Notes under the pieces: model-generated
What the model saw: only the letters and a program-made list of their open reading frames with translations
What the model was told of the DNA's origin: nothing
The model's database searches: none
DNA from: Streptomyces roseirectus
Lineage (GTDB): Bacteria > Actinomycetota > Actinomycetes > Streptomycetales > Streptomycetaceae
Direction: 5' to 3'
DNA: 64,000 bases
Assembly: GCF_014489635.1 (NCBI RefSeq)
Contig: NZ_CP060828.1
Span: 3,200,001 to 3,264,000, forward strand
Shown here: positions 1-64,000 of the stretch, in pieces
Layout: every line of letters starts with the position of its first letter
How positions within the stretch are numbered: the first letter of the stretch is position 1
Program-made: the position numbers and the translations under genes

Positions 1-8
1 TGGCAGTC

Positions 9-2702
9 GTGACCGATGACCTGTCTGACTACGATGCCCAGACCCCCTACGGGCACTGGCATGCTGCCGGAGTCATGCAACAGCTGCATAAACTGCACGA
101 AACACCAGCCCATCCGCTACAGGATGACGCGCATTGCCTGCGGCTCATCATCAACCAAGGCCTGGGGCGCTCTTCGTTCTTCGGCCTTCGCAAATCGTCA
201 CGAGTCGGCCCTCGTCTCGCCACCACCGTCGACGACCTCCGCGTTATGGCGGAGCTCGACGGCACGGACCCACTGTTTCTGTGGCGCTTCGCCCAAGCAG
301 ACGAGAAGCTGCACGCCGACGCCATGGTCCAGTCCTTCGGTACACTCGACAACTACGGCATGTACCGTGACCACGAGTACAGCTATTACCTGACGGATGG
401 GCGCAGGCCGAACGCCGTTATGGTCAACTCCGACTTCAGCCAGGCGCTGCGAGTCGAGGCCCACCGTCGGTACGACCACCACGTGGTCGCCAGCCCTCAC
501 CGCCCTACTCTAATTCCGGTTCTCGCCCTCTACGGAGTGGACACCGCACCGATCTACCGGACACATCCCACTGTCCCGGAAGACGAAATGCTTGTGGAAT
601 CCGCTGGCCTTCAGGTCTGGATCGGACCTAGTCAGGACACAGCAGGTGCCCTGGAATCCTTCCAAGAGATGGTCATTGAAGCTGTCGCCTACTGGGTCTG
701 GCAGGTCTCGCTCGCGGCGCCCAACGAGCTAATCGAAATGGCTGATGACCTGGGTCGTGTGCGGATCACGGTGTCCTTCGACGACGCGGACGCCTGGTTG
801 AAGGCTCTGACAGGACATGTCACCCAGCCCAGGAAGGGAACCTCCTGGATCGCGTGGAAAGCGCGTAGCGCAGGACTCATTCACCTTGAGCTGCTGGCCG
901 CAGGCGTAGCTTCCCTCCTGATGGAGGACAACAGCGCCGACCGCGTGATCGTCCAGGCCCTGGCTGAAGCCATGGTTGGCAACGGCAGCGACCTCGTAGT
1001 CAGCGACCTTGTCGAACGTCTCGCTCCTGTCGGTCGCAAGAAGATGCTGCACGCACAAGCCCGACCGATGCTGTTGCGCCCAGGGCGGCTGCCTGCCGCC
1101 CGACTTGTGCAGCCAGCTGTCTCCGCAGTCGTGTTGGACAAACTGGGTGAATGGCTCACCGCTGAAGGAATCCCGCAGGGGATCGTCTCAGAAGACAAAC
1201 GCCTTGATGTGCTCAACAAGGCAGTCCAGCACTACTTCCAGAGCATTCAGGACCTAATCGCTAACTTGGCCCCCGAGGGGCTGATGAACCAGCTCATGGC
1301 ACGACACGAAGCGCTCATCCGCGCAGAGGCTCACAATGATCAGGTCCTGCGGTCCAGACTCGCCTGTTTCGGAAATTCCAGCCAGCCTGCCACGCAGATC
1401 GCCAAGGCCAGCAGAAAACGAGTGGCCGCCTCACAGGCAAGCCGTTTCCTCATCGAGTACGCGGCCGCTACCCCACCTTCGGGCGACCAGCCCCTGACCC
1501 TGGACACCTACGACACACTCTTGGCGATCGCCGCTGACCTGATCTCTCGAGCCACGCTGTCCGATGCCATCCGGCACGACTTCTCCACCGCACAGCTGTC
1601 CCTACTGGAGTCGGGCCGGCTCGGTGTCTCTCGCGGTGATCAGTACGAAACAGGAACCGATGCCTTGGCATTGGACCGAGCCCGCGCAGCCATGACAACA
1701 GCTGACCAGATTTCCACCCCTTCGGCGCCCCGCACGGCCGCAGCACCTTCTACGAAGGTTGAAGAAGCCATGGTTGCCGAATTCGGGTTCACCCTGACCG
1801 AACTCGCTCACGGCATGGGCGAGATCATCACTTTGGGCGACGAAGCATGCGAGAGCGAACCATTCACCCTCCCTATCACCCGCGTCCAACAGCACCTTAG
1901 CTCTGCCCTCGGTTGGGCCGACGACAAAGCACATGACTTCCTCGATCGCCTCAGTCTGCGCCCACGCGCCAAGTTCCTGTCCGTGGGCGCCGACGCGTGG
2001 CCCTGGCGCTATAACCGTGAATGGTCCTACACACGACGTCCGCTGGTCCGCTTGACTGGCGTGGACGGCGATGTGCTGACGTGGGCGCCCAGGCACGTTG
2101 GGAGCGCGGGCCCCTACTGGATCGACCTCGTGTATTCCGGCAGGCTCAAAGCCACCTCGGCGACGATGAAGAAGCTCATGGGGTCCATCCGGCAGGACCA
2201 CAACAAGGAGTTTGAGAAGGAATCCGAAAGAGCCCTGGCTGACGCAGGCTGTTCCATCACGGCCCACAGCGTGGGCAAGATCTCAGGGCGGCGCCTCATG
2301 TCACCCCAGGGAGACGACCTCGGCGACATCGACGCCCTGGGAATCAACCTCGATCAGAGGATCATCTTCATCGTGGAATCCAAGGACTTCGAGATGGCCC
2401 GGAACCCCTCTGAGCTGGCCAACGAAGCTGATGCACTCTTGCGAGGAGGCAAGAGCGCCGTCTTCAAGATCGCAAGACGAGCCCAATGGGTCCGCACCCA
2501 CCTGGCCCCCACGCTGAACCACTTCATCGACAGCACCGACACGCGAGGTTGGACTGTCGCCCCCGTCGTGGTCACCAGTCGCGACCTGATTTCGTCACGC
2601 GTCCTGGCATCGGACGTACCAGTCGTGACCATCCACCAGCTGACAGCATGGGCTGCAGCACAAACTCGGCACGGCAAGAGATCTAAGCGCCGCGCTCGCT
2701 AG
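9..2702 (+). CDS. Large protein with C-terminal PD-(D/E)XK nuclease-like domain
   Basis: About 897 residues with no N-terminal domain that I recognise. The C-terminal 150 residues carry a restriction-endonuclease-like core: an acidic pair D773 and D775 in GDIDALG, followed by a beta-strand ending in VESKD (E790, K792), which is the D...ExK pattern of the PD-(D/E)XK superfamily. Later segments (KSAVFKIARRAQWV, then VAPVVVTSR) fit the rest of such a fold. No transmembrane segment or signal peptide is visible. The GTG at base 9 is the first start in the window, but the frame is open to the window edge, so the true start may lie upstream. Base composition and codon third positions are clearly less GC-rich than the neighbouring genes, suggesting horizontal acquisition. 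A defence or DNA-processing role is inference; the nuclease motif is seen, its activity is not shown. Confidence 0.7.
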   Translation: MTDDLSDYDAQTPYGHWHAAGVMQQLHKLHETPAHPLQDDAHCLRLIINQGLGRSSFFGLRKSSRVGPRLATTVDDLRVMAELDGTDPLFLWRFAQADEKLHADAMVQSFGTLDNYGMYRDHEYSYYLTDGRRPNAVMVNSDFSQALRVEAHRRYDHHVVASPHRPTLIPVLALYGVDTAPIYRTHPTVPEDEMLVESAGLQVWIGPSQDTAGALESFQEMVIEAVAYWVWQVSLAAPNELIEMADDLGRVRITVSFDDADAWLKALTGHVTQPRKGTSWIAWKARSAGLIHLELLAAGVASLLMEDNSADRVIVQALAEAMVGNGSDLVVSDLVERLAPVGRKKMLHAQARPMLLRPGRLPAARLVQPAVSAVVLDKLGEWLTAEGIPQGIVSEDKRLDVLNKAVQHYFQSIQDLIANLAPEGLMNQLMARHEALIRAEAHNDQVLRSRLACFGNSSQPATQIAKASRKRVAASQASRFLIEYAAATPPSGDQPLTLDTYDTLLAIAADLISRATLSDAIRHDFSTAQLSLLESGRLGVSRGDQYETGTDALALDRARAAMTTADQISTPSAPRTAAAPSTKVEEAMVAEFGFTLTELAHGMGEIITLGDEACESEPFTLPITRVQQHLSSALGWADDKAHDFLDRLSLRPRAKFLSVGADAWPWRYNREWSYTRRPLVRLTGVDGDVLTWAPRHVGSAGPYWIDLVYSGRLKATSATMKKLMGSIRQDHNKEFEKESERALADAGCSITAHSVGKISGRRLMSPQGDDLGDIDALGINLDQRIIFIVESKDFEMARNPSELANEADALLRGGKSAVFKIARRAQWVRTHLAPTLNHFIDSTDTRGWTVAPVVVTSRDLISSRVLASDVPVVTIHQLTAWAAAQTRHGKRSKRRAR

Positions 2703-2952
2703 TGCCCCAGCAGGACTTCGCTTTCTGGCCTCTCAGCGTCCGGCGACAGGAAGCCTCATCCGGAGCGGATCTTCGACTGTCCGAGCAGTCCGCACACAGT
2801 CCGCAGGACACCCGATCGAGACCATCGCACCCCATCGCCACTCAACACCAAAAGGCCAGGTCAGCGACCTGCGGCACTCATCGCCGCAGGTCACCGACCC
2901 GGCCCATTACTAGGAGACCAAGAAGGCCTGACCCGGTCTTCTGCTTTCTCCG

Positions 2953-2994
2953 CAGCCCGCACCCGGCCCCTGAGTGGTCGGGGGCGGGCTGTTT
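2953..2994 (+). terminator. Hairpin terminator after the nuclease-like gene
   Basis: CAGCCCGC pairs with GCGGGCTG over an inner CCCGGCC/GGTCGGG stem, followed by TTT. It lies in the roughly 350-base gene-free stretch between the first gene and the GNAT gene. I see nothing else convincing in that stretch. Confidence 0.5.
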
Positions 2995-3052
2995 CACTTC
3001 AACTTCGGGTTCTGCGCGGGGACTTGACGGACTTCGCGTGGAGTCGCCGATC

Positions 3053-3526
3053 TCACACACCCCCGGCCAGCTCCTCCAGCCGTTCCCCCGTCAGCCGGCA
3101 GATGCGCCACTCGTCCAGGAACTCCGCCCCCAGCGACTCGTAGACACCGATCGCGGGCGTGTTCCAGTCGAGCACCCACCACTCGAACCGCTCGTACCCC
3201 TCGCGGACGCAGACCGCGGCGAGGGCGGAGAGCAGTTGTTTGCCGTGTCCGGCGCCGCGGGCGGTGGGGCGGACGTAGAGGTCTTCGAGGTGCAGCCCCC
3301 GAGTCCCGGTCCAGGTGGAGAACGTCGGGAACCAGAGTGCGTACCCGACGGCCTGCCCGTCCTCCTCGGCGATCAGCGCGTGCGCGGCGGCGGGGGTGCC
3401 GAACAGGGCCTCCCGCAACTGCTCCTCGGTGGCCTTGACCTGCTCAAGTGCCTTCTCGTAGGCGGCGAGTTCACGGACCATCGCGAGAATCCCGGCGACG
3501 TCCTCCGGACGGGCGTTCCTGATCAT
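3053..3526 (-). CDS. GNAT family N-acetyltransferase
   Basis: A 157-residue single-domain acetyltransferase expected to transfer acetyl from acetyl-CoA to an amine. The GNAT core is clear: a substrate-facing N-terminal half, the strand HLEDLYVRPTARGAGHGKQL (the acetyl-CoA pyrophosphate-binding Q/RxxGxG/A region is RGAGHGK), and a C-terminal VLDWNTPAIGVYESLGAEF motif in which the conserved N and Y contact CoA. It resembles the diamine/thialysine acetyltransferase (SSAT-like) branch of about 150-170 residues. The ATG at 3526 opens MIRNARPEDV, the normal beginning of the family; a longer frame to 3562 adds only a charged tail. The substrate cannot be told from sequence. Confidence 0.85.
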   Translation of the reverse strand: MIRNARPEDVAGILAMVRELAAYEKALEQVKATEEQLREALFGTPAAAHALIAEEDGQAVGYALWFPTFSTWTGTRGLHLEDLYVRPTARGAGHGKQLLSALAAVCVREGYERFEWWVLDWNTPAIGVYESLGAEFLDEWRICRLTGERLEELAGGV

Positions 3527-3626
3527 GCCCTGATCATCCGCACGCCCCGGCCCCCTGTCCACCGGCGATGAGTGAGGCCGGCGGCGACCGGGAACGCCCG
3601 GACGGCCACCGGCCCGTGAACACCGC

Positions 3627-3863
3627 TCAGTGGAACTGCGGCACGATCAGATAGATCCCGTACACCACCACCGCCGCGCAGGCGAGGAAGCAGACGCCCG
3701 CCTGCACACGGCCCACAGCCGTCACCGGCCCGCTGTCGGGGACGTCGTCGTCGCCTCCCCGCGCAAGCCCCAGAACGCCGAGGCTGAAGACGACGACCAC
3801 GGCGACGGTGACGCCGAGGCTGACCGCGGCGACCTGCCCGAGGGCACTCCAGTCGAGATGCAT
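3627..3863 (-). CDS. Small two-span membrane protein next to Pit transporter
   Basis: A 78-residue protein with two strongly hydrophobic segments, roughly residues 9-34 and 53-74, separated by an acidic loop (GGDDDVPDSG). No enzymatic motif. It lies 21 bases downstream of the phosphate transporter gene on the same strand and probably forms an operon with it, which suggests an accessory role in phosphate uptake, but this is inference from position only. Confidence 0.75.
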   Translation of the reverse strand: MHLDWSALGQVAAVSLGVTVAVVVVFSLGVLGLARGGDDDVPDSGPVTAVGRVQAGVCFLACAAVVVYGIYLIVPQFH

Positions 3864-3884
3864 AGCTCGTTCTCCTGACGGGGT

Positions 3885-5039
3885 TCAGGCGGCCGTGCCG
3901 ACACGCGCCGGCGGCTCGGTCCGGAGGGTGACCTCGTGGCCTTCGTTGACGTTGCTCGCGTGAACGGGATTGCGCCGGGAGACGAAGAAGACGCCGCCCG
4001 CGACGGCGACGCCGATCAGCGCGACGACCGTCGTCCCGGTGTTCCCCCCGTGCTTGACCGCGTACGCCGCGACGGCCCCGACGAGCGCGGCGGCCGGCAG
4101 TGTGACCAGCCACGCCACGACCATCTTGCCCGCGACGCTCCAGCGGACCTCCGCGAGCCGGCGGCCGAGCCCCGCGCCGAGGATGGACCCGGAGGCGACC
4201 TGCGTGGTGGACAGCGCGAAGCCGAGGTGCGCGGAGGTGAGGATGACGGTCGTGGAGGCGGTCTCCGCCGCGAAGCCCTGCGGCGACTGGATCTCCGTGA
4301 GCCCCTTGCCCATCGTCCGGATGATCCGCCAGCCGCCGAGGTACGTGCCGAGCCCGATCGCGAGCCCGGCGGAGGCGACGACCCACACCGGCGGGCCGGC
4401 GTCGTGCCCGAGCGCGCCCGCCGAGATCAGCGTCAGCGTGATCACGCCCATCGTCTTCTGCGCGTCGTTGGTGCCGTGCGCGAGGGAGACCAGCGAGGCG
4501 GACGCGATCTGCCCGTACCTGAACCCCTTCTCCACGGGCTTCTTCCGGGCCCGCTCGGTGAGCTTGTACGCGAGGTAGGTCGCCGCGAGCGCCGCGACCC
4601 CGGCGACGACCGGCGAGGCCACCGCGGGAATGAGCACCTTCTCGACGACCTTGTCGAAGTGCACCCCGTGCTCCCCGGCCCCTACCCACACGGCGCCGAT
4701 CAGCCCGCCGAACAGGGCGTGCGAGGAGCTGGACGGCAGCCCGACCAGCCAGGTCATGAGGTTCCAGAGGATGGCCCCGACCAGCCCCGCGAAGATCATC
4801 CCCGGGGTGACGAGCGTGTCGTCGACGATCCCCCCGGAGATCGTCTTCGCGACCTCGGTCGAGAGGAACGCCCCGACGACGTTCAGCACCCCGCTGATGA
4901 GTACGGCCGTGCGCGGCGCGAGCGCGCCCGTCGCGATGGACGTCGCCATCGCGTTGGCCGTGTCATGAAATCCGTTGGTGAAGTCGAAGGCCAGCGCCGT
5001 GACGATGACCACCGCCACCAGGAACGTGATGTGATCCAT
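3885..5039 (-). CDS. pit: PiT family inorganic phosphate transporter
   Basis: A 384-residue integral membrane permease expected to import phosphate, probably as a metal-phosphate complex, driven by protons. Many hydrophobic helices are visible. Family signatures appear twice in inverted repeat: the N-terminal ALAFDFTNGFHDTANAMAT with the GFHDTANA motif, and ASLVSLAHGTNDAQKTMGVI in the middle. The segment WLVGLPSSSSHALFGGLIGA is also characteristic. The ATG at 5039 (MDHITFLVAV) is the usual beginning; the frame runs further upstream but that part is not protein-like. No DUF47/PhoU-like gene precedes it, unlike many pit operons; the small membrane gene follows instead. Confidence 0.93.
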   Translation of the reverse strand: MDHITFLVAVVIVTALAFDFTNGFHDTANAMATSIATGALAPRTAVLISGVLNVVGAFLSTEVAKTISGGIVDDTLVTPGMIFAGLVGAILWNLMTWLVGLPSSSSHALFGGLIGAVWVGAGEHGVHFDKVVEKVLIPAVASPVVAGVAALAATYLAYKLTERARKKPVEKGFRYGQIASASLVSLAHGTNDAQKTMGVITLTLISAGALGHDAGPPVWVVASAGLAIGLGTYLGGWRIIRTMGKGLTEIQSPQGFAAETASTTVILTSAHLGFALSTTQVASGSILGAGLGRRLAEVRWSVAGKMVVAWLVTLPAAALVGAVAAYAVKHGGNTGTTVVALIGVAVAGGVFFVSRRNPVHASNVNEGHEVTLRTEPPARVGTAA

Positions 5040-5133
5040 TCCCCCATGCAAACAAGCGTGGGCCAATCCCGGGCGAACCCCAGGCAAAGGGCGGGCCAGG
5101 AGAGTGAACGGAATACCTGGCATGCTGGCAGGC

Positions 5134-5538
5134 ATGGTGAGCGTCGAGGACGTGGTGCGACTGCGGCAGGCCCGGGACCGGATGGACCGCGAGTACGCCG
5201 AACCCCTCGACATCGCCGCGCTCGCCGCGACCGCGCTGATGTCGCCGGGCCACTTCCAGCGCAGCTTTCGCGCGGAGTACGGGGAGACGCCGTACGCCTA
5301 TCTGATGACCCGGCGGGTCGAGCGCGCGAAGGCGCTGCTGCGGCGCGGGGACCTGTCGGTGACCGAGGTCTGCATGGCCGTCGGCTGCACCTCCCTCGGC
5401 TCGTTCAGCTCCCGGTTCACCGAACTCGTCGGGGAGACGCCGAGCGCCTACCGGGCGCGGTCGCACGAGGAGAGCGCGGTGATCCCGCCGTGCGTGCTGC
5501 GCACGTACACCCGGCCGAAACGCCGCCGCCCTACCTAA
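5134..5538 (+). CDS. AraC-family transcriptional regulator (stand-alone HTH)
   Basis: About 134 residues made almost only of the AraC DNA-binding domain, with no sensor domain. Helix-turn-helix 1 is in IAALAATALMSPGHFQRSFR, followed by GETPYAYLMTRRVERAKALL. The second HTH is DLSVTEVCMAVGCTSLGSFS and ends with the signature FTELVGETPSAYR. The next gene, 10 bases downstream on the same strand, encodes a VOC protein; this regulator-VOC pairing is common in actinobacteria, so it probably controls that gene. Start is uncertain: ATG at 5134 opens MVSVEDVVRLRQARD, but ATG 5122 and GTG 5104 are in frame and no Shine-Dalgarno decides between them. Confidence 0.88.
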   Translation: MVSVEDVVRLRQARDRMDREYAEPLDIAALAATALMSPGHFQRSFRAEYGETPYAYLMTRRVERAKALLRRGDLSVTEVCMAVGCTSLGSFSSRFTELVGETPSAYRARSHEESAVIPPCVLRTYTRPKRRRPT

Positions 5539-5548
5539 GCTGACCGGC

Positions 5549-5962
5549 ATGGACCTCACACTCCACCAGTGCTTCATCGCCGTGGACGACCACGACAAGG
5601 CCCTGCACTTCTACGTCGACGTCCTCGGTCTGGAAGTCCGGAACGACGTCAGCTACGAGGACATGCGCTGGGTGACCGTCGGCTCGCCGCTCCAGCCGGG
5701 CGTCTCCGTCGTCCTGGAGCCGCCGGACGCGAGCCCCGACGCGTCCCCGGCCGACCGCGAGGCCCTGAACCGGCTGCTGGCCAAGGGCCTGCTGCGCGGG
5801 GCGATCTTCGCGACGCCCGACTGCGACGCCCTCGCGGAGCGCGTCCGTGAGGCCGGGTACGACCTTCTCCAGGAACCCACCGACCAGCCGTACGGCGTCC
5901 GCGACTGCGCGCTGCGCGACCCCGCCGGCAACCTCATCCGCTTCATGGAGCGCCCCCTGTGA
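5549..5962 (+). CDS. VOC (glyoxalase/bleomycin-resistance fold) protein
   Basis: 137 residues with the vicinal-oxygen-chelate pattern: N-terminal LHQCFIAVDDHDKALHFYVD (a strand plus the FY helix) and the C-terminal DCALRDPAGNLIRFME strand with the conserved metal-ligand glutamate near the end. The first-module ligand position is Gln rather than His (HQCFIAV), so metal binding may be altered. Members are metal-dependent lyases, dioxygenases or antibiotic-binding proteins; the substrate cannot be assigned. It follows the AraC regulator and overlaps the next VOC gene by four bases (GTGA), so the three form one transcription unit. Confidence 0.88.
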   Translation: MDLTLHQCFIAVDDHDKALHFYVDVLGLEVRNDVSYEDMRWVTVGSPLQPGVSVVLEPPDASPDASPADREALNRLLAKGLLRGAIFATPDCDALAERVREAGYDLLQEPTDQPYGVRDCALRDPAGNLIRFMERPL

Positions 5963-6696
5963 CGGACGTCCGCTGGACCTACGCCTTCATCGACCGCCCC
6001 TCCCCCGCTTCCGCCCCCTTCTGGGCGACGGTCACGGGCACGACCCTGTCCGAACCCCGGGGCGAGCGGGCCGAGTTCCGGACGCTCCTGCCGTCCGACG
6101 GCCACGCCCCCTGCGTGAAGTTCCAGACCGTCGCCGAGGGACCCGGCGGCGCCCACATCGACTTCTCGGTGACGGACGTGCCCGGTTTCGTGGCACGGGC
6201 GCTGAAGCTGGGCGCGCGGCTCGTCGCCGACCACACCGACTGGGCCGTCCTCGCCTCCCCCGCGGGCCAGCCCTTCTGCGCGGTGCCCTGGCAGGGCGAG
6301 TCGGTCCGCCCGCCCGTCCACGCCGGCGCCCGCCTGGACCAGGTGTGCATAGACCTCCCTCCTTCCGCCTACTCGGCCGACATCTCCTTCTTCACCGCAC
6401 TGCTCCCCACATGGACCTCAACGCCCAGCCCCCTCCCCGAGTTCCACGTCCTCACCCCACCCCCCGGCCTCCCCACCCGTCTCCTCCTCCAACGCACGAC
6501 CCAGGAACAACCGACCTCCGCCCACATCGACCTGGCGACAGCCCCGAACCTCCCCGAAGTCCGCGCCCGACACGAGCAGTCGGGCGCCCGCCTGATCGCC
6601 GAGTTCCCCCACTGGACCGTCATGAAGGACCCCGACGACGGCCTCTACTGCCTCACAGGCCGCGACGCGGAAACAGGCACCCGCCCGCAGAGCTAG
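5959..6696 (+). CDS. Two-module VOC family protein
   Basis: 245 residues. It begins VRWTYAFIDRP and contains two glyoxalase-like modules: roughly 1-115 (ending WAVLASPAGQPFCAVPWQ) and 120-240 (ending YCLTGRDAE). HIDFSVTDVPGF and HIDLATAPN are the paired strand motifs of the two halves. This layout is typical of the actinobacterial glyoxalase-like-domain proteins of unknown function. The GTG start overlaps the stop of the upstream VOC gene (GTGA), implying translational coupling. The 3' end overlaps the stop of the convergent small membrane gene by four bases. Confidence 0.85.
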   Translation: MTDVRWTYAFIDRPSPASAPFWATVTGTTLSEPRGERAEFRTLLPSDGHAPCVKFQTVAEGPGGAHIDFSVTDVPGFVARALKLGARLVADHTDWAVLASPAGQPFCAVPWQGESVRPPVHAGARLDQVCIDLPPSAYSADISFFTALLPTWTSTPSPLPEFHVLTPPPGLPTRLLLQRTTQEQPTSAHIDLATAPNLPEVRARHEQSGARLIAEFPHWTVMKDPDDGLYCLTGRDAETGTRPQS

Positions 6697-6923
6697 CGGC
6701 CCGCGTAAACGGCGTAGGGACACATCGCGCCGGGCGGGCACGAGTACGACGCCGTCGGGGGCGTCGGCAGGGAGGACGGCGCCTCGTACCAGCCGCGCGG
6801 CGCGGGCGGCCGGGCGGAGTCCTGCAGCCAGAGGGTCACCCCGCCGCCGACGACGACGAGGGCGGCCCACACCGCGACGACCCACCGCCGCACCCGCGCG
6901 CCGCGACCTCCACCATCAGACAT
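6693..6923 (-). CDS. Small single-span membrane protein
   Basis: 76 residues from ATG at 6923 (MSDGGGRGARVRRW). One transmembrane helix (about residues 15-32, VVAVWAALVVVGGGVTLWL) is preceded by arginines, giving an N-in anchor. The external tail is rich in Pro and Ser and contains two cysteines in YSCPPGAMCPYAVYAGR that could form a disulfide. No known domain. The longer upstream frame is not protein-like. Confidence 0.6.
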   Translation of the reverse strand: MSDGGGRGARVRRWVVAVWAALVVVGGGVTLWLQDSARPPAPRGWYEAPSSLPTPPTASYSCPPGAMCPYAVYAGR

Positions 6924-7003
6924 GCGCTCACGATATGACAGGCCCCGCACACCGTGGGGATGTGCGGGACCTGGCCTGGATGGGGCGCGAAGCGCCCGTA
7001 TTC

Positions 7004-7065
7004 CAGGGGCGCGGGGCTGTGTCGATCTGCGACCACCACCGCGCGGGTGCGAGCAACCACAACGC
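7004..7065. repeat. Dispersed Streptomyces intergenic repeat, GGGCTGT subtype
   Basis: Contains CAGGGGCGCGGGGCTGT, then TCGAT-TGCG and CAACCACAACG. It matches a second copy near 61.7 kb and shares its first half with copies near 23.9 and 28.5 kb. Lies between the small membrane gene and the prenyl synthase stop. Confidence 0.7.
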
Positions 7066-7096
7066 CGCCGCCCCCGAACACCCGCCGCCCCCAATC

Positions 7097-8152
7097 TCAG
7101 TTGCTCCGCCGAGTGACGAACTCCGCCAGCGCCAGCAGCCCCCCGCCCCTCTCCGGATCCGGCACGGCACGGGCCAGTTCGGCGACGGCGTCCCCCATCC
7201 GGTCGGCGGCCTCGGCCTGGGCCCAGTCCCGCCCCCCGGCCCGCTCCACGGCGAGGGCCGTCCGCTCCAACTCCCCCTCGACGTACGGCCCGGAGTACAG
7301 CGCCGCGAGTTCATCGGCCGCCGAACCGCCGGAGGTCAACGCGGCGACGACCGGCAACGACTTCTTGCGGGCGGCGAGATCCGCCCCCGCCGGCTTGCCG
7401 GTGTGGAGGGGATCTCCCCATATCCCGATGACGTCGTCGATGAGCTGGAACGCGAGCCCGGCCTGCCGCCCGAACAGATCGAGCGCGTCGACCTCGTCGG
7501 CGGACCCCCCGGCGTAGAGCCCCCCGATGGCGCAGGCGCACCCGAGCAGCGCCCCGGTCTTGGCCTCGGCCATCCGCAGCACCTCGGCGAGCCCGACCTC
7601 GCGGGGTTCCCGCCGCTCCAGCGCGGTGTCGATCTGCTGTCCCTCGCACAGCTCGACGACACAGGAGGCGAGCCGCCCGAGCGCGGGCACGGCGGCGGGG
7701 TGGGAGTCCCCGGCGAGCAGCCGGAACGCGAGCGCCTGGAGCGCGTCCCCCGCGAGGATCGCGTCGGGATCCCCGAACACGGCCCAGGCGGTGGCCCGGT
7801 GACGCCGGGTGGGGTCGCGGTCCATGACGTCGTCGTGCAGGAGCGTGAAGTTGTGGACGAGTTCGACGGCGGCGGCGGCCCGGACCGCGGCCGTACGCGC
7901 CCGCGCGCCCCCCAGCGCGTCCGCCGCGGTCAGCACGAGGGCGGGCCTGATCGCCTTGCCCGCGTGGGCGGTGGTGGCGAGCCCGTCCGCGTCCTGCCAC
8001 CCGAAGTGGTACCGCGCGACGCGCCGCATCTCGGGCGGGAGCGTGTCGACGGCGGACCGCAGTTCGGGGTCGACGTCGGCCCGCGCCCGTTCGAGGATCG
8101 CCGGCGCCTCCTGGCCGTTGTCGATGGCCGCCCCCCAGGCCCAGGTGGTCAT
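7097..8152 (-). CDS. Polyprenyl diphosphate synthase, probable encapsulin cargo
   Basis: 351-residue trans-isoprenyl diphosphate synthase that would condense IPP with allylic diphosphates to make C10-C20 chains. The first aspartate-rich motif is LLHDDVMD and the second is QLIDDVIGIWGD; both bind Mg-diphosphate. Also present are GKAIRPALVL (IPP-binding basic motif region) and AKTGALLGCACAIG. It lies 46 bases downstream of the shell gene on the same strand. Polyprenyl transferases are one of the cargo classes predicted for family 2B encapsulins, so encapsulation is likely. The leader before the synthase fold is short (about 25-30 residues), unlike the long disordered targeting domains known for encapsulated 2-methylisoborneol synthases, so how it would be loaded is not obvious. 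Product chain length is unknown. Confidence 0.9.
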   Translation of the reverse strand: MTTWAWGAAIDNGQEAPAILERARADVDPELRSAVDTLPPEMRRVARYHFGWQDADGLATTAHAGKAIRPALVLTAADALGGARARTAAVRAAAAVELVHNFTLLHDDVMDRDPTRRHRATAWAVFGDPDAILAGDALQALAFRLLAGDSHPAAVPALGRLASCVVELCEGQQIDTALERREPREVGLAEVLRMAEAKTGALLGCACAIGGLYAGGSADEVDALDLFGRQAGLAFQLIDDVIGIWGDPLHTGKPAGADLAARKKSLPVVAALTSGGSAADELAALYSGPYVEGELERTALAVERAGGRDWAQAEAADRMGDAVAELARAVPDPERGGGLLALAEFVTRRSN

Positions 8153-8198
8153 GTGCGCACCCGCCCCGGAGGGCGGGCGCGCACGGCACGGCGGACGG

Positions 8199-9602
8199 TC
8201 ACCAACGACCGACCTCCACGTTCTCCAGGACGCCGAGGGCGTCCGGGACGAGCACGGCGGCCGAGTAGTAGGCGGTGACGAGGTACTTGATGATGGCCTG
8301 CTCGTTGATGCCCATGAACCGCACGGACAGGCTGGGCTCGATCTCGTCGGGCAGCCCGGACTGGCGCAGCCCGATGACGCCCTGGTCCTTCTCGCCGAGA
8401 CGCATCGCGATGATGGAGCTGGTGCGCGCCTCGGTGACGGGGATCTTGTTGCACGGGTAGATCGGCACCCCGCGCCAGGTGGGGATGCGGTTGCCGTCGA
8501 TGTCGATGGTCTCGGGGACGAGCCCGCGCTTGTTCAGCTCGCGCCCGAACGCGGCGATGGCGCGCGGGTGGGCGAGGAACAGCTTGGTCCCGCGCCGGCG
8601 GCTCAGCAGCTCGTCCATGTCGTCCGGGGACGGCACGCCGTCGTGCGGCTGGATGCGCTGGTCGTACTCGCAGTTGTTGAGGAGGCCGAACTCGCGGTTG
8701 TTGACGAGTTCGTGCTCCTGGCGCTCCTTCAGCGCCTCGACCGTGAGCCGCAGCTGCTGCTCGGTCTGGTTCATGGGCTGGTTGTAGAGGTCGGCGACGC
8801 GCGAATGGATGCGCAGCACGGTCTGGGCGATGCTGAGTTCGTACTCGCGGGGCTTGGCGTCGTAGTCGACGAACGTGTGCGGGATGTCCGGCTCACCGGA
8901 GTGGCCGGCCGCGAGGTCGACGGCCTTCTCGCCGTACTTGTTGGTGTTCTGCGCGGGGATCGCGCGCAGTTCCTGGAGGTGCCCGCGCAGGCTGTCGGCG
9001 CGCTCGGTGACCTGCTCGAAGTCCTGCCGGGAGAGGGTGAGGACGGTGCAGGCGGTGGCCGCGCGGGCGGTGTACTCCCAGATCGCGTCGGCGTCGAGGA
9101 GGGCCTGGTCGCCGAAGTGGGCGCCGTCGGCGAGGACGCCGAGGACCTGGTCGTCGCCGTAGGGGCCGGTGCCGATCTTCTCGACGCGGCCGTGCGCCAG
9201 CATGAACACTTCGTCGTTCTGGCTGCCGAAGGAGGCGATGACCTCGCCGGCGCCGATCTCGCGCTGGCGGGCGCGCGAGGCGAGTTCGGTGAGGACGTCC
9301 TCGTCCTCGAAGCCGCGCAGCGCGGGCAGTTCGCCCAGTTCGACGGGGATGACCTCGACGCGGTCGCCGGTCTTGACGAACGTGATGCGGCCGTCACCGA
9401 CGGCGTAGGTGAGCCGCCGGTTCACCCGGTACGTGCCGCCCTGGACGTCGACCCACGGCAGCGTGCGCAGCAGCCAGCGCGAGCTGATCTCCTGCATCTG
9501 CGGCACGGACTTGGTGGTGGTGGCCAGGTTCCGCGCGGCGGCGGTGCCGAGGCTCTGCTGCGGCGTGCCGTCTTCGGTGCGGATCTCTTCGCCTACCGAC
9601 AT
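8199..9602 (-). CDS. Family 2B encapsulin nanocompartment shell protein
   Basis: 467 residues. The protein has an HK97-type major-capsid fold of the encapsulin family 2 kind, interrupted by a cyclic-nucleotide-binding (Crp-like) domain at about residues 85-205: [20 protein letters not shown], then HFGDQALL and [16 protein letters not shown]. Shell-type sequence precedes it (N-terminal arm, [20 protein letters not shown]) and follows it ([54 protein letters not shown]). The insertion defines the 2B subtype. Such proteins assemble into small icosahedral shells around enzymes. The adjacent downstream gene is a prenyl synthase. A GGGAGGG Shine-Dalgarno lies about 9 bases before the ATG. Only one shell gene is present here. 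Whether the Crp-like domain binds a ligand is unknown. Confidence 0.93.
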
Positions 9603-9765
9603 GGTGGATTGCCCTCCCGCTCATGCGCTGGTCACAAGGTGCGCCAGGCATTCATCTCGCGGGCAAGCTTTCCGCAGTACGGCCGATAGTGGTATTACCC
9701 GAAAGAGGGGGAATGGATCATCGCGAGAGTGGGAAGAGGGACGTTTCCCCGAACGCCGTTCGACA

Positions 9766-10647
9766 ATGGTTCCCGTGCCCCTGCCCTCCCCGCTGCAAGA
9801 GACCGAGGACGAACGTTTCACCAAGCATGGCGTCCGACTCCTCCTGAAACGCGACGATCTCATCGACCCGACCCTGATCGGCAACAAGTACCGCAAACTC
9901 ACCCCCAACCTGCGCGCCGCGGCCGGCCGCCCGATCCTGACCTTCGGCGGCGCCTACTCCAACCACCTGCGCGCCACCGCCTCCGCCGGCCACGCCCTGT
10001 CCGTCCCGACGATCGGCGTGGTCCGGGGCGACGAGCTGGCCGCGCGCCCCCTCAACCCCTCCCTCGCCCACTGCGCGGCGCACGGCATGCGCCTGCACTT
10101 CACCGACCGCGCGACCTACCGCCGCAAGGCGGACCCGGACACCCTCGCCCGCATCCTCCGCGAGGCACACGCCGAGGACGCGTACGTCGTCCCCGAGGGC
10201 GGCAGCAACGCGGCGGCGGTACGCGGCTGCCGGGCACTCGGCGAGGAACTTCCCGAGGACGTCGACGTCGCCGTCCTCGCCTGCGGCACCGGCGGCACCC
10301 TCGCGGGCCTGGCGGCGGGCCTGCGCCAGGGTCAACAGGCCCTGGGCATCCCGGTGTTGAAGGGCGACTTCCTGACGGCCGACATCCGCGCCCTGCACCA
10401 GGCCGCGTTCGGCGGGCAGTTCGCCAACTGGCGGCTCGACCCCCGTTTCCACTTCGGCGGCTACGCCCGCACCACGCCCGAACTGGAGGCGTTCGCGCGG
10501 GACTTCGAGAACCGCCACGGCCTCCCCGTCGAACGTCTCTATGTCGCCAAAATGCTCTACGGACTTGTCGCCCTGACGGCGGAGGGCGCCTTCGCGCGCG
10601 GGACGACGGTCGCGGCGGTGATCACCGGAACCCCGTTCCCCGCGTGA
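9766..10647 (+). CDS. PLP-dependent ACC deaminase / D-cysteine desulfhydrase family enzyme
   Basis: 293 residues of the fold-type II PLP family that includes 1-aminocyclopropane-1-carboxylate deaminase and D-cysteine desulfhydrase. The PLP lysine is in LIGNKYRKL, the N-terminal LLKRDDLIDP and FGGAYSNHL motifs follow the family, and the phosphate-binding glycine loop is CGTGGTLAG. The ATG at 9766 opens MVPVPLPSPLQE; the frame runs further upstream but without coding character. It is divergent from the encapsulin gene across a 163-base intergenic region. Motifs do not separate the two activities; D-cysteine desulfhydrase-like is as likely as ACC deaminase. Confidence 0.85.
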   Translation: MVPVPLPSPLQETEDERFTKHGVRLLLKRDDLIDPTLIGNKYRKLTPNLRAAAGRPILTFGGAYSNHLRATASAGHALSVPTIGVVRGDELAARPLNPSLAHCAAHGMRLHFTDRATYRRKADPDTLARILREAHAEDAYVVPEGGSNAAAVRGCRALGEELPEDVDVAVLACGTGGTLAGLAAGLRQGQQALGIPVLKGDFLTADIRALHQAAFGGQFANWRLDPRFHFGGYARTTPELEAFARDFENRHGLPVERLYVAKMLYGLVALTAEGAFARGTTVAAVITGTPFPA

Positions 10648-10709
10648 TCCCGCGCCCGTACAGTGAGGCGGCTGCCCGGAGGGGCAGCGGACGAGACAGG
10701 GGGGAACCT

Positions 10710-11048
10710 GTGGCGGACGAGATCGGCGTGGGCGAAGCCGTCCAGGCGCTGCGCGACGAGCTGCTGGCCGCGGCGGCCGCGGGCGCGGACAGCGGCGTGC
10801 GGTTCGAAGTGGGGCCCATCGAGCTGGAGTTCGCGTTCACGCTGACCAAGGAGGTCTCCGCGAAGGTGGGCGTGAGCCGGATCCTGAGCGCGGTGGTCTC
10901 GGCGGACGTGAACGGCAAGGCCGCCAAGGAGGACGTGCACCGCGTGAAGTTCGTCCTCACGCCCAGGGACGCCGCCGGGAACCCGCTGCTGATCAGCAAC
11001 GAACGGCCGCCCGAGGTGGGCCCGCTGGACTCGTCCTTCGGCCGCTGA
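10710..11048 (+). CDS. Trypco2 domain protein (trypsin-co-occurring domain 2)
   Basis: 112 residues from a GTG preceded by a G-rich Shine-Dalgarno. The whole protein matches the pattern of the trypsin-co-occurring domain 2: a short helix (VGEAVQALRDELLAAAAA), then GVRFEVGPIELEFAFTLT, KVGVSRILSAVVSADVNG and VHRVKFVLTPRD, ending in a disordered tail. The domain is known only from its conserved linkage to trypsin-like proteases in predicted NTP-dependent conflict systems, which is exactly the situation here: three bases separate it from a trypsin-STAND gene. Probably a protease substrate, regulator or adaptor; its biochemical role is not established. Confidence 0.85.
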   Translation: MADEIGVGEAVQALRDELLAAAAAGADSGVRFEVGPIELEFAFTLTKEVSAKVGVSRILSAVVSADVNGKAAKEDVHRVKFVLTPRDAAGNPLLISNERPPEVGPLDSSFGR

Positions 11049-11051
11049 GCC

Positions 11052-14000
11052 ATGCCGGACCGGCTGCGGGCCGCCCTGGTGGAGGCGGCGGGACAGGGCT
11101 CGGGCCTGGTCCTCGCACCCCGCCTGGTCCTCACGGCGGCCCACGTCCTGGGCGACCACGCGCACGCGACGGTCCACACGCCCCGCGGCGCGCCCGTCCG
11201 CTGCGAGGTCGTCTGGTCCCGCTTCGACCGGCACTACGACGCCGCGCTGCTGCTCGCGGAGGAGGACGTCCTCCCGGACGTCGAGCCGGTGCGGTGGGGG
11301 ACGCTGGTCACGTCGGAGCCGGCCGGCGTCACCCTCCTGGGCTTCGCGGCGGGGCCCGGCGACCACGTCGGGTCGCGTCCCTTCCGGGGCGAGCTGGACC
11401 CGCTGGACGCCGTGGAGCGCGACCGGTACGTCCTGAGCCTCGCCGGTACCCCGCCGGAGGGCGCCTCCCCCTGGGCGGGTCTGTCCGGCGGCGCCGTCTG
11501 GTGCCGGGACCTCCTGGTCGGCGTGGCCGTCGCGGACCTCCCGGGCTGGCGGCACAGCCGCCTGGAGGCGGTCCCGGCGTACGTCCTGCTGGCCGACCCC
11601 GGCTTCCGGGACCTCCTGCGCCGGCACACCGGGCAGGACGCCCAGCTGGAACCCGCCGAGTTCGCGGACCGGGCCCAGCCGGCGACGCCCCTGGTCCCGG
11701 CCTCCGTCGCCCTGCTGCTGCACCCGCGCGCGGAGACCGTCCGCTTCACGGGCCGCACCGAGCTGCTGGACGCGCTGACGTCCTGGTGCGCGGACGGCGA
11801 CGGGGTCCGCCTGGCCCTGCTGACGGGCGCGGGCGGCGCCGGGAAGTCGCGGGTGGCGCGCGAGCTGGGCCACCGTCTCGCGGCCCGCCGGCACGCCGTC
11901 GTCCACCTGGCGCGCGGGGCCGTCCCGGACGGTCTGTTCGCCGCGACGACCGCGCCCGTGCTCGTGGTCGTCGACTACGCGGAGAGCCGGGTGGAGCAGA
12001 CCGGCGCGCTCCTGGACGTCCTCGCGCGCCGCAGGCCCGGCGTGGCGCTGCGGGTGCTGCTCATCGCCCGCGCGCGGGGCCGCTGGTGGGACGAGCTGCG
12101 CGCGGCGGGACCGGAGGCCGCCGACCTCGCCGAGAACGCGCGCCACTGGTCGATCACCGGCACGGAATCCCTCGGCGTGGACGCGCGCGACGCGTTCCGT
12201 ACGGCGGTGGAGGACCTGGCGCGCGGTGTGGCCGCCCTGGGGCTGCCGGTGCCGGCCAGGGCCGGGGCGGAGCCCGCCAGGCCGCCCAGGACCGTCCTGG
12301 AGATCCACATGGCCGCCCTGGCGAGCCTCCTGGCCCCCTCGGCGGGCACGGCCGCCCAGGACACGCTGCTGCGCCACGAGGCGGCGTACTGGCGGAGCGC
12401 GTCCCAGGAGGCGCCGCTGCACCTCCTGGGCGAGGCGGCCCTGCGCAACGCGGTCGTGACGGCCACCCTCGTCGGCCCGGTCCCCCGCGCCCGCGCGCAC
12501 GCGCTCCTCGCGCGCGTGCCCCGCGTCGGGGACCAGCCGGAGGCCGTGCGCCTGGCGGTCGCCGACTGGCTGCGCGACCTGTACCCGAGGCCTGAGGGCG
12601 GCGACGCCCACTGGGGCAGCCTGGAGCCCGACCCGCTGGGCGAGTACCTGGTGGGCACGCGCGTGGCCGACGAGCCGGAGATCTTCCTGCGGCTCGTCGA
12701 CGCCCTGGACAACGAGGAGATGGTCAACGCCCTGCTGGTCCTCAGCCGCGCCGCCACGCGCGCGCAGGGCCTGCCGGACGTCCTGCGCGCCGCCGTCCGG
12801 ACCGCTCCGGGCCTGCTGGCGCCCCGGCTGCTCGGTGCCGTGCGCCGCAGCGCCGAACCGGGGCTCCTGGTCGACGCGTTGGAGGTGATCCTGGAGGAAG
12901 GGCTGCTGCCGGACCGGCGGTTGAGGGAGCTGGCCGGCCGGATGCCGCTGCTGAGCCAGGCGCTGGTGTCCTGGAGCGTGCGGCTCCAGCAGATGCTGGT
13001 GGACCAGAGGGAGGAAGGCTCGCCCCAGTCGCGCGCCGGCTCGCTGCACAACCTCGCCGGGCGCCTGGTGGCCGCCGGGCGCCACGAGGAGGCGCTGGCC
13101 ACCACGGCGTCGGCGCTGGCCCTCCTGGACGGCGTCCCGGACGCGCCCGCGTGGCTGCGGGGGCTGCTGCTGGGCCAGCGGTCCCGGCTGCTCAACTCGC
13201 TCGGCCGCCCCCAGGAGGCCGTCACCGAGGGCGAGCGGGCGCTGCGGGAGCTGTCCGGGTGGCCCCGGGAGGAGGACCCCGATACCGGGACGGAGGCCGT
13301 CGCCGCGACGCTCAACAACCTCTCCTACGGCCTCGCCGGCTGCGGCCGGCTCGACGAGGCGCTGGCGCGGGCGCGCGAGTCCGTCGCCCTGCGCCGGGAG
13401 CTGTCCGGCCGCCACCCGGAGCTGCTGCCGAGCCTCGCCCGCTCGCTCAGCACGCTGTCGCGCCACCAGCACCGCGCGGGCGACCTCCGCGCGGCCCTGG
13501 GGACGGCCGAGGAGTCGCTGTCGGTGCGCCGGACGGCCGCCGACCAGGAGCCGGACGCCTACCTCGTGGAGCTGGCCTCCACGCTGGACCACCTGGTGCA
13601 GATCCTGGCCGGCCTGGACGACGTGCCCGCCCTGCTGGAGGCCGCGCGGGAGGCCCGGTCCGTCCGGCGCACGCTCGCGCGCGTACGCCCGGAGGCGCAT
13701 CTGGCGGACCACGTGGAGATCCTGCTCGTCGTGGCCGAACTCACCGAGGGCGCCGAGAGTCTGGAGGCCGCCGACGAGGCCGTCACGGCGGCCCGCGCGC
13801 TCGTCCGCGACCAGGGCCGCGCGCACCTGGGTCTGCTCGGCGCGGCCTTCCGCGCGCAGGCGCGGGCGCTGGTGCCCCTCGGCAGCCCGCCGGTCGCGTT
13901 CCGCGTCTACACCAAGGCCGCGCAGGTGCTGCGCAGGGTGTTCCGCGAGACCGGCGAGGGCGCGGACGACCTGCTGAAGGCCCTGAACGCCCAGGCCCGC

Positions 14001-14204
14001 TTCTACCTGACGTTCACGCGGAGCGTGGCGGCGGCCGAACACCTCTCCGCCGAAGCCCTCGCCGTCCTGGCCGCGCTCCCCGAGGACGCCTTCCCCGAGG
14101 AGCGCGCCGAGGCCCTGGACACCCACGCGCGCGTGCAAGAGGCGCTGGAGGGCATCACTCCGCCTCCCGGTACGCCGCCGCCTCCTCCAGGTCGAGCCTC
14201 CTGA
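11052..14204 (+). CDS. Trypsin-like protease - STAND NTPase - TPR protein
   Basis: 1050 residues in three parts. Residues 1-200 are a trypsin-like serine protease: H31 in LTAAHVLG, D63 in HYDAALLL, S145 in GLSGGAVW. Residues 230-560 are a P-loop STAND-type NTPase: Walker A GAGGAGKSR near 259, Walker B VLVVVDYAE near 303. From about 640 to 1030 come repeated helical hairpins of TPR type (EEALATTASALALLDG, DEALARARESVALRRELSG, DLRAALGTAEESLSVR). No signal peptide, so cytoplasmic. The pairing with the upstream Trypco2 gene fits a described class of predicted conflict systems in multicellular bacteria, where the repeats sense a trigger, the NTPase switches and the protease acts. The final 50 bases overlap the convergent antiporter gene. 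Confidence 0.88.
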   Translation: MPDRLRAALVEAAGQGSGLVLAPRLVLTAAHVLGDHAHATVHTPRGAPVRCEVVWSRFDRHYDAALLLAEEDVLPDVEPVRWGTLVTSEPAGVTLLGFAAGPGDHVGSRPFRGELDPLDAVERDRYVLSLAGTPPEGASPWAGLSGGAVWCRDLLVGVAVADLPGWRHSRLEAVPAYVLLADPGFRDLLRRHTGQDAQLEPAEFADRAQPATPLVPASVALLLHPRAETVRFTGRTELLDALTSWCADGDGVRLALLTGAGGAGKSRVARELGHRLAARRHAVVHLARGAVPDGLFAATTAPVLVVVDYAESRVEQTGALLDVLARRRPGVALRVLLIARARGRWWDELRAAGPEAADLAENARHWSITGTESLGVDARDAFRTAVEDLARGVAALGLPVPARAGAEPARPPRTVLEIHMAALASLLAPSAGTAAQDTLLRHEAAYWRSASQEAPLHLLGEAALRNAVVTATLVGPVPRARAHALLARVPRVGDQPEAVRLAVADWLRDLYPRPEGGDAHWGSLEPDPLGEYLVGTRVADEPEIFLRLVDALDNEEMVNALLVLSRAATRAQGLPDVLRAAVRTAPGLLAPRLLGAVRRSAEPGLLVDALEVILEEGLLPDRRLRELAGRMPLLSQALVSWSVRLQQMLVDQREEGSPQSRAGSLHNLAGRLVAAGRHEEALATTASALALLDGVPDAPAWLRGLLLGQRSRLLNSLGRPQEAVTEGERALRELSGWPREEDPDTGTEAVAATLNNLSYGLAGCGRLDEALARARESVALRRELSGRHPELLPSLARSLSTLSRHQHRAGDLRAALGTAEESLSVRRTAADQEPDAYLVELASTLDHLVQILAGLDDVPALLEAAREARSVRRTLARVRPEAHLADHVEILLVVAELTEGAESLEAADEAVTAARALVRDQGRAHLGLLGAAFRAQARALVPLGSPPVAFRVYTKAAQVLRRVFRETGEGADDLLKALNAQARFYLTFTRSVAAAEHLSAEALAVLAALPEDAFPEERAEALDTHARVQEALEGITPPPGTPPPPPGRAS

Positions 14205-15753
14205 GCAGCGTCCGCAGCATCTCGTCGTCGATGTGCCGGCCGTCCCGCAGCCGTACGAACACCTCGCGCTCGGCGCTGATCATCTCCCTGGCCAGCCGCC
14301 GGTAGGTGTCGTCGACGCTCTCCCCGGTGACCGGGTTCGGCTGTCCCAGGCGCTCCCAGACGGCGTTGCGGCGCCGTTCCAGGACCGCCCGGAGCCGGTC
14401 GGCGAGCGGTGGCGGCAGGGCGTTGCGTTCGTCGGACAGCAGCTCGTCGAGGCGCTGTTCGGCGATCCGGGACGCCTGCGCCTGCGCGTTGGCCTCCGCG
14501 AGGGTCGCCGCGCGCGTGTCGGTCCCCGGGAACTTCAGGAGCCGGATCAGCGGGGGCAGCGTCAGCCCCTGGAGGACCAGCGTCCCGATGACCGTCGTGA
14601 ACGTCAGGAAGAGCACCAGGTCCCGTTCGGGGAACGCCTCGGAGCTGTCGTGGAGGGTGAGCGGGATCGAGAAGGCGATGGCGAGCGACACGACGCCCCG
14701 CATGCCGGCCCACCCGATGACCACCGGCCCCCGCCAGGTCGGGTCCTCCTCACGCTCCCTGATCCGCGCGGACAGCATCCGGGGCAGGTAGGTCGCCGGG
14801 AACACCCACAGGAAGCGCGCTGCGACGACGACCAGGAACAGGGCGACGGCGTACCAGGCGGCGTCGAGCCCGTCGTACGCGCCGAGGCCGCGCAGGACGA
14901 CAGGGAGCTGGAGCCCGATGAGCGCGAAGACGGCGGACTCCAGGACGAAGGCGACCATCTTCCAGACGGCGTCCTCCTGGAGGCGGGTGGCGAAGTCGAC
15001 CTCCCACGCGCGGTGGCCGAGGTAGAGCGCGACCACGACGACGGCGATCACCCCGGACGCGTGGAACTGCTCGGCGGTGGAGTAGGCGACGAACGGGATC
15101 AGCAGGGACAGCGTGTTCTGCAGGAGGGGTTCCTTCACGCGCGTGCGCAACCAGTGCAGCGGCGCCATGAGGACGAGCCCGACGACGGTCCCGCCGACCG
15201 CCGCGATCAGGAACTCCTCGATCCCGCCCGCCCAGGAGGCACCCTCCCCGACGGCCGCCGCGACGGCGACCTTGTACGCGGTGATCGCGGTCGCGTCGTT
15301 CAGCAGCGACTCGCCCTGGAGGATCGTCGTGATCCTGGACGGCAGCCCGACCCGGCGCGCGACGGCGGTGGCGGCGACGGCGTCCGGAGGGGCGACGACG
15401 GCCCCGAGGACGAGGGCGGCGGTCAGCGGCATGCCGGGGACGAGCGCGTAGACGGCCCACCCGACGGCCAGCGTCGCGAACAGCACGTACCCGACGGACA
15501 GCAGGGCGACCGGGCGCACCTGCGCGCGCAGGTCGAGGTAGGAGCTGTCGGCGGCGGAGGTGTGGAGCAGGGGCGGCAGCAGCAGCGGGAGGACGACCTC
15601 CGGGTCGAGCGTGTAGTCGGGCACCCCGGGGAGGTAGCTGACCACCAGGCCGACGGCGACGAGCAGCAGGGGCGCGGGCACCGGCGTGCGGCGGGCCGCC
15701 GCCGCGATCGCGGCACTGCCCGCCACCAGCAGGAGCAGCGGCATCACATCCAT
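14155..15753 (-). CDS. CPA1-type Na+/H+ antiporter
   Basis: 532 residues: about 12 hydrophobic helices (residues 1-410) followed by a 120-residue hydrophilic cytoplasmic tail rich in Arg and Glu. Core signatures of the monovalent cation:proton antiporter-1 family are present: LGAVVAPPDAVAATAVARR, the ion-binding ND in QGESLLNDATAITAYKVA, and WAGMRGVVSLAIAFSIPL. It would exchange Na+ or K+ for H+ and contribute to pH and salt tolerance. The ATG at 15753 opens MDVMPLLLLVAGS; the upstream frame is not membrane-like. It is divergent from the UBP zinc-finger gene and close to sigH, which is linked to osmotic stress in S. coelicolor. Confidence 0.9.
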   Translation of the reverse strand: MDVMPLLLLVAGSAAIAAAARRTPVPAPLLLVAVGLVVSYLPGVPDYTLDPEVVLPLLLPPLLHTSAADSSYLDLRAQVRPVALLSVGYVLFATLAVGWAVYALVPGMPLTAALVLGAVVAPPDAVAATAVARRVGLPSRITTILQGESLLNDATAITAYKVAVAAAVGEGASWAGGIEEFLIAAVGGTVVGLVLMAPLHWLRTRVKEPLLQNTLSLLIPFVAYSTAEQFHASGVIAVVVVALYLGHRAWEVDFATRLQEDAVWKMVAFVLESAVFALIGLQLPVVLRGLGAYDGLDAAWYAVALFLVVVAARFLWVFPATYLPRMLSARIREREEDPTWRGPVVIGWAGMRGVVSLAIAFSIPLTLHDSSEAFPERDLVLFLTFTTVIGTLVLQGLTLPPLIRLLKFPGTDTRAATLAEANAQAQASRIAEQRLDELLSDERNALPPPLADRLRAVLERRRNAVWERLGQPNPVTGESVDDTYRRLAREMISAEREVFVRLRDGRHIDDEMLRTLLRRLDLEEAAAYREAE

Positions 15754-15825
15754 GTCGGGCCCACCCGTCTCGTTCCTCGGCTTTTTCCGCGCGGCCGTCC
15801 ATGCGGCCGTCGTAACCTGGCAATC

Positions 15826-16086
15826 ATGAAACAGTGCACGCACGCCGAGGCGCTGCCGCACCCGGATCCCGTCCCGCTGAGCGAGACGTGTCCGGAGTGT
15901 CTGCGGGCCGGTACCCACCCGGTGCAGTTGCGCCTGTGCCTGACGTGCGGGCATGTCGGCTGCTGCGACACCTCGCCCGGCCGGCACGCCACCGGGCACC
16001 ACGAGGAGACGGGGCATCCGGTGATGCGGACGTTCGAGCCCGGCGAGGACTGGCGGTGGTGCTTCGTGGATCACGTCCTGGTGTGA
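15826..16086 (+). CDS. UBP-type zinc finger protein
   Basis: 86 residues containing one complete UBP zinc finger: CTH near the N-terminus, then CPECL, the double motif LCLTCGHVGCCD, and the histidines of RHATGHHEETGHPV, ending WRWCFVDHVLV. Bacterial single-finger versions are small soluble proteins of unknown function and are often beside Na+/H+ antiporter genes, as here (divergent). Ubiquitin binding, the eukaryotic role, should not be assumed. Confidence 0.88.
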   Translation: MKQCTHAEALPHPDPVPLSETCPECLRAGTHPVQLRLCLTCGHVGCCDTSPGRHATGHHEETGHPVMRTFEPGEDWRWCFVDHVLV

Positions 16087-16100
16087 TCGGGAGCGGGTAC

Positions 16101-16126
16101 GGTTCGAGAGTCTGATGCCGGGGTAC
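16101..16126 (+). promoter_or_regulatory. Candidate SigB/SigH-type promoter upstream of the anti-sigma-sigH genes
   Basis: GGTT at 16101-16104, 16 bases, then GGGTAC at 16121-16126. This fits the Streptomyces SigB-family consensus GNNT-N14-16-GGGTA(C/T). It lies about 210 bases upstream of the anti-sigma start, so autoregulation by a SigB-family factor is likely. Transcription is inferred. Confidence 0.5.
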
Positions 16127-16337
16127 GTCAACCCGGCGCGCGCTCTTCCGATTTGGGCCCGCAGACCCCCTAGACACGGAGCGTATTCAGAGTTTTACTG
16201 TGAGTGACGCCATGGGGTCGGGGTCCCGGGACAGGACGCTGGTGAGCGCGATAGCGTCACCGCTGCACCACACTTCGCGTTACCCCGGGGGGCGACGACC
16301 CTCGGCCCGAACAGCTTGTACCACCTTGGAGGTGAGG

Positions 16338-16751
16338 GTGTCCCAGATCGCAGGCGAGCCCGCGACCCAGGACTTCGTGGAAGTCCGGCTGCCGGCCGCG
16401 GGTGCCTACCTGTCGGTGCTGCGGACGGCCACGGCCGGCCTCGCGGCCCGTTTGGACTTCACCCTGGACGAGATCGAGGACCTGCGCATCGCGGTGGACG
16501 AGGCCTGCGCGATCCTGCTCCAGCAGGCCGTGCCCGGCTCGGTGCTCGGCTGCGTGTTCCGCCTCGTCGACGACTCGCTGGAGGTGACCGTCTCCGCGCC
16601 GACGACGGACGGCCACGCGCCCGCGCGGGACACGTTCGCGTGGACCGTGCTGTCCGCGCTCGCGGGCAAGGTGTCCTCCGCCGTCGACGACGACAAGACC
16701 GTCTCGATCAGCCTCTACAAACAGCGCGGCGCGGGCCCCGGGCCGGCGTGA
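16338..16751 (+). CDS. RsbW-like anti-sigma factor (SigH antagonist, PrsH/UshX type)
   Basis: 137 residues with a GHKL/HATPase fold of serine-kinase anti-sigma factors: LRTATAGLAARLDFTLDEIEDLRIAVDEACAIL contains the N-box-like region (D/E near DEACA), followed by the short C-terminal sheet (FAWTVLSALAGKVSS, KTVSISLYKQ). These proteins hold SigB-type factors inactive. The GTG at 16338 is chosen because GGAGG lies 5 bases before it; a longer frame from 16200 lacks a ribosome site. The GTGA overlap with the sigma gene couples their translation and fits the S. coelicolor anti-sigma - sigH pair. The N-box is less canonical than in RsbW, so kinase activity is uncertain. Confidence 0.85.
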   Translation: MSQIAGEPATQDFVEVRLPAAGAYLSVLRTATAGLAARLDFTLDEIEDLRIAVDEACAILLQQAVPGSVLGCVFRLVDDSLEVTVSAPTTDGHAPARDTFAWTVLSALAGKVSSAVDDDKTVSISLYKQRGAGPGPA

Positions 16752-17782
16752 GGGACGGGGACGGGCCGGTGCACAGCGATGAGCGCGGCGCGCGGCTGCC
16801 GACCGAGGAGGGCTTCCTCCCGGACGGCGCCCGCCGCATGGCGGACGGCATCGACGGCATTCCCGAGCAGGCCCGCCCGCATCCGCAGGACGACGGGCGG
16901 GATCTGGACGGGGCGCAGGACACCCCTGGCCGGGCCAGGACGGCTCGACAAAGGGCAACGGGCGGGACGATGAGCGAGCACGAGCGAGACGATCAACAGG
17001 GCGGCGTGGCCGCCGTGCCACACGGTCATCAGGACCGCAGCGAGGCGCGGGCGCTCTTCGTCGAGCTGCGGGGCCTGGCGGACGGCAGCCCCGAGTACGC
17101 GGAGCTGCGCAACCGGCTGGTCCGGATGCACCTCCCGCTCGTCGAGCACCTCGCGCGGCGGTTCCGCAACCGGGGCGAGCCGCTGGACGACCTGACGCAG
17201 GTCGCCACCATCGGGCTCATCAAGTCCGTGGACCGCTTCGACCCGGACCGCGGCGTCGAGTTCTCCACGTACGCGACACCCACCGTCGTCGGGGAGATCA
17301 AGCGGCACTTCCGGGACAAGGGGTGGGCCGTACGCGTCCCGCGCCGGCTCCAGGAACTGCGCCTCTCCCTCACCACCGCCACCGCCGAGCTCTCCCAGCA
17401 GCACGGGCGCTCCCCGACCGTCCACGAGCTCGCCGAGAAGCTGGCGATCTCCGAGGAGGAGGTCCTGGAGGGGCTGGAGTCCGCCAACGCGTACTCGACG
17501 CTCTCGCTGGACGTCCCCGACACGGACGACGAGTCGCCGGCCGTCGCCGACACGCTCGGCGCGGAGGACGAGGCGCTGGAGGGCGTCGAGTACCGCGAAT
17601 CCCTCAAGCCGCTCCTCGAAGACCTCCCACCGCGCGAGAAGCGGATCCTCCTCCTGCGGTTCTTCGGCAACATGACGCAGTCGCAGATCGCCCAGGAGGT
17701 CGGCATCTCCCAGATGCACGTCTCCCGCCTGCTGGCCCGCACACTGGCCCAGCTCCGGGAGAAGCTGCTGGTGGAGGAGTGA
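16748..17782 (+). CDS. sigH: SigB-family RNA polymerase sigma factor SigH
   Basis: Group 3 stress sigma factor. The conserved body starts near residue 90: region 2 LVEHLARRFRNRGEPLDDLT and GLIKSVDRFDPDRGVEFSTYA, region 3 VPRRLQELRLSLTTATAEL, region 4 LPPREKRILLLRFFGNMTQS with the HTH IAQEVGISQMHVSRLLARTL. It is identified as SigH from similarity and from gene order (next to its anti-sigma, a few genes from wblE, nagB and dasR). The GTG at 16748 overlaps the upstream stop and gives 344 residues (about 37-38 kDa), agreeing with a reported S. coelicolor SigH form of 37 kDa. GTG 16769 and ATG 16971 are alternatives, and the frame stays open back to 16316. Confidence 0.88.
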   Translation: MRDGDGPVHSDERGARLPTEEGFLPDGARRMADGIDGIPEQARPHPQDDGRDLDGAQDTPGRARTARQRATGGTMSEHERDDQQGGVAAVPHGHQDRSEARALFVELRGLADGSPEYAELRNRLVRMHLPLVEHLARRFRNRGEPLDDLTQVATIGLIKSVDRFDPDRGVEFSTYATPTVVGEIKRHFRDKGWAVRVPRRLQELRLSLTTATAELSQQHGRSPTVHELAEKLAISEEEVLEGLESANAYSTLSLDVPDTDDESPAVADTLGAEDEALEGVEYRESLKPLLEDLPPREKRILLLRFFGNMTQSQIAQEVGISQMHVSRLLARTLAQLREKLLVEE

Positions 17783-17811
17783 GGGCCGCGGCGACCGCCA
17801 CGGCGTGAGCG

Positions 17812-18261
17812 TCACTCCTGAGCGCCGGGCCCGCGGATCCCGAGGGCCCGGGTCGTCTCCCCGTTGACCAGCAGCACCAGCGCCACCACGGCGACGACGC
17901 CCAGCGCGATGCCCGCCGGGATGGCCACGCTGTCCGCCTGCACCAGGCTGTAGGCCACCGGCAACGCCATCACCTGCGTGACGATCGCGGGCCCTCGGCT
18001 CCAGCTCCGCTGTCCCAGCAGCCCCTTCGCGGCGAGCAGCGGCAGCAGCGCGAGCACCACCAGCGTGATCCCCCCGGTCACCGCGCCCTGCCGGTCGCCC
18101 GCGTCCCCGCCGATCCCCGCGACCAGCATCCACACACCCCCCACCACCAGCGCGGCCCCCTCCACCCCGGCCAGCACCGCCGCATACGTCACCCGCCGAG
18201 GCCGCACCCCCTGCCCCCCACCGGACGCCCGCACCGACTCAGAACCCTTCTCACTGCTCAC
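17812..18261 (-). CDS. Four-span integral membrane protein
   Basis: 149 residues from GTG 18261 (MSSEKGSESVRASGG). A hydrophilic N-terminal tail of about 25 residues precedes four transmembrane segments: AAVLAGVEGAALVVGGVWML, GGITLVVLALLPLLAAKGLL, AIVTQVMALPVAYSLV and GIALGVVAVVALVLLVNG. Widespread conserved protein in Streptomyces; no function known to me. It is convergent with sigH, with 29 bases between the stops, and the flanking AGGAGTGA/TCACTCCT inverted repeat could terminate both. Confidence 0.78.
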   Translation of the reverse strand: MSSEKGSESVRASGGGQGVRPRRVTYAAVLAGVEGAALVVGGVWMLVAGIGGDAGDRQGAVTGGITLVVLALLPLLAAKGLLGQRSWSRGPAIVTQVMALPVAYSLVQADSVAIPAGIALGVVAVVALVLLVNGETTRALGIRGPGAQE

Positions 18262-18400
18262 CCCTGAAGCGTAACGGTCACCCCAGCCGGGGAAGGAGAC
18301 CCCAGCCCCTCCCCGGCCGGGGCCAGAACCAGCAGCACTTCGCACCGAAGCCGACAGCCCGGCCGGGGAGTCGACCACCGGAACCGCGCGAGGGCGAGGG

Positions 18401-18512
18401 CAGCGGGGCAGCGGGGCAGCGGGGCAGCGGGGCAGCGGGGCAGCGGGGCAGCGGGGCAGCGGGGCAGCGGGGCAGCGGGGCAGCGGGGCAGCGGGGCAGC
18501 GGGGCAGCGGGG
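18401..18512. repeat. Perfect 14-copy octanucleotide tandem array (CAGCGGGG)n
   Basis: Fourteen uninterrupted copies of CAGCGGGG, ending where the unit decays to CAAGGCTG. It sits 140 bases upstream of the membrane-protein start. Because 8 is not a multiple of 3, all frames are read in turn; translated it gives Pro/Ala/Arg repeats that are not a real gene. Prone to slipped-strand length change. Confidence 0.95.
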
Positions 18513-19043
18513 CAAGGCTGACATGGGGGCGATGGCCACAGAGCGAGGCGGGTACGGGGCCGGGGAGACGAGCCGGGGCCGGGCGGCCCGACATCTGCGC
18601 GGGGCCGACGAAGAGAGAGCGGCCAGCCGCCTCACCGGACAGCGCCGGCCCGCACAGGGAGCCCGCGACTGACACATGGGCCGCCGGACCGGGGAGCGCG
18701 GCCAGCCGGCACAGGGCACCGCCGATTCCCCTGCCCGCTTCCAGCCGCCCCCTCACCCAACCTCACCACCCGCTGCCTCGCCCCTCCCCCCCTCTCGCAC
18801 CCCTCCCATCCCGCCCCGCGCACGCCCCCCGCGCTCACCCCCTCCCCCGCTCTCCCTCCCCACCCCACCCCGAAGCACTCCCGATCTCGCGCGCCCCCCC
18901 GACAACCCCCACGCGCCCCCGCGCCCTCTCCCCGGAGCCCTCGGCCTGATGAGGGTGTTCGTGGTGAGGGTCACCGTGGGATCTCTTACCGGTTCCCTAC
19001 CTCGACCTGTGCCCGGTACCACCCAGTAGGTACGCTGCGATCC
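18513..19043. other. Intergenic region, C-rich low-complexity, no gene
   Basis: About 530 bases with no convincing coding frame. 18760-18920 is strikingly C-rich and G-poor on the plus strand (runs of CCCCC, CCTCCCC). The last 80 bases, TACCGGTTCCCTACC and GGTACCACCCAGTAGGTACG, are less biased and probably hold the promoter of the lipid kinase gene. Confidence 0.5.
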
Positions 19044-20012
19044 ATGCGTGCACTTCTTGTGGTCAATCCGGCGGCGACGACGACGAGCGCGCGCAGGCGT
19101 GACGTGCTGATCCACGCGCTGGCGAGCGAGATGAAGCTGGAAGCGGTCACGACGGAGTACCGGGGGCACGCGAGGGACCTGGGCCGGCAGGCGGCACAGA
19201 GCAGCGACATCGACCTGGTCGTGGCGCTGGGCGGCGACGGCACGATCAACGAGGTCGTGAACGGCCTGCTGCACGCGGGCCCGGACCTGGAGAGGCTGCC
19301 GGGCCTGGCCGTGGTCCCCGGCGGCTCCACGAACGTGTTCGCGCGGGCCCTGGGCCTGCCCAACGACCCGGTGGAGGCGACCGGCGCCCTGCTGGACGCC
19401 CTGCGCCAGGGCAGCGAACGCACGGTCGGCCTGGGCATCGCGGCCGGCACCCCCGGCACCCCCGACGAGGCCGTCCCCGGCCGCTGGTTCACCTTTAACG
19501 CGGGCCTGGGATTCGACGCGAAAGTCATCGGCCGGGTCGAGCAACAGCGGGAACGTGGAAGGAAATCCACACACGCTCTTTACCTTCAGCAGGCACTGCG
19601 TCAGTTTCTCGGAGAACCCCACCGCAGGCACGGAACGATCACCCTGGAACGCGCCGGGGAAGAACCCGTGACCGATTTGGTGATGTCCATAGTCTGCAAC
19701 ACGGCTCCGTGGACCTATCTGGGCAATCGCCCGGTGTACGCGTCACCTAAGGCTTCGTTCGATACCGGCCTCGACGTGCTCGGTCTGAGCCGCCTCTCGA
19801 CCCCCGCGCTCGCCCGGTATGCCACACAATTGCTCCTTTCGTCCCCCGAGAGGGGCCCCCAGGGCAAGCACGCGACCTCCCTCCACGATCTGGACCAGTT
19901 CACCTTGCATTCGAAGGTGCCGCTCCCGCTCCAGATGGACGGAGACCACCTCGGACTGCGCACCAGCGTGACGTTCACAGGCGTACGCCGTGCACTGCGT
20001 GTGATTGTGTGA
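19044..20012 (+). CDS. Diacylglycerol kinase-family lipid kinase
   Basis: 322 residues of the DAGK_cat/YegS/DgkB family, which phosphorylates lipid hydroxyls with ATP. Signatures: N-terminal RALLVVNPAATT, the nucleotide-binding VVALGGDGTINEVVNGLL near residue 55-75, and AVVPGGSTNVFARALGLP. The C-terminal half is the beta-sandwich domain ending QMDGDHLGLRTSVTFTGVRRA. Family members recycle diacylglycerol or phosphorylate other lipids; the substrate is not determined. The 3' third is noticeably less GC-rich than neighbouring genes. In S. coelicolor the homologue also precedes wblE. Confidence 0.9.
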   Translation: MRALLVVNPAATTTSARRRDVLIHALASEMKLEAVTTEYRGHARDLGRQAAQSSDIDLVVALGGDGTINEVVNGLLHAGPDLERLPGLAVVPGGSTNVFARALGLPNDPVEATGALLDALRQGSERTVGLGIAAGTPGTPDEAVPGRWFTFNAGLGFDAKVIGRVEQQRERGRKSTHALYLQQALRQFLGEPHRRHGTITLERAGEEPVTDLVMSIVCNTAPWTYLGNRPVYASPKASFDTGLDVLGLSRLSTPALARYATQLLLSSPERGPQGKHATSLHDLDQFTLHSKVPLPLQMDGDHLGLRTSVTFTGVRRALRVIV

Positions 20013-20274
20013 GCAGAAAGGGCGGAAGTCCTTTCACTCGAACGTTTAGGCCAGGGTCCACCCCTTGGAAGTACGGCTGTGACCCAGTCGACACCGAGGA
20101 ATCAAAAAAAACTTTCCAGAAGGGGTTGTATCCGCCGCTGAGGTTTGCGAGTCTCTACGTGGCGATCGGGACAGCCCGCAACACCGGCATCCACTGATCA
20201 CCGGAACCCCTCTTCACGACACCAGGACCTCGCCAGGCACAGCTGGCTGGCGACCCTTCCCTTGTTGAGGGATT

Positions 20275-20290
20275 CGTGAAAGCGTTCACA
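20275..20290 (+). promoter_or_regulatory. CRP-like palindrome upstream of wblE
   Basis: CGTGAAAGCGTTCACA, a near-perfect match to TGTGA-N6-TCACA, about 45 bases before the wblE ATG. CRP control of the orthologous whiB1 promoter is known in Mycobacterium tuberculosis. The surrounding 20013-20334 leader also holds an A8 run near 20105 and is relatively AT-rich, as expected for a strong promoter region. Confidence 0.5.
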
Positions 20291-20334
20291 TTCACAAGCA
20301 ACCCGCACGTAACACCCAAGGAGAGGTAGCAGCC

Positions 20335-20592
20335 ATGGACTGGCGTCACAACGCCGTTTGCCGCGAGGAAGACCCCGAGCTCTTCTTCCCCATCGGCAAC
20401 ACCGGTCCTGCGCTGCTGCAGATCGAGGAAGCCAAGGCCGTCTGCCGGCGCTGCCCCGTCATGGATCAGTGTCTGCAGTGGGCGCTCGAGTCCGGTCAGG
20501 ACTCGGGTGTCTGGGGTGGTCTCAGCGAGGACGAGCGCCGCGCCATGAAGCGCCGCGCCGCCCGCAACCGGGCCCGTCAGGCGTCTGCCTGA
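20335..20592 (+). CDS. wblE: WhiB-like iron-sulfur regulator WblE
   Basis: 85 residues, essentially the textbook WblE (WhiB1 orthologue). It binds a [4Fe-4S] cluster through four cysteines: C9 in NAVCREED and the trio in AVCRRCPVMDQCLQWA. The turn motif GVWGGLSEDER and the basic C-terminal tail KRRAARNRARQ complete the domain; the tail would contact DNA. WhiB1-type proteins bind domain 4 of the principal sigma factor and respond to nitric oxide. A GGAGAGG Shine-Dalgarno precedes the ATG. The pdtaS-like kinase follows convergently, an arrangement shared with mycobacteria. Confidence 0.96.
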   Translation: MDWRHNAVCREEDPELFFPIGNTGPALLQIEEAKAVCRRCPVMDQCLQWALESGQDSGVWGGLSEDERRAMKRRAARNRARQASA

Positions 20593-20735
20593 CCTGTCCG
20601 CCCCGCTAAAACAGCCTGAGGTTGGCGGCGCGTACAGCAGGTACGCAGCTCCCGCCCCCGAACCGCAGCGCGCAGTACCCCCAAGCGCTCAGTACGACTT
20701 GCACAACTTGCACGAGTACCGCAGCAGGGAGCGAT

Positions 20736-20764
20736 AGCCCCGGCCCACACGGACCGGGGCTCTT
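20736..20764. terminator. Rho-independent terminator between wblE and the kinase
   Basis: AGCCCCGG and CCGGGGCT form a stem around CCCACACGGA, followed by CTTT on the plus strand. It lies between two convergent genes and may serve both. Confidence 0.7.
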
Positions 20765-20781
20765 TGCTGCCCTGCGACAGC

Positions 20782-22248
20782 TCACTTCTGCGACTGCACC
20801 GGCACGTCCAGGATCACCTGGGTCCCGCCCTCCGGCCCCGGCACCATGTCGAAGCTGCCCCCCAACTCCCCCTCCACCAGCGTCCGGACGATCTGCAGCC
20901 CGAGGTTGCCCGAGGTGTGCGGGTCGAACCCGTCCGGCAGCCCGACGCCGTCGTCCTGGACGGTGACGAGGAGTCGCGCGTCCTTGGACGTCCCGCCGCG
21001 CACGGCCGTCACCTCCACGGTCCCGCTCTCACCCTCACGGAACCCGTGCTCCAGGGCGTTCTGCAAAATCTCGGTCAGGACCATCGAGAGCGGGGTGGCC
21101 ACCTCGGCGTCGAGAATCCCGAACCGCCCGGTGCGCCGCCCGGTCACCTTGCCCGGCGAGATCTCGGCGACCATCGCGAGCACCCGGTCGGCGATCTCGT
21201 CGAACTCCACCCGCTCGTCCAGGTTCTGAGACAGCGTCTCATGGACGATGGCGATCGAGCCGACCCGGCGGACGGCCTCCTCCAGCGCCTCCCGCCCGCG
21301 TTCGGACTCGATGCGCCGGGCCTGGAGCCTGAGCAGGGCGGCGACCGTCTGGAGGTTGTTCTTCACCCGGTGGTGGATCTCCCGGATGGTCGCGTCCTTG
21401 GTGATCAACTCCCGCTCGCGGCGGCGCAGTTCGGTGACGTCCCGCAGGAGCACCAGCGAACCGATGCGGGTGCCCTTGGGCTTGAGGGGGATCGCCCGGA
21501 ACTGGATCACCCCGTCGTTCGCCTCGATCTCGAACTCGCGCGGCGCCCAGCCGCTGGCGACCTTGGCCAGCGCCTCGTCCACCGGCCCACGTGTGGGGGC
21601 GAGTTCGGCCGTCGTCTGCCCGAGGTGGTGGCCGACGAGGTCGGAGGCGAGGCCCATGCGGTGGTACGCGGAGAGCGCGTTCGGGGAGGCGTACTGGACG
21701 ATGCCGTCCGCGTCCAGGCGGATCAGGCCGTCGCCGACGCGCGGGGCGGCGTCCATGTCCATCTGCTGGCCGGCGAAGGGGAACGCGCCCGCCGCGATCA
21801 TCTGGGCGAGGTCGGACGCGCTCTGGAGGTAGGTCAGCTCCAGGCGGCTCGGGGTGCGGACGGTCAGCAGGTTGGTGTTGCGGGCGATGACGCCGAGGAC
21901 GCGGCCCTCGCGGCGCACGGGGATCGACTCGACCCGGACGGGGACCTCCTCGCGCCACTCCGGGTCGCCCTCGCGGACGATGCGGCCCTCGTCGAGGGCG
22001 ACGTCCAGGAGCGGGCGGCGGCCCCGGGGAACCAGGTGGCCGACCATGTCGTCCTGATAGGAGGTGGGGCCCGTGTTGGGGCGCATCTGCGCCACCGAGA
22101 CGTACCGCGTGCCGTCGCTCGTCGGGACCCACAGCACCAGGTCGGCGAAGGAGAGGTCGGAGAGCAGCTGCCACTCCGAGACCAGCAGGTGCAGCCACTC
22201 CAGGTCGGAGTCACCGAGAGCGGTGTGCTGGCGTACGAGTTCGTTCAT
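20782..22248 (-). CDS. PdtaS-type sensor histidine kinase
   Basis: 488 residues from ATG 22248 (MNELVRQHTALGDSDLEWLH). Domains in order: an N-terminal GAF domain of PdtaS type (about 1-140), a PAS domain (about 160-270, beginning IRLDADGIVQYASPNALSAY), a HisKA_2 dimerisation helix pair with the phospho-acceptor His in IREIHHRVKNNLQTVAALL, and an HATPase domain with N-box LSMVLTEILQNALEHGF and G-boxes DDGVGLPDGFD and GNLGLQIV. No membrane segments, so cytosolic. In M. tuberculosis PdtaS signals to the RNA-binding antiterminator PdtaR and lies beside whiB1; the same neighbourhood is kept here. The response regulator is not in this window. Confidence 0.9.
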   Translation of the reverse strand: MNELVRQHTALGDSDLEWLHLLVSEWQLLSDLSFADLVLWVPTSDGTRYVSVAQMRPNTGPTSYQDDMVGHLVPRGRRPLLDVALDEGRIVREGDPEWREEVPVRVESIPVRREGRVLGVIARNTNLLTVRTPSRLELTYLQSASDLAQMIAAGAFPFAGQQMDMDAAPRVGDGLIRLDADGIVQYASPNALSAYHRMGLASDLVGHHLGQTTAELAPTRGPVDEALAKVASGWAPREFEIEANDGVIQFRAIPLKPKGTRIGSLVLLRDVTELRRRERELITKDATIREIHHRVKNNLQTVAALLRLQARRIESERGREALEEAVRRVGSIAIVHETLSQNLDERVEFDEIADRVLAMVAEISPGKVTGRRTGRFGILDAEVATPLSMVLTEILQNALEHGFREGESGTVEVTAVRGGTSKDARLLVTVQDDGVGLPDGFDPHTSGNLGLQIVRTLVEGELGGSFDMVPGPEGGTQVILDVPVQSQK

Positions 22249-22717
22249 GGAGGGCACATGAGCGAGCGTACCCGCCGGTTTGTTGCTGGCCGAAACGTGA
22301 CGTCCGTACGAGGTGCTGGATCCCATCGTGACGACATACCCGGGGCGTGGGGCGGTGTACGCCTGTGAAAACACCCGCGGGCCGCGGCGCCTGAAGGGAC
22401 CCTCAACCCTCGCGGCACCGCAGCCCGGAGCAATCTCGGCCGCGGGGTGTGCGGTCCCGGGCCGAAAGGTGAGGAGCCGGGGCAGTCAGGGCAGAGAGCA
22501 CCGGTTCCTCGGTCCGCCCTCCTGTGCGGGGAGAACGGAAGTCACGCTGGTGTGGACGCTCTGTGCGTCTCAACGAAGCCTAGCCTGTGCGGGTTCCCTT
22601 GGGGGGCCTGAGGAGTGAGGGATTTCCCGCGCGATCGCCGCCGCGATGTTCAGCGGACGGACAACCGGCCGTCGACCGGCCGCAACCCGGCGGGCCGGGA
22701 CATGTCGGCTAGATTAG
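22249..22717. other. Intergenic region between kinase and nagB
   Basis: About 470 bases between the divergent kinase and nagB starts. No convincing coding frame; it should contain both promoters. Apart from the DasR site at its nagB end I see no recognisable element. Confidence 0.4.
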
Positions 22718-22733
22718 AGTGGTCTAAACCACA
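22718..22733 (+). promoter_or_regulatory. dre operator (DasR-responsive element) of nagB
   Basis: AGTGGTCTAAACCACA, a near-perfect palindrome matching the remembered dre consensus ACTGGTCTAGACCACT. It ends 36 bases before the nagB ATG, a position consistent with repression by DasR relieved by glucosamine-6-phosphate. Confidence 0.88.
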
Positions 22734-22769
22734 TGTCCATTTCGGCTTCTCCCAGAACGGCAGGCCAGC

Positions 22770-23555
22770 GTGGAAGTTGTGATCGTCCCGGACGCCGCCG
22801 CGGGCGGCGAACTCGTCGCCGAGGCCATCGTGCGGCTCCTGAACCGCAAGCCCGACGCGCTGCTCGGCGTGGCCACCGGCTCGACGCCCCTGCCGGTCTA
22901 CCAGGCCCTCACGGCGCGCGTGCGCGCGGGCGACGCGGACGTCTCCCGGGTGCGGATAGCCCAGCTCGACGAGTACGTCGGCCTCCCCGCCGACCATCCC
23001 GAGTCCTACCGCTCGGTCCTCCACCGCGAAGTCCTCACGCCGCTCGGCATCCCCCTGAGCGCCTTCCTCGGTCCCGACGGCACCGCCTCCGACGTCCCCG
23101 CCGCCTGCGCCGCCTACGACCGCGCGCTCACCGAGTCCGGCGGCGTCGACCTCCAGATCCTCGGCATCGGCACGGACGGGCACATCGGCTTCAACGAGCC
23201 CTGCTCCTCCCTCGCGTCCCGCACCCGCATCAAGACCCTCACCGAGCAGACCCGCGTCGACAACGCCCGCTTCTTCGACGGCGACATCACCCAGGTCCCC
23301 CACCACGTCATCACCCAGGGCATCGGCACCATCCTCGAAGCCCGCCACCTCGTCCTCCTCGCCACCGGCGAAGGCAAGGCCGACGCGGTCGCCTCCACGG
23401 TCGAGGGCCCGATCTCCGCCTTCTGCCCCGCCTCCGCCCTCCAACTCCACCCCCACACCACGATCATCACCGACGAAGCCGCCGCCTCAAAGCTGAAGCT
23501 CGCCGACTACTTCCGCCACACCTACGCCAACAAACCGGCCTGGCAGGGCATCTGA
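22770..23555 (+). CDS. nagB: Glucosamine-6-phosphate deaminase
   Basis: 261 residues. Converts glucosamine-6-phosphate to fructose-6-phosphate and ammonia, the step that sends chitin-derived aminosugars into glycolysis. Signatures: ALLGVATGSTPLPVYQAL (phosphate loop), VRIAQLDEYVGLP, and GIGTDGHIGFNEPCSSLASRT containing the catalytic D and H. The C-terminal ATGEGKADAV completes the family. Length is close to the usual 260-266. The dre operator immediately upstream puts it in the DasR regulon; the substrate glucosamine-6-phosphate is also the DasR ligand, closing a feedback loop. Confidence 0.96.
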   Translation: MEVVIVPDAAAGGELVAEAIVRLLNRKPDALLGVATGSTPLPVYQALTARVRAGDADVSRVRIAQLDEYVGLPADHPESYRSVLHREVLTPLGIPLSAFLGPDGTASDVPAACAAYDRALTESGGVDLQILGIGTDGHIGFNEPCSSLASRTRIKTLTEQTRVDNARFFDGDITQVPHHVITQGIGTILEARHLVLLATGEGKADAVASTVEGPISAFCPASALQLHPHTTIITDEAAASKLKLADYFRHTYANKPAWQGI

Positions 23556-23702
23556 GCAGCTAGCACGAGCGGGGGCGACGCTGGGAACAGCTCCCGGCAC
23601 CACCCCGGCGAGGGGCAACACGCGACCGGGGCCTTCGCCATCGGCACGACCGAGAGCGACCGGCACGGACGAGGGCCGACAGGGATCAGCGACGGGCGGC
23701 TA

Positions 23703-23850
23703 ACACGGGCGACGGGGACGGGCAGGGGACGACGGGACGGGGACGGGACGAGCAGGGGGCGACGGAGACGGGGACGGGACGGGCCGGGGGCGGCGGAGAC
23801 GGGACGGGCAAGGAGCGACGGGCGACGGTCGACGGGTAAGAGGCGACGGG
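23703..23850. repeat. Degenerate GACGGG-rich repeats downstream of nagB
   Basis: Imperfect tandem units such as GACGGGGACGGGACG and GGCGACGGAGACGGG cover about 150 bases of the 413-base gap between nagB and the hexosaminidase stop. No coding function is apparent. Confidence 0.75.
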
Positions 23851-23895
23851 CACAGCCACCCGCACTCACCACCCCACGCTCACCCCCACCCACCC

Positions 23896-23939
23896 CAGGG
23901 GCGCGGGGAACTGCGCGACCAGCCACAACGAACCCGCAC
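23896..23939. repeat. Dispersed intergenic repeat, GGAACTGCGCG subtype
   Basis: CAGGGGCGCGGGGAACTGCG continuing CGACCAGCCACAACG. Nearly identical to the copy at about 28.53 kb, and present in inverted form near 28.43 kb. Confidence 0.75.
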
Positions 23940-23968
23940 CCGGCCAACCACCCCCGCGCCCCGCCCCC

Positions 23969-25432
23969 TCACCGCACCCCCGCCAACACCTCCGCCGCCG
24001 CGACCCCACACACCCTCGCCGCCCCGTGCGTAGCGAGGTGGACGGCGCCCCGAGGAGGTGCGTGGGGGACGCCCATTTCGACGATGACCGTGTCGGGCCG
24101 GGCCCGGAGGAGGGTCGTCACGGCGGCGGACATCCAGCTGTGGCGATGCTCGTCGCGGACGACGGCGACGATGCGCCGGCCGCCCGCGGCGGCGAGGGCG
24201 GATGTACCCGCGTCGGCCCCGGCGAAGGTGCCGGTGAGGGTGCCGGGGAGGAGCCCGGCCAGAGCAGGCCCTAGCCCCCAGGGCGTCTCGTCGCCGACGG
24301 CGATGTTGGCGACGGGCGTGAACCCGGCGACGTACGGCGCGGCCGTGAGCGGGGTGAGCTGACCGGTGACCCGAAGGGCCCGGTGTGCCGCCTCCAGCCC
24401 GATGCCGGGGTTCGCCACGAGGCCGCCCGGCGTACGGGAGGCCGTCCAGCGGGCCAGCGCCCGCACCCGCCCCGCCGCGTCCGCGAGCCGTTCCTCGGCG
24501 AGTTCACCGGCGCGCACCGCAGCGACGAGGGCGTCCCGCAGCCGGCACACCGTGGCATCGTCGGCCAGCCCCCCGCCCACACAGATCGCGTCGGCCCCCG
24601 CGGCGATCGCGAGAACGGCCCCCCGCTCGACGCCGTACGTGGCGGCGACGGCCCGCATCTCCATCCCGTCGGTGATGATCAGCCCGTCGTAGCCGAGGTC
24701 ACCCCGCAGGAGATCGGTGAGGACGGCACGGGAGAGCGTCGCGGGCCGGCCGGCGTCGAGGGCGGGCGTGAGGATGTGGGCCGTCATGATCGCGCGCACC
24801 CCGGCGTCGATGGCCGCGCGGAACGGCGGAAGATCCCGGCCGGCGAGGACGTCGTACGGCACGTCGATCCGCGGCAGCGACTCGTGCGAGTCGACGGACG
24901 TGTCCCCGTGCCCCGGGAAGTGCTTCGCGCAGGCCGCGACCCCCGCGGACTGGAGCCCGGTGACGTACGCGGCGGTGTGGCGGGCGGCCAGCGCGGGATC
25001 GGCGCCGAAGGAGCGCACGCCGATGACGGGGTTGCCGGGGTCGGTGTTGACGTCCGCGGACGGCGCCCAGTCGAGGTTGACGCCGCACGCGGCGAGTCGG
25101 CGCCCCAGTTCGGCGGCGACGCCGGACGTGAGGACGGTGTCGTCCACGACCCCCAGCGCGAGGTTCCCGGGGAACGAGGAACCCTGGCGCGCTTCGAGCC
25201 GGGTGACGTCGCCGCCCTCCTCGTCGACGGCGACCAGCACATCGGGCCGGACCTTGCGCAACTCGGCGGTGAGGTCGGCGAGTTGGCGGGGCCCGGTGAT
25301 GTTGCGGCCGAACAGGCCGACGGCCGCGAGCCCTTCGTCGAGGCGGCGCAGCAGCCAGTCGGGGGCGGTCGTCCCGGTGAAGCCGGGCTGGAGGACGGCG
25401 AGCGCGTCCCGGTCCACGGTCGTCTCTGCCAA
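23969..25432 (-). CDS. GH3 beta-N-acetylhexosaminidase (DasD/NagZ-like)
   Basis: About 487 residues. Family 3 glycoside hydrolase that would release N-acetylglucosamine from chito-oligosaccharides or muropeptides. Signatures: LVAVDEEGGDVTRLE, the NagZ-type CAKHFPGHGDTSVDSHESLP with the catalytic His/Asp loop, and GYDGLIITDGMEMRAVAA with the nucleophile Asp in TDGMEM. A C-terminal sub-domain follows (residues 350-487). No signal peptide, so cytoplasmic. The TTG at 25432 is preferred because GGAGG lies 6 bases upstream; GTG at 25438 abuts that site. Its dre operator overlaps the leader. In S. coelicolor the homologue dasD follows dasABC; here it directly adjoins dasR. Confidence 0.88.
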   Translation of the reverse strand: MAETTVDRDALAVLQPGFTGTTAPDWLLRRLDEGLAAVGLFGRNITGPRQLADLTAELRKVRPDVLVAVDEEGGDVTRLEARQGSSFPGNLALGVVDDTVLTSGVAAELGRRLAACGVNLDWAPSADVNTDPGNPVIGVRSFGADPALAARHTAAYVTGLQSAGVAACAKHFPGHGDTSVDSHESLPRIDVPYDVLAGRDLPPFRAAIDAGVRAIMTAHILTPALDAGRPATLSRAVLTDLLRGDLGYDGLIITDGMEMRAVAATYGVERGAVLAIAAGADAICVGGGLADDATVCRLRDALVAAVRAGELAEERLADAAGRVRALARWTASRTPGGLVANPGIGLEAAHRALRVTGQLTPLTAAPYVAGFTPVANIAVGDETPWGLGPALAGLLPGTLTGTFAGADAGTSALAAAGGRRIVAVVRDEHRHSWMSAAVTTLLRARPDTVIVEMGVPHAPPRGAVHLATHGAARVCGVAAAEVLAGVR

Positions 25433-25444
25433 CGCCACCCTCCG

Positions 25445-26408
<964 letters not shown>

Positions 26409-26515
26409 CACAGGTCAAGGACGATATGCGGACAGGGCTTCCGCTGCGCTTTATCCGTCACTTAGATTGCCTGCGCATTGCAGTGGTGATCACAGCGAGG
26501 GGACGGAGCCGCCCG

Positions 26516-26773
26516 ATGTCAGACACCCCACCCGAACGCGGGGAACCGGTGGTGACGCCCGTGCGCGTCGTCATCGCCCTGTGCCTGTTCGCGCCGTTCG
26601 TGGCGCTGCTCTGGGTCGGCTCGTACTCGAAGGTGGACCCGACGTTCATCGGCATCCCGTTCTTCTACTGGTACCAGATGCTGTGGGTGCTGATCTCGAC
26701 CGCGCTCACCATGACCGCGTACCAGCTGTGGCAGCGTGACCAGCGCGCCCGCAAGGGGGGTGCGTCGAAGTGA
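26516..26773 (+). CDS. DUF3311 small membrane subunit of MctP-type permease
   Basis: 85 residues with two transmembrane helices, VRVVIALCLFAPFVALLWVG and FFYWYQMLWVLISTALTMTA, joined by the loop SYSKVDPTFIGIP. This is the DUF3311 pattern of small partners encoded directly before sodium:solute symporters. The stop overlaps the permease GTG start by four bases, so the two are translationally coupled. Role in assembly or activity of the permease is inferred. Confidence 0.88.
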   Translation: MSDTPPERGEPVVTPVRVVIALCLFAPFVALLWVGSYSKVDPTFIGIPFFYWYQMLWVLISTALTMTAYQLWQRDQRARKGGASK

Positions 26774-28383
26774 AGGACGGCGTGAACGGCGTCGCGCTCG
26801 GCGTCTTCGTCTTCTTCTTCGTGGCCGTCACGGTCATGGGGTTCCTCGCGGCGCGCTGGCGCAAGGCCGAGAACGAGCAGTCGCTGGACGAGTGGGGGCT
26901 CGGCGGGCGGTCGTTCGGGACCTGGGTGACCTGGTTCCTGCTCGGCGGCGACCTCTACACGGCGTACACGTTCGTCGCCGTGCCCGCGGCGATCTACGCG
27001 GCCGGCGCCGCCGGGTTCTTCGCGGTGCCGTACACGATCCTGGTGTACCCGCTGATCTTCACGTTCCTGCCACGGCTGTGGTCGGTCTCGCACAAGCACG
27101 GGTACGTCACGACGTCCGACTTCGTGCGCGGGCGGTTCGGGTCCAAGGGGCTGTCCCTGGCGGTCGCGCTCACCGGGATCCTCGCGACGATGCCGTACAT
27201 CGCGCTGCAACTCGTCGGGATCCAGGCCGTGCTGGACGTCATGGGCGTCGGGGGCGGCGAGGACACGAACTGGTTCGTGAAGGACCTGCCGCTGCTGATC
27301 GCGTTCGGTGTGCTGGCCGCGTACACGTACTCCTCGGGGCTGCGGGCGCCGGCGCTCATCGCGTTCGTCAAGGACACGCTGATCTACCTCGTCATCGCCG
27401 TCGCGATCATCTACATCCCGATCAAGCTGGGCGGGTTCGACGAGATCTTCGCCTCGGCGGGCGAGAAGTACACGGCGGCGAAGGCGGGCGGGCTCGTGCC
27501 GGCCGAGGCGGGGCAGTGGACGTACGCCACGCTGGCGCTCGGCTCCGCGCTGGCCCTGTTCATGTATCCGCACTCCATCACCGCGACGCTCTCCTCCAAG
27601 AACCGTGACGTGATCCGTCGCAACACCACGATCCTCCCGCTGTATTCCCTGATGCTCGGGCTGCTGGCGCTGCTCGGGTTCATGGCGATCGCGGCGAACG
27701 TGAACACGCACGGGAACAATCAGCTGGCCATCCCGCAGCTGTTCGAGGACATGTTCCCGGACTGGTTCGCGGGGGTCGCCTTCGCGGCGATCGGGATCGG
27801 GGCGCTGGTGCCGGCCGCGATCATGTCCATCGCCGCGGCCAACCTCTTCACGCGCAACATCTACAAGGACTTCCTCAAGCCCGAGGCGACGCCGGAGCAG
27901 GAGACGAAGATCTCCAAGCTGGTGTCGCTGCTCGTGAAGGTCGGCGCGCTGGTCTTCGTCCTGACGATGGACAAGACGGCCGCGATCAACTTCCAGTTGC
28001 TGGGCGGCATCTGGATCCTCCAGACGTTCCCGGCGCTCGTCGGTGGCCTCTTCACGCGCTGGTTCCACCGCTGGGCCCTGCTGGGCGGGTGGGCGGTCGG
28101 CATGGTCTACGGCACGATCACCGCGTACAACGTCGCCTCGCCGACCCAGAAGCACTTCGGCGGCTCCAACGACACGATCCCCGGCATCGGTGAGATGGGC
28201 TACATCGGCCTCACGGCGTTCGTCCTCAACGTCGCGGTGACGGTCGTCCTGACGTTCGTCCTCCGCGCGGCGAAGGCCCCCGACGGCATCGACGAGACCA
28301 GCCCCGCCGACTACACGGCCGACGCGGGCGACCCGGGCGTCCAGACGGAACTTCCCCCGGCGACTTCGGGAGCGGCCCACTAG
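26770..28383 (+). CDS. Sodium:solute symporter, MctP monocarboxylate permease type
   Basis: 537 residues, about 13 transmembrane helices. Sodium/solute symporter family: N-terminal NEQSLDEWGLGGRSFGTWVT, then WFLLGGDLYTAYTFVAVPA and the family core near FMYPHSITATLSSKNRDVIR, followed by GIGALVPAAIMSIAAANLFTR. It is closest to the MctP subgroup, which imports lactate, pyruvate or similar monocarboxylates with Na+ or H+; the substrate here is not proven. The C-terminal tail (KAPDGIDETSPADYTADAGD) is hydrophilic and cytoplasmic. Follows dasR, as in S. coelicolor. Confidence 0.88.
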   Translation: MKDGVNGVALGVFVFFFVAVTVMGFLAARWRKAENEQSLDEWGLGGRSFGTWVTWFLLGGDLYTAYTFVAVPAAIYAAGAAGFFAVPYTILVYPLIFTFLPRLWSVSHKHGYVTTSDFVRGRFGSKGLSLAVALTGILATMPYIALQLVGIQAVLDVMGVGGGEDTNWFVKDLPLLIAFGVLAAYTYSSGLRAPALIAFVKDTLIYLVIAVAIIYIPIKLGGFDEIFASAGEKYTAAKAGGLVPAEAGQWTYATLALGSALALFMYPHSITATLSSKNRDVIRRNTTILPLYSLMLGLLALLGFMAIAANVNTHGNNQLAIPQLFEDMFPDWFAGVAFAAIGIGALVPAAIMSIAAANLFTRNIYKDFLKPEATPEQETKISKLVSLLVKVGALVFVLTMDKTAAINFQLLGGIWILQTFPALVGGLFTRWFHRWALLGGWAVGMVYGTITAYNVASPTQKHFGGSNDTIPGIGEMGYIGLTAFVLNVAVTVVLTFVLRAAKAPDGIDETSPADYTADAGDPGVQTELPPATSGAAH

Positions 28384-28443
28384 CTCGATCGGCGAGGCTG
28401 TTCGGGCGGCTGCGGCACCGTCGTGGCTTGTCGCGCAGTTCCC

Positions 28444-28486
28444 CGCGCCCCTGAAGGATGCGCTGTCGCGCACCTTCAGGGGCGCG
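28444..28486. terminator. Strong hairpin after mctP-like gene
   Basis: CGCGCCCCTGAAGG and CCTTCAGGGGCGCG form a perfect 14-base stem with a 15-base loop, starting about 60 bases after the permease stop. It is formed by part of a dispersed repeat facing its inverted partner. Confidence 0.75.
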
Positions 28487-28528
28487 TTGCTATGGGCGCT
28501 GTAGAACTTCGTAATTTCCAACGCACTT

Positions 28529-28572
28529 AAGGGGCGCGGGGAACTGCGCGAACGGCCACAACGCACCCGCAG
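28529..28572. repeat. Dispersed intergenic repeat, GGAACTGCGCG subtype (second copy)
   Basis: AAGGGGCGCGGGGAACTGCG then CGAACGGCCACAACGCACCCG, matching the copy near 23.9 kb. An inverted partial copy (GTGGCTTGTCGCGCAGTTCC) lies about 100 bases to the left. Confidence 0.75.
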
Positions 28573-28689
28573 CCCGCCACGAACCGCACCCCCCACCCCC
28601 TCCCCGGCATCACAGTTCCCACCCACAAGTTGACGCTCCGAAGCCGATGCGACACAACATCTGGGGGTGCCACCACGGCCCGGCACTAG

Positions 28690-28810
28690 ATGTATGCTCA
28701 TGCTCGCTGTCGCCGCAGGGGAATCCGGTGCGAATCCGGAACTGTCCCGCAACGGTGTACTTGTGCGCGTATGCGCAGAGCGTCAGTCCGAGGACCTGCC
28801 GACGGCATAC
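28690..28810 (+). ncRNA. Cobalamin (B12) riboswitch upstream of nrdAB
   Basis: The conserved adenosylcobalamin aptamer core is clear: GGGGAATCCGGTGCGAATCC, then GGAACTGTCCCGCAACGGTG, and AGTCCGAGGACCTGCC with the closing stem GTATGC (28691-28696) pairing with GCATAC (28805-28810). It lies 135 bases before the nrdA start. A GGCCGT/ACGGCC hairpin follows at 28815-28834 and may belong to the expression platform. In S. coelicolor B12 represses the class Ia reductase through such a riboswitch when the B12-dependent class II enzyme can work. Confidence 0.93.
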
Positions 28811-28945
28811 GCCCGGCCGTACCCAGGAACGGCCCGGCGTGCCCTGACGTCCGGGCCTCGCGGAGTGGGCCGGGGTGCAAACGCGCCGTGTGTTTGTGCT
28901 GCCCCCTGCCCGCAAGGCCCCTTGCCGAGCGAGGGAGAGCCTCAC

Positions 28946-31306
28946 GTGACCATCGCGCCAGCCGAACCGGCTTCAGAGGTCCAGGCGGTCGAGACCGAGA
29001 ACGACGGCCCCGGAGCCGCGTTGCTGCGGACCCTGACGGAGCTGACCGCCGACCTCCCCGACGCCGACCCCGGCCGGGTCGCCGCCGCGGCCCTGCGCGG
29101 CCGGTCCGCCCGCGCGGACGAGGCCGAGCTGCGTGAGCTGGCCACGGAGGCCGCCGCGGGCCTGATCTCGGAGGACCCGGCGTACTCCCGTCTCGCCGCC
29201 CGCCTACTGACGATCAGCATCCGCGCCGAGGCCGCCTCCCAGAGTGTGACGACGTTCACGGAGTCGATCTCGGTCGGCCACCGCGAGGGCCTGATCGCCG
29301 ACCGCACCGCCGAGTTCGCCCGCGTCCACGCCACGCACCTCGACGGCCTGATCGACCCCGCCGCCGACGACCGCTTCGGCTACTTCGGCCTGCGCACCCT
29401 GCACAGCCGTTACCTGCTGCGTCACCCGATCACCCGCAAGGTGATCGAGACGCCCCAGCACTTCCTGCTCCGGGTCGCCTCGGGACTGGCCGAGGACGAC
29501 ACCGTCCGCGCCCTGGACGAAGTCGCCGCCCTGTACGGCCTGATGAGCCGCCTGGACTATCTCCCGTCCTCCCCCACGCTCTTCAACTCCGGCACCCGGC
29601 ACCCCCAGATGTCGTCCTGCTACCTCCTGGACTCCCCCAAGGACGAGCTGGACTCCATCTACGACCGCTACCACCAGGTCGCGCGCCTGTCGAAGCACGC
29701 CGGCGGCATCGGCCTGTCGTACTCCCGCATCCGCTCCCGGGGTTCGCTGATCCGCGGCACCAACGGGCACTCCAACGGCATCGTGCCGTTCCTGAAGACG
29801 CTGGACGCGAGTGTCGCGGCCGTGAACCAGGGCGGGCGGCGCAAGGGCGCGGCGGCGGTGTACCTGGAGACCTGGCACTCCGACATCGAGGAGTTCCTGG
29901 AGCTGCGGGACAACACCGGCGAGGACGCCCGCCGCACGCACAACCTGAACCTCGCGCACTGGATCCCGGACGAGTTCATGCGCCGCGTGAACGCCGACCA
30001 GGAGTGGTCGCTGTTCTCCCCCTCGGACGTCCCCGAGCTGGTCGACCTGTGGGGCGACGAGTTCGACGCGGCGTACCGCAAGGCGGAGGCCGCCGGGCTC
30101 GCCAAGAAGACGATCCCGGCGCGTGACCTGTACGGCCGCATGATGCGCACGCTCGCGCAGACCGGCAACGGCTGGATGACGTTCAAGGACGCCGCGAACC
30201 GCACGGCGAACCAGACCGCCGAGCCGGGTCACGTCGTCCACTCGTCCAACCTGTGCACGGAGATCCTGGAGGTCACGGACGACGGTGAGACGGCCGTCTG
30301 CAACCTGGGTTCGGTGAACCTGGGCGCGTTCGTGACCGGCTCCGACATCGACTGGGAGCGGCTGGACGAGACCGTCCGCACCGCCGTGACCTTCCTCGAC
30401 CGCGTCGTCGACATCAACTTCTACCCGACCGAGCAGGCGGGGCGTTCCAACGCGAAGTGGCGTCCGGTGGGCCTGGGGGCGATGGGCCTTCAGGACGTGT
30501 TCTTCAAGCTGCGGCTGCCGTTCGACTCGGCCGAGGCGAAGGCGCTGTCGACGCGGATCGCCGAGCGGATCATGCTGGCCGCGTACGAGGCGTCGGCCGA
30601 CCTCGCCGAGCGCAGCGGGCCACTGCCCGCGTGGGACAAGACCCGGACGGCCCGTGGTGTGCTGCACCCCGACCACTTCGGCGTCGAGTTCACCTGGCCG
30701 GAGCGCTGGGCCGCCCTGCGGGAGCGGATCGCGTCGACGGGGCTGCGCAACTCGCTGCTCCTGGCGATCGCGCCGACCGCGACGATCGCGTCCATCGCGG
30801 GCGTCTACGAGTGCATCGAGCCGCAGGTGTCCAACCTGTTCAAGCGCGAGACACTGTCCGGGGAGTTCCTTCAAGTCAACTCGTACCTGGTGCAGGACCT
30901 CAAGGACCTCGGCGTGTGGGACGCCCGGACCCGGGAGGCGCTGCGCGAGGCCAACGGCTCGGTGCAGGACTTCGTGTGGATCCCGGAGGAGGTGCGGGCG
31001 CTGTACCGCACGGCGTGGGAGATCCCGCAGCGCGGTCTGATCGACATGGCCGCCGCGCGCACGCCGTACCTGGACCAGGCGCAGTCCCTGAACCTGTTCC
31101 TGGAGACGCCGACCATCGGCAAGCTCTCCTCGATGTACGCGTACGCCTGGAAGTCCGGGCTGAAGACGACGTACTACCTGCGTTCGCGCCCGGCGACCCG
31201 CATCGCCCGCGCGGCCCAGGCGTCCGTCCCCGTCCAGCAGGCCGCCGACCCCGACGCGGTCGCCTGCTCCCTCGAAAACCCCGAGTCCTGCGAGGCATGC
31301 CAGTAA
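28946..31306 (+). CDS. nrdA: Class Ia ribonucleoside-diphosphate reductase, alpha subunit
   Basis: 786 residues. Reduces ribonucleotides to deoxyribonucleotides. A helical N-terminal region (about 1-100) precedes the ten-stranded barrel. Active-site residues are visible: first redox Cys in MSSCYLLDS, the NLCTEI motif holding Asn, thiyl-radical Cys and Glu, and the second redox Cys in TAVCNLGSVN. The C-terminal tail ESCEACQ carries the CxxC pair that is re-reduced by thioredoxin. Paired tyrosines for radical transfer are expected in TTYYLRSRPATR. Start is the GTG at 28946, 7 bases after GGGAGAG. It overlaps nrdB by one base (TAATG). Confidence 0.96.
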   Translation: MTIAPAEPASEVQAVETENDGPGAALLRTLTELTADLPDADPGRVAAAALRGRSARADEAELRELATEAAAGLISEDPAYSRLAARLLTISIRAEAASQSVTTFTESISVGHREGLIADRTAEFARVHATHLDGLIDPAADDRFGYFGLRTLHSRYLLRHPITRKVIETPQHFLLRVASGLAEDDTVRALDEVAALYGLMSRLDYLPSSPTLFNSGTRHPQMSSCYLLDSPKDELDSIYDRYHQVARLSKHAGGIGLSYSRIRSRGSLIRGTNGHSNGIVPFLKTLDASVAAVNQGGRRKGAAAVYLETWHSDIEEFLELRDNTGEDARRTHNLNLAHWIPDEFMRRVNADQEWSLFSPSDVPELVDLWGDEFDAAYRKAEAAGLAKKTIPARDLYGRMMRTLAQTGNGWMTFKDAANRTANQTAEPGHVVHSSNLCTEILEVTDDGETAVCNLGSVNLGAFVTGSDIDWERLDETVRTAVTFLDRVVDINFYPTEQAGRSNAKWRPVGLGAMGLQDVFFKLRLPFDSAEAKALSTRIAERIMLAAYEASADLAERSGPLPAWDKTRTARGVLHPDHFGVEFTWPERWAALRERIASTGLRNSLLLAIAPTATIASIAGVYECIEPQVSNLFKRETLSGEFLQVNSYLVQDLKDLGVWDARTREALREANGSVQDFVWIPEEVRALYRTAWEIPQRGLIDMAAARTPYLDQAQSLNLFLETPTIGKLSSMYAYAWKSGLKTTYYLRSRPATRIARAAQASVPVQQAADPDAVACSLENPESCEACQ

Positions 31307-32322
31307 TGACCACCGAAGCCAAGAAGAACCTGCTCGACCCCGGCTTCGAGCTGACGCTTCGTCCGATGCGCTACCCGGACTTCTACGAGCGCTACCGGGA
31401 CGCGATCAAGAACACGTGGACGGTCGAGGAGGTGGACCTCCACTCGGACGTCGCGGACCTCGCGAAGCTGTCGCCGGAGGAGCAGCACCTGATCGGGCGG
31501 CTGGTGGCGTTCTTCGCGACGGGTGACTCGATCGTCGCGAACAACCTCGTGCTGACGCTGTACAAGCACATCAACTCCCCCGAGGCGCGGCTGTATCTGA
31601 GCCGTCAGCTGTTCGAGGAGGCCGTGCACGTCCAGTTCTATCTGACGCTGCTGGACACGTACCTTCCCGACCCGGAGGACCGTGCCGCCGCGTTCGCGGC
31701 CGTGGAGAACATCCCCTCGATCCGCGAGAAGGCCGAGTTCTGCTTCAAGTGGATCAACGAGGTCGAGAAGCTGGACAGCCTGCGGACGCAGGCCGACCGG
31801 CGCCGCTTCCTGCTGAACCTGATCTGCTTCGCCGCGTGCATCGAGGGCCTGTTCTTCTACGGCGCCTTCGCGTACGTCTACTGGTTCCGCAGCCGGGGTC
31901 TCCTGCACGGCCTCGCGACCGGCACGAACTGGGTCTTCCGCGACGAGACGATGCACATGAGCTTCGCGTTCGACGTGGTCGACACGGTCCGCAAGGAGGA
32001 GCCGGAGCTGTTCGACGACGCCCTCCAGCAGCAGGTCACCGACATGCTGAAGGAGGCCGTCGAGGCGGAGCTCCAGTTCGCCCGCGACCTCTGCGGCGAG
32101 GGCCTGCCCGGCATGAACACCGAGTCGATGCGCCAGTACCTCGAATGCGTCGCCGACCAGCGCCTCACCCGCCTCGGCTTCGCCCCCGTCTACGGCTCCG
32201 AGAACCCCTTCTCCTTCATGGAACTCCAGGGCGTCCAGGAGCTCACCAACTTCTTCGAACGCCGCCCGTCCGCGTACCAGGTCGCCGTGGAGGGCACGGT
32301 CGACCTGGACGAGGACTTCTGA
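31306..32322 (+). CDS. nrdB: Class Ia ribonucleoside-diphosphate reductase, beta subunit
   Basis: 338 residues. Small subunit that makes and stores the tyrosyl radical at a di-iron centre and passes it to NrdA. Ferritin-like ligands are recognisable: D/E in FFATGDSIVANNL, E and H in SRQLFEEAVHVQFY, a Glu in AACIEGLFFYGAF (with the nearby Tyr cluster) and E/H in FRDETMHMSFAF. The C-terminus EGTVDLDEDF is the acidic tail that docks on the alpha subunit. The ATG overlaps the nrdA stop; an in-frame ATG nine bases earlier is possible. The AraC-type nrdS that follows nrdB in S. coelicolor is not present here. Confidence 0.96.
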   Translation: MTTEAKKNLLDPGFELTLRPMRYPDFYERYRDAIKNTWTVEEVDLHSDVADLAKLSPEEQHLIGRLVAFFATGDSIVANNLVLTLYKHINSPEARLYLSRQLFEEAVHVQFYLTLLDTYLPDPEDRAAAFAAVENIPSIREKAEFCFKWINEVEKLDSLRTQADRRRFLLNLICFAACIEGLFFYGAFAYVYWFRSRGLLHGLATGTNWVFRDETMHMSFAFDVVDTVRKEEPELFDDALQQQVTDMLKEAVEAELQFARDLCGEGLPGMNTESMRQYLECVADQRLTRLGFAPVYGSENPFSFMELQGVQELTNFFERRPSAYQVAVEGTVDLDEDF

Positions 32323-32323
32323 G

Positions 32324-33103
32324 CTACTTCAGGGTCACGGCCGCCCCGGCCGACGCGGTGGAAGCGACCGCGTTCGTGCCGGGGTAGTACCACCGCCAGC
32401 TCCCCGAGGCCGTCACCGCGACCTTGGCACCGGCCTTCCCGGCGCCGTCCGTCTTCACGGTCTTCACCGTGCTGTACCGGGCGGCGCCGTTCTTCCTGAA
32501 CTGGAGCTGCGCCGTCTGCCGCGCGTACCCCTGATACTTCCGGCTCTCCCAGTTGGCCTGCGTGAGCTGCCCGGAGACCGTGATCAGGGCCCCCTTGGCA
32601 GCCTTGGCAGGAGCGGCGACGGTGAACTTGGCCGCGCGCCGGACCTGGTAGGCGGCGATGCTGTCGGAGATCCAGTAGTCCCCGTCGTTCGCGTTGACGG
32701 TGGCGTTGACCGTCCACACGCCCGCTGTCCGGTTGGTGTCGATGTCGTCGGTGTACCTGATCGAGGCCGCGTCGATGCTCATCGTCGCGGTGCAGACGGA
32801 CGTGGTCCTCGACTTCTTGACGCAGGTAACCCCGGTCCAGTCCGCGAAACCGTAGCCGCTGAGCTGCTTGTAGGTGCTGACCCGGCTGACCTTCTTCACC
32901 CCCGAGTCGTCCTTGACGGTGATGGCGATCGAGTAGGTGACCTTGCCGGCCGTCCCGACGGTCACGCTCTTCCCGCCGTTGACGACGGCCGACACCACCC
33001 GGATGTCGCCCCTGCCCTCGGCATGTGCTCCCGTCGCCGTCACCAGCGTCAGGGCCGCGGCGGCGCCTACCGCGGCCCAGAGTCTGGCGCTTCTTCCGCG
33101 CAT
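32324..33103 (-). CDS. Secreted protein of unknown function
   Basis: 259 residues with a clear Sec signal peptide: MRGRSARLWAAVGAAAALTL followed by VTATGAHA and cleavage before EGRGD. The mature part looks like two immunoglobulin-like beta modules: an N-terminal half with a cysteine pair (GVTCVKK, TSVCTATMS), and a C-terminal half beginning AAKFTVAAPAKAAKGALITV resembling bacterial calcium-binding or adhesion-type beta-sandwich repeats. No catalytic motif. It is convergent with nrdB, the stops being one base apart. Location extracellular; function unknown. Confidence 0.82.
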   Translation of the reverse strand: MRGRSARLWAAVGAAAALTLVTATGAHAEGRGDIRVVSAVVNGGKSVTVGTAGKVTYSIAITVKDDSGVKKVSRVSTYKQLSGYGFADWTGVTCVKKSRTTSVCTATMSIDAASIRYTDDIDTNRTAGVWTVNATVNANDGDYWISDSIAAYQVRRAAKFTVAAPAKAAKGALITVSGQLTQANWESRKYQGYARQTAQLQFRKNGAARYSTVKTVKTDGAGKAGAKVAVTASGSWRWYYPGTNAVASTASAGAAVTLK

Positions 33104-33144
33104 GAACCCCCCTTTGTCCTAGGTGCCGTGAGGGTACCCGCCCG

Positions 33145-34497
33145 CTACCGGGACACCGGGCGCAGTCTCAGGTTCTTGGGGCGGAGGGTGATGCCGATGC
33201 GGTGGCGGGGGTCGGAGTCCCGGGTCTCCTCGAAGGTGAACGCCGAGGCCATCGTGGCGGTGAGGAGGGTCATCTCGGCCATGGAGAAGTGGTCGCTCGG
33301 GCACTTGCGGTTGCCGACGCTGAAGGGGCTCATCGCGTATTTGGGGACCTCCTCGGAGGCGCCGGGGAGCCAGCGGTCGGGGTCGAACACCTCGGCCCTG
33401 CGGTAGGAGCGGGGATCCCGCTGGAGCGCGTAGGGGCTGTAGACGATGTCGGCGCCGGCGGGAATGCGGTATCCGCCGAGGACCGTGTCGGTGACCGCGC
33501 GCCGGGTCAATATCCATACGGCCGGATAGAGCCGCAATGTCTCGACGACCACATTCCCGGTGTACGCCAGACTGCGGACGTCGTCGAATCCCACGGGCCG
33601 GTCGCCCACCACGTTTTTCACCTCCGCCCGGATCTTGTCGGCGTGTTCGGGGTACTCGGTGAGCACCAGCAGCAGCGACATGATCATGGACCCCACGGTT
33701 TCGCTGCCCGGCGTGAGTATCGCGATGACCTGGTCGTGGATCTCCTGCTCTCCGATGGGTTCGCCATTCTCGTCCGTCGCCTCCAGCAAAGCCGTCAGCA
33801 AATCGTCGGGCTTTTGCCCGGACGCGCGCCGGTCGGCGACGATCTCGTCGACGAGGAGGTGCAAATCGGCCAGCGCGCGGTTGAATTCGCGGTTGGCCGG
33901 AAGCGGCACGCGATAAAGCGGTCCGAGGGGTACGACCATGCGTTGGTACATACCGCTGAACAGCGCCGCGAGGTCGGCGCAGATCCGTTCGGCCCGCTCG
34001 TCCATGTAGCTGCCGCGCATGAGGCAGCGCGCGGCGATCCGGGTGGCGACGCGGAACGACTCGGTGGTGACGTCGAGGACGTCCAGGCCGCGCCACCGCT
34101 CGACCAGGGCCCGCGCCTCCTCCTCCATGACGGGCCCGTAGCCGGGTATCGCGTCGAGCCTGAACGCGGGCTGTATGGTGCGCCGTTGGCGCCGGTGCAG
34201 GGGCCCGTTGGCGGTGGCGACGCCCTCCTTGCCGAGCAGGCTCTCCAGGGACTCCCAGAGGGGCCCGGCGATGATGTAGTCGGGGCTGAGGGCGACCTCG
34301 CCGACGAGTTCGGGCGCGGTGACGGCGTACACCGTCTTGGGCCCGAGCCCGAGGCGGACGACGTCCCCGTGGTCGCGCAGCCCGGTGAGGAAGTCCAGCG
34401 GGGTGCGGGCCAGTTTCCAGCCGTGGCCGAGCAGCGGGAGTCCGCCGCCGGCGAGGGGCGGCTCGGCCGTGGCCGTCCGTACCGATTCGAGGGTCAT
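33145..34497 (-). CDS. Cytochrome P450, CYP170A type (albaflavenone synthase)
   Basis: 450 residues closely resembling S. coelicolor CYP170A1, which oxidises epi-isozizaene in two steps via albaflavenols to the antibiotic sesquiterpenoid albaflavenone. The haem-binding loop [13 protein letters not shown] contains the axial Cys399. The I-helix motif is [14 protein letters not shown] (oxygen-activating Thr replaced by the GSET pattern typical of CYP170), the ExxR pair is VVETLRLYP, and the PERF-like region is FDPDRWLPG. The gene starts directly after the synthase stop (TAGATG), so the pair is cotranscribed and coupled. CYP170A1 is also reported to have a second, terpene-synthase activity; whether that site is kept here needs alignment. 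Confidence 0.92.
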
Positions 34498-35580
34498 CTA
34501 CATTTCTCCCGACAGCGCGTTGTCGACATAGGGGGGCGTGGACCGGTCGTCCCAGCTGTCGACCATGTACCGGCCGGACTCGTGGTGGAACCAGTAGACG
34601 GAACTGAACCAGTTCCGCATATTGCCGAGGCAGCCGAGGACGGCGTCGCGGATTTCCTTGTCGCCGAGGCCGTCCGCGAAAAGGCGTGTCTCCTTCTCGG
34701 CGTCGAGGAAATCGGCGATGCTGCCCAGGACGCGCCGCCTCAGTTCCTCGACGGATTCCTCCAGAGTCAGCCCTTCATGGACGATGAGGCTGATTCCGAG
34801 ATTGTGGACCTCGTCGCCCGCGATTTCCTTGGGCAGGGAACAGAGGTCGTTGTACCAGGCGGCGAATTCCTGGCTGAGCAGGGCGGCCCGCCGGAATGCG
34901 CGGTGTTTCCGCACGGCGTCCGGGAGTTCACGTCCCGCGGCCGCCTCCAGGAGGTCCGTCCATATCCAGTGCGCGAAGGTGAGCCGCCTCAGGGCGAGGT
35001 ATTCGCCGACCGGCGGGACCCGGGCCTCGACGCGGTTGCGGAACTCGCGGTCGTAGGCGTCGATCACCTCGTGGAAGTGCCGGGCGAAGCGGGCGTTCCA
35101 GGTGGCGGGCAGGAAGCCGTAGAGCCGCAGCACGCTGTCGGCGAGGCCCGCGACCAGCGGGTCCTGGTGGTGCAGATGGGCCGCGGGGGCGTCGAGGGCC
35201 TGGTGGAGCAGGGCTTTGAGGCGCCGCCAGGCTCCGGTGCGGCCGTGCACGATGTGGCGGTCGTGGCGGTCGTCCCAGACGAAGAACCAGGCGCTGTAGT
35301 CGGCGATGGCCTGGAGCACCGCGTCGGGTGCGCCGAGGTAGTAGCCGGCCATCAGGTCCGTGTAGCACAAGCCATCGGCATATTCCGCGACCTTGTCGGG
35401 GGGCATCAGCCGCTTTTCCAGCAGCCAGTGCCGCGTGTTCTGCTGCAACCGTGGCCAATACGGGTGCAGTCGCCGGGGAAACTCCGCCTCGATGACCGGC
35501 AGGGAGAGCGACGGCGGAACCGCGCCGCGTGCGCCGCCGGTCCTGCTGCTGTGTTTGGTGCTCGGTGGGAAAGCTGGCAC
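34498..35580 (-). CDS. Epi-isozizaene synthase (class I sesquiterpene cyclase)
   Basis: 360 residues, very similar along its length to S. coelicolor epi-isozizaene synthase (361 aa). Cyclises farnesyl diphosphate to epi-isozizaene, precursor of albaflavenone. Metal-binding motifs: D103DRHD107 in WFFVWDDRHDRH, and NDLCSLPKE of the NSE triad in AAWYNDLCSLPKEIAGDEVH. The C-terminal SSVYWFHHESGRYMVDSWDD closes the active site. The GTG at 35580 is chosen because GAGGGG lies six bases upstream and the resulting MPAF start and length match the known enzyme; the frame runs on to 35733 but without protein character. Forms an operon with the CYP170A gene. Confidence 0.93.
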   Translation of the reverse strand: MPAFPPSTKHSSRTGGARGAVPPSLSLPVIEAEFPRRLHPYWPRLQQNTRHWLLEKRLMPPDKVAEYADGLCYTDLMAGYYLGAPDAVLQAIADYSAWFFVWDDRHDRHIVHGRTGAWRRLKALLHQALDAPAAHLHHQDPLVAGLADSVLRLYGFLPATWNARFARHFHEVIDAYDREFRNRVEARVPPVGEYLALRRLTFAHWIWTDLLEAAAGRELPDAVRKHRAFRRAALLSQEFAAWYNDLCSLPKEIAGDEVHNLGISLIVHEGLTLEESVEELRRRVLGSIADFLDAEKETRLFADGLGDKEIRDAVLGCLGNMRNWFSSVYWFHHESGRYMVDSWDDRSTPPYVDNALSGEM

Positions 35581-35799
35581 GAACAACCCCTCTCGGCCGC
35601 CTGTCGCGCACGCTCCTCCCGCTGTGCCGGGCGTGCGCCGTTGCGTATCCCCGCTCTTCCCATTCAGCACCACAACTGACCGTTCTGGGAACGGATTTGC
35701 TTCATTCACCACCCCAGAATGCTGAGATTCCACCCCACGATGACTGGTTATGGATCAGAACATGCGCTTAAGCGATCGACCGTGCGACGGACATACGAA

Positions 35800-35835
35800 C
35801 GACGCCCGGCCGGAGGGGTTCCGGGCCGGGCGTCG
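35800..35835 (-). terminator. Hairpin terminator after def
   Basis: CGACGCCCGGCC pairs perfectly with GGCCGGGCGTCG around a 12-base loop, about 20 bases past the def stop. It separates def from the albaflavenone operon. The 35581-35799 stretch between is AT-richer and should hold the terpene promoter; a GGGGTGG motif occurs twice there on the minus strand. Confidence 0.75.
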
Positions 35836-35855
35836 GAGGGGGTCAGCCTGGGGCG

Positions 35856-36506
35856 TCAGTCGTTGGCGACGACGGGGTAGCGGGGCTCGTTCTCGGCCAT
35901 CTGCCGCAGCGCTTCCTTGCGTTCGCGCTTGGAGAGCCGGTCGATGTAGAGGTAGCCGTACAGGTGGTCGGTCTCGTGCTGCAAACACCGTGCGAAGAAG
36001 CCGGTGCCGCGGACCTTGATGGGGTTGCCGCGCTCGTCCTGGCCGGTGACCTCGGCGTAGTCGGGGCGGGCCAGTGGGGCATATGCGGTCGGCACGGACA
36101 GGCAGCCCTCGTTGCCGTCGTCCAGGCGCCGCTTGTCGGCGGGGAGTTCGACGAGCTTCGGGTTGCAGACGACGCCGGTGTGGCGCACCCCGTCGTCGTC
36201 CGGGCAGTCGTAGACGAACACCTTCAGGTCGACGCCGACCTGGTTGGCGGCGAGGCCGACGCCCTCGGCGGTGCGCTGCGAGGCGAACATGTCGTCGACG
36301 AGCTTCAGCAGGGCGTCGTCGAACTCGGTGACGTCCTTGCACTCCTTGTGCAGGACCGGGTTCCCCACGACGGTGATGGGCAGCGAGGTGCCGCGCTCGC
36401 GGTAGGCGGCCTCGCGCTCCTCGGTGTCCTCGGTGTCGATGACGAAGCCCTCGTCGTCCACGGGGAGCACGCCCGCGTGCTGCTGATCGGTGTCCTGCTG
36501 GGCCAT
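35856..36506 (-). CDS. def: Peptide deformylase
   Basis: 216 residues. Removes the formyl group from nascent N-terminal methionine. All three family motifs are present: [11 protein letters not shown] (motif 1, GxGLAAxQ), EGCLSVP (motif 2, metal-ligand Cys) and [11 protein letters not shown] (motif 3, HExxH metal site). An N-terminal extension of about 45 residues ([20 protein letters not shown]) is acidic and typical of longer actinobacterial deformylases. ATG at 36506. It is not beside fmt here. Streptomyces usually have more than one deformylase, so this copy may not be the only one. Confidence 0.95.
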
Positions 36507-36604
36507 GACGAGGTGAGCCTTCCTGCAACGCGAAGAAATTCTGCGGGTACAGCCTAAGGGGCCCGGTGCGCGGGGGTCGGCCTCAGCGGGAGCACCGAAA
36601 CGGT

Positions 36605-37591
36605 TCAGCAGACCTCTTCCAGGTCCCGCCAGTCCCGCGAGTCCGGGCTGTCCGCGACCCACCCGTCCAGCAACCCCCTGACCAGCGCGGCCGGCGCGGC
36701 CACCCCGCACTCCCGCTCCGGCACCCACAGCTGCCCGTCCGTCCGGTGCCCGAGCGGTCCCGGCTGGCCCGGCTCGCTGTGGTCGTGCGGATCGAGGTGT
36801 TCCCCGTCGCCCTCGTCGGACGGCATCCGCGACTCGGAGCACATCCGGCACAGCAGCCGCACGGACGACGACCAGTCCTCGGCGGCGAACCCGGCGTCGG
36901 CGGCGAGCTGTTCCAGCGCGTCCCGGTCGGCCTCGGTCGCGGCCTCCAGGAGGACGACCCAGGTCGGCACGGGCGAGGGCGCCCACAGCTCGATCTCGTC
37001 GAAGACGGGGTAGGAGTGCCCGGCGGAGGTGGTCCGCTCGCCGTGCGGCACCCCGTCGTGCAGGACGACCTCGCCCCAGCGCCGCCCGGACGACGGCAGC
37101 GGGATCGACAGCACCTCCACGCGCGCGGGGTCGAGCCGCCGTCCCCACACCACCTCGGCCTCGCCCTCGGGCGACAGGCGGACGGCCGCGCTGCCGAGGT
37201 CCATGCCGACGGGTTCGGCGGACGAGGAGGCGCCGGCGCCGCCCGGCACGTTCAGCCCGTACGCCTGCCAGGCGCGGCGGGCCAGCGGCCAGTCCTGGAG
37301 GGCGGTCGCGGCGATGCCGACGTTCCACCAGTCGGGGGCGCCCGCGTCCCGGTCCAGGAGGGCGACGGCCCTGAGGCCCGCGGCGCGCGCCTGTTCCCAG
37401 TCGTGCCGGAACTTGTGCAGGAGGGCCAGGTTGAACCAGGACTCCGACAGCCAGGGCTCCAGGTCGGCGGCGCGGGTCAGCAGCGCGCCCGCGTCCTCGT
37501 AGCGGCCGTCGCCGATCAGCGTGAACGCGCGATCCGTGGCCTGCCGCCAGGAGGCGGAGGGCCGGTGCCGTCCCTTGCCGAAGATCCTCAC
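36605..37591 (-). CDS. Tetratricopeptide repeat protein
   Basis: About 328 residues. The first 120 form TPR-like helical pairs: [40 protein letters not shown] and [20 protein letters not shown]. Residues 140-300 are a mixed alpha/beta region with no known domain to me ([40 protein letters not shown]), with a CRMC pair and His-rich stretch HLDPHDHSE. No signal or membrane segment. GTG 37591 opens [14 protein letters not shown] 37618 is nine codons earlier. Function unknown. Confidence 0.8.
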
Positions 37592-37663
37592 ATCACCACC
37601 CGCCAGTTCCCCGGACACCCTCTGTTCCTCGCATCAAACCACGTGCGGCCGGGAGGGCGCTCC

Positions 37664-38902
37664 CTACCCATGGGTTACCCAGGGGCGCGCGGGGCAATAC
37701 GGCTCGCCGGACAGAACCCGCGCGAGCGCCGAGACGACCTCGGGCGCGTACTGGCCGCCGGTGCCGAGCCGCAGTTCCTCCAGCGCGCTGAGCGGCCCGC
37801 ACGCGCGCGCCTTCTCCTCGTACGCGTTCACCACCCGCACGATCCGCGCGGCCCGCGGCTGTCCCGGCCCCGGGTCGGCCTGCCGTTCGACGACGGCGGC
37901 GACCTGCGCGCCCGCGCCGGTCTGGCGGACGACGGCCCCGCCGAGGAGGGCGATCCGGCGCTGTTCCTCGGGCGGGAGCGGGGAGGTGGCGCCCTCGGGG
38001 ACCGGGTCGACGAGGCTGAGCTGGCCGATGTCGTGCATCAGCGCCGCGTACTCCAGGACCGTCAACTCCGGCTCGGTGAGCCCCAGTTCCCGGCCGACGG
38101 CCTGGCAGAGCGCGGCGACGCGGTGGGCGTGCCCGGCGGGGGTGTACCCGGCGATCTCGGTGGCGCGCGCGAGGGAGGCGATCGTCTGCCGGTAGGTCGC
38201 CCGCACGGCCGCGTACCGCCTGAGCGCGACCTGCGTCAGCAGCAGCGGCACCGAGAACAGCGGCAGCGCCCACAGTCCGACGACGGCCACCGCGAGCGCC
38301 GTCACCGCGCCGGTCGCGCACATCGCCGACCCGATGCCGGGGACGGCCCGCAGTTCGTCGCGCAGCAGCGGGCCGTACGGCCATCCCGTGCGCGCGTGCG
38401 CGAGGGCCGCCGCCACGACCGCGTCACACAACGCCGTCAGCACGAGCAGCGTCAGCAGCAGCGCCGCGTACCCCGGCCCGTCCGCGACGAACCCCCGGTT
38501 GAACAGCGGCTGGAAGCACAACGCGGCGAACCCGACGGCGAGCACGCGCCGCACCAGGTGATCGACGACGCCGCACCGCCCGCGCGCGATGTGCGGCACG
38601 TTGCCCAGCAGCGACGCGACGGCGACCACCGCGACGACCTGCGCGGCCCCGTGCCGGGTCGGCGCCCCGGCGTCGTCCCCCAGCAGCGCGTACGCCAACG
38701 ACCCGGCGGCCCCCAGCGGCGCCATGTCCCGCACGCCGGGGCCGCTCCACCGCATGACCTCCCCGACCGCGATCAGCGTCCCGAACGCGAGCGCGGTGCC
38801 CCCGTCCCGGACGCCCTGCACGCCGGTGAGGAGGAGACAGAGGACGACGGCGAGGGCGGCGGAGGCGTGGAGGGCGGCGAGGGAAAGGGAACGCGCGTTC
38901 AT
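37664..38902 (-). CDS. Membrane protein with degenerate HD domain
   Basis: 412 residues: about six to seven transmembrane helices (1-210), then a cytoplasmic HD-type domain (215-400). The domain keeps HAHRVAALCQAVGREL and the HD pair in YAALMHDIGQLSLVDP, but the region that should carry the GYP signature reads VVRQTGAGAQVAAVVERQAD, with no GYP and no flanking metal-ligand histidines. It is therefore probably not an active c-di-GMP phosphodiesterase. It overlaps the upstream HD-GYP gene by four bases (ATGA), so the two are coupled and may form a complex. Confidence 0.85.
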   Translation of the reverse strand: MNARSLSLAALHASAALAVVLCLLLTGVQGVRDGGTALAFGTLIAVGEVMRWSGPGVRDMAPLGAAGSLAYALLGDDAGAPTRHGAAQVVAVVAVASLLGNVPHIARGRCGVVDHLVRRVLAVGFAALCFQPLFNRGFVADGPGYAALLLTLLVLTALCDAVVAAALAHARTGWPYGPLLRDELRAVPGIGSAMCATGAVTALAVAVVGLWALPLFSVPLLLTQVALRRYAAVRATYRQTIASLARATEIAGYTPAGHAHRVAALCQAVGRELGLTEPELTVLEYAALMHDIGQLSLVDPVPEGATSPLPPEEQRRIALLGGAVVRQTGAGAQVAAVVERQADPGPGQPRAARIVRVVNAYEEKARACGPLSALEELRLGTGGQYAPEVVSALARVLSGEPYCPARPWVTHG

Positions 38903-40167
38903 CGGCGTACCCCGTCCTCGGGCACGGGGTCCTGCTGGGCGGCGTCCCCAGGCACCCCCGGCTCCTCCGCCGTGACCACCGGATGCCATCCCCACCGGCC
39001 CAGGGCCCGTGCCAGCGCCTCCACCATCCGTGGGTCGAACTGGGTTCCGGCGCAGCGGCGAAGTTCCTCGAGGGCGACGGGGACCGGGCGGGCGCGGCTG
39101 TAGGAGCGGGTGGAGGTCATGGCGTCGAAGGCGTCCGCGACGGCGACCACGCGGGCCGGTTCGGGGATGCGGTCGCCGGCGAGGCCGTAGGGGTAGCCGG
39201 TGCCGTCGAGGCGTTCGTGGTGGTGGAGGATCGCCGAGCGGGCCTCGCCGAGGAAGGCGATGCCGCGGGTGATCTCGTGCCCGTACTCGGGGTGCAGTTC
39301 GATGACGCGCCGCTCCTCGGCCGTCAGCGGCCCGTCCTTGCGCAGCAGCCGCGTCGGCACGCCGAGTTTGCCGACGTCGTGGAGGATCCCGGCGAAGCGG
39401 ATCAGCTCGACGCGCTCGTCGTCCATGCCCAGCTCGCGGGCGATCATCACGGACGCCTGCCCGACCCGTTCGCTGTGCCCGCGCGTGTACTCGTCCTTGA
39501 TGTCGACGGCCTGCACGAGCGCCCGGATGGTCGCGCTGTGCGCGGCGCGTTCCCGCTGCACCTGGGCGAACACCCACCAGGCCACCCACATCGGCAGCAG
39601 CACGAGCAGCGCGGCGAGCGGCCCGTAGGGACTGCGCCACAGCACCGCCATCATCAGCCCGGCCAGCCCGTGCACGGCCAGCGGAGCCAGCGCCCGCCCC
39701 AGCACCGGCCGCCGCACGGGCCCCTCGGCGAGCGTCCGCACGGCGCTGTCGAGCAGCCCGAGGACGGCCCAGTACACGAGGACGGCGGCACACGCGGGCG
39801 CCAGCGCGTACGGGAACTCGGGCGTGACGACGGCGTCCCGCCCGCCGAACCCCCAGTGCACCCGCCCCGCGCACCACACGGCGACGGCGGCCGAGGCCCC
39901 CCGCCACACCTTCCGCACCCACCCCACGGACGCGCACAGCGCCCCCGGCAGCGGGACGAGCGCGGCGGCGGGCGGCGGCAGCAGGAACGCGGCGGCGAGC
40001 AGCACGGGGTGGAACGTCCCCCGGACGGCCCGCTCCCCGGCCGCGTGCACCAGGGCGAGCAGCGCGACGGCGGCCCAGGGCGTACGGCTGGACGGCACGC
40101 ACATCAAGACGGCGACGGCCGCCACACACCCCACGAAAACCCGCGCCCGCCCCGGAATAGCCTCCAC
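38899..40167 (-). CDS. HD-GYP domain membrane protein, predicted c-di-GMP phosphodiesterase
   Basis: 422 residues from GTG 40167. N-terminal part with about six hydrophobic helices (6-190); cytoplasmic HD-GYP domain from about 200. Motifs: YTRGHSERVGQASVMIAREL, the HD pair and following lysine in FAGILHDVGKLGVPTRLL, HPEYGHEI, and ILHHHERLDGTGYPYGL with the GYP signature, then VVAVADAFDAMTS. These residues bind two or three metals and hydrolyse cyclic di-GMP, a developmental signal in Streptomyces. Upstream partner of the degenerate HD protein; downstream in order from sigR-rsrA. Confidence 0.9.
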   Translation of the reverse strand: MEAIPGRARVFVGCVAAVAVLMCVPSSRTPWAAVALLALVHAAGERAVRGTFHPVLLAAAFLLPPPAAALVPLPGALCASVGWVRKVWRGASAAVAVWCAGRVHWGFGGRDAVVTPEFPYALAPACAAVLVYWAVLGLLDSAVRTLAEGPVRRPVLGRALAPLAVHGLAGLMMAVLWRSPYGPLAALLVLLPMWVAWWVFAQVQRERAAHSATIRALVQAVDIKDEYTRGHSERVGQASVMIARELGMDDERVELIRFAGILHDVGKLGVPTRLLRKDGPLTAEERRVIELHPEYGHEITRGIAFLGEARSAILHHHERLDGTGYPYGLAGDRIPEPARVVAVADAFDAMTSTRSYSRARPVPVALEELRRCAGTQFDPRMVEALARALGRWGWHPVVTAEEPGVPGDAAQQDPVPEDGVRR

Positions 40168-40247
40168 GGACGGGAAGCCTAGGGACGGGCGTACGGGACG
40201 CACGGGGTAACCAGAGGTAGTACCCCGTTCGAGTGAAGGGTGGTGCC

Positions 40248-40550
40248 TCAGGTCTCCTGAGGTGCGCTCGTGACGTCGTGGTCGGGCACGGCCTGTCCGG
40301 AGCGGATCAGCTCGATGCGGCCCATCACCTTCGCGCGCAGGTCGGCCGGCACGTCGTCCTGCCCGCAGCAGCGCTTGACCAGCTTCTTCACGGCCTGTTC
40401 GAGGCCGTACTTCTCCAGGCAGGGAGAGCACTCGTCGAAGTGGTGCTGGAACTTGTCCCGGTCGATGACGGGCATCTCGCTGTCAAGGTACTCGTACAGA
40501 TGGTCGAGGACCTCGGAGCAGTCCGTCTCGTGGGGATCTCCGCAGCTCAT
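40248..40550 (-). CDS. rsrA: Redox-sensitive zinc anti-sigma factor RsrA
   Basis: 100 residues. Zinc-binding anti-sigma factor that holds SigR until oxidation forms a disulfide and expels zinc. Numbering matches the characterised protein exactly: C11, H37, C41 and C44 (the motif HHFDECSPC), plus non-essential cysteines C3 and a CC pair in [10 protein letters not shown]. The N-terminal helix [15 protein letters not shown] and C-terminal tail are as expected. It overlaps the end of sigR by four bases, so both are translated together and stay stoichiometric. Confidence 0.97.
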
Positions 40551-41227
40551 GAGCCCGAGCCTTTCGCTTCGTTCGACTCCCCCGCGCCGGCCGGGACGAG
40601 TCCGCGCTCACGCGCGTAGTCCTCCAGCATGCCGCGCAGTTGGCGCCGGCCCCGGTGCAGCCGGGACATCACCGTACCGATGGGTGTCCCCATGATGTCG
40701 GCGATCTCCTTGTACGCAAAGCCCTCGACGTCGGCAAGATAGACGGCGATCCGGAACTCCTCGGGGATCGCCTGGAGCGCTTCCTTGACGTCCGAGTCGG
40801 GCAGGTGGTCCAGCGCCTGCGACTCGGCGGAGCGCAGTCCCGTCGACATGTGGGACTCGGCGCGCGCGAGCTGCCAGTCCTCGATCTCCTCGGCCGCGCT
40901 GCGCTGGGGCTCGCGCTGCTTCTTGCGGTACGAGTTGATGAACGTGTTGGTGAGGATCCGGTACAGCCACGCCTTCAGGTTGGTGCCCTCGCGGAACTGG
41001 TGGAAGGACGCGTACGCCTTCGCGTACGTCTCCTGCACGAGGTCTTCCGCGTCGGCGGGGTTGCGTGTCATACGCAGCGCCGCCGAGTACATCTGGTCGA
41101 GGAATTCGAGCGCGTCCCGCTCGAAGCGCGCGCTGCGCTCCGCGGTCGACTCGTTCACGCCCCGGCCCTCGGGCTGCTCCGCCTGGCCGTGTTCGGTCCC
41201 TGCGTCGGTACCGGTGACCGGACCCAC
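40547..41227 (-). CDS. sigR: ECF sigma factor SigR (thiol-oxidative stress)
   Basis: 226 residues from GTG 41227 ([13 protein letters not shown]). Directs transcription of thioredoxin, mycothiol and protein-quality genes under disulfide stress. ECF regions: sigma-2 in [20 protein letters not shown] with [20 protein letters not shown], and sigma-4 in [20 protein letters not shown] followed by [20 protein letters not shown]. The sequence is almost identical to S. coelicolor SigR. The frame continues upstream to an ATG at 41392, giving the longer SigR-prime form. A matching SigR promoter upstream provides positive autoregulation; RsrA is encoded next. Confidence 0.96.
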
Positions 41228-41392
41228 CTCCTCAAGATTCCAGGCGGCGTCGAGGCCGATGCCACCAGAATCGGAGGATAGACGACGATCCGGTCCGCCC
41301 GCCGCCCGAATAGGGCCGGTCTTCGCCGCGTGCAGCACCGTCCAGTCCAGGTCGGAGCGGCTGGAGCGGTTCGGGCAGATGGTCGAACCCAT
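41228..41392 (-). CDS. 55-codon N-terminal extension for the SigR-prime isoform
   Basis: In frame with sigR, from ATG 41392 to the GTG start: exactly 55 extra residues (beginning [17 protein letters not shown]). In S. coelicolor the SigR-dependent promoter yields an unstable SigR-prime with a 55-residue extension that is cleared by Clp proteases, giving a transient amplification loop. The same length here supports conservation of that loop. Not a separate gene. Confidence 0.75.
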
Positions 41393-41438
41393 GCGGCGGA
41401 CTTCCTCTCTTACAGCCTTCTCGCGTTCTCTGTCCGCC

Positions 41439-42092
41439 TCAACAGTCTTGGGCCGTGCGGCATTCCCCGATCCCCTCGATCCATGCGGCCACGGCGTCCG
41501 TGATGACCGTCACTGTCATCTCCTGCGTGACGCCGCACCGCTTCGGCACCGCGAACCCGTGATCCCCGAACGGCACCTCCACCATCCCGAACTCCCCCTC
41601 CGGAAACTCCCCCGGCTTCCCGAAGGGATCGTTGGCGCCCTGCACAACAAGCGTCGGCACCCCGGCCCCCAGCAGTTCGGCCGCGCGGGACTTCTCGGGC
41701 TTCCCCGGCGGATGCAGCGGAAAACTCAACGCCAGCACCCCCACCGCCCCCAACTCCCGAGCCGTCCGACAAGCAACCCGCGCCCCCGCGGACCTCCCCC
41801 CGGCCACCACCGGAACCCCCTTCGCGGCCACCACCCCCCAAACCCCCCGCCACCCCACATCCAACGTCCTCGGCGCCGGCGCCACCTTCTTCCCCGCCAC
41901 CCGCCACGGCTGCTCCACCAACGCAACAGTCACCCCCTCCCCGGGCAACGTCTCAGCCAGCCCTTGAAGATCCCTGGCCTCGATCCCCCCACCCGCCCCA
42001 TGCCCAACAGCCAACACAAGCCGCGCCTTCTTCGCCGCCCGCCAGGTGATCCGCGCATCCCCGGCCTCCGTGGAAACAATCTCGCTGGTCAT
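41439..42092 (-). CDS. Alpha/beta hydrolase of the KANL3/Tex30-like type
   Basis: 217 residues. Alpha/beta-hydrolase core: oxyanion strand [10 protein letters not shown], nucleophile elbow [16 protein letters not shown] (Ser), [20 protein letters not shown], acid in [15 protein letters not shown], and the catalytic His in [13 protein letters not shown]. Closest to the predicted dienelactone-hydrolase or KANL3/Tex30-like group. Substrate unknown. The 3' end contains the SigR promoter that drives sigR, so sigR can also be read through from this gene. Confidence 0.87.
41441..41466 (-). promoter_or_regulatory. SigR-dependent promoter of sigR
   Basis: On the minus strand GGAAT (41466-41462), exactly 18 bases, then GTT (41443-41441): the SigR consensus GGAAT-N18-GTT with its preceding Gs. 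Transcription would start near 41435, about 45 bases before the SigR-prime ATG. The promoter lies inside the last codons of the hydrolase gene. Confidence 0.88.
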
Positions 42093-42509
42093 GCGGAGAG
42101 CGTGCCAGAGCCCGACGCCGACCCACGCCCCGGCACGCGCCTGCGCCCGGGGGGACGCCGCGAGGTCCGGGCCCGGGAACGCGGCGGGACCGAAGCACAC
42201 CGGGCCCACGACGGGAGGTGTCCCGCCCGGCGGTGCAGCCGCTCGGCCGTCGCGGCTTCGCGGGTCGCGGCCGAGTTCCGCCCGTCAGCCCGAGGCCGGG
42301 TGGCCCCGCCGCGCCGACCGGCTCACGCGGCGACGCGGGCTTCGGCGGAGCCGGCGATCGCAGCGCTCGGACGGGCACGGTCCGGACGGCTCCACACCAC
42401 TCGGCGGGACGCCACCCCGGTCACACCGGCCCCTTCCCGACACCGACCCGCCTCAGAAGCCGATGCGCTTCAGCGGCCCACACCTGTCAGCCCCACAACC
42501 CCACTCCCC
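42093..42509. other. Intergenic region, no gene recognised
   Basis: 417 GC-rich bases between the hydrolase start and the SRAP gene stop. Frames on both strands are Arg/Pro/Gly-rich and run into neighbouring genes, the usual sign of non-coding sequence. I see no hairpin or operator that I can support. Confidence 0.5.
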
Positions 42510-43325
42510 TCAGAAAAGGGTCCCCTCCTCCGGTCCCTCCAGTTCTGTCAGTAGTTCCGGCCCGTTGTTGCGGACGTTGCTGACGGCTGTGGGGACGGGG
42601 TAGGCACGCATCAGGCCGGGTGGGGGTGGGGTCAGTAGGGGGGCGAGGTCGTCGAAGGTGGTGGTTGTGGGGTCCAGCCAGGCGTCCCAGCGGTCGGGGG
42701 TGAGCATGAGGGGCATGCGGGGGTGGATCTCGGACAGGGTGCGGGGGCCTTCGGCGGGGGCGGCGGCGAGGGGGGTTGTCTCGGCCTCGGTCGTGATGAC
42801 TGAGCAGGTCACCCACCAGGCGAGCGGATGCTCGTCGGGGAGGGTGCGGTCGCGCCAGAACTCGTAGAGGCCGGCCATGGCGAAGACGGAGCCGTCGGCG
42901 GGCCGGACGAAGTAGGGCTGTTTGCGGGGCCGTTTCTTCTTGCCCTCGACCTCGAGGGCCCGCTCATCCTTGGCGGTGACCCACTCGTAGTACCCGTCGG
43001 CGGGAACGATGCAGCGCCGGGCGGCGAAGGCGCGACGGAAGGACGGCTTCTCGTGGACCGTCTCGGCGCGCGCGTTGATCATCCGGGCCGCGCCCTCGGG
43101 CGACTTGGCCCAGGACGGCACGAGCCCCCACTTCACGGTACGGAGCTGCCGAACCGGCCGGCGCTCGTCCGCGTCTTTCAAGGGACGGTCGAGAACGACG
43201 TACACCTGTTTCGTGGGGGCCACGTTGTAGTCCGGAGCCAGGGTCTCCTCCGGCGCGATCTTCTCGATCTCGAAGATTCCCGCGAGATCCTCGGGGCCAC
43301 GACTGGCCGCATACCGTCCGCACAT
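42510..43325 (-). CDS. SRAP domain protein (SOS response-associated peptidase, HMCES/YedK type)
   Basis: 271 residues. Forms a covalent thiazolidine link to abasic sites in single-stranded DNA, protecting them. The start must be the ATG at 43325 because the reactive Cys follows directly (MCGRYAAS). Other catalytic residues: Asn in APDYNVAPTKQ, WGLVPSWA, INARAETVHEKPSFR, GYYEW (Glu) and the active-site His in SEIHPRMPLML. A Lys-rich insert (EGKKKRPRKQ) lies in the middle. It is divergent from the M50 protease gene with only 50 bases between starts. Confidence 0.94.
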   Translation of the reverse strand: MCGRYAASRGPEDLAGIFEIEKIAPEETLAPDYNVAPTKQVYVVLDRPLKDADERRPVRQLRTVKWGLVPSWAKSPEGAARMINARAETVHEKPSFRRAFAARRCIVPADGYYEWVTAKDERALEVEGKKKRPRKQPYFVRPADGSVFAMAGLYEFWRDRTLPDEHPLAWWVTCSVITTEAETTPLAAAPAEGPRTLSEIHPRMPLMLTPDRWDAWLDPTTTTFDDLAPLLTPPPPGLMRAYPVPTAVSNVRNNGPELLTELEGPEEGTLF

Positions 43326-43375
43326 ACGTGCCACACTGCCAGACCCCGTACGCCATCAGGGAGCCACCGCCGAAC

Positions 43376-44083
43376 ATGGACAGCACCGCCGACCTCTGGG
43401 ACCGCGTCACCGGCCTCCAGCCCGATCCCGACCTCTGGGTCGTCCTCGCGACGGCGCTGGCCGCCCTCGCGATAGTCGTCCCGCACAACCTGTGGCGTCT
43501 GTCCCGCAACGCCATCACGATCGCCCACGAAGGCGGCCACGGCCTGATCGCGCTGCTGACCGGCCGCACCTTGACGGGCATCCGCCTCCACTCGGACACC
43601 AGCGGCCTCACCCTGAGCCGGGGCAAGCCGCACGGCATCGGCATGATCCTGACGGCCGCGGCGGGCTACACGGCCCCCTCGCTCCTGGGCCTCGGCGGCG
43701 CGGCCCTGCTCGGCGCGGGCCGGATCACCCTGCTGCTCTGGGCCGCCACCGCCTTGCTGGTCGCGATGCTGGTGATGATCCGCAACGCGTACGGCGTCCT
43801 GACGGTGGTGGTGTCGGGCGGCGCGTTCCTGCTGGTGTCCTGGCTCGCGGGGCCCCAGGTGCAGGCGGCGTTCGCGTACGCGGTGGTGTGGTTCCTGCTG
43901 CTGGGCGGCGTCCGGCCCCCGTTCGAACTGCAGGCGAAGCGGAGAAGGGGAGGCGCGGCGGAGTCGGACGCGGACCAGTTGTCGCGCCTGACCCACGTCC
44001 CGGCGGGATTGTGGCTGTTCCTGTTCCACACGGTGTCGCTCTGCTCCCTGCTGGGCGGCGGCAGATGGCTGCTGGGGCTGTGA
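43376..44083 (+). CDS. M50 family membrane metalloprotease
   Basis: 235 residues. Zinc site HEGGH (HExxH) in ITIAHEGGHGLIALLTGRTL at about residue 50, within a membrane helix, followed by several further hydrophobic segments (GMILTAAAGYTAPSLLG, ITLLLWAATALLVAMLVM, WFLLLGGVRP). The YGVLTVVVSGG segment may supply the third ligand region. Resembles the short M50B-like peptidases found in actinobacteria rather than site-2 proteases with PDZ domains. Substrate unknown. ATG at 43376. Confidence 0.85.
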   Translation: MDSTADLWDRVTGLQPDPDLWVVLATALAALAIVVPHNLWRLSRNAITIAHEGGHGLIALLTGRTLTGIRLHSDTSGLTLSRGKPHGIGMILTAAAGYTAPSLLGLGGAALLGAGRITLLLWAATALLVAMLVMIRNAYGVLTVVVSGGAFLLVSWLAGPQVQAAFAYAVVWFLLLGGVRPPFELQAKRRRGGAAESDADQLSRLTHVPAGLWLFLFHTVSLCSLLGGGRWLLGL

Positions 44084-44170
44084 CCGGACGACGCCCCCCG
44101 GACGGCACCGCACCCGCCCGCCGCACACCGCGCCCGCACCCGAAACACCACGGCCCATTAAAGTGAACGC

Positions 44171-45487
44171 ATGCCGCAGAACCCCGACCACACCGCCCAC
44201 TGGCCCGCCCCCACCGCGAGCGGAGCCGTCGACGCGACGGTCCACGTCCCGGGGTCGAAATCGGTCACCAACCGAGCCCTGGTCCTCGCGGCCCTCGCCT
44301 CGGAACCGGGCTGGCTCCGCCGCCCCCTCCGTTCCCGGGACACCCTCCTGATGGCAGCCGCGCTGCGCGCGATGGGCGTGGGCATCGAGGAGGGCGTGGG
44401 CCCGGACGGCACGGGCGAGGCGTGGCGCGTCCTGCCGACGGACCTGCGCGGCCCGGCGACGGTGGACGTCGGCAACGCCGGCACGGTCATGCGCTTCCTC
44501 CCCCCGGTCGCCACCCTCGCGGACGGTCCGATCAGGTTCGACGGCGACAAGCGCTCGTACGAGCGCCCCCTGCACGGCGTGATCGACGCCCTGCGCGCCC
44601 TCGGCGCCCGCATCGACGACGACGGCAGGGGAGCGCTCCCCCTGACGGTCCAGGGCGGCGGCGCGCTGGACGGCGGCCCGGTGGAGATCGACGCGTCCTC
44701 GTCGTCCCAGTTCGTGAGCGCGCTCCTCCTCTCCGGCCCCCGTTTCAACCAGGGCGTCGAGGTGCGGCACACCGGCGCCACCCTCCCCTCGCTCCCCCAC
44801 ATCCGGATGACCGTCGACATGCTCCGCGCGGCCGGCGCCCAGGTCGACACCCCCGAGGCGGGCGGCGAGCGCAACGTCTGGCGGGTCACCCCGGGCGCCC
44901 TGCTGGGCCGGGACCTGACGATCGAGCCGGACCTGTCCAACGCGCAGCCGTTCCTCGCGGCGGCCCTGGTGACCGGCGGCCGGGTGACGGTCCCGGACTG
45001 GCCGAGCCGCACGACCCAGCCGGGCGACGCCCTGCGGGAGATCTTCACGGCGATGGGCGGCTCCTGCGAACTCACGGACCGGGGCCTGACGTTCACCGGC
45101 TCGGGCAAGATCCACGGCATCGACGTCGACCTGGGCGACGTCGGCGAGCTGACCCCCGGCATCGCGGCGGTCGCCGCCCTCGCGGACTCCCCGTCGACCC
45201 TGCGCGGCGTCGCGCACCTGCGCCTGCACGAGACGGACCGGCTGGCCGCGCTGACGAAGGAGATCAACGAGCTGGGCGGCGACGTCACGGAGACGGCGGA
45301 CGGCCTGCACATCCGCCCCCGCCCGCTGCACGGCGGCACCTTCCACACGTACGACGACCACCGCATGGCGACGGCCGGCGCGATCATCGGGCTGGCGGTG
45401 AAGGGCGTGGAGATCGAGAACGTCGGCACGACCGCCAAGACCCTCCCGGACTTCCCGGAGATGTGGACCGGGATGCTCGGGAACTGA
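44171..45487 (+). CDS. aroA: 3-phosphoshikimate 1-carboxyvinyltransferase (EPSP synthase)
   Basis: 438 residues. Transfers enolpyruvyl from PEP to shikimate-3-phosphate in aromatic amino-acid synthesis. Motifs: [19 protein letters not shown] (catalytic Lys), [45 protein letters not shown] and [20 protein letters not shown] (R near the C-terminal PEP site), then [11 protein letters not shown]. Ends a few bases before rsgA, with which it is cotranscribed. Sequence of the PEP-site helix GNAGTVMRF reads as class I-like with actinobacterial variation. Confidence 0.96.
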
Positions 45488-45492
45488 CGATC

Positions 45493-46503
45493 ATGCGTCG
45501 CTACGGCAAGCACACCGACGAGGACGACATCCGCTCGCGCCCCAACCGCAAGGGCAACCGTCCCCGTACGAACATCCGCCCCAAGCACGAGGACGCCGCC
45601 GAGGGCATGGTCCTCACGGTCGACCGGGGCCGCCTCACCTGTCTCGTCGAGGACCGTACGGTCCTCGCGATGAAGGCCCGTGAACTGGGCCGCAAGGCCG
45701 CCGTCGTCGGCGACCGGGTCGCCCTCGTCGGTGACCTCTCCGGCGCGAAGGACACCCTCGCGCGCATCGTCCGCATCGAGGAGCGCACGTCCGTCCTGCG
45801 CCGCACGGCCGACGACGACGATCCCTACGAGCGGGTCGTGGTCGCCAACGCGGACCAGCTGGCCATCGTCACCGCCCTCGCGGACCCCGAGCCCCGGCCC
45901 CGGCTGATCGACCGCTGTCTCGTCGCCGCGTACGACGGCGGTCTGGAGCCGCTGCTGGTCATGACGAAGTCCGACCTGGCGCCGCCGGACAAGCTCCTTG
46001 AGCTGTACGGCGACCTCGACATCCCGTACGTGGTCACCAACCGCGCGGAGCTGGAGAACGGGGACGCGGCGGACCGGGTGCGGGAGTACCTGACGGGCCG
46101 GACGACCGCGTTCGTCGGGCACTCCGGCGTCGGCAAGACGACCCTGGTCAACGCGCTGGTCCCGAAGGACCGCCGGCGCCTGACGGGCCACGTCAACGCG
46201 GTGACCGGACGGGGGCGGCACACGACGACGTCGGCCCTGGCGCTGCCGCTGCACGGCGTCGACGACTGGGTGATCGACACCCCCGGCGTCCGCTCCTTCG
46301 GGCTCGCCCACATCGACCCGTCCCGGGTCATCCACGCGTTCCCCGACCTGGAGGAGGGGACGGCGGGCTGTCCGCGCGCGTGCAGTCACGACGAGCCCGA
46401 CTGCGCGCTGGACTCATGGGTGGCCGAGGGACACGCCGACCCCGCCCGCCTCTACTCGCTGCGCCGGCTACTGGCGACCCGCGAGCGTACGGAAGGCGAC
46501 TGA
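45493..46503 (+). CDS. rsgA: Ribosome small-subunit-dependent GTPase RsgA
   Basis: 336 residues. Circularly permuted GTPase helping late 30S subunit maturation. Order: OB-fold (about 35-105), then the permuted G motifs: VMTKSDLAPP (G4 equivalent, TKxD), P-loop G209HSGVGKT, the switch region GRGRHTTTSALAL, and DTPGVRSFGL (G3). The C-terminal zinc finger is AGCPRACSHDEPDCAL. Separated from aroA by five bases, so one operon. N-terminal basic tail RRYGKHTDEDDIRSRPNRKG would bind rRNA. Confidence 0.95.
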   Translation: MRRYGKHTDEDDIRSRPNRKGNRPRTNIRPKHEDAAEGMVLTVDRGRLTCLVEDRTVLAMKARELGRKAAVVGDRVALVGDLSGAKDTLARIVRIEERTSVLRRTADDDDPYERVVVANADQLAIVTALADPEPRPRLIDRCLVAAYDGGLEPLLVMTKSDLAPPDKLLELYGDLDIPYVVTNRAELENGDAADRVREYLTGRTTAFVGHSGVGKTTLVNALVPKDRRRLTGHVNAVTGRGRHTTTSALALPLHGVDDWVIDTPGVRSFGLAHIDPSRVIHAFPDLEEGTAGCPRACSHDEPDCALDSWVAEGHADPARLYSLRRLLATRERTEGD

Positions 46504-46605
46504 CACCCCGTCACCTCGCTTCTCTGACCTGGGTGTTGTTTGTGCGCACCTGAGTCCGGTAAGTGCACAATCGCACCGACCCTGACCCAACGGGAGGACA
46601 GCTAC

Positions 46606-46929
46606 ATGGCATGGCTGCTGGTCGTCGTGGCCGGACTGCTCGAAACAGGCTTCGCGGTGTGCCTCAAGCTCTCCCACGGCTTCACCCGCCTCTGGCCCAC
46701 CATCGCCTTCGCCGCCTTCGCCCTGGGCAGCTTCGGCCTCCTGACTCTCGCCCTGCGCAAACTGGACGTCGGCCCCGCGTACGCCGTCTGGACCGGCATC
46801 GGCGCGGCCGGCACGGCGATCTACGGCATGGTCTTCCTGGGCGACCTCGTCTCGACGCTGAAGATCGTCTCGATCAGCTTCGTCATCATCGGCGTGATCG
46901 GCCTGCAGCTGTCGGGGTCGGCGCACTGA
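46606..46929 (+). CDS. Small multidrug resistance family exporter, Gdx/SugE subtype
   Basis: 107 residues, four transmembrane helices. Essential membrane Glu in [17 protein letters not shown]. The sequences [12 protein letters not shown] and [20 protein letters not shown] match the guanidinium exporter (Gdx/SugE) subgroup rather than the multidrug EmrE subgroup. Functions as a dual-topology dimer exchanging guanidinium for protons. A GGGAGG Shine-Dalgarno precedes ATG 46606. No guanidine riboswitch that I can recognise lies in the 100-base leader. The convergent TetR gene ends 11 bases away. Confidence 0.9.
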
Positions 46930-46939
46930 GGGGGCGCGT

Positions 46940-47539
46940 TCAGCTGAGAGCGCCCCGGACCAGCTCCCCCACCCCGCCCTCTGCTGCGGGCGCGGCGACG
47001 CAGGACAGGGCCAGCCTGAGGGTGAGTTCGGCGGCGCGGGCGACGTCCGGGGCGGCGCCCTTGGGCAGGACGAGGGCGGCGCGTTCACGGACGTGGCTCA
47101 CGAAGTCGGCCGGCGCCGGCAGCGCGCCGTCCGCGCGGCGCTGCGCCGGGACGGCCGTGGCGGAGAGCACGGCATCCAGCGGCGGTGCGGGCAGGCGTTC
47201 GCTCCAGCAGCCGGTGAGCATGGCCTTGACGAGGGGGTTCTCCTCGGCGGACGTCACCGTCCACTCGGCCAGCAGCACGAGCCGTTCGCGCACGCCGTCG
47301 TCCCCGGAGCCCTCGTCCACCGCGCCGGCGAAGGCACGCTCGACCCCGGCGAGATAGCCGTCCGCCTCTCTGCGCACCAGGGCCCTGGCCAGCCCGTCCT
47401 TGCTGCCGAACTCGTTGTAGAGCGTCTGGCGCGACACCCCGGCCGCCGCCGCCACGTCCACCATCCGCACCGTCGACCACGCCCGGCGCGCCACCGCCGC
47501 GAAAGCGGCGTCCAGCAAAGCTTCCCGCGCAGATGCCAC
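46940..47539 (-). CDS. TetR family transcriptional regulator
   Basis: 199 residues from GTG 47539 ([19 protein letters not shown]), six bases after GGGAGG. N-terminal helix-turn-helix: [20 protein letters not shown] and [20 protein letters not shown]. The C-terminal ligand domain (about 70-199) has the sequence [20 protein letters not shown] and a Pro-rich stretch; it belongs to the common Streptomyces TetR group with a conserved C-terminal domain. No target is evident; the divergent partner is the HisN-like gene 144 bases away. Confidence 0.88.
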
Positions 47540-47683
47540 CGTCGCCTCCCTGGGCCAAGCGACTCTCAGCCCAGATTTGACGCCCACGATTCCACTGTCA
47601 AGGCCCCCCGCACCCCACATCTCCACCCCTCCCGTACCCGACCCCCATGGCCCCACCCTCACCTCGCCGGATACCGTTCCCCC

Positions 47684-48484
47684 ATGCCGGACTACCTCGA
47701 CGACCTCCGCCTCGCCCATGTCCTCGCGGACGCGGCCGACGCGGCCACCACGGCCCGTTTCAAGGCCCTCGACCTGAAGGTCGAGACGAAGCCGGACATG
47801 ACGCCGGTCAGCGAGGCCGACAAGGCGGCGGAGGAGCTGATCCGGGGCCATTTGCAGCGGGCGCGGCCCAGGGACGCGATCCTCGGCGAGGAGTACGGCG
47901 TCGAGGGCACGGGCCCGCGCCGCTGGGTCATCGACCCGATCGACGGAACGAAGAACTACGTACGCGGTGTACCCGTCTGGGCGACATTGATCGCGCTCAC
48001 CGAAGCCGGCGAGGGCGGTTATCAGCCGGTCGTCGGTCTGGTCTCCGCGCCCGCGCTGGGCCGCCGCTGGTGGGCGGCGAAGGGCCACGGCGCGTACACG
48101 GGGCGCAGCCTCTCGACGGCGACCCGGATGCACGTCTCGAAGGTCGCCTCCCTCTCGGACGCGTCGTTCGCGTACTCCTCCCTCTCCGGCTGGGAGGAAC
48201 GCGGCACCCTGAACGGCTTCCTGGACCTGACGCGCGAGGTCTGGCGCACCCGCGCGTACGGCGACTTCTGGTCGTACATGATGGTCGCCGAGGGCACGGT
48301 CGACCTGTGCGCGGAGCCGGAGCTGTCGCTGTGGGACATGGCGGCGACGGCGATCGTCGTGACGGAGGCCGGCGGCACGTTCACCGGCCTGGACGGCCGT
48401 CCGGGCCCGCACAGCGGGAACGCCGCCGCGTCCAACGGGCTGCTGCACGAGGAACTGCTGGGCTACTTGAACGAACGCTACTGA
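47684..48484 (+). CDS. hisN: Inositol-phosphatase family protein, HisN-type histidinol-phosphatase
   Basis: 266 residues of the Mg-dependent FIG superfamily. Metal-site motifs: [29 protein letters not shown] (the DPxDGT loop) and [18 protein letters not shown] (WDxAA). In Streptomyces the orthologue at this position dephosphorylates histidinol phosphate in histidine synthesis; inositol monophosphatase is the alternative. ATG at 47684 opens [20 protein letters not shown]. It is not clustered with other his genes, as in S. coelicolor. Confidence 0.85.
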
Positions 48485-48682
48485 CCCGGCGCTACTGGTC
48501 GAGGGCCGGCCAAGGGTCGCCAACCGGCGCTCGTTCGCGGCACATATGAGCGCACACGCCCTCAATCGGCCCCGCACGCCCCCTTGTTGACCCCCGCTTT
48601 GCCTGCGACGCTGAGGACGCCCCCACTTGTGCATTTGTGAATCCCCGCACGTTCCGGGGATCACAGGAGGAGGTCACCCTCG

Positions 48683-49075
48683 ATGCTCGTCCACGAAGCC
48701 ATGACCCGGACGGTCCTCACCATCGGCCCCGCCCACACCCTCCGCCAGGCCGCCGCCCTGATGTCCGCCCGCCGCGTGGGCGCGGCCGTCGTCCTCGACC
48801 CCGACGCCGGCGGCATCGGCATCCTCACGGAGCGCGACATCCTCGACTCCGTGGGCCTCGGCCAGAACCCCGACCGCGAGCACGCGTACGACCACACCAC
48901 GACGGACGTCGTCTTCGCGACCCCCGCGATGCCCCTGGAGGAGGCGGCCCGCGCGATGACCGACGGCGGCTTCCGCCACCTCGTCGTCCTGGACGGCGGC
49001 GAGCCCGCCGGCATCGTCTCGGTCCGCGACATCGTCCGCTGCTGGGTCCCGGCGGGGCTCGGGATACCGGCCTAG
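48683..49075 (+). CDS. CBS-pair domain protein
   Basis: 130 residues made only of a tandem CBS pair (Bateman module). First CBS: MLVHEAMTRTVLTIGPAHTL to GILTERDILDSVG; second: TTTDVVFATPAMPLEEAARA to IVSVRDIVRCWV. The conserved TERDIL and SVRDIV motifs bind the adenosyl ligand ribose. Likely a cytosolic sensor of AMP, ATP or S-adenosyl compounds; partner unknown. A GGAGGAGG Shine-Dalgarno lies about 9 bases before the ATG. Confidence 0.92.
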   Translation: MLVHEAMTRTVLTIGPAHTLRQAAALMSARRVGAAVVLDPDAGGIGILTERDILDSVGLGQNPDREHAYDHTTTDVVFATPAMPLEEAARAMTDGGFRHLVVLDGGEPAGIVSVRDIVRCWVPAGLGIPA

Positions 49076-49208
49076 GCCGGACATGCGAGGTGGGCCGCCC
49101 CCAAGGGAACCGGCCCACCGTCTCGACGAGCGGTCCAGTGCCGGAGCAGCCGTGAAGGGCCTGGACCACGGCCTCCAGCCACCCGTCGAACTCACCCCGG
49201 ATCCTACA

Positions 49209-49223
49209 TTGGACTCATTCCAA
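49209..49223 (+). promoter_or_regulatory. Fur/PerR-type 7-1-7 box upstream of the Fur-family gene
   Basis: TTGGACTCATTCCAA: an inverted repeat of 7 bases on each side of one central base with 6 of 7 matched pairs, the pattern bound by PerR/CatR-type regulators. It ends 64 bases before the regulator start, indicating autoregulation. Confidence 0.68.
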
Positions 49224-49287
49224 GTCAAGCTAGCATCCAAATTCACACCCGTTCGGAAAACCGCGTCCGGCTGTTAATCTGGACGGC

Positions 49288-49704
49288 ATGAGTGACCTTC
49301 TGGAGCGGCTGCGCGGGCGCGGATGGCGCATGACCGCACAGCGGCGCGTCGTGGCCGAAGTCCTCGACGGCGAACACGTCCACCTCACGGCCGACGAAGT
49401 CCACTCACGGGCGGTGGCCAAGCTCCCCGAGATCTCCCGGGCGACGGTCTACAACACCCTGGGCGAACTGGTGACGCTGGGCGAGGTCCTGGAGGTGACG
49501 ACGGACAACCGGGCCAAGCGCTACGACCCGAACGCCCATCACCCCCACCACCACCTCGTCTGCGCCCACTGCGGCACCATCCGCGACGTCCACCCCACCG
49601 GCAACCCCCTCACCGACCTCCCCACGACGGAGCGCTTCGGCTTCACGATCGAGGCGGTCGAGGTCACGTACAAGGGCGTCTGCCCGAACTGCGCGCGGGC
49701 GTGA
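49288..49704 (+). CDS. Fur-family metalloregulator (PerR/CatR-like)
   Basis: 138 residues. N-terminal winged helix (1-80): LRGRGWRMTAQRRVVAEVLD, HLTADEVHSRAVAKLPEIS and RATVYNTLGELVTLGEVLEV. The regulatory metal site is HHPHHHLVCAHCGT and the C-terminal pair is CPNC; with LVCAHC this gives two CxxC motifs forming the structural zinc site. The Fur-type D/H regulatory ligands fit a peroxide sensor, and a 7-1-7 box upstream supports autoregulation. Assignment to PerR/CatR rather than Fur or Nur is inference; no catalase gene is in the window. Confidence 0.9.
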   Translation: MSDLLERLRGRGWRMTAQRRVVAEVLDGEHVHLTADEVHSRAVAKLPEISRATVYNTLGELVTLGEVLEVTTDNRAKRYDPNAHHPHHHLVCAHCGTIRDVHPTGNPLTDLPTTERFGFTIEAVEVTYKGVCPNCARA

Positions 49705-49710
49705 ATGCAC

Positions 49711-49748
49711 TGAGGGCCCGGATCCTGTTCCCAGGATCCGGGCCCTCA
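49711..49748. terminator. Bidirectional terminator between Fur gene and tRNA
   Basis: A perfect 17-base stem (TGAGGGCCCGGATCCTG with its complement) closes a TTCC loop. Lies just after the Fur-family stop and just after the 3' end of the minus-strand tRNA, so it can end both. Confidence 0.9.
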
Positions 49749-49753
49749 TTCAG

Positions 49754-49827
49754 TAGCGGGGACAGGATTTGAACCTGCGACCTCTGGGTTATGAGCCCAG
49801 CGAGCTACCGAGCTGCTCCACCCCGCG
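49754..49827 (-). tRNA. tRNA-fMet (CAT), initiator
   Basis: 74 nucleotides without encoded CCA. Anticodon loop CTCATAA with anticodon CAT. Initiator hallmarks: C1 opposite U72 (no Watson-Crick pair) and three consecutive G-C pairs at the base of the anticodon stem (GGG/CCC). D arm AGCAGCTCGGTAGCT and T arm GGTTCAAATCC are canonical. Identical to the copy about 2.1 kb to the right. Confidence 0.97.
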
Positions 49828-49898
49828 TCGGTGAACACAACGTTACGCGAGGGGCGAGCGGCAGGCAAATCGATTACCCGCCCACCCCTCACCGCACC

Positions 49899-51716
49899 TC
49901 ACGCGCTCAGTTCCTCCCGCAGCGCGTCCCGCAGCCGGGCCGCCCGCTCCCCCACCTCCGCAGGGCCCAGCTCCACGGCCCGGGAGGCCCAGCGCTGCCC
50001 CTCGGCCAGGTCCCCCCGCCGCGCGCACACCAGGGCGAGCCTGAGCGCCGCGCGCCCGTGCCCGGCGGAGGCCGCCCGCTGCCACCAGACGACGGCCTCG
50101 GGCTCGCTCCCCTCGCGGGCCAGCAGCAGCCCGAGGTTGAAGGCGCCGTTGCGGGACCCGGCCTCGGCGGCGGCCCGGTACCAGCGGGCGGCCTCGACGA
50201 CGTCACCGCGTCCGGCGGCGAGCATGCCCACGCGCACCTGGGCGCGCCGGTGTCCTTGGGAGGCGGCGCGCTCGTACCACTCCTCGCACTCGGTCTTCTC
50301 CCGCACCGGCTCCCCCAGCTCGTGCGCGGACGCGGCCGGCCGGCGGGCGTCGAGCAGCGTGGCCAGCCGGTAGGCGGCCTCGGCGCTGCCCCCGCCCGCC
50401 GCGCACCGCAGGTGCCGTTCGGCGGCCTGCTCGTCGCCGTCCCGCAGCCGTGCGATGCCCACCTGGAGCGCGGCCTCGGTGTGCCCGGCGGCGGCGGCCC
50501 GCTCGTACCAGCGCAGCGCGGCCCCCTCCTCCCCGCGCCCGGCGTGCAGGATCCCGAGGTTGAAGGCGGCGTCGACGCTGCCGAGTTCGGCGGCCTTGGA
50601 GAACCAGGGCTCGGCCCCGCTCGCGTCCCCGCCCTGCAGCAGCAGGATCGCGAGCGCGTTGGCGGCCTCGCGGTGTCCGACGTAGGCAGCGCGCCGGTAC
50701 CACTGCTCGGCCTGCGCGGTGCGCCCCTGTTCGGCGCAGAGGAGGCCGAGGTTGTAGGCACCGTTGATGTCGCCGGCGTCCATGGCGGCCCGGTACCAGC
50801 GTTCGGCGGTCTGGTGCTGGCCGCGTTCGGCGTGCAGGGCGCCGAGCGCGTTCGCGGCGTTGCCGTCGCCGTCCTGGGCGCCGCGCAGCCACCAGATCGC
50901 GGCGTTCTCGACGTCCCCGGCGTCGCGCAGGAGGAAGCCGAGGGCGCAGGCGGCGCGGGCGTCGCCGTCCTTGGCGGCCACGAGGTACCAGCGGCCGGCC
51001 TCCTTGACCTCGCCGCGGCGCTCCAGGATCCCGCCGAGGTGGAGGGCGGCGCGCAGGTGACCGCGGGCGGCGGCCTGCCGGTACCACTGCTCGGCCTCGC
51101 CGGAGGACGCCCCGGTGTCGGCCCGCTCGCCGAGGAGTCCCCCGCTGCCGGGCCGGTCGAGTCCGCGCGCGAGGCGGTAGGCGGCTTCGCGGTGTCCGCG
51201 TTCGGCGGCGGCCCGCAGCCACTTCTCGGCCCCGGCGTCGCCGCGGTGCTCCAGGAGGTCGGCGAGGGCGTAGGCGCCGAGGGTGTGGCCCTGTTCGGCG
51301 GACTGGCGCAGCCAGTACTCGGCGGCCGGTTCGTCGCCGCGCTCGCGGTGGTGCCGGCCGAGCGCGTGGGCGGCGGCCGAGGATCCGGCGACGGCGGCGA
51401 CGCGCCACCAGCCGGCGGCCTCGTCGGCGTAGCCGCGCTGGTGGAGGAGGACGCCGAGGTTGTTGGCGGCGGCGCGGTCGCCGGCGGCCGTCGCGGCGCG
51501 CAGGTGGGGCTCCGCACCGTCCAGGTCGCCCCTGCGCAGCAGCCGGGCGCCGAGGACGCTGGCCGCCTCGGTGTCGCCGCGTTCGGCGGCGAGCCACAGG
51601 CGCGCCTCCTCGGCGGCCTCCCCCGTCTCGTCCGGGGCCGCTTCCTCTGCCTCACCCGAAGGCCGCGCAATTCGCCCTGTCTCGTACAGAGTTCCCTTGT
51701 CCCCCATAACGTCCAT
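49899..51716 (-). CDS. SEL1-like/TPR repeat protein
   Basis: 605 residues, almost entirely repeats of about 36 residues of SEL1 type with the spacing A-x-LG-x(6-8)-G-x(4)-A-x-x-W. Examples: AAANNLGVLLHQRGYADEAA, AAFNLGILHAGRGEEGAALR and GAFNLGLLLAREGSEPEAVV; at least 13 units can be counted. The first 40 residues are acidic and probably disordered (EAEEAAPDETGEAAEEARLW). No signal peptide. Such solenoids are scaffolds for protein complexes. ATG 51716 follows GGTGG by six bases. It is bracketed by two identical initiator tRNA genes on the same strand. Confidence 0.9.
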   Translation of the reverse strand: MDVMGDKGTLYETGRIARPSGEAEEAAPDETGEAAEEARLWLAAERGDTEAASVLGARLLRRGDLDGAEPHLRAATAAGDRAAANNLGVLLHQRGYADEAAGWWRVAAVAGSSAAAHALGRHHRERGDEPAAEYWLRQSAEQGHTLGAYALADLLEHRGDAGAEKWLRAAAERGHREAAYRLARGLDRPGSGGLLGERADTGASSGEAEQWYRQAAARGHLRAALHLGGILERRGEVKEAGRWYLVAAKDGDARAACALGFLLRDAGDVENAAIWWLRGAQDGDGNAANALGALHAERGQHQTAERWYRAAMDAGDINGAYNLGLLCAEQGRTAQAEQWYRRAAYVGHREAANALAILLLQGGDASGAEPWFSKAAELGSVDAAFNLGILHAGRGEEGAALRWYERAAAAGHTEAALQVGIARLRDGDEQAAERHLRCAAGGGSAEAAYRLATLLDARRPAASAHELGEPVREKTECEEWYERAASQGHRRAQVRVGMLAAGRGDVVEAARWYRAAAEAGSRNGAFNLGLLLAREGSEPEAVVWWQRAASAGHGRAALRLALVCARRGDLAEGQRWASRAVELGPAEVGERAARLRDALREELSA

Positions 51717-51835
51717 CGTCGCACCACCTGCAACCGAGTTACATCCGGTATACCGCAGTCAGTGAGGTCACTTCAGCGTTTTGTCGACATGCCCACAGAG
51801 AGACACATCAAACCCCATCCCTTCTCCGCACGCGC

Positions 51836-51870
51836 CGAAGGCCCGGATCCTCGTTGGATCCGGGCCTTCG
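51836..51870. terminator. Hairpin terminator after the second tRNA-fMet
   Basis: CGAAGGCCCGGATCC and GGATCCGGGCCTTCG form a perfect 15-base stem with loop TCGTT. Downstream of the minus-strand tRNA and related in sequence to the hairpin after the first tRNA. Confidence 0.9.
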
Positions 51871-51877
51871 ACTTCAG

Positions 51878-51951
51878 TAGCGGGGACAGGATTTGAACCT
51901 GCGACCTCTGGGTTATGAGCCCAGCGAGCTACCGAGCTGCTCCACCCCGCG
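51878..51951 (-). tRNA. tRNA-fMet (CAT), initiator, second copy
   Basis: All 74 bases are identical to the first copy, including C1/U72 and the GGG/CCC anticodon stem. CCA is not encoded. Lies upstream of the SEL1-repeat gene and downstream of the UPF0182 gene on the same strand, with its own hairpin. Confidence 0.97.
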
Positions 51952-52006
51952 CCGTGTGGAACAACCGTACCACGGCGCGGAGATGAGCAGATGATCTACC
52001 CATCGC

Positions 52007-54961
52007 CTAAGACGACGAGGGCTTCGGCGTCGGACTCGGACTCGCCCCCGGTGTGGGCTTGTTCGCGTCCTTCTGCGCCGCGGCCTGCGCGTCCTCGGCC
52101 CGCTTCAGCGCGGCCTGCAGGTCCTTCTGAGCCTGCCCGTACGCCCCCCAGTCGCCCTTCTTCAGGGCTTCCTGGCCGGCGGTGAACGCCTTCTGGGCGT
52201 CCTGGAGCGCCTGCTGGACCGTCGGGTTGCCGGACGGCGGCGGTGTCGTGCCCCCGCCCCCGCCGGTGTCCCCGCCGTCGTCGCCCGGTGGCGGCGGCGT
52301 CGAGGTCTGGGTGCCGAAGACCTTGTCGAGGGCCGCCTCAAGGGTGTCCTCGAACGCGGTGCTGCCGTTGTAGGTCACCAGCACCTTGCGCAGCAACGGG
52401 TACTTGAGTCCACCACCGCGTACGTAGACCGGCTCCACGTAGAGCAGTCCGCCGTCGAGCGGCACCGTCAGCAGGTTGCCGTACTCGACCTCGGAGTCGC
52501 CGCCGCGCAGCAGCCTGATCGACTCGGCGATGTCCTGTTCGGAGTTGAACTGGCTCTGGACCTGTTTGGGTCCGTCGACCGTGGTGCTCGTCGGCAGCTT
52601 CAGGACTCTGATCTTGCCGTAGTCCGAGGTGCCCGCCTCCGCGTCGACCGCCATGAACGCGCTCAGGTTGTCCCGGCCGTTGGGCGTGAACGTCGTCGTC
52701 AGCGAGAACGCCTGCTGCTTCTGGTCGGGCATCTTCATGCTCAGGTAGTACGGCGGGACCGCGTCGCCCGACTTGTTGGTCGGGTCGTCCGGGACCTGCC
52801 AGACCTCGCTGCCGCTGAGGAACGTCGTCGCGTCCTTCACGTGGTAGCGGGTGAGCAGTTCGCGCTGGACCTTGAAGAGGTCCTGCGGGTACCGCAGGTG
52901 GTCCATCAGGTCCTTGGAGATCGCGCTACGCGGCTCGACCGTGTCCGGGAACGCCTTCATCCAGGTCTTGAGGACCGGGTCCTTGGTGTCCCACTGGTAG
53001 AGCTTGACCTGGCCGGTGTACGCGTCGACGGTCGCCTTCACCGAGTTGCGGATGTAGTTGACCTGGTTCTGCTGGGCCACCACCGCGCGGGAGTTGTTGG
53101 CCGCCGTCAGCGAGTCGGCCGTCGTGTCGCCCAGCGTGGTGCGCGAGGCGTACGGGTAGCCGTTGGTGGTGGTGTACGCGTCGACGATCCACTGGATCTT
53201 GCCGCCGACCACCGCAGGGTAGGCGTCGCCGTCGATCGTCAGCCAGGGGGCGACGGCCTCGACGCGCTCCTTCGGCGTGCGGTTGTAGAGGATCCGCGAA
53301 CCCTCGCCGATCGCGCCGGAGTAGAGGATCTGCGGCTCGCCGAACGCCACCGCGTACGCCGCCCGGTTGACCGGGTTGGAGAGGTTGACGCCGCTGTCGC
53401 CGGTGTAGCTGGTGGTCTTCTCGCCGCTGTCGTCGGAGTAGTCGATCTCCTTCTGCGGGCCGCCGACGATCGAGTACGTCGTCGTGCGCTCGCCGTAGTA
53501 GATCCGCTGCTGGTACTTGCCCAGCTCACCCTTGGACGGCAGGTCGGACTCGGTGAACACCGGCCGCCCCTCGGAGTCGACCGAGGTGCCCTGCGCCGCG
53601 ACCACGCCGTAGCCGTGGGTGTAGCGGAAGTGGTTGTTGATCCAGTTCTTCTTCGGGATGCCGGCGAGGTTGATCTCGCGCAGACCGATGACCGTGTCCT
53701 GGTCCTTGCCGTCCTTGCCGTAACGGTCGACGTCCAGGTTGGTCGGGAAGGCGTAGTAGTTGCGGATCTGCTGGAGCTGCTGGAACGTCGGCGAGATGAT
53801 GTTCGGGTCCATGATCCGGACGCTGGCCGTCGCGTCGGCGCTCGCCCGCAGCTTGGTCTTGTCCGTCTGCGCCGGCTTGCCCGAGTACTCGGTGACCTGG
53901 GCGTCGTCGATGCCGTACGCCTCGCGCGTCGCCTTCAGGTTCTTCGCGACGTACGGGGCTTCCTTGGCCTGCTCGTTGGGCTGGACCTGGAACTTCTGGA
54001 CGATCGCCGGGTACAGGCCGCCGATGAGGATCGCGGAGAGCACCATCAGGCCGAAGCCGATGACCGGGAGCTGCCAGGTGCGCCGCCACAGGGTGGCGAA
54101 GAACAGCAGCGCGCAGATGACGGCGATGCAGAACAGGATGGTCTTCGCCGGGAGGTAGGCGTTGGCGTCGACGTACCTGAGGCCCGTCCAGCTGTCGGTG
54201 GCCTTGAAGTCGCTGGACTTGACGGCCAGTCCGTACCGGTCGAGCCAGTAGGCGACCGCCTTCAGCGCGACGAACACGCCGAGCAGCACCGACAGGTGGC
54301 CGGTCGCGGCGGCCGTGGCGCGCGCGCCGGGGCTGGTGACGCGCAGCCCGCCGTACAGGTAGTGGGTGAGCGCGGCGGCGATCAGGGAGATGATCGTCGC
54401 GGCGAAGCCGAAGCCGAGCAGGAAGCGGTACCAGGGCAGGTCGAAGGCGTAGAACGCCACGTCCAGGTGGAACTGGGGGTCCTTCGTGCCGAAGGACACG
54501 CCGTTGACCCACATGAGCCAGGTCCGCCACTGCCCGGAGGCGGAGGCGCCCGCGATCAGGCCCACGAGGGCGGTGATCCCGAGCAGCAGCCACTTCTTGT
54601 ACGGCGCGATGCCCATGCGGTAGCGGTCCAGGCTCTGCTGCTCGACCGACATGGCCGCGAGCGGCGGGCGCAGCCGGTGCGCGAGCCAGATGTTGAAGCC
54701 GACCGCCAGGGCCATGAGCAGGCCGAAGACGAAGAAGAGCCCGACCTTGGTCCACAGGGTGGTGGTGAAGACGGACGAGTAGTTGACGGACCGGTACCAG
54801 AGCCAGTCGGTCCAGAACCCGGCGAACATGGTGAACGCCATGCCCAGCACGGCCAGCACGCCCAGTGTCAGGAGCAGGGTCCGGGCTCGCCTGGACGGGC
54901 GGCCCACTCTGATCCGTGGCCCCGTCGGGCCTCCGCCGCGGTCCGGCATCTGGAAAGCCAA
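52007..54961 (-). CDS. UPF0182 family integral membrane protein
   Basis: 984 residues. Seven hydrophobic helices lie in the first 340 residues (for example [53 protein letters not shown]). A large extracytoplasmic region of about 550 residues follows. The last 100 residues are a disordered tail: [20 protein letters not shown], then a helix [20 protein letters not shown] and [20 protein letters not shown]. Conserved in actinobacteria; function unknown to me. TTG 54961 has GAGGTG five bases upstream; ATG 54949 is the alternative. Confidence 0.9.
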
Positions 54962-55112
54962 GGTGGCACCTCGAAGTTCGCTGTCGATCCCTCAGGCCCG
55001 CGTTTTCGCCGGCCCCTCGTGGCCCGTTGTGATCGCGGGTCCACACCTATGCAACTTACTCACCGTTTACTCGGTTCCCGATTCAGGTCACGAACGAGGC
55101 AGGATTGTGACC

Positions 55113-55655
55113 ATGTCCAACACTCCCATGGCGGCGAGTCCGCTCACCCGGGCCGTACTGGAGATCGACGAGTACGTCTCCGGTCTCGGCTGGGACCAGC
55201 CCGCCCGCCTCTTCGCCCTCGTAGACACCGCCCGGCTGCGCCGCGAGGAACCCCGCCTCGCGGCCCAGCTCGGCCTTGAGGGCGAGTCCGAGACCACCGG
55301 TCTCACCCCGATCGAGCAGGACGAGGTGCCCGCCGCCCAGCCGCTCGACGAGTTCCTGGCCACGATCGCCTGGCCGCCCGCGGTCACCGGCTGCGCCCTG
55401 ACCGTCGAACGCCTCATGCTGCCCCCGTCCGCCGAGGCGCAGGTCCCCTCGAACCTGAACGAGAAGAAGCTCGCGCAGTGGGTCGCCGCGCACCCCGACC
55501 GCCAGGAGGTCCGCATGACGGTCGCCGTCCTGCGCGACGGCACCCGCGACTCGGCCGTCCGCCTGCGCGAGAAGGACACGCCGACGGAGGTCCTGACGGG
55601 CGGCGCGCTGGTCCCGGGCCTCGCGGAGGCCCTGGCGGCGACGTTCGAGGACTGA
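55113..55655 (+). CDS. PPA1309 family protein
   Basis: 180 residues from ATG 55113. Recognisable as the actinobacterial PPA1309-type family by LTRAVLEIDEYVSGLGWDQP, ARLFALVDTARLRREEP and EVRMTVAVLRDGTRDSAVRL. No catalytic motif; cytosolic. Function unknown. Divergent from the UPF0182 gene, which is its usual neighbour in Streptomyces. Confidence 0.87.
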   Translation: MSNTPMAASPLTRAVLEIDEYVSGLGWDQPARLFALVDTARLRREEPRLAAQLGLEGESETTGLTPIEQDEVPAAQPLDEFLATIAWPPAVTGCALTVERLMLPPSAEAQVPSNLNEKKLAQWVAAHPDRQEVRMTVAVLRDGTRDSAVRLREKDTPTEVLTGGALVPGLAEALAATFED

Positions 55656-55687
55656 ATCTTTTCGGAACGACATCTTTTCGGAACGAC
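55656..55687. repeat. Perfect 16-base direct tandem duplication
   Basis: ATCTTTTCGGAACGAC occurs twice in immediate succession, starting one base past the PPA1309 stop. The second copy runs into the terminator hairpin that follows. Confidence 0.9.
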
Positions 55688-55690
55688 GGT

Positions 55691-55722
55691 GAGGGCGCCC
55701 TTCGTGTCACGAGGGCGCCCTC
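55691..55722. terminator. Hairpin between convergent PPA1309 and PDZ protease genes
   Basis: GAGGGCGCCC and GGGCGCCCTC pair around a 12-base loop. It lies between two convergent genes and likely ends both. Confidence 0.8.
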
Positions 55723-55747
55723 CGTCGTCGTCACCGGGGACCCGGCC

Positions 55748-56845
55748 TCAGCCCTTCGTCGTGCACGTCGGCAGGGCGTCCGTCTTGCCCTCCCGGATGT
55801 CGGCCAGCGCGCCGAGCGCGTCCTTGATGGTGCCGACCTTGATCAGCGTCAGGCCGCTCGGGGTGTCCTTGGCCGCCGCCGCGCAGTTGTCGGCCGGGGT
55901 GAGGAAGTACTGGGCGCCCTTCTCGCGCGCGCCGACCGTCTTCATCTCGATGCCGCCGATGGGGCCGACCTTGCCGTCGTCGTCGATCGTCCCGGTCCCG
56001 GCGACGAACTTCCCGCCCGTCAGGCTGCCCGGGGTGAGCTTGTCGTAGATGCCGAGGGCGAACATCAGACCGGCGCTGGGGCCGCCGACGTCCGCGAGCT
56101 TGATGTCGACCGTGAACGGGAACGTGTGGTCGGTACCGGCCGAGATGCCGACGATGGCCCGCTTCGCGCCGCTGTCGTCCGAGGCCGCCGTCCTGATCCG
56201 GACGTCCTCGGTGGCCGTCGCCGTCCTGCCGGCCTTCTCCGCGGCCGCCTGCTCCTTCGCCGGGACGATCGTGAAGACGACGTTCTCACCGGGCTTGTGC
56301 TTCGTCACCAGCTTCGCGACGTCACCGGGTTCCTCGACGGCCGTCCCGTCCACGGACTTGATGACGTCGCCGGCGTGCAGCCTGCCCTCCGCGGGGGAGC
56401 CCTTCACCACGGTCGACACGATCACCCACGACCGCACCGGGATGCCCAGCTCCTTCAGCGCCGCCACCTTCGCGCTCTCCTGGGACTGGCTGAACTCCTC
56501 GGCGTTCTCCTGGGTGGACTGCTCCTCCGTCTTGCCGTCCGGGTACAGCGTGTCGTGCGGGACGACCTTGTTGTCGTGCGCGAGCCAGCCGTACACCGCC
56601 TCGACGAGGTTCATCCGGTAGTCGGCGCCGGTGACCCGCACGGTCGTCATGTTCAGGTGCCCCGACGCCGGATACGTCTTGCGCCCCGAGATCTGCAGCA
56701 CCGGTTCCCCGCCGTGCTCCCCCAGCGTGTTCACCGTCGGTCCCGGCGACATCTCCGAGTACGGCGCCTTGATCGTCACCCCCAGGCACAGGAGGGCGAT
56801 CAGCATCAGGGTCGAGGCGAGCATCGTCGCGGTGCGGCGTGGCAT
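55748..56845 (-). CDS. PDZ domain Lon-like membrane protease (YlbL type)
   Basis: 365 residues. A single N-terminal signal anchor (TATMLASTLMLIALLCLGVT) tethers an extracytoplasmic PDZ domain (about 140-205, VKGSPAEGRLHAGDVIKSVD) and a C-terminal Lon-type peptidase domain. The catalytic Ser is in VGGPSAGLMFALGIYD and the Lys in GGIEMKTVGAREKGAQYF, giving the Ser-Lys dyad. Related to B. subtilis YlbL. Substrate unknown. Convergent with PPA1309 and divergent from moaE. Confidence 0.92.
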   Translation of the reverse strand: MPRRTATMLASTLMLIALLCLGVTIKAPYSEMSPGPTVNTLGEHGGEPVLQISGRKTYPASGHLNMTTVRVTGADYRMNLVEAVYGWLAHDNKVVPHDTLYPDGKTEEQSTQENAEEFSQSQESAKVAALKELGIPVRSWVIVSTVVKGSPAEGRLHAGDVIKSVDGTAVEEPGDVAKLVTKHKPGENVVFTIVPAKEQAAAEKAGRTATATEDVRIRTAASDDSGAKRAIVGISAGTDHTFPFTVDIKLADVGGPSAGLMFALGIYDKLTPGSLTGGKFVAGTGTIDDDGKVGPIGGIEMKTVGAREKGAQYFLTPADNCAAAAKDTPSGLTLIKVGTIKDALGALADIREGKTDALPTCTTKG

Positions 56846-56901
56846 GTCTCGACAGTACGGGACGGGGGTGAGCGGGGTCGGGGATGGGGGACCATGGGCG
56901 T

Positions 56902-57366
56902 ATGGCTGAAGTTTCCTTTGATCATCCCGGGGAAGCCGGGGCGGACGATCCCGTCAGGCTGATCGCCGTCCGGGACGAGGCGTTGTCGCTGGACGAGGTG
57001 TTCCGGGCCGTGGGGGACGAGGCGGCCGGGGGGATCGCCCTGTTCGTCGGGACGGTGCGCAACCATGACGGCGGGGCGGACGTGGAGGCGTTGGGGTACT
57101 CCTGCCATCCCAGCGCCGAGGACGAGATGCGCCGGGTCGCGGAGAAGGTCGTCGCGGAGTTCCCGGTGCGGGCGCTGGCCGCCGTGCACCGGGTGGGGGA
57201 GCTGAGGGTGGGGGATCTCGCCGTCGTCGTCGCCGTGTCCTGCGCGCACCGGGCCGAGGCGTTCGCCGCCTGCCGCAAGCTCATCGACGACCTCAAGCAC
57301 GAGGTGCCGATCTGGAAGCGGCAGAAGTTCTCCGACGGGACCGAGGAATGGGTCGGCGCCTGCTGA
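56902..57366 (+). CDS. moaE: Molybdopterin synthase catalytic subunit
   Basis: 154 residues. Large subunit that, with thiocarboxylated MoaD, puts sulfur into precursor Z to form molybdopterin. Motifs: GIALFVGTVRNHDGG, LGYSCHPSAEDEMRRVAEKV, AAVHRVGELRVGDLAVVVAV, and the active-site Lys in VPIWKRQKFSDG. Length is as usual. The partner moaD is not adjacent. ATG 56902 opens MAEVSFDHPGEAGADD. Confidence 0.95.
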   Translation: MAEVSFDHPGEAGADDPVRLIAVRDEALSLDEVFRAVGDEAAGGIALFVGTVRNHDGGADVEALGYSCHPSAEDEMRRVAEKVVAEFPVRALAAVHRVGELRVGDLAVVVAVSCAHRAEAFAACRKLIDDLKHEVPIWKRQKFSDGTEEWVGAC

Positions 57367-57474
57367 GGGCTCCGGTTGCGTAACCGGCGGCCCGGCGTGA
57401 GCGTTGTCACTGCGGATGGTTAATCTGCTGATCAGTCAGTTCGCGGTGGCCCGTCTGGGGTCGGGAGGTCGGAC

Positions 57475-57711
57475 ATGGGGGCGCTCGCCTGGTTGGGGAT
57501 CCCGCTGCTCGCGGCGATCGGCGCCGGCGTATGGGGCAGCTGGGCCAACCGCACCCGCAGGACCCGCGGCGACGGCCCCGAACTCGACGGCTACGCGAAA
57601 TTCCGGGCAGCCATGGAACGCCCCCTCCCCCACGAACCCGCGCCCCCCATGCCCGACACCCCCCTCCTGAACGTGGACTTCACCGCCCCCAAACCCCCGG
57701 CCCACACCTGA
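57475..57711 (+). CDS. Small single-span membrane protein
   Basis: 78 residues with an N-terminal helix (ALAWLGIPLLAAIGAGVWGS) followed by a basic cluster RTRRTRG and a Pro-rich tail. The membrane helix runs out-in. No known domain, but a similar short protein after moaE is common in Streptomyces as far as I recall, which supports reality. Confidence 0.65.
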   Translation: MGALAWLGIPLLAAIGAGVWGSWANRTRRTRGDGPELDGYAKFRAAMERPLPHEPAPPMPDTPLLNVDFTAPKPPAHT

Positions 57712-57764
57712 CCCCGCCCACCGAATCCCGCTCAGCAGCCCCCGGCCCCGGGCCGCCGCCCCCT

Positions 57765-57946
57765 CGCACACGCGAGCGCGGGGGGCCTGACACGGTCGTG
57801 CCACCCCGGATCGCACACACGAGCGCGTGGGGAGCCTGCCGGGCCGCGTCGGTCAGCCACACGCGCGAGCGCGCGAGAAGCCTGCGCTGAAGGACTGCGG
57901 AATCACTCCACCGGGGCTCGCGCACACGAGCGCGCTGGGCGCCTTA
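57765..57946. repeat. Four degenerate copies of a 28-base intergenic repeat
   Basis: Consensus CGCACACGAGCGCGTGGGG then GCCTGCC. Copies begin near 57765, 57812, 57857 and 57919, spaced 47, 45 and 62 bases. They lie in the 746-base gap between the small membrane gene and the SDR-like gene, in which I see no gene. The unequal spacing and divergence argue against CRISPR. Confidence 0.6.
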
Positions 57947-58301
57947 CCGGCCGCACCGGGGCCCCTCACCCCTCGTGCAGGTCCGCCGTCACTCGTCGAC
58001 GCCCAGACACCCCGCCCTCGCCTCAGCCCCGGCGCGCTGCCGGTCTCGTCCCGGCCCGTCCCACAGCTCGCTGACCCGCTCCCACTCACACCCCGCCTCA
58101 CCCCCGGACCGGCATCGCCCCACCCCCTCGCAACTCCCCGCCGGACGACGGCCGCGCTGCAGCACACGCACACCTGGACCTCCCGCCCGAGGCCCTGCCC
58201 CCCGCTCGCGGGCCGCACCCAACCCCCGTACCGTCCCCACGCAGCTCCCCCCGGATCGCTTGCCCCACCCACCCCGCCCCTAGCTCCGCCCACCCCGGGG
58301 T

Positions 58302-58376
58302 CCAGGGGCGGAGCCCCTGGTGGGGTTGAAGGGGCGGAGCCCCTGGGGGGGTTGAAGGGGCGGAGCCCCTGGGGGA
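58302..58376. repeat. Three-copy hairpin array, 26-base period (GGGGCGGAGCCCC)
   Basis: GGGGCGGAGCCCC at 58305, 58331 and 58357, each able to form a short hairpin around GGA, with TGG-GGGTTGAA between. Such GGGGCGGAGCCCCTGG units are common Streptomyces intergenic repeats. Here they sit before the stop of the SDR-like gene. Confidence 0.85.
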
Positions 58377-58457
58377 TGGGAAGGGTAGGGGCGGCGGGGG
58401 CGAGGAACCCCCGGCGCTCCGCTCCGCCGCAGCCACCCCCAGCGCACCCCGCCGCGA

Positions 58458-59570
58458 CTACCCCCTCCGCCGCACCTTCCGAGCCCTGCGCACCACAGCC
58501 GCCGCCCCCAGCAATGCGACCGTCGCCCCCGCGGCGCCCGCCGCGGTCGCGTCCTTCCGTCCCAGCCGCCGCCCGGCGACCGTGTGCCGCCCGTCGACCT
58601 CGGCCAGGAGTTCGGCCAGCACCTCCTCGTTGGTCCACCGGGGCCGCCACCCGGCGGCGTGGAGCCGGCTCCCGCTGACCACCCAGGGGTACATGGTGTA
58701 GGCGAGGTCCCCGGCGGGCGACGGCGTGAGCCCGATCCGGTGCAGCCGGGCGGCGGCGCCGAGTGCGACGGCGGACGGCAGCTCCATCCGCCGGATCCCG
58801 CTCAGCTCCTCGACCTCCTCCTGCTCCAGCCACCCGTCACACCCGACGGCCAGCTCCCCCTCGACCTTCTCCAGCACGGCGTACTCCAGGGCCCCGCACA
58901 GATCGTCGACGTGACAGAACTGCCAGGCCGGCCGGGACCCGGCGACGACGAGCAGCCGGGGTGACTCGAAGTACCGGGTGAGCGCGGTGTCGGTGCCCCC
59001 GACGAGCGTGGCCGGCCGCACGACGGTGACATTCAGCCCGGGATGAGCACGGGGCGCCCGCCGAGCGAGCCGTTCGATCTCCAGCAGGTCCCCCACCCCG
59101 GTCGCCTCGGCGGTGGCCCGCAGCTCCGCGTCCTCGGCGAGCGGCAGCTCGTTGTCGGGCAGCGCCCCGTACACCATCGCGGACGTGCAGAGCACGACCC
59201 GCCGCACCCCGGCGGCCGCGGCGGCCGTCAGCACCGTCTGCGTCCCCCGCACGTTGTACGCGGTCCGCGCCGCCGCCTCGGACCCGAGATCGAGGTCCAG
59301 CGCGAGATGGACGACGACGTCGGCCCCGCGCAGCTTCTCCGCGATCGCCGGATCACGCACGTCGAGGATGTGCCACGTCGCGTCGTCGCACTCCCCCCGC
59401 CGCTCGTCGATGGCGACGACCTGCTTGATCTCGTCGGACGCGGCGAGCCGCGCGGTCAGCAGCGCGCCCACGCCCTGCGCCGCGCCGGTCACGGCGACGA
59501 CGGGCCCGCGCGCGGCGGCACCGGTTGAGCGGTTTCGCGCTGCGCGAACCTGCGGATCTGGGGAACTCAC
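58458..59570 (-). CDS. NAD-dependent epimerase/dehydratase-like SDR protein
   Basis: 370 residues from GTG 59570. Extended short-chain dehydrogenase fold: nucleotide loop VVAVTGAAQGVGALLTARLA (a GxxxGxG-like variant), acidic end of beta-2 in VVAIDERRGE, LDVRDPAIAEKLRGADVVVH and TSAMVYGALPDNELPL. The usual YxxxK catalytic pair is not seen where expected; that helix reads VGDLLEIERLARRA, so oxidoreductase chemistry is doubtful. The last 30 residues form a hydrophobic helix (ATAAGAAGATVALLGAAAVV) plus basic tail, a possible membrane anchor. Function unknown. Confidence 0.85.
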   Translation of the reverse strand: MSSPDPQVRAARNRSTGAAARGPVVAVTGAAQGVGALLTARLAASDEIKQVVAIDERRGECDDATWHILDVRDPAIAEKLRGADVVVHLALDLDLGSEAAARTAYNVRGTQTVLTAAAAAGVRRVVLCTSAMVYGALPDNELPLAEDAELRATAEATGVGDLLEIERLARRAPRAHPGLNVTVVRPATLVGGTDTALTRYFESPRLLVVAGSRPAWQFCHVDDLCGALEYAVLEKVEGELAVGCDGWLEQEEVEELSGIRRMELPSAVALGAAARLHRIGLTPSPAGDLAYTMYPWVVSGSRLHAAGWRPRWTNEEVLAELLAEVDGRHTVAGRRLGRKDATAAGAAGATVALLGAAAVVRRARKVRRRG

Positions 59571-59764
59571 CAGGTGTCTCCAGCGGTTGTCATGGCATAC
59601 GGGCGCGGATGACGCGTACGTACCAGGTGGCTCCATCCTGCCGCAGGCCGCGAGTCGGCGAAGCACCGAGGCCCGATCGACCCCGGGTGTCTACGCTGGG
59701 TGGTGTTGCAGGGCAGCCGCGCCGCCGGTCGAGTGACCGGTGGCCTTACCAGCCGAGGAACCCC

Positions 59765-61186
59765 GTGAGTGACACCCCATTCGGATTCGGCCTTCCGCCG
59801 GAGGAGCCGGAGGACGGCGACGGCAAGAAGAAGGACCAGCAGAGCGGCGGTGGTCAGGGACCGGCCAACCCGTTCGGCTTCGGCGGGCTGCCCGGAGGCT
59901 TCGGCGCCCCCGGCGCGGACAACCCGTTCGCGGCGATGTTCGGCTCCATGAACCCCACCGACCTCGGTGCCGCGTTCCAGCAGCTCGGCCAGATGCTGTC
60001 GTACGAGGGCGGCCCGGTGAACTGGGACATGGCCAAGCAGATCGCCCGCCAGACGGTCGCGCAGGGCACGCCGGACGGCGTGAAGGACGCGAGCGTGGGC
60101 CCCACCGAGCGCACCGCGGTCGAGGAGGCCGTCCGCCTGGCGGACCTGTGGCTCGACGACGCGACGTCACTGCCGTCCGGCGCGGGCACCGCCGTCGCGT
60201 GGTCGCGCGCGGAGTGGGTGGAGGCGACGCTCCCGGCGTGGAAGGAGCTGGTCGACCCGGTCGCCGAGCGCGTGGGCGCGGCGATGGGGGACGTCCTGCC
60301 GGAGGAGATGCAGGCCATGGCGGGCCCGCTGATCGGCATGATGCGCTCCATGGGCGGCGCGATGTTCGGCACGCAGATCGGGCAGGCCGTCGGTGTCCTC
60401 GCGGGCGAGGTCGTCGGCTCGACCGACGTCGGCCTGCCGCTGGGCCCGGCCGGAAAGGCCGCGCTGCTGCCGGTGAACATCGAGACGTTCGGCAAGGACC
60501 TGGGCGTCGCGAAGGACGAGGTGCGGCTGTACCTGGCGCTGCGCGAGGCGGCCCACCAGCGCCTGTTCGCACACGTGCCGTGGCTGCGGGCGCACCTGTT
60601 CGGCGCGGTCGACGGCTACGCGCGCGGGATCAAGGTCGACACCGCCAAGCTGGAGGACGTCGTCGGCCAGTTCGACCCGCAGAACCCCGAGCAGCTTCAG
60701 GACGCGCTCCAGCAGGGCATGTTCCAGCCGGAGGACACCCCGGAGCAGAAGGCGGCGCTGGCCCGGCTGGAGACGGCGCTGGCGCTGGTCGAGGGCTGGG
60801 TCGACGCGGTGGTCCACGCGGCCGCCAAGCCCCGTCTGACGTCCGCCGACGCCCTGCGCGAGACGCTGCGCCGCCGCCGGGCGACGGGCGGCCCCGCCGA
60901 GCAGACGTTCGCCACGCTGATCGGCCTGGAGCTGCGCCCGCGCCGCCTGCGCGACGCGTCCCGCCTGTGGGCGTCCCTCACGGACGCGCGCGGTGTCGAC
61001 GGCCGCGACGCCCTGTGGGCCCACCCGGACATGCTCCCCACGGCCACCGACCTCGACGACCCGGACGGCTTCGTCCACCGCGAACAGCTCGACTTCTCCG
61101 AGCTGGACAAGCTCCTCGGCGAGGCCGCGGAGGGCCCGGACCTGAAGAAGAAGCCCACCGACGGCAAGGACGACGACACCGAGTGA
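59765..61186 (+). CDS. DUF2342 zincin-like (predicted zinc-dependent metalloprotease)
   Basis: 473 residues from GTG 59765 (MSDTPFGFGLPPEEPEDGDG). A Gly/Pro/Asn/Phe-rich N-terminal region (residues 15-65, NPFGFGGLPGGFGAPGADNP) precedes the conserved DUF2342/zincin domain: WDMAKQIARQTVAQGTPDGV, LADLWLDDATSLPSG, and a probable active helix in LREAAHQRLFAHVPWLRAHL. C-terminal acidic/Lys tail. Family is described as zincin-like, but activity is not established. Overlaps the Nudix gene by four bases (GTGA), so the two are coupled. Confidence 0.88.
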   Translation: MSDTPFGFGLPPEEPEDGDGKKKDQQSGGGQGPANPFGFGGLPGGFGAPGADNPFAAMFGSMNPTDLGAAFQQLGQMLSYEGGPVNWDMAKQIARQTVAQGTPDGVKDASVGPTERTAVEEAVRLADLWLDDATSLPSGAGTAVAWSRAEWVEATLPAWKELVDPVAERVGAAMGDVLPEEMQAMAGPLIGMMRSMGGAMFGTQIGQAVGVLAGEVVGSTDVGLPLGPAGKAALLPVNIETFGKDLGVAKDEVRLYLALREAAHQRLFAHVPWLRAHLFGAVDGYARGIKVDTAKLEDVVGQFDPQNPEQLQDALQQGMFQPEDTPEQKAALARLETALALVEGWVDAVVHAAAKPRLTSADALRETLRRRRATGGPAEQTFATLIGLELRPRRLRDASRLWASLTDARGVDGRDALWAHPDMLPTATDLDDPDGFVHREQLDFSELDKLLGEAAEGPDLKKKPTDGKDDDTE

Positions 61187-61704
61187 GCCTGCACGACGAC
61201 GCGGCCTCGGTCCTCAAGGGGTACGAGGCCCAGCCGGACCTGCGCGAGACCTACCTCACCCACCTCGCGTCCCACCCCGACGGCATGTGGAAGTCCTGCG
61301 CGGACGGCCACATCACCGCCAGCGCCCTGGTCATCGACCCCACCCGGGGCCGCGTCCTGCTGACCCTGCACAAAAAGCTCCGCATGTGGCTCCAGATGGG
61401 CGGCCACTGCGAACCCGGCGACGACAGCCTGGCCGCCTCTGCCCTCCGCGAGGGTGTGGAGGAGTCGGGCATCGAGGACCTGACGCTCGTACCGGGCGGC
61501 CCGATCCGCCTGGACCGCCACTTGACGCCGTGCGCCTGGCACCTGGACGTGCAGTACGCGGCGCTGGCTGCCCCGAACGCGGTGGAGGCGATCAGCGACG
61601 AGTCACTGGACCTGCGGTGGTTCGCATACGACGAGGTGGCCGAAGTGGCGGACGACTCGGTGGTACGCCTGCTGGAGGAAACGAAGAAGAGGCTGGCCCT
61701 TTAA
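61183..61704 (+). CDS. Nudix hydrolase
   Basis: 173 residues. Nudix box GGHCEPGDDSLAASALREGV followed by EESGIEDL: the GGH and REGVEESG elements match, but the usual first catalytic Glu position is Asp. Flanking ASALVIDPTRGRVLLTLHKK and the C-terminal DLRWFAYDEVAEVADDSV fit the fold. Hydrolyses a nucleoside-diphosphate linked compound; substrate unknown. Cotranscribed with the DUF2342 gene. GTG overlaps its stop. Confidence 0.9.
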   Translation: MSLHDDAASVLKGYEAQPDLRETYLTHLASHPDGMWKSCADGHITASALVIDPTRGRVLLTLHKKLRMWLQMGGHCEPGDDSLAASALREGVEESGIEDLTLVPGGPIRLDRHLTPCAWHLDVQYAALAAPNAVEAISDESLDLRWFAYDEVAEVADDSVVRLLEETKKRLAL

Positions 61705-61725
61705 GAGGGGGTGCGTTGTGTTTGT

Positions 61726-61787
61726 CAGGGGCGCGGGGCTGTATCGATTTGCGGCTCCGCCGCGTGGGCGCGAACAACCACAACGCA
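61726..61787. repeat. Dispersed intergenic repeat, GGGCTGT subtype (second copy)
   Basis: CAGGGGCGCGGGGCTGTATC then GATTTGCGG and CAACCACAACGCACCC. Matches the copy near 7.0 kb. Lies between the Nudix gene and the first AIM24 gene, whose stops face each other. Confidence 0.75.
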
Positions 61788-61829
61788 CCCGCACCCGCCC
61801 GACTGCATCACAGCGCACCCCCGTAGGCG

Positions 61830-62582
61830 CTAATTCCTCCCACTCCCCAGCGAATTCCCGCTGAGCCCCCCACTCCCCATCCCGAACTGCCCGAGCACCC
61901 CGGACGCCCTCAAGTGCTGCGGCGGCAACAACTCACTCGGCTGCACCAGCACATGCCCGGTCCCGGAGAACTGCATCTCCCACCCCTCCCCCGTGGACCC
62001 CCGCCTCCGCCACACGGCAGACGTGGACGTCGGCGCCTGCAACTGCGTCCGCAACGACGTCGACCAGGCGATCACCGCGTCGGAGTCGCAGCAGACGTTG
62101 TTCCCGGGCCCGACCTCCAGCACCAACGGCTCCCCGGACGTCATCACGACGACCTGCCCGTTCCCGGACAGTTCGAGGTTGTACGCCCCGGCGGAGGCGA
62201 CCTCGACGGCACTGTCGATGGCGACGATCCCGACGTTGAGGGACCCGTCGAAGGCGAGCACGGACGACGAGTCGACGGTGATCCCCCGGCCGACGTCCAT
62301 GATGTGCAGGTGCTGCGCGAAGTTCGCGAGGTACACGACCCCGCTCCCCTTGCACCGCATGAGTTCGAGCCGTTCCCCGGTCATCCGCTCGACGTTGCGC
62401 CACCCCCGGTCGCGGTACTGGCTGTCGAACTGGACGTCGCCCTCGAAGGCGACCATGGCCCCCTGGCGCGCGAGGATCGCCCCGCGCCCGCGCGAGACGT
62501 CCGTCTTGAGAAGCTGCGGGTTCTGGAGGGTGTAGCGCTCGGTGGACTCCACCGGGATGTGCGCGAAGAGTGTGCTGTGCAT
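61830..62582 (-). CDS. AIM24 family protein (copy 1)
   Basis: 250 residues, mostly beta-strands. AIM24-type core with the repeated pattern GAILARQGAMVAFEGDVQFD, RLELMRCKGSGVVYLANFAQ and SSVLAFDGSLNVGIVAID. A Gly/Ser tail ends the protein (FGMGSGGLSGNSLGSGRN). A gap of 13 bases separates it from copy 2. The family is named for a yeast mitochondrial protein; bacterial versions are predicted to act with membrane or stress systems (sometimes beside TerD genes), role unproven. Confidence 0.87.
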   Translation of the reverse strand: MHSTLFAHIPVESTERYTLQNPQLLKTDVSRGRGAILARQGAMVAFEGDVQFDSQYRDRGWRNVERMTGERLELMRCKGSGVVYLANFAQHLHIMDVGRGITVDSSSVLAFDGSLNVGIVAIDSAVEVASAGAYNLELSGNGQVVVMTSGEPLVLEVGPGNNVCCDSDAVIAWSTSLRTQLQAPTSTSAVWRRRGSTGEGWEMQFSGTGHVLVQPSELLPPQHLRASGVLGQFGMGSGGLSGNSLGSGRN

Positions 62583-62595
62583 GTCGTGGCTCCCC

Positions 62596-63273
62596 TCAGC
62601 CCCGGATCTTGAATCGGTCGCCGGTGTCCTCGCTGGGCTGGACGACGACGAACCCCTGTCCCTTGAAGCCGACCTGGAAGGCTTCCCCGCTGCCCCGCCC
62701 GATCAGCGCGCCCGCCTTGATGGTCCGCTTGGCCTTCATGTCGAGCCCGTCGGTCCACGCGATGAGCGCGTCGGGGTCGACGTAGGTCTCACGCTCGGCG
62801 CAGTCGAGGGAGATCGGCACGCCCCGGCTGACCAGCGCGACCCATCCGGTGCCCCGCACGACGAGGTTGGTGAGCCCGGACCCGGAGAGCTTGGCGAGCC
62901 CCTTGACGGGCTCGATCCTCAGCTCCAGGGAGGCGTCGCAGGCGAGCAGCGTGGGCCCGTTGACGGAGATCGCCTCGTTGTTCAGGTGGACGACGAGGAC
63001 GTCGCCGCCGTAGTCCGCGAGGTACAGGTCGCCGTCGCCCCGGCACAGCATCAGCCGTCCGCCCTCGCCCGTGACCATCTCCTCGGCGTGGCGCCGCAGG
63101 GTGCCCGGTGCCCCGTCGAACTGGACGTAGCCGTCGTAGGCGATCATCGAGCCGGCCTTGGCGTACAGGTCCTGCCCACTGACCATGGTGACCTTGAGCG
63201 TCTTGGAGCTGTGCACGCTCATCCGGACGCCGGTCGCCGTGTGCTGCTGCGCGTTGAGTGTCTGGAGGTCCAT
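62596..63273 (-). CDS. AIM24 family protein (copy 2)
   Basis: 225 residues from ATG 63273 (MDLQTLNAQQHTATGVRMSV); a GTG at 63285 overlapping the preceding stop is an alternative, and a GAGG lies just before the ATG. AIM24 core: AKAGSMIAYDGYVQFDGAPG, LMLCRGDGDLYLADYGGDVL, GPTLLACDASLELRIE, VSRGVPISLDC. The C-terminus FKGQGFVVVQPSEDTGD aligns with the ends of the other two copies. Middle gene of a three-gene unit. Confidence 0.87.
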   Translation of the reverse strand: MDLQTLNAQQHTATGVRMSVHSSKTLKVTMVSGQDLYAKAGSMIAYDGYVQFDGAPGTLRRHAEEMVTGEGGRLMLCRGDGDLYLADYGGDVLVVHLNNEAISVNGPTLLACDASLELRIEPVKGLAKLSGSGLTNLVVRGTGWVALVSRGVPISLDCAERETYVDPDALIAWTDGLDMKAKRTIKAGALIGRGSGEAFQVGFKGQGFVVVQPSEDTGDRFKIRG

Positions 63274-63281
63274 GTGCTGCC

Positions 63282-63998
63282 TCACACCTCGAAGGGCTGG
63301 ACGACGACGAAGTTGCCGGGGGCGCCCCGGAACTGGAGGTTGACGGCCTCCGCGCTCTGCCGGGCGTACCCGGAGCGGCGCAGGCGCAGCGAGGTCGTGG
63401 TGACCGCCTGCGCGCCCGCGGACCAGGCGATGACGGCGTTGCCGTCGACGTAGGTGGCGGGGCCGACGGGCAGGACGACGGGGATGCCGCGCGTCTTGAC
63501 GACGATCGCGCCGGTGCCGGAGAACAGCATGCTGAACAGGCCGCCGCCGGGCAGTCCCGCGCCCTCGATGCGGCGGACCTCGGTGTCCAGGGCCTCGTCG
63601 AAGGCGAGCACCCCGCGCGCGGAGGTGTAGAGCTGTTCGCCCTGGAGGCGGATCACGAACAGGCGGCTGGCCTCGTCCGCGAGGAAGACCTCGCCGTCGC
63701 CGGAGCAGCGCATCAGGGACATGCCCTGGCCGGTGAGCTGTCCCGTCAGCTTGCCGAGGAGCCCTGAGCCCTTGTGGGCGAAGTCGATGTCGCCCTGGTA
63801 GGCGACCATGCTGCCCTGCTTGGCGAGGATGTTCGCGCCCTTGCTGAGCGTCGCCCGCACCAGCTCCGGGTTCTGCTCCGTCCAGCGGTCACCGACAGGG
63901 GCCTCGGCGTACTTCGTGAGCACGGCGCGGAGGCCGGCTTCGGGGGGTACGGGCGCGAGGGGGGCGACGGCGCCGAAGGGGGCGCCGGGCGGGGTCAT
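63282..63998 (-). CDS. AIM24 family protein (copy 3, may extend beyond window)
   Basis: 238 residues from ATG 63998, two bases from the window end; a start further upstream outside the window is possible. After a Pro/Ala-rich N-terminus it has the same core: ILAKQGSMVAYQGDIDFAHK, MSLMRCSGDGEVFLADEASR, ARGVLAFDEALDTEVRRIEG, VKTRGIPVVLPV, ending FRGAPGNFVVVQPFEV. Transcribed first of the three. Duplication of the family member is evident from these matching blocks. Confidence 0.8.
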   Translation of the reverse strand: MTPPGAPFGAVAPLAPVPPEAGLRAVLTKYAEAPVGDRWTEQNPELVRATLSKGANILAKQGSMVAYQGDIDFAHKGSGLLGKLTGQLTGQGMSLMRCSGDGEVFLADEASRLFVIRLQGEQLYTSARGVLAFDEALDTEVRRIEGAGLPGGGLFSMLFSGTGAIVVKTRGIPVVLPVGPATYVDGNAVIAWSAGAQAVTTTSLRLRRSGYARQSAEAVNLQFRGAPGNFVVVQPFEV

Positions 63999-64000
63999 GC

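Follow-up and report, generated by a model that had tools for sequence, protein, structure and literature searches.

The operon described here bears directly on how a Family 2B encapsulin shell recognizes its cargo, as the candidate cargo, a polyprenyl synthase, stands behind an intact shell gene with a leader of only about a dozen residues. The class of the operon was predicted in the survey of Andreas and Giessen in 2021, which counted 900 operons, 888 of them in Actinobacteria (PMC8346489). In its accessible part the survey gives these cargo proteins a disordered N-terminal domain of 50-100 residues, casts suspicion on disordered leaders and describes no targeting motif (PMC8346489). The operon class is already known, and the novelty here lies in how the short leader came about. 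The locus lies in a stretch of 64,000 nucleotides of Streptomyces roseirectus DNA, analysed as a whole and called the window below.

Identity of the shell and the synthase

The shell gene occupies positions 8199-9602 of the minus strand and encodes a protein of 467 amino acids (P0002). This protein scores 770.2 bits against the curated NCBI model NF041163 (encap_f2b, cut-off 400) and 359 bits against the Family 2A model, under the cut-off of 380 that applies there. PF19307 (SrpI-like) covers its residues 216-466 (E = 2e-137; 456.5 bits, cut-off 22.8), and PF00027 (cNMP_binding) is found inside the shell protein at residues 114-201 (9000-9263, minus strand; E = 3e-16, 59.8 bits), which bears out the description of a shell interrupted by a Crp-like domain given in an earlier, sequence-only reading. 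The synthase gene follows on the same strand at 7097-8152 and encodes 351 amino acids (P0001), its ATG lying 46 bases after the shell stop. It matches PF00348 (E = 5e-55) and passes, by a narrow margin, the curated model of the polyprenyl transferase cargo of Family 2 encapsulins (NF041169, 474.8 bits, cut-off 450). Both gene identities are established and far beyond chance. With each protein over its curated cut-off, the earlier claims of a Family 2B operon and of a synthase belonging to a predicted 2B cargo class are supported, and coordinates and translation agree with the 46-base gap and the two intact Asp-rich motifs reported with them. The first of these motifs, DDVMD, comprises residues 107-111 (7820-7834, minus strand), with D107, D108 and D111 invariant in 32 sequences; the second, DDVIGIWGD, comprises residues 239-247 (7412-7438, minus strand), with D239 and D240 invariant in the same number. 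No terpene cyclase is adjacent to the synthase, as had also been remarked, and the sole cyclase gene found in the window, an epi-isozizaene-synthase-like gene at 34498-35448, is about 25 kb away.

The product of the synthase is most likely geranylgeranyl diphosphate (C20, GGPP), as predicted from the nearest folds and from one chain-length position. The predicted structure (pLDDT 89) is nearest to 3nf2 and to archaeal GGPP synthases. Phe102 (7847-7849, minus strand), five residues ahead of the first Asp-rich motif and invariant in 32 sequences, stands at what we take to be the chain-length position of the archaeal enzymes. Among chain-length models the IdsB GGPP model (NF045549) gives the top score, 347.1 bits against 148 for the FPP model; this is under its cut-off of 475, and the synthase is for that reason left outside the IdsB type.

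Distribution of the gene pair

Of 392 Streptomyces genomes, 296 contain a protein that passes NF041169; in a sample of 293 genomes from the order, again mostly Streptomyces, 217 do. With the shell as query, the synthase lies directly 3' of it in 78 of the best 80 loci (in L004 and L054 it runs off the contig, and in L012 and L033 it matches in two frames); with the synthase profile as query, a shell is located upstream in 29 of the best 30. Conservation of the pair in other genomes, on which the sequence-only reading had made its proposal depend, is thus found. The surroundings are equally constant: among 66 full-length loci, a divergent gene for a PLP-dependent enzyme and a gene for a sodium/proton exchanger are present in all 66 and the synthase in 65. 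With gene order and neighbours thus shared, the locus is a standing part of the Streptomyces chromosome. The neighbouring genes resemble what we take to be the S. coelicolor region of EshB (SCO5249) and SCO5250, and the window locus is probably, judging by gene order, a locus of the eshB type. In published work eshB is included in the table of a differentiation transcriptome (PMC3610822) and named among possible AtrA targets (PMC13170358), and SCO5250 appears in a study of carbon sources (PMC7494193). Class membership and pairing together suggest that the window synthase would be packaged.

Both genes were recovered at an E-value of 1e-40 from 107 distinct loci. The larger group outside the window's own clade, clade A, contains 89 loci, and clade B contains 15. 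The identity comparison and both trees are based on 104 loci, L004, L012 and L033 having been left out as truncated or as matching in two frames.

The leader and the start region of the synthase

The leader of the window synthase comprises 13 residues by the count used across loci. The first helix begins at residue 15, the 14 residues ahead of it are encoded at 8111-8152 of the minus strand, and residues 1-12 have pLDDT values below 50. The open frame contains no in-frame ATG, GTG or TTG upstream of the synthase ATG, so that the leader cannot be longer, barring a rarer start codon. A disordered N-terminal domain of 50-100 residues is absent, the disorder being that of residues 1-12; in an orthologue with a longer leader (P0012), pLDDT is below 50 over residues 1-42. 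The published figure may in part count residues ahead of the Pfam domain, and 61 residues precede PF00348 in the window synthase.

Leader lengths elsewhere, with start codons picked by predicted ribosome-site strength, have a median of 38 residues and a range of 12-192 in clade A, where 13 of 89 loci have leaders of 20 residues or fewer, eight of these being 19-20 residues long (the starts of L097, L098 and L124, at 12 residues, are probably misplaced). In clade B the leader resembles MTSTDAATEG and is 10-13 residues long in 13 of 15 loci (L117 and L120, at 58, probably have misplaced starts). Since the leaders of clade B are equally short, short leaders are nothing exceptional in this class; and since, in addition, the curated model requires none, the long disordered domain is taken here as typical rather than defining. 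The short leader to which the sequence-only reading drew attention is therefore real, with about 12 disordered residues, but less unusual than supposed.

Leader length alone sets the window little apart, and what distinguishes it is the missing start region together with the missing motifs. For 52 of the 89 clade A loci the best-scoring start, preceded by a strong ribosome site, is located at +105 to +125 after the shell stop; the N-terminus that begins there is like MAEFMTET, and a variable stretch separates it from the conserved DGHEA and the first helix. In the window and in L004 and L005 (S. niveiscabiei and S. acidiscabies), the start is found at +46. Two leader motifs were recognized. 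Of the 89 clade A loci, 51 have the N-terminal motif [AGTSV]Ex[MLTVGR]T and 19 have ERRxxI[GAT], with means of 0.2 and 0.4 in shuffles that, here as for the hairpin below, preserve composition only; among the 112 proteins listed, the counts are 73 and 35. Both were looked for in the window clade and neither was seen. The comparison of N-termini among paired synthases that had been proposed earlier thus yields motifs for clade A and none for the window clade, and its frequency in clade A leads us to reject ERRxxI[GAT] as a universal tag.

A hairpin lies between the two genes. Its core, CCCGCCC-N4-GGGCGGG (8160-8177, minus strand), ends seven bases before the synthase ATG and is the sole match in the window, where 0.02 would be expected; the fold has a z-score of -2.34. 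In the RNA one arm covers the likely ribosome site of the synthase. Among 92 clade A loci (the window is one of them), 45 have a stem of 7 bp or more no farther than 62 bases from the shell stop, where shuffles give 3.5; for clade B the figures are 7 of 15 loci and 1.4. A few loci show paired changes on both sides of the stem. The hairpin may limit synthase expression relative to that of the shell, or may couple the translation of the synthase to that of the shell.

Two observations concern terpene cyclases. An arginine-pair motif, picked post hoc and to be taken as a lead only, is common to synthase leaders (20 of 89) and to the N-termini of terpene cyclases (91 of 121). A parallel leader loss in the 2-methylisoborneol synthase of this genome was considered and rejected, as the 120 relatives listed are all 340-389 residues long.

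Phylogeny, divergence and selection

The synthase tree groups the window with L005 and P0003-P0007 (support 100/97) and nests this clade within clade A, as sister (96/89) to L029 of S. tropicalis, which has a leader of 52 residues. Clade B is supported at 100/100. The window and L005 have the same neighbours in the shell tree. On these sequence trees the short leader arose within a lineage nested among synthases with longer leaders, and the simplest reading would be that the window lineage lost the stretch from the hairpin to the catalytic fold.

The ratio of nonsynonymous to synonymous change (dN/dS) between the synthases of the window and L005, the one window pair available, is 0.159, near the bottom of the control range (0.209 +/- 0.042, 63 pairs), which disfavours a relaxation of selection on the enzyme after the leader was lost. 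The synthase has nevertheless diverged faster than expected: identity in the window clade is 75.9% against 83.0% for others at 87.5-90% shell identity, and dS between the window and L005 is 0.57 against 0.29. At positions conserved in at least 97% of the sequences elsewhere, the window synthase has 2 changes (the median of the loci is 1) and that of L005 has 7, the joint highest count. A simple loss of the leader does not explain this high divergence, silent sites included. Taken together, the nested position of the short-leader clade, the agreement of the two trees, the low dN/dS and the existence of a second short-leader lineage indicate that a long leader is dispensable for keeping the pairing.

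The N-arm, inner loop and Crp-like domain of the shell

The N-arm of the shell (residues 17-36; 9495-9554, minus strand) hardly varies among the 88-92 shells (of 104) whose sequence extends this far, except at residue 33, which is Ala or Val. Mimicry of this arm by cargo motifs, suspected by eye from a published cyclase motif, was rejected, as 0 of the 120 cyclases listed carry that motif. A second element, the loop of residues 364-375 (8478-8513, minus strand), corresponds in an alignment by eye to the luminal 'diagnostic motif 2' of the S. lydicus shells, for which the accessible text describes a luminal position and a proposed contact with cargo (PMC12407261). Residue 369 in this loop is acidic in all three window-clade shells (Asp in L001 and L004, Glu in L005), whereas all 87 clade A shells have Ala, Gly or Ser there and all 15 of clade B have Gly or Ala. 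An unchanged inner loop is thereby ruled out for the window clade, although the remainder of its loop (GNRIPT) is of the clade A kind. Residue 369 is one of five positions (111, 134, 219, 369 and 405) at which window-clade shells carry residues found in at most 2% of clade A; a search for shell residues uncommon in clade A that the window clade has in common with clade B gave none. Novel sites by the 2% limit average 0.3 in the 63 control pairs, with a maximum of 4, and none of those falls in the inner loop. The count of novel sites as such means little, because it reaches from 0 to 9 in nine pairs with long stems. The change at residue 369, being one site on one branch, is suggestive and no more, and it may be linked to the loss of the leader.

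In the aligned shells, Trp175-Glu176 of the Crp-like domain (9075-9080, minus strand) occupies the site that we take to be that of the phosphate-binding Arg-Ser of Crp. Trp stands at the Arg position in 104 of 104 shells and Glu at the Ser position in 101 of 104, and the Trp is present also in the three solved Family 2B shells found and in the second shell of this genome. Such domains did not bind cyclic nucleotides according to a 2025 paper that cites a preprint on this point (PMC12407261). A cyclic nucleotide is an unlikely ligand of the window domain, judged from its sequence, and a different conserved pocket or a structural role fits better. The suggestion that this domain gates the shell by a small ligand is accordingly weakened as far as cyclic nucleotides are concerned, though another small ligand may bind, and the conserved pocket of a non-Crp kind (Trp-Glu) narrows the search for it.

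Proposed reading: a packaged synthase that lost its leader, and the alternatives

The reading we prefer, and hold to be reasonably probable, is that of an ordinary, vertically inherited Streptomyces Family 2B operon with a synthase as cargo, in a lineage that has lost the leader region. The shell would enclose a synthase making C20 geranylgeranyl diphosphate, and substrate and product would cross the pores of the shell, with Crp-like domains over the two-fold pores, where these domains have been placed in the S. lydicus shell work (PMC12407261). Ribosome site, start codon and disordered leader would have disappeared together with the sequence that separated the hairpin from the catalytic fold. 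The enzyme would have stayed under purifying selection, and the shell would have gained an acidic residue in the candidate cargo loop. Loading, if it still occurs, would rest on the folded enzyme, on the short N-cap (GxEA before the first helix) or on both. Either loading uses the folded enzyme and the short N-cap, or packaging was lost. A more general proposal, which we put forward tentatively and with less than even confidence, is that the prenyl synthases of Family 2B load without a disordered leader altogether: the folded dimer with its GxEA N-cap would dock on the inner loop, and the longer leaders seen in most of clade A would be accessory, discarded here with a matching change at residue 369 and absent in clade B too. 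The window lineage and clade B offer natural short-leader versions beside intact shells; the former in particular is a natural test of whether the leader is needed for packing, with shell residue 369 as the place to look.

That the synthase of the window lineage is no longer cargo is the strongest alternative, and an unlikely one. The loading signal would have been lost and the enzyme would be cytosolic, one among several prenyl synthases, with the shell empty or repurposed. The loss of the leader and of both motifs and the faster divergence of the synthase would fit this, as would a shell dN/dS that is raised in the window pair (0.188, controls 0.124 +/- 0.026). Shells can also persist without an intact synthase: in the two unpaired loci among the best 80, L062 and L066, the shell is intact, and the synthase lacks residues from about 70 to 324 in the former and is reduced to a C-terminal remnant in the latter. 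The genome moreover carries, besides the window synthase, six other matches to PF00348, two of them near genes of the squalene/phytoene synthase family (PF00494, five matches in the genome). Against these points, the pair is still adjacent and co-inherited in the window lineage, the clade B synthases are paired despite leaders equally short, and ERRxxI can be no obligatory tag, since 70 of the 89 loci in clade A lack it.

It is improbable that the synthase was never encapsulated in any of these species and that the pairing reflects developmental co-regulation, with the shell as a stress or signalling particle and the synthase supplying membranes or terpenoids. A literature search that stopped short of preprints and of most subscription papers found no loading experiment, and no co-purification or assembly data, for polyprenyl synthases of this class. 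The gene eshB (SCO5249) reportedly rises during development in S. coelicolor (PMC3878966), and the hairpin between the genes would permit separate control. Other Family 2 cargo types adjoin their shells in the same manner, however, and the survey reports that one of them, a cysteine desulfurase, is encapsulated in a Family 2A shell (PMC8346489); the adjacency is also very tight (78 of 80, 29 of 30). Replacement of the synthase by a divergent leaderless homologue, through gene conversion or transfer instead of deletion, would account for a dS between the window and L005 of 0.57 in the synthase against 0.16 in the shell and for the long stem of the window clade in the synthase tree, yet it is quite improbable, as both gene trees give this clade the same neighbours, which disfavours a foreign copy, and the spacing between shell stop and hairpin is about that found in many relatives.

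Comparison with known systems

The window operon is closest to the 2B polyprenyl transferase operons of the 2021 survey, with which it shares the internal Crp-like domain, the adjacent synthase and the actinobacterial host. It differs from them in two respects: the survey cargo has 50-100 disordered residues and the window synthase about 12, and where the survey has no conserved motif, partial motifs are found here in clade A and are lacking in the window synthase.

The same genome contains a second system of the EshA/2-methylisoborneol synthase type at about G000:C1:687972-690226. It likewise has a 2B shell (719 bits) with a terpenoid enzyme directly downstream, and the two shells are 58% identical; unlike the window operon, it has a terpene cyclase as cargo (NF041167, 413 bits, cut-off 400). 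The nearest solved fold to the window synthase is 3nf2, a polyprenyl synthase of S. coelicolor (45% identity, TM 0.89). Its closest relative in this genome, identified by eye from the N-terminal letters, lies near PF00494 genes, unlike the window synthase, and neither of the two shell genes of the genome is located there.

For the shell, the closest solved relatives are 9bhu, 9bix and 9bje, the last two of which we take to be the two-component shell of S. lydicus. That shell (PMC12407261) belongs to the same family as the window shell and shares with it the Crp-like insert and the conserved Trp, whereas it is built from two shell proteins and is of the xylulose kinase type, the window operon having a single shell gene beside its polyprenyl synthase.

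Divergence of the shell and synthase genes

Silent sites of the window's polyprenyl synthase gene (window 7097-8152, reverse strand) and of its S. acidiscabies counterpart have diverged more than three times as far as those of the shell genes (dS 0.57 vs 0.16), a gap that differs from the control pairs, the 63 comparison pairs of loci, in which mean dS is 0.29 for the synthase and 0.23 for the shell. At shell residue 111 (window 9270-9272, reverse strand), Cys is found in 87/87 shells of clade A, the larger group of related loci, and in 15/15 of clade B, whose synthases are mostly short-leader; it is replaced by Ala in the window shell and by Ser in that of S. acidiscabies.

Among the related loci, the shell is still intact in L062, where the synthase is broken (11637-11889), and in L066, where only a remnant of the synthase is left (after 3357).

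Organization of the neighboring regions

Between the PLP-enzyme and exchanger genes (window 10710-14204, forward strand) lie a Trypco2-domain gene and then a trypsin-like protease gene, the protease also having NTPase-like and TPR stretches. This arrangement occurs in one of the 66 full-length related loci. Perfect palindromic stems of 16-18 bp between shell and synthase are present in four clade B loci (L100, L115, L121, and L125), directly 3' of the shell stop.

Terpene cyclases of the genome

The second Family 2B system (L002, G000:C1:687972-690226) consists of shell P0124 followed by P0123, a 2-methylisoborneol-synthase-like cyclase whose start overlaps the shell stop by ATGA. The N-terminus of P0123 carries RRTGAVPG, and the stretch R..G[AP][IV]P[GE] is found in 111 of 121 2-methylisoborneol-synthase-like cyclases, P0123 included. 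A terpene cyclase with an adjoining cytochrome P450 is encoded within the window (33145-35448, reverse strand); it is epi-isozizaene-synthase-like, with a model score of 593 bits against a cut-off of 675, and the N-terminus of its listed ORF may be incomplete. In albaflavenone loci, an epi-isozizaene-synthase-type cyclase adjoins a cytochrome P450, and the cyclase-P450 neighborhood of the window has the same arrangement.
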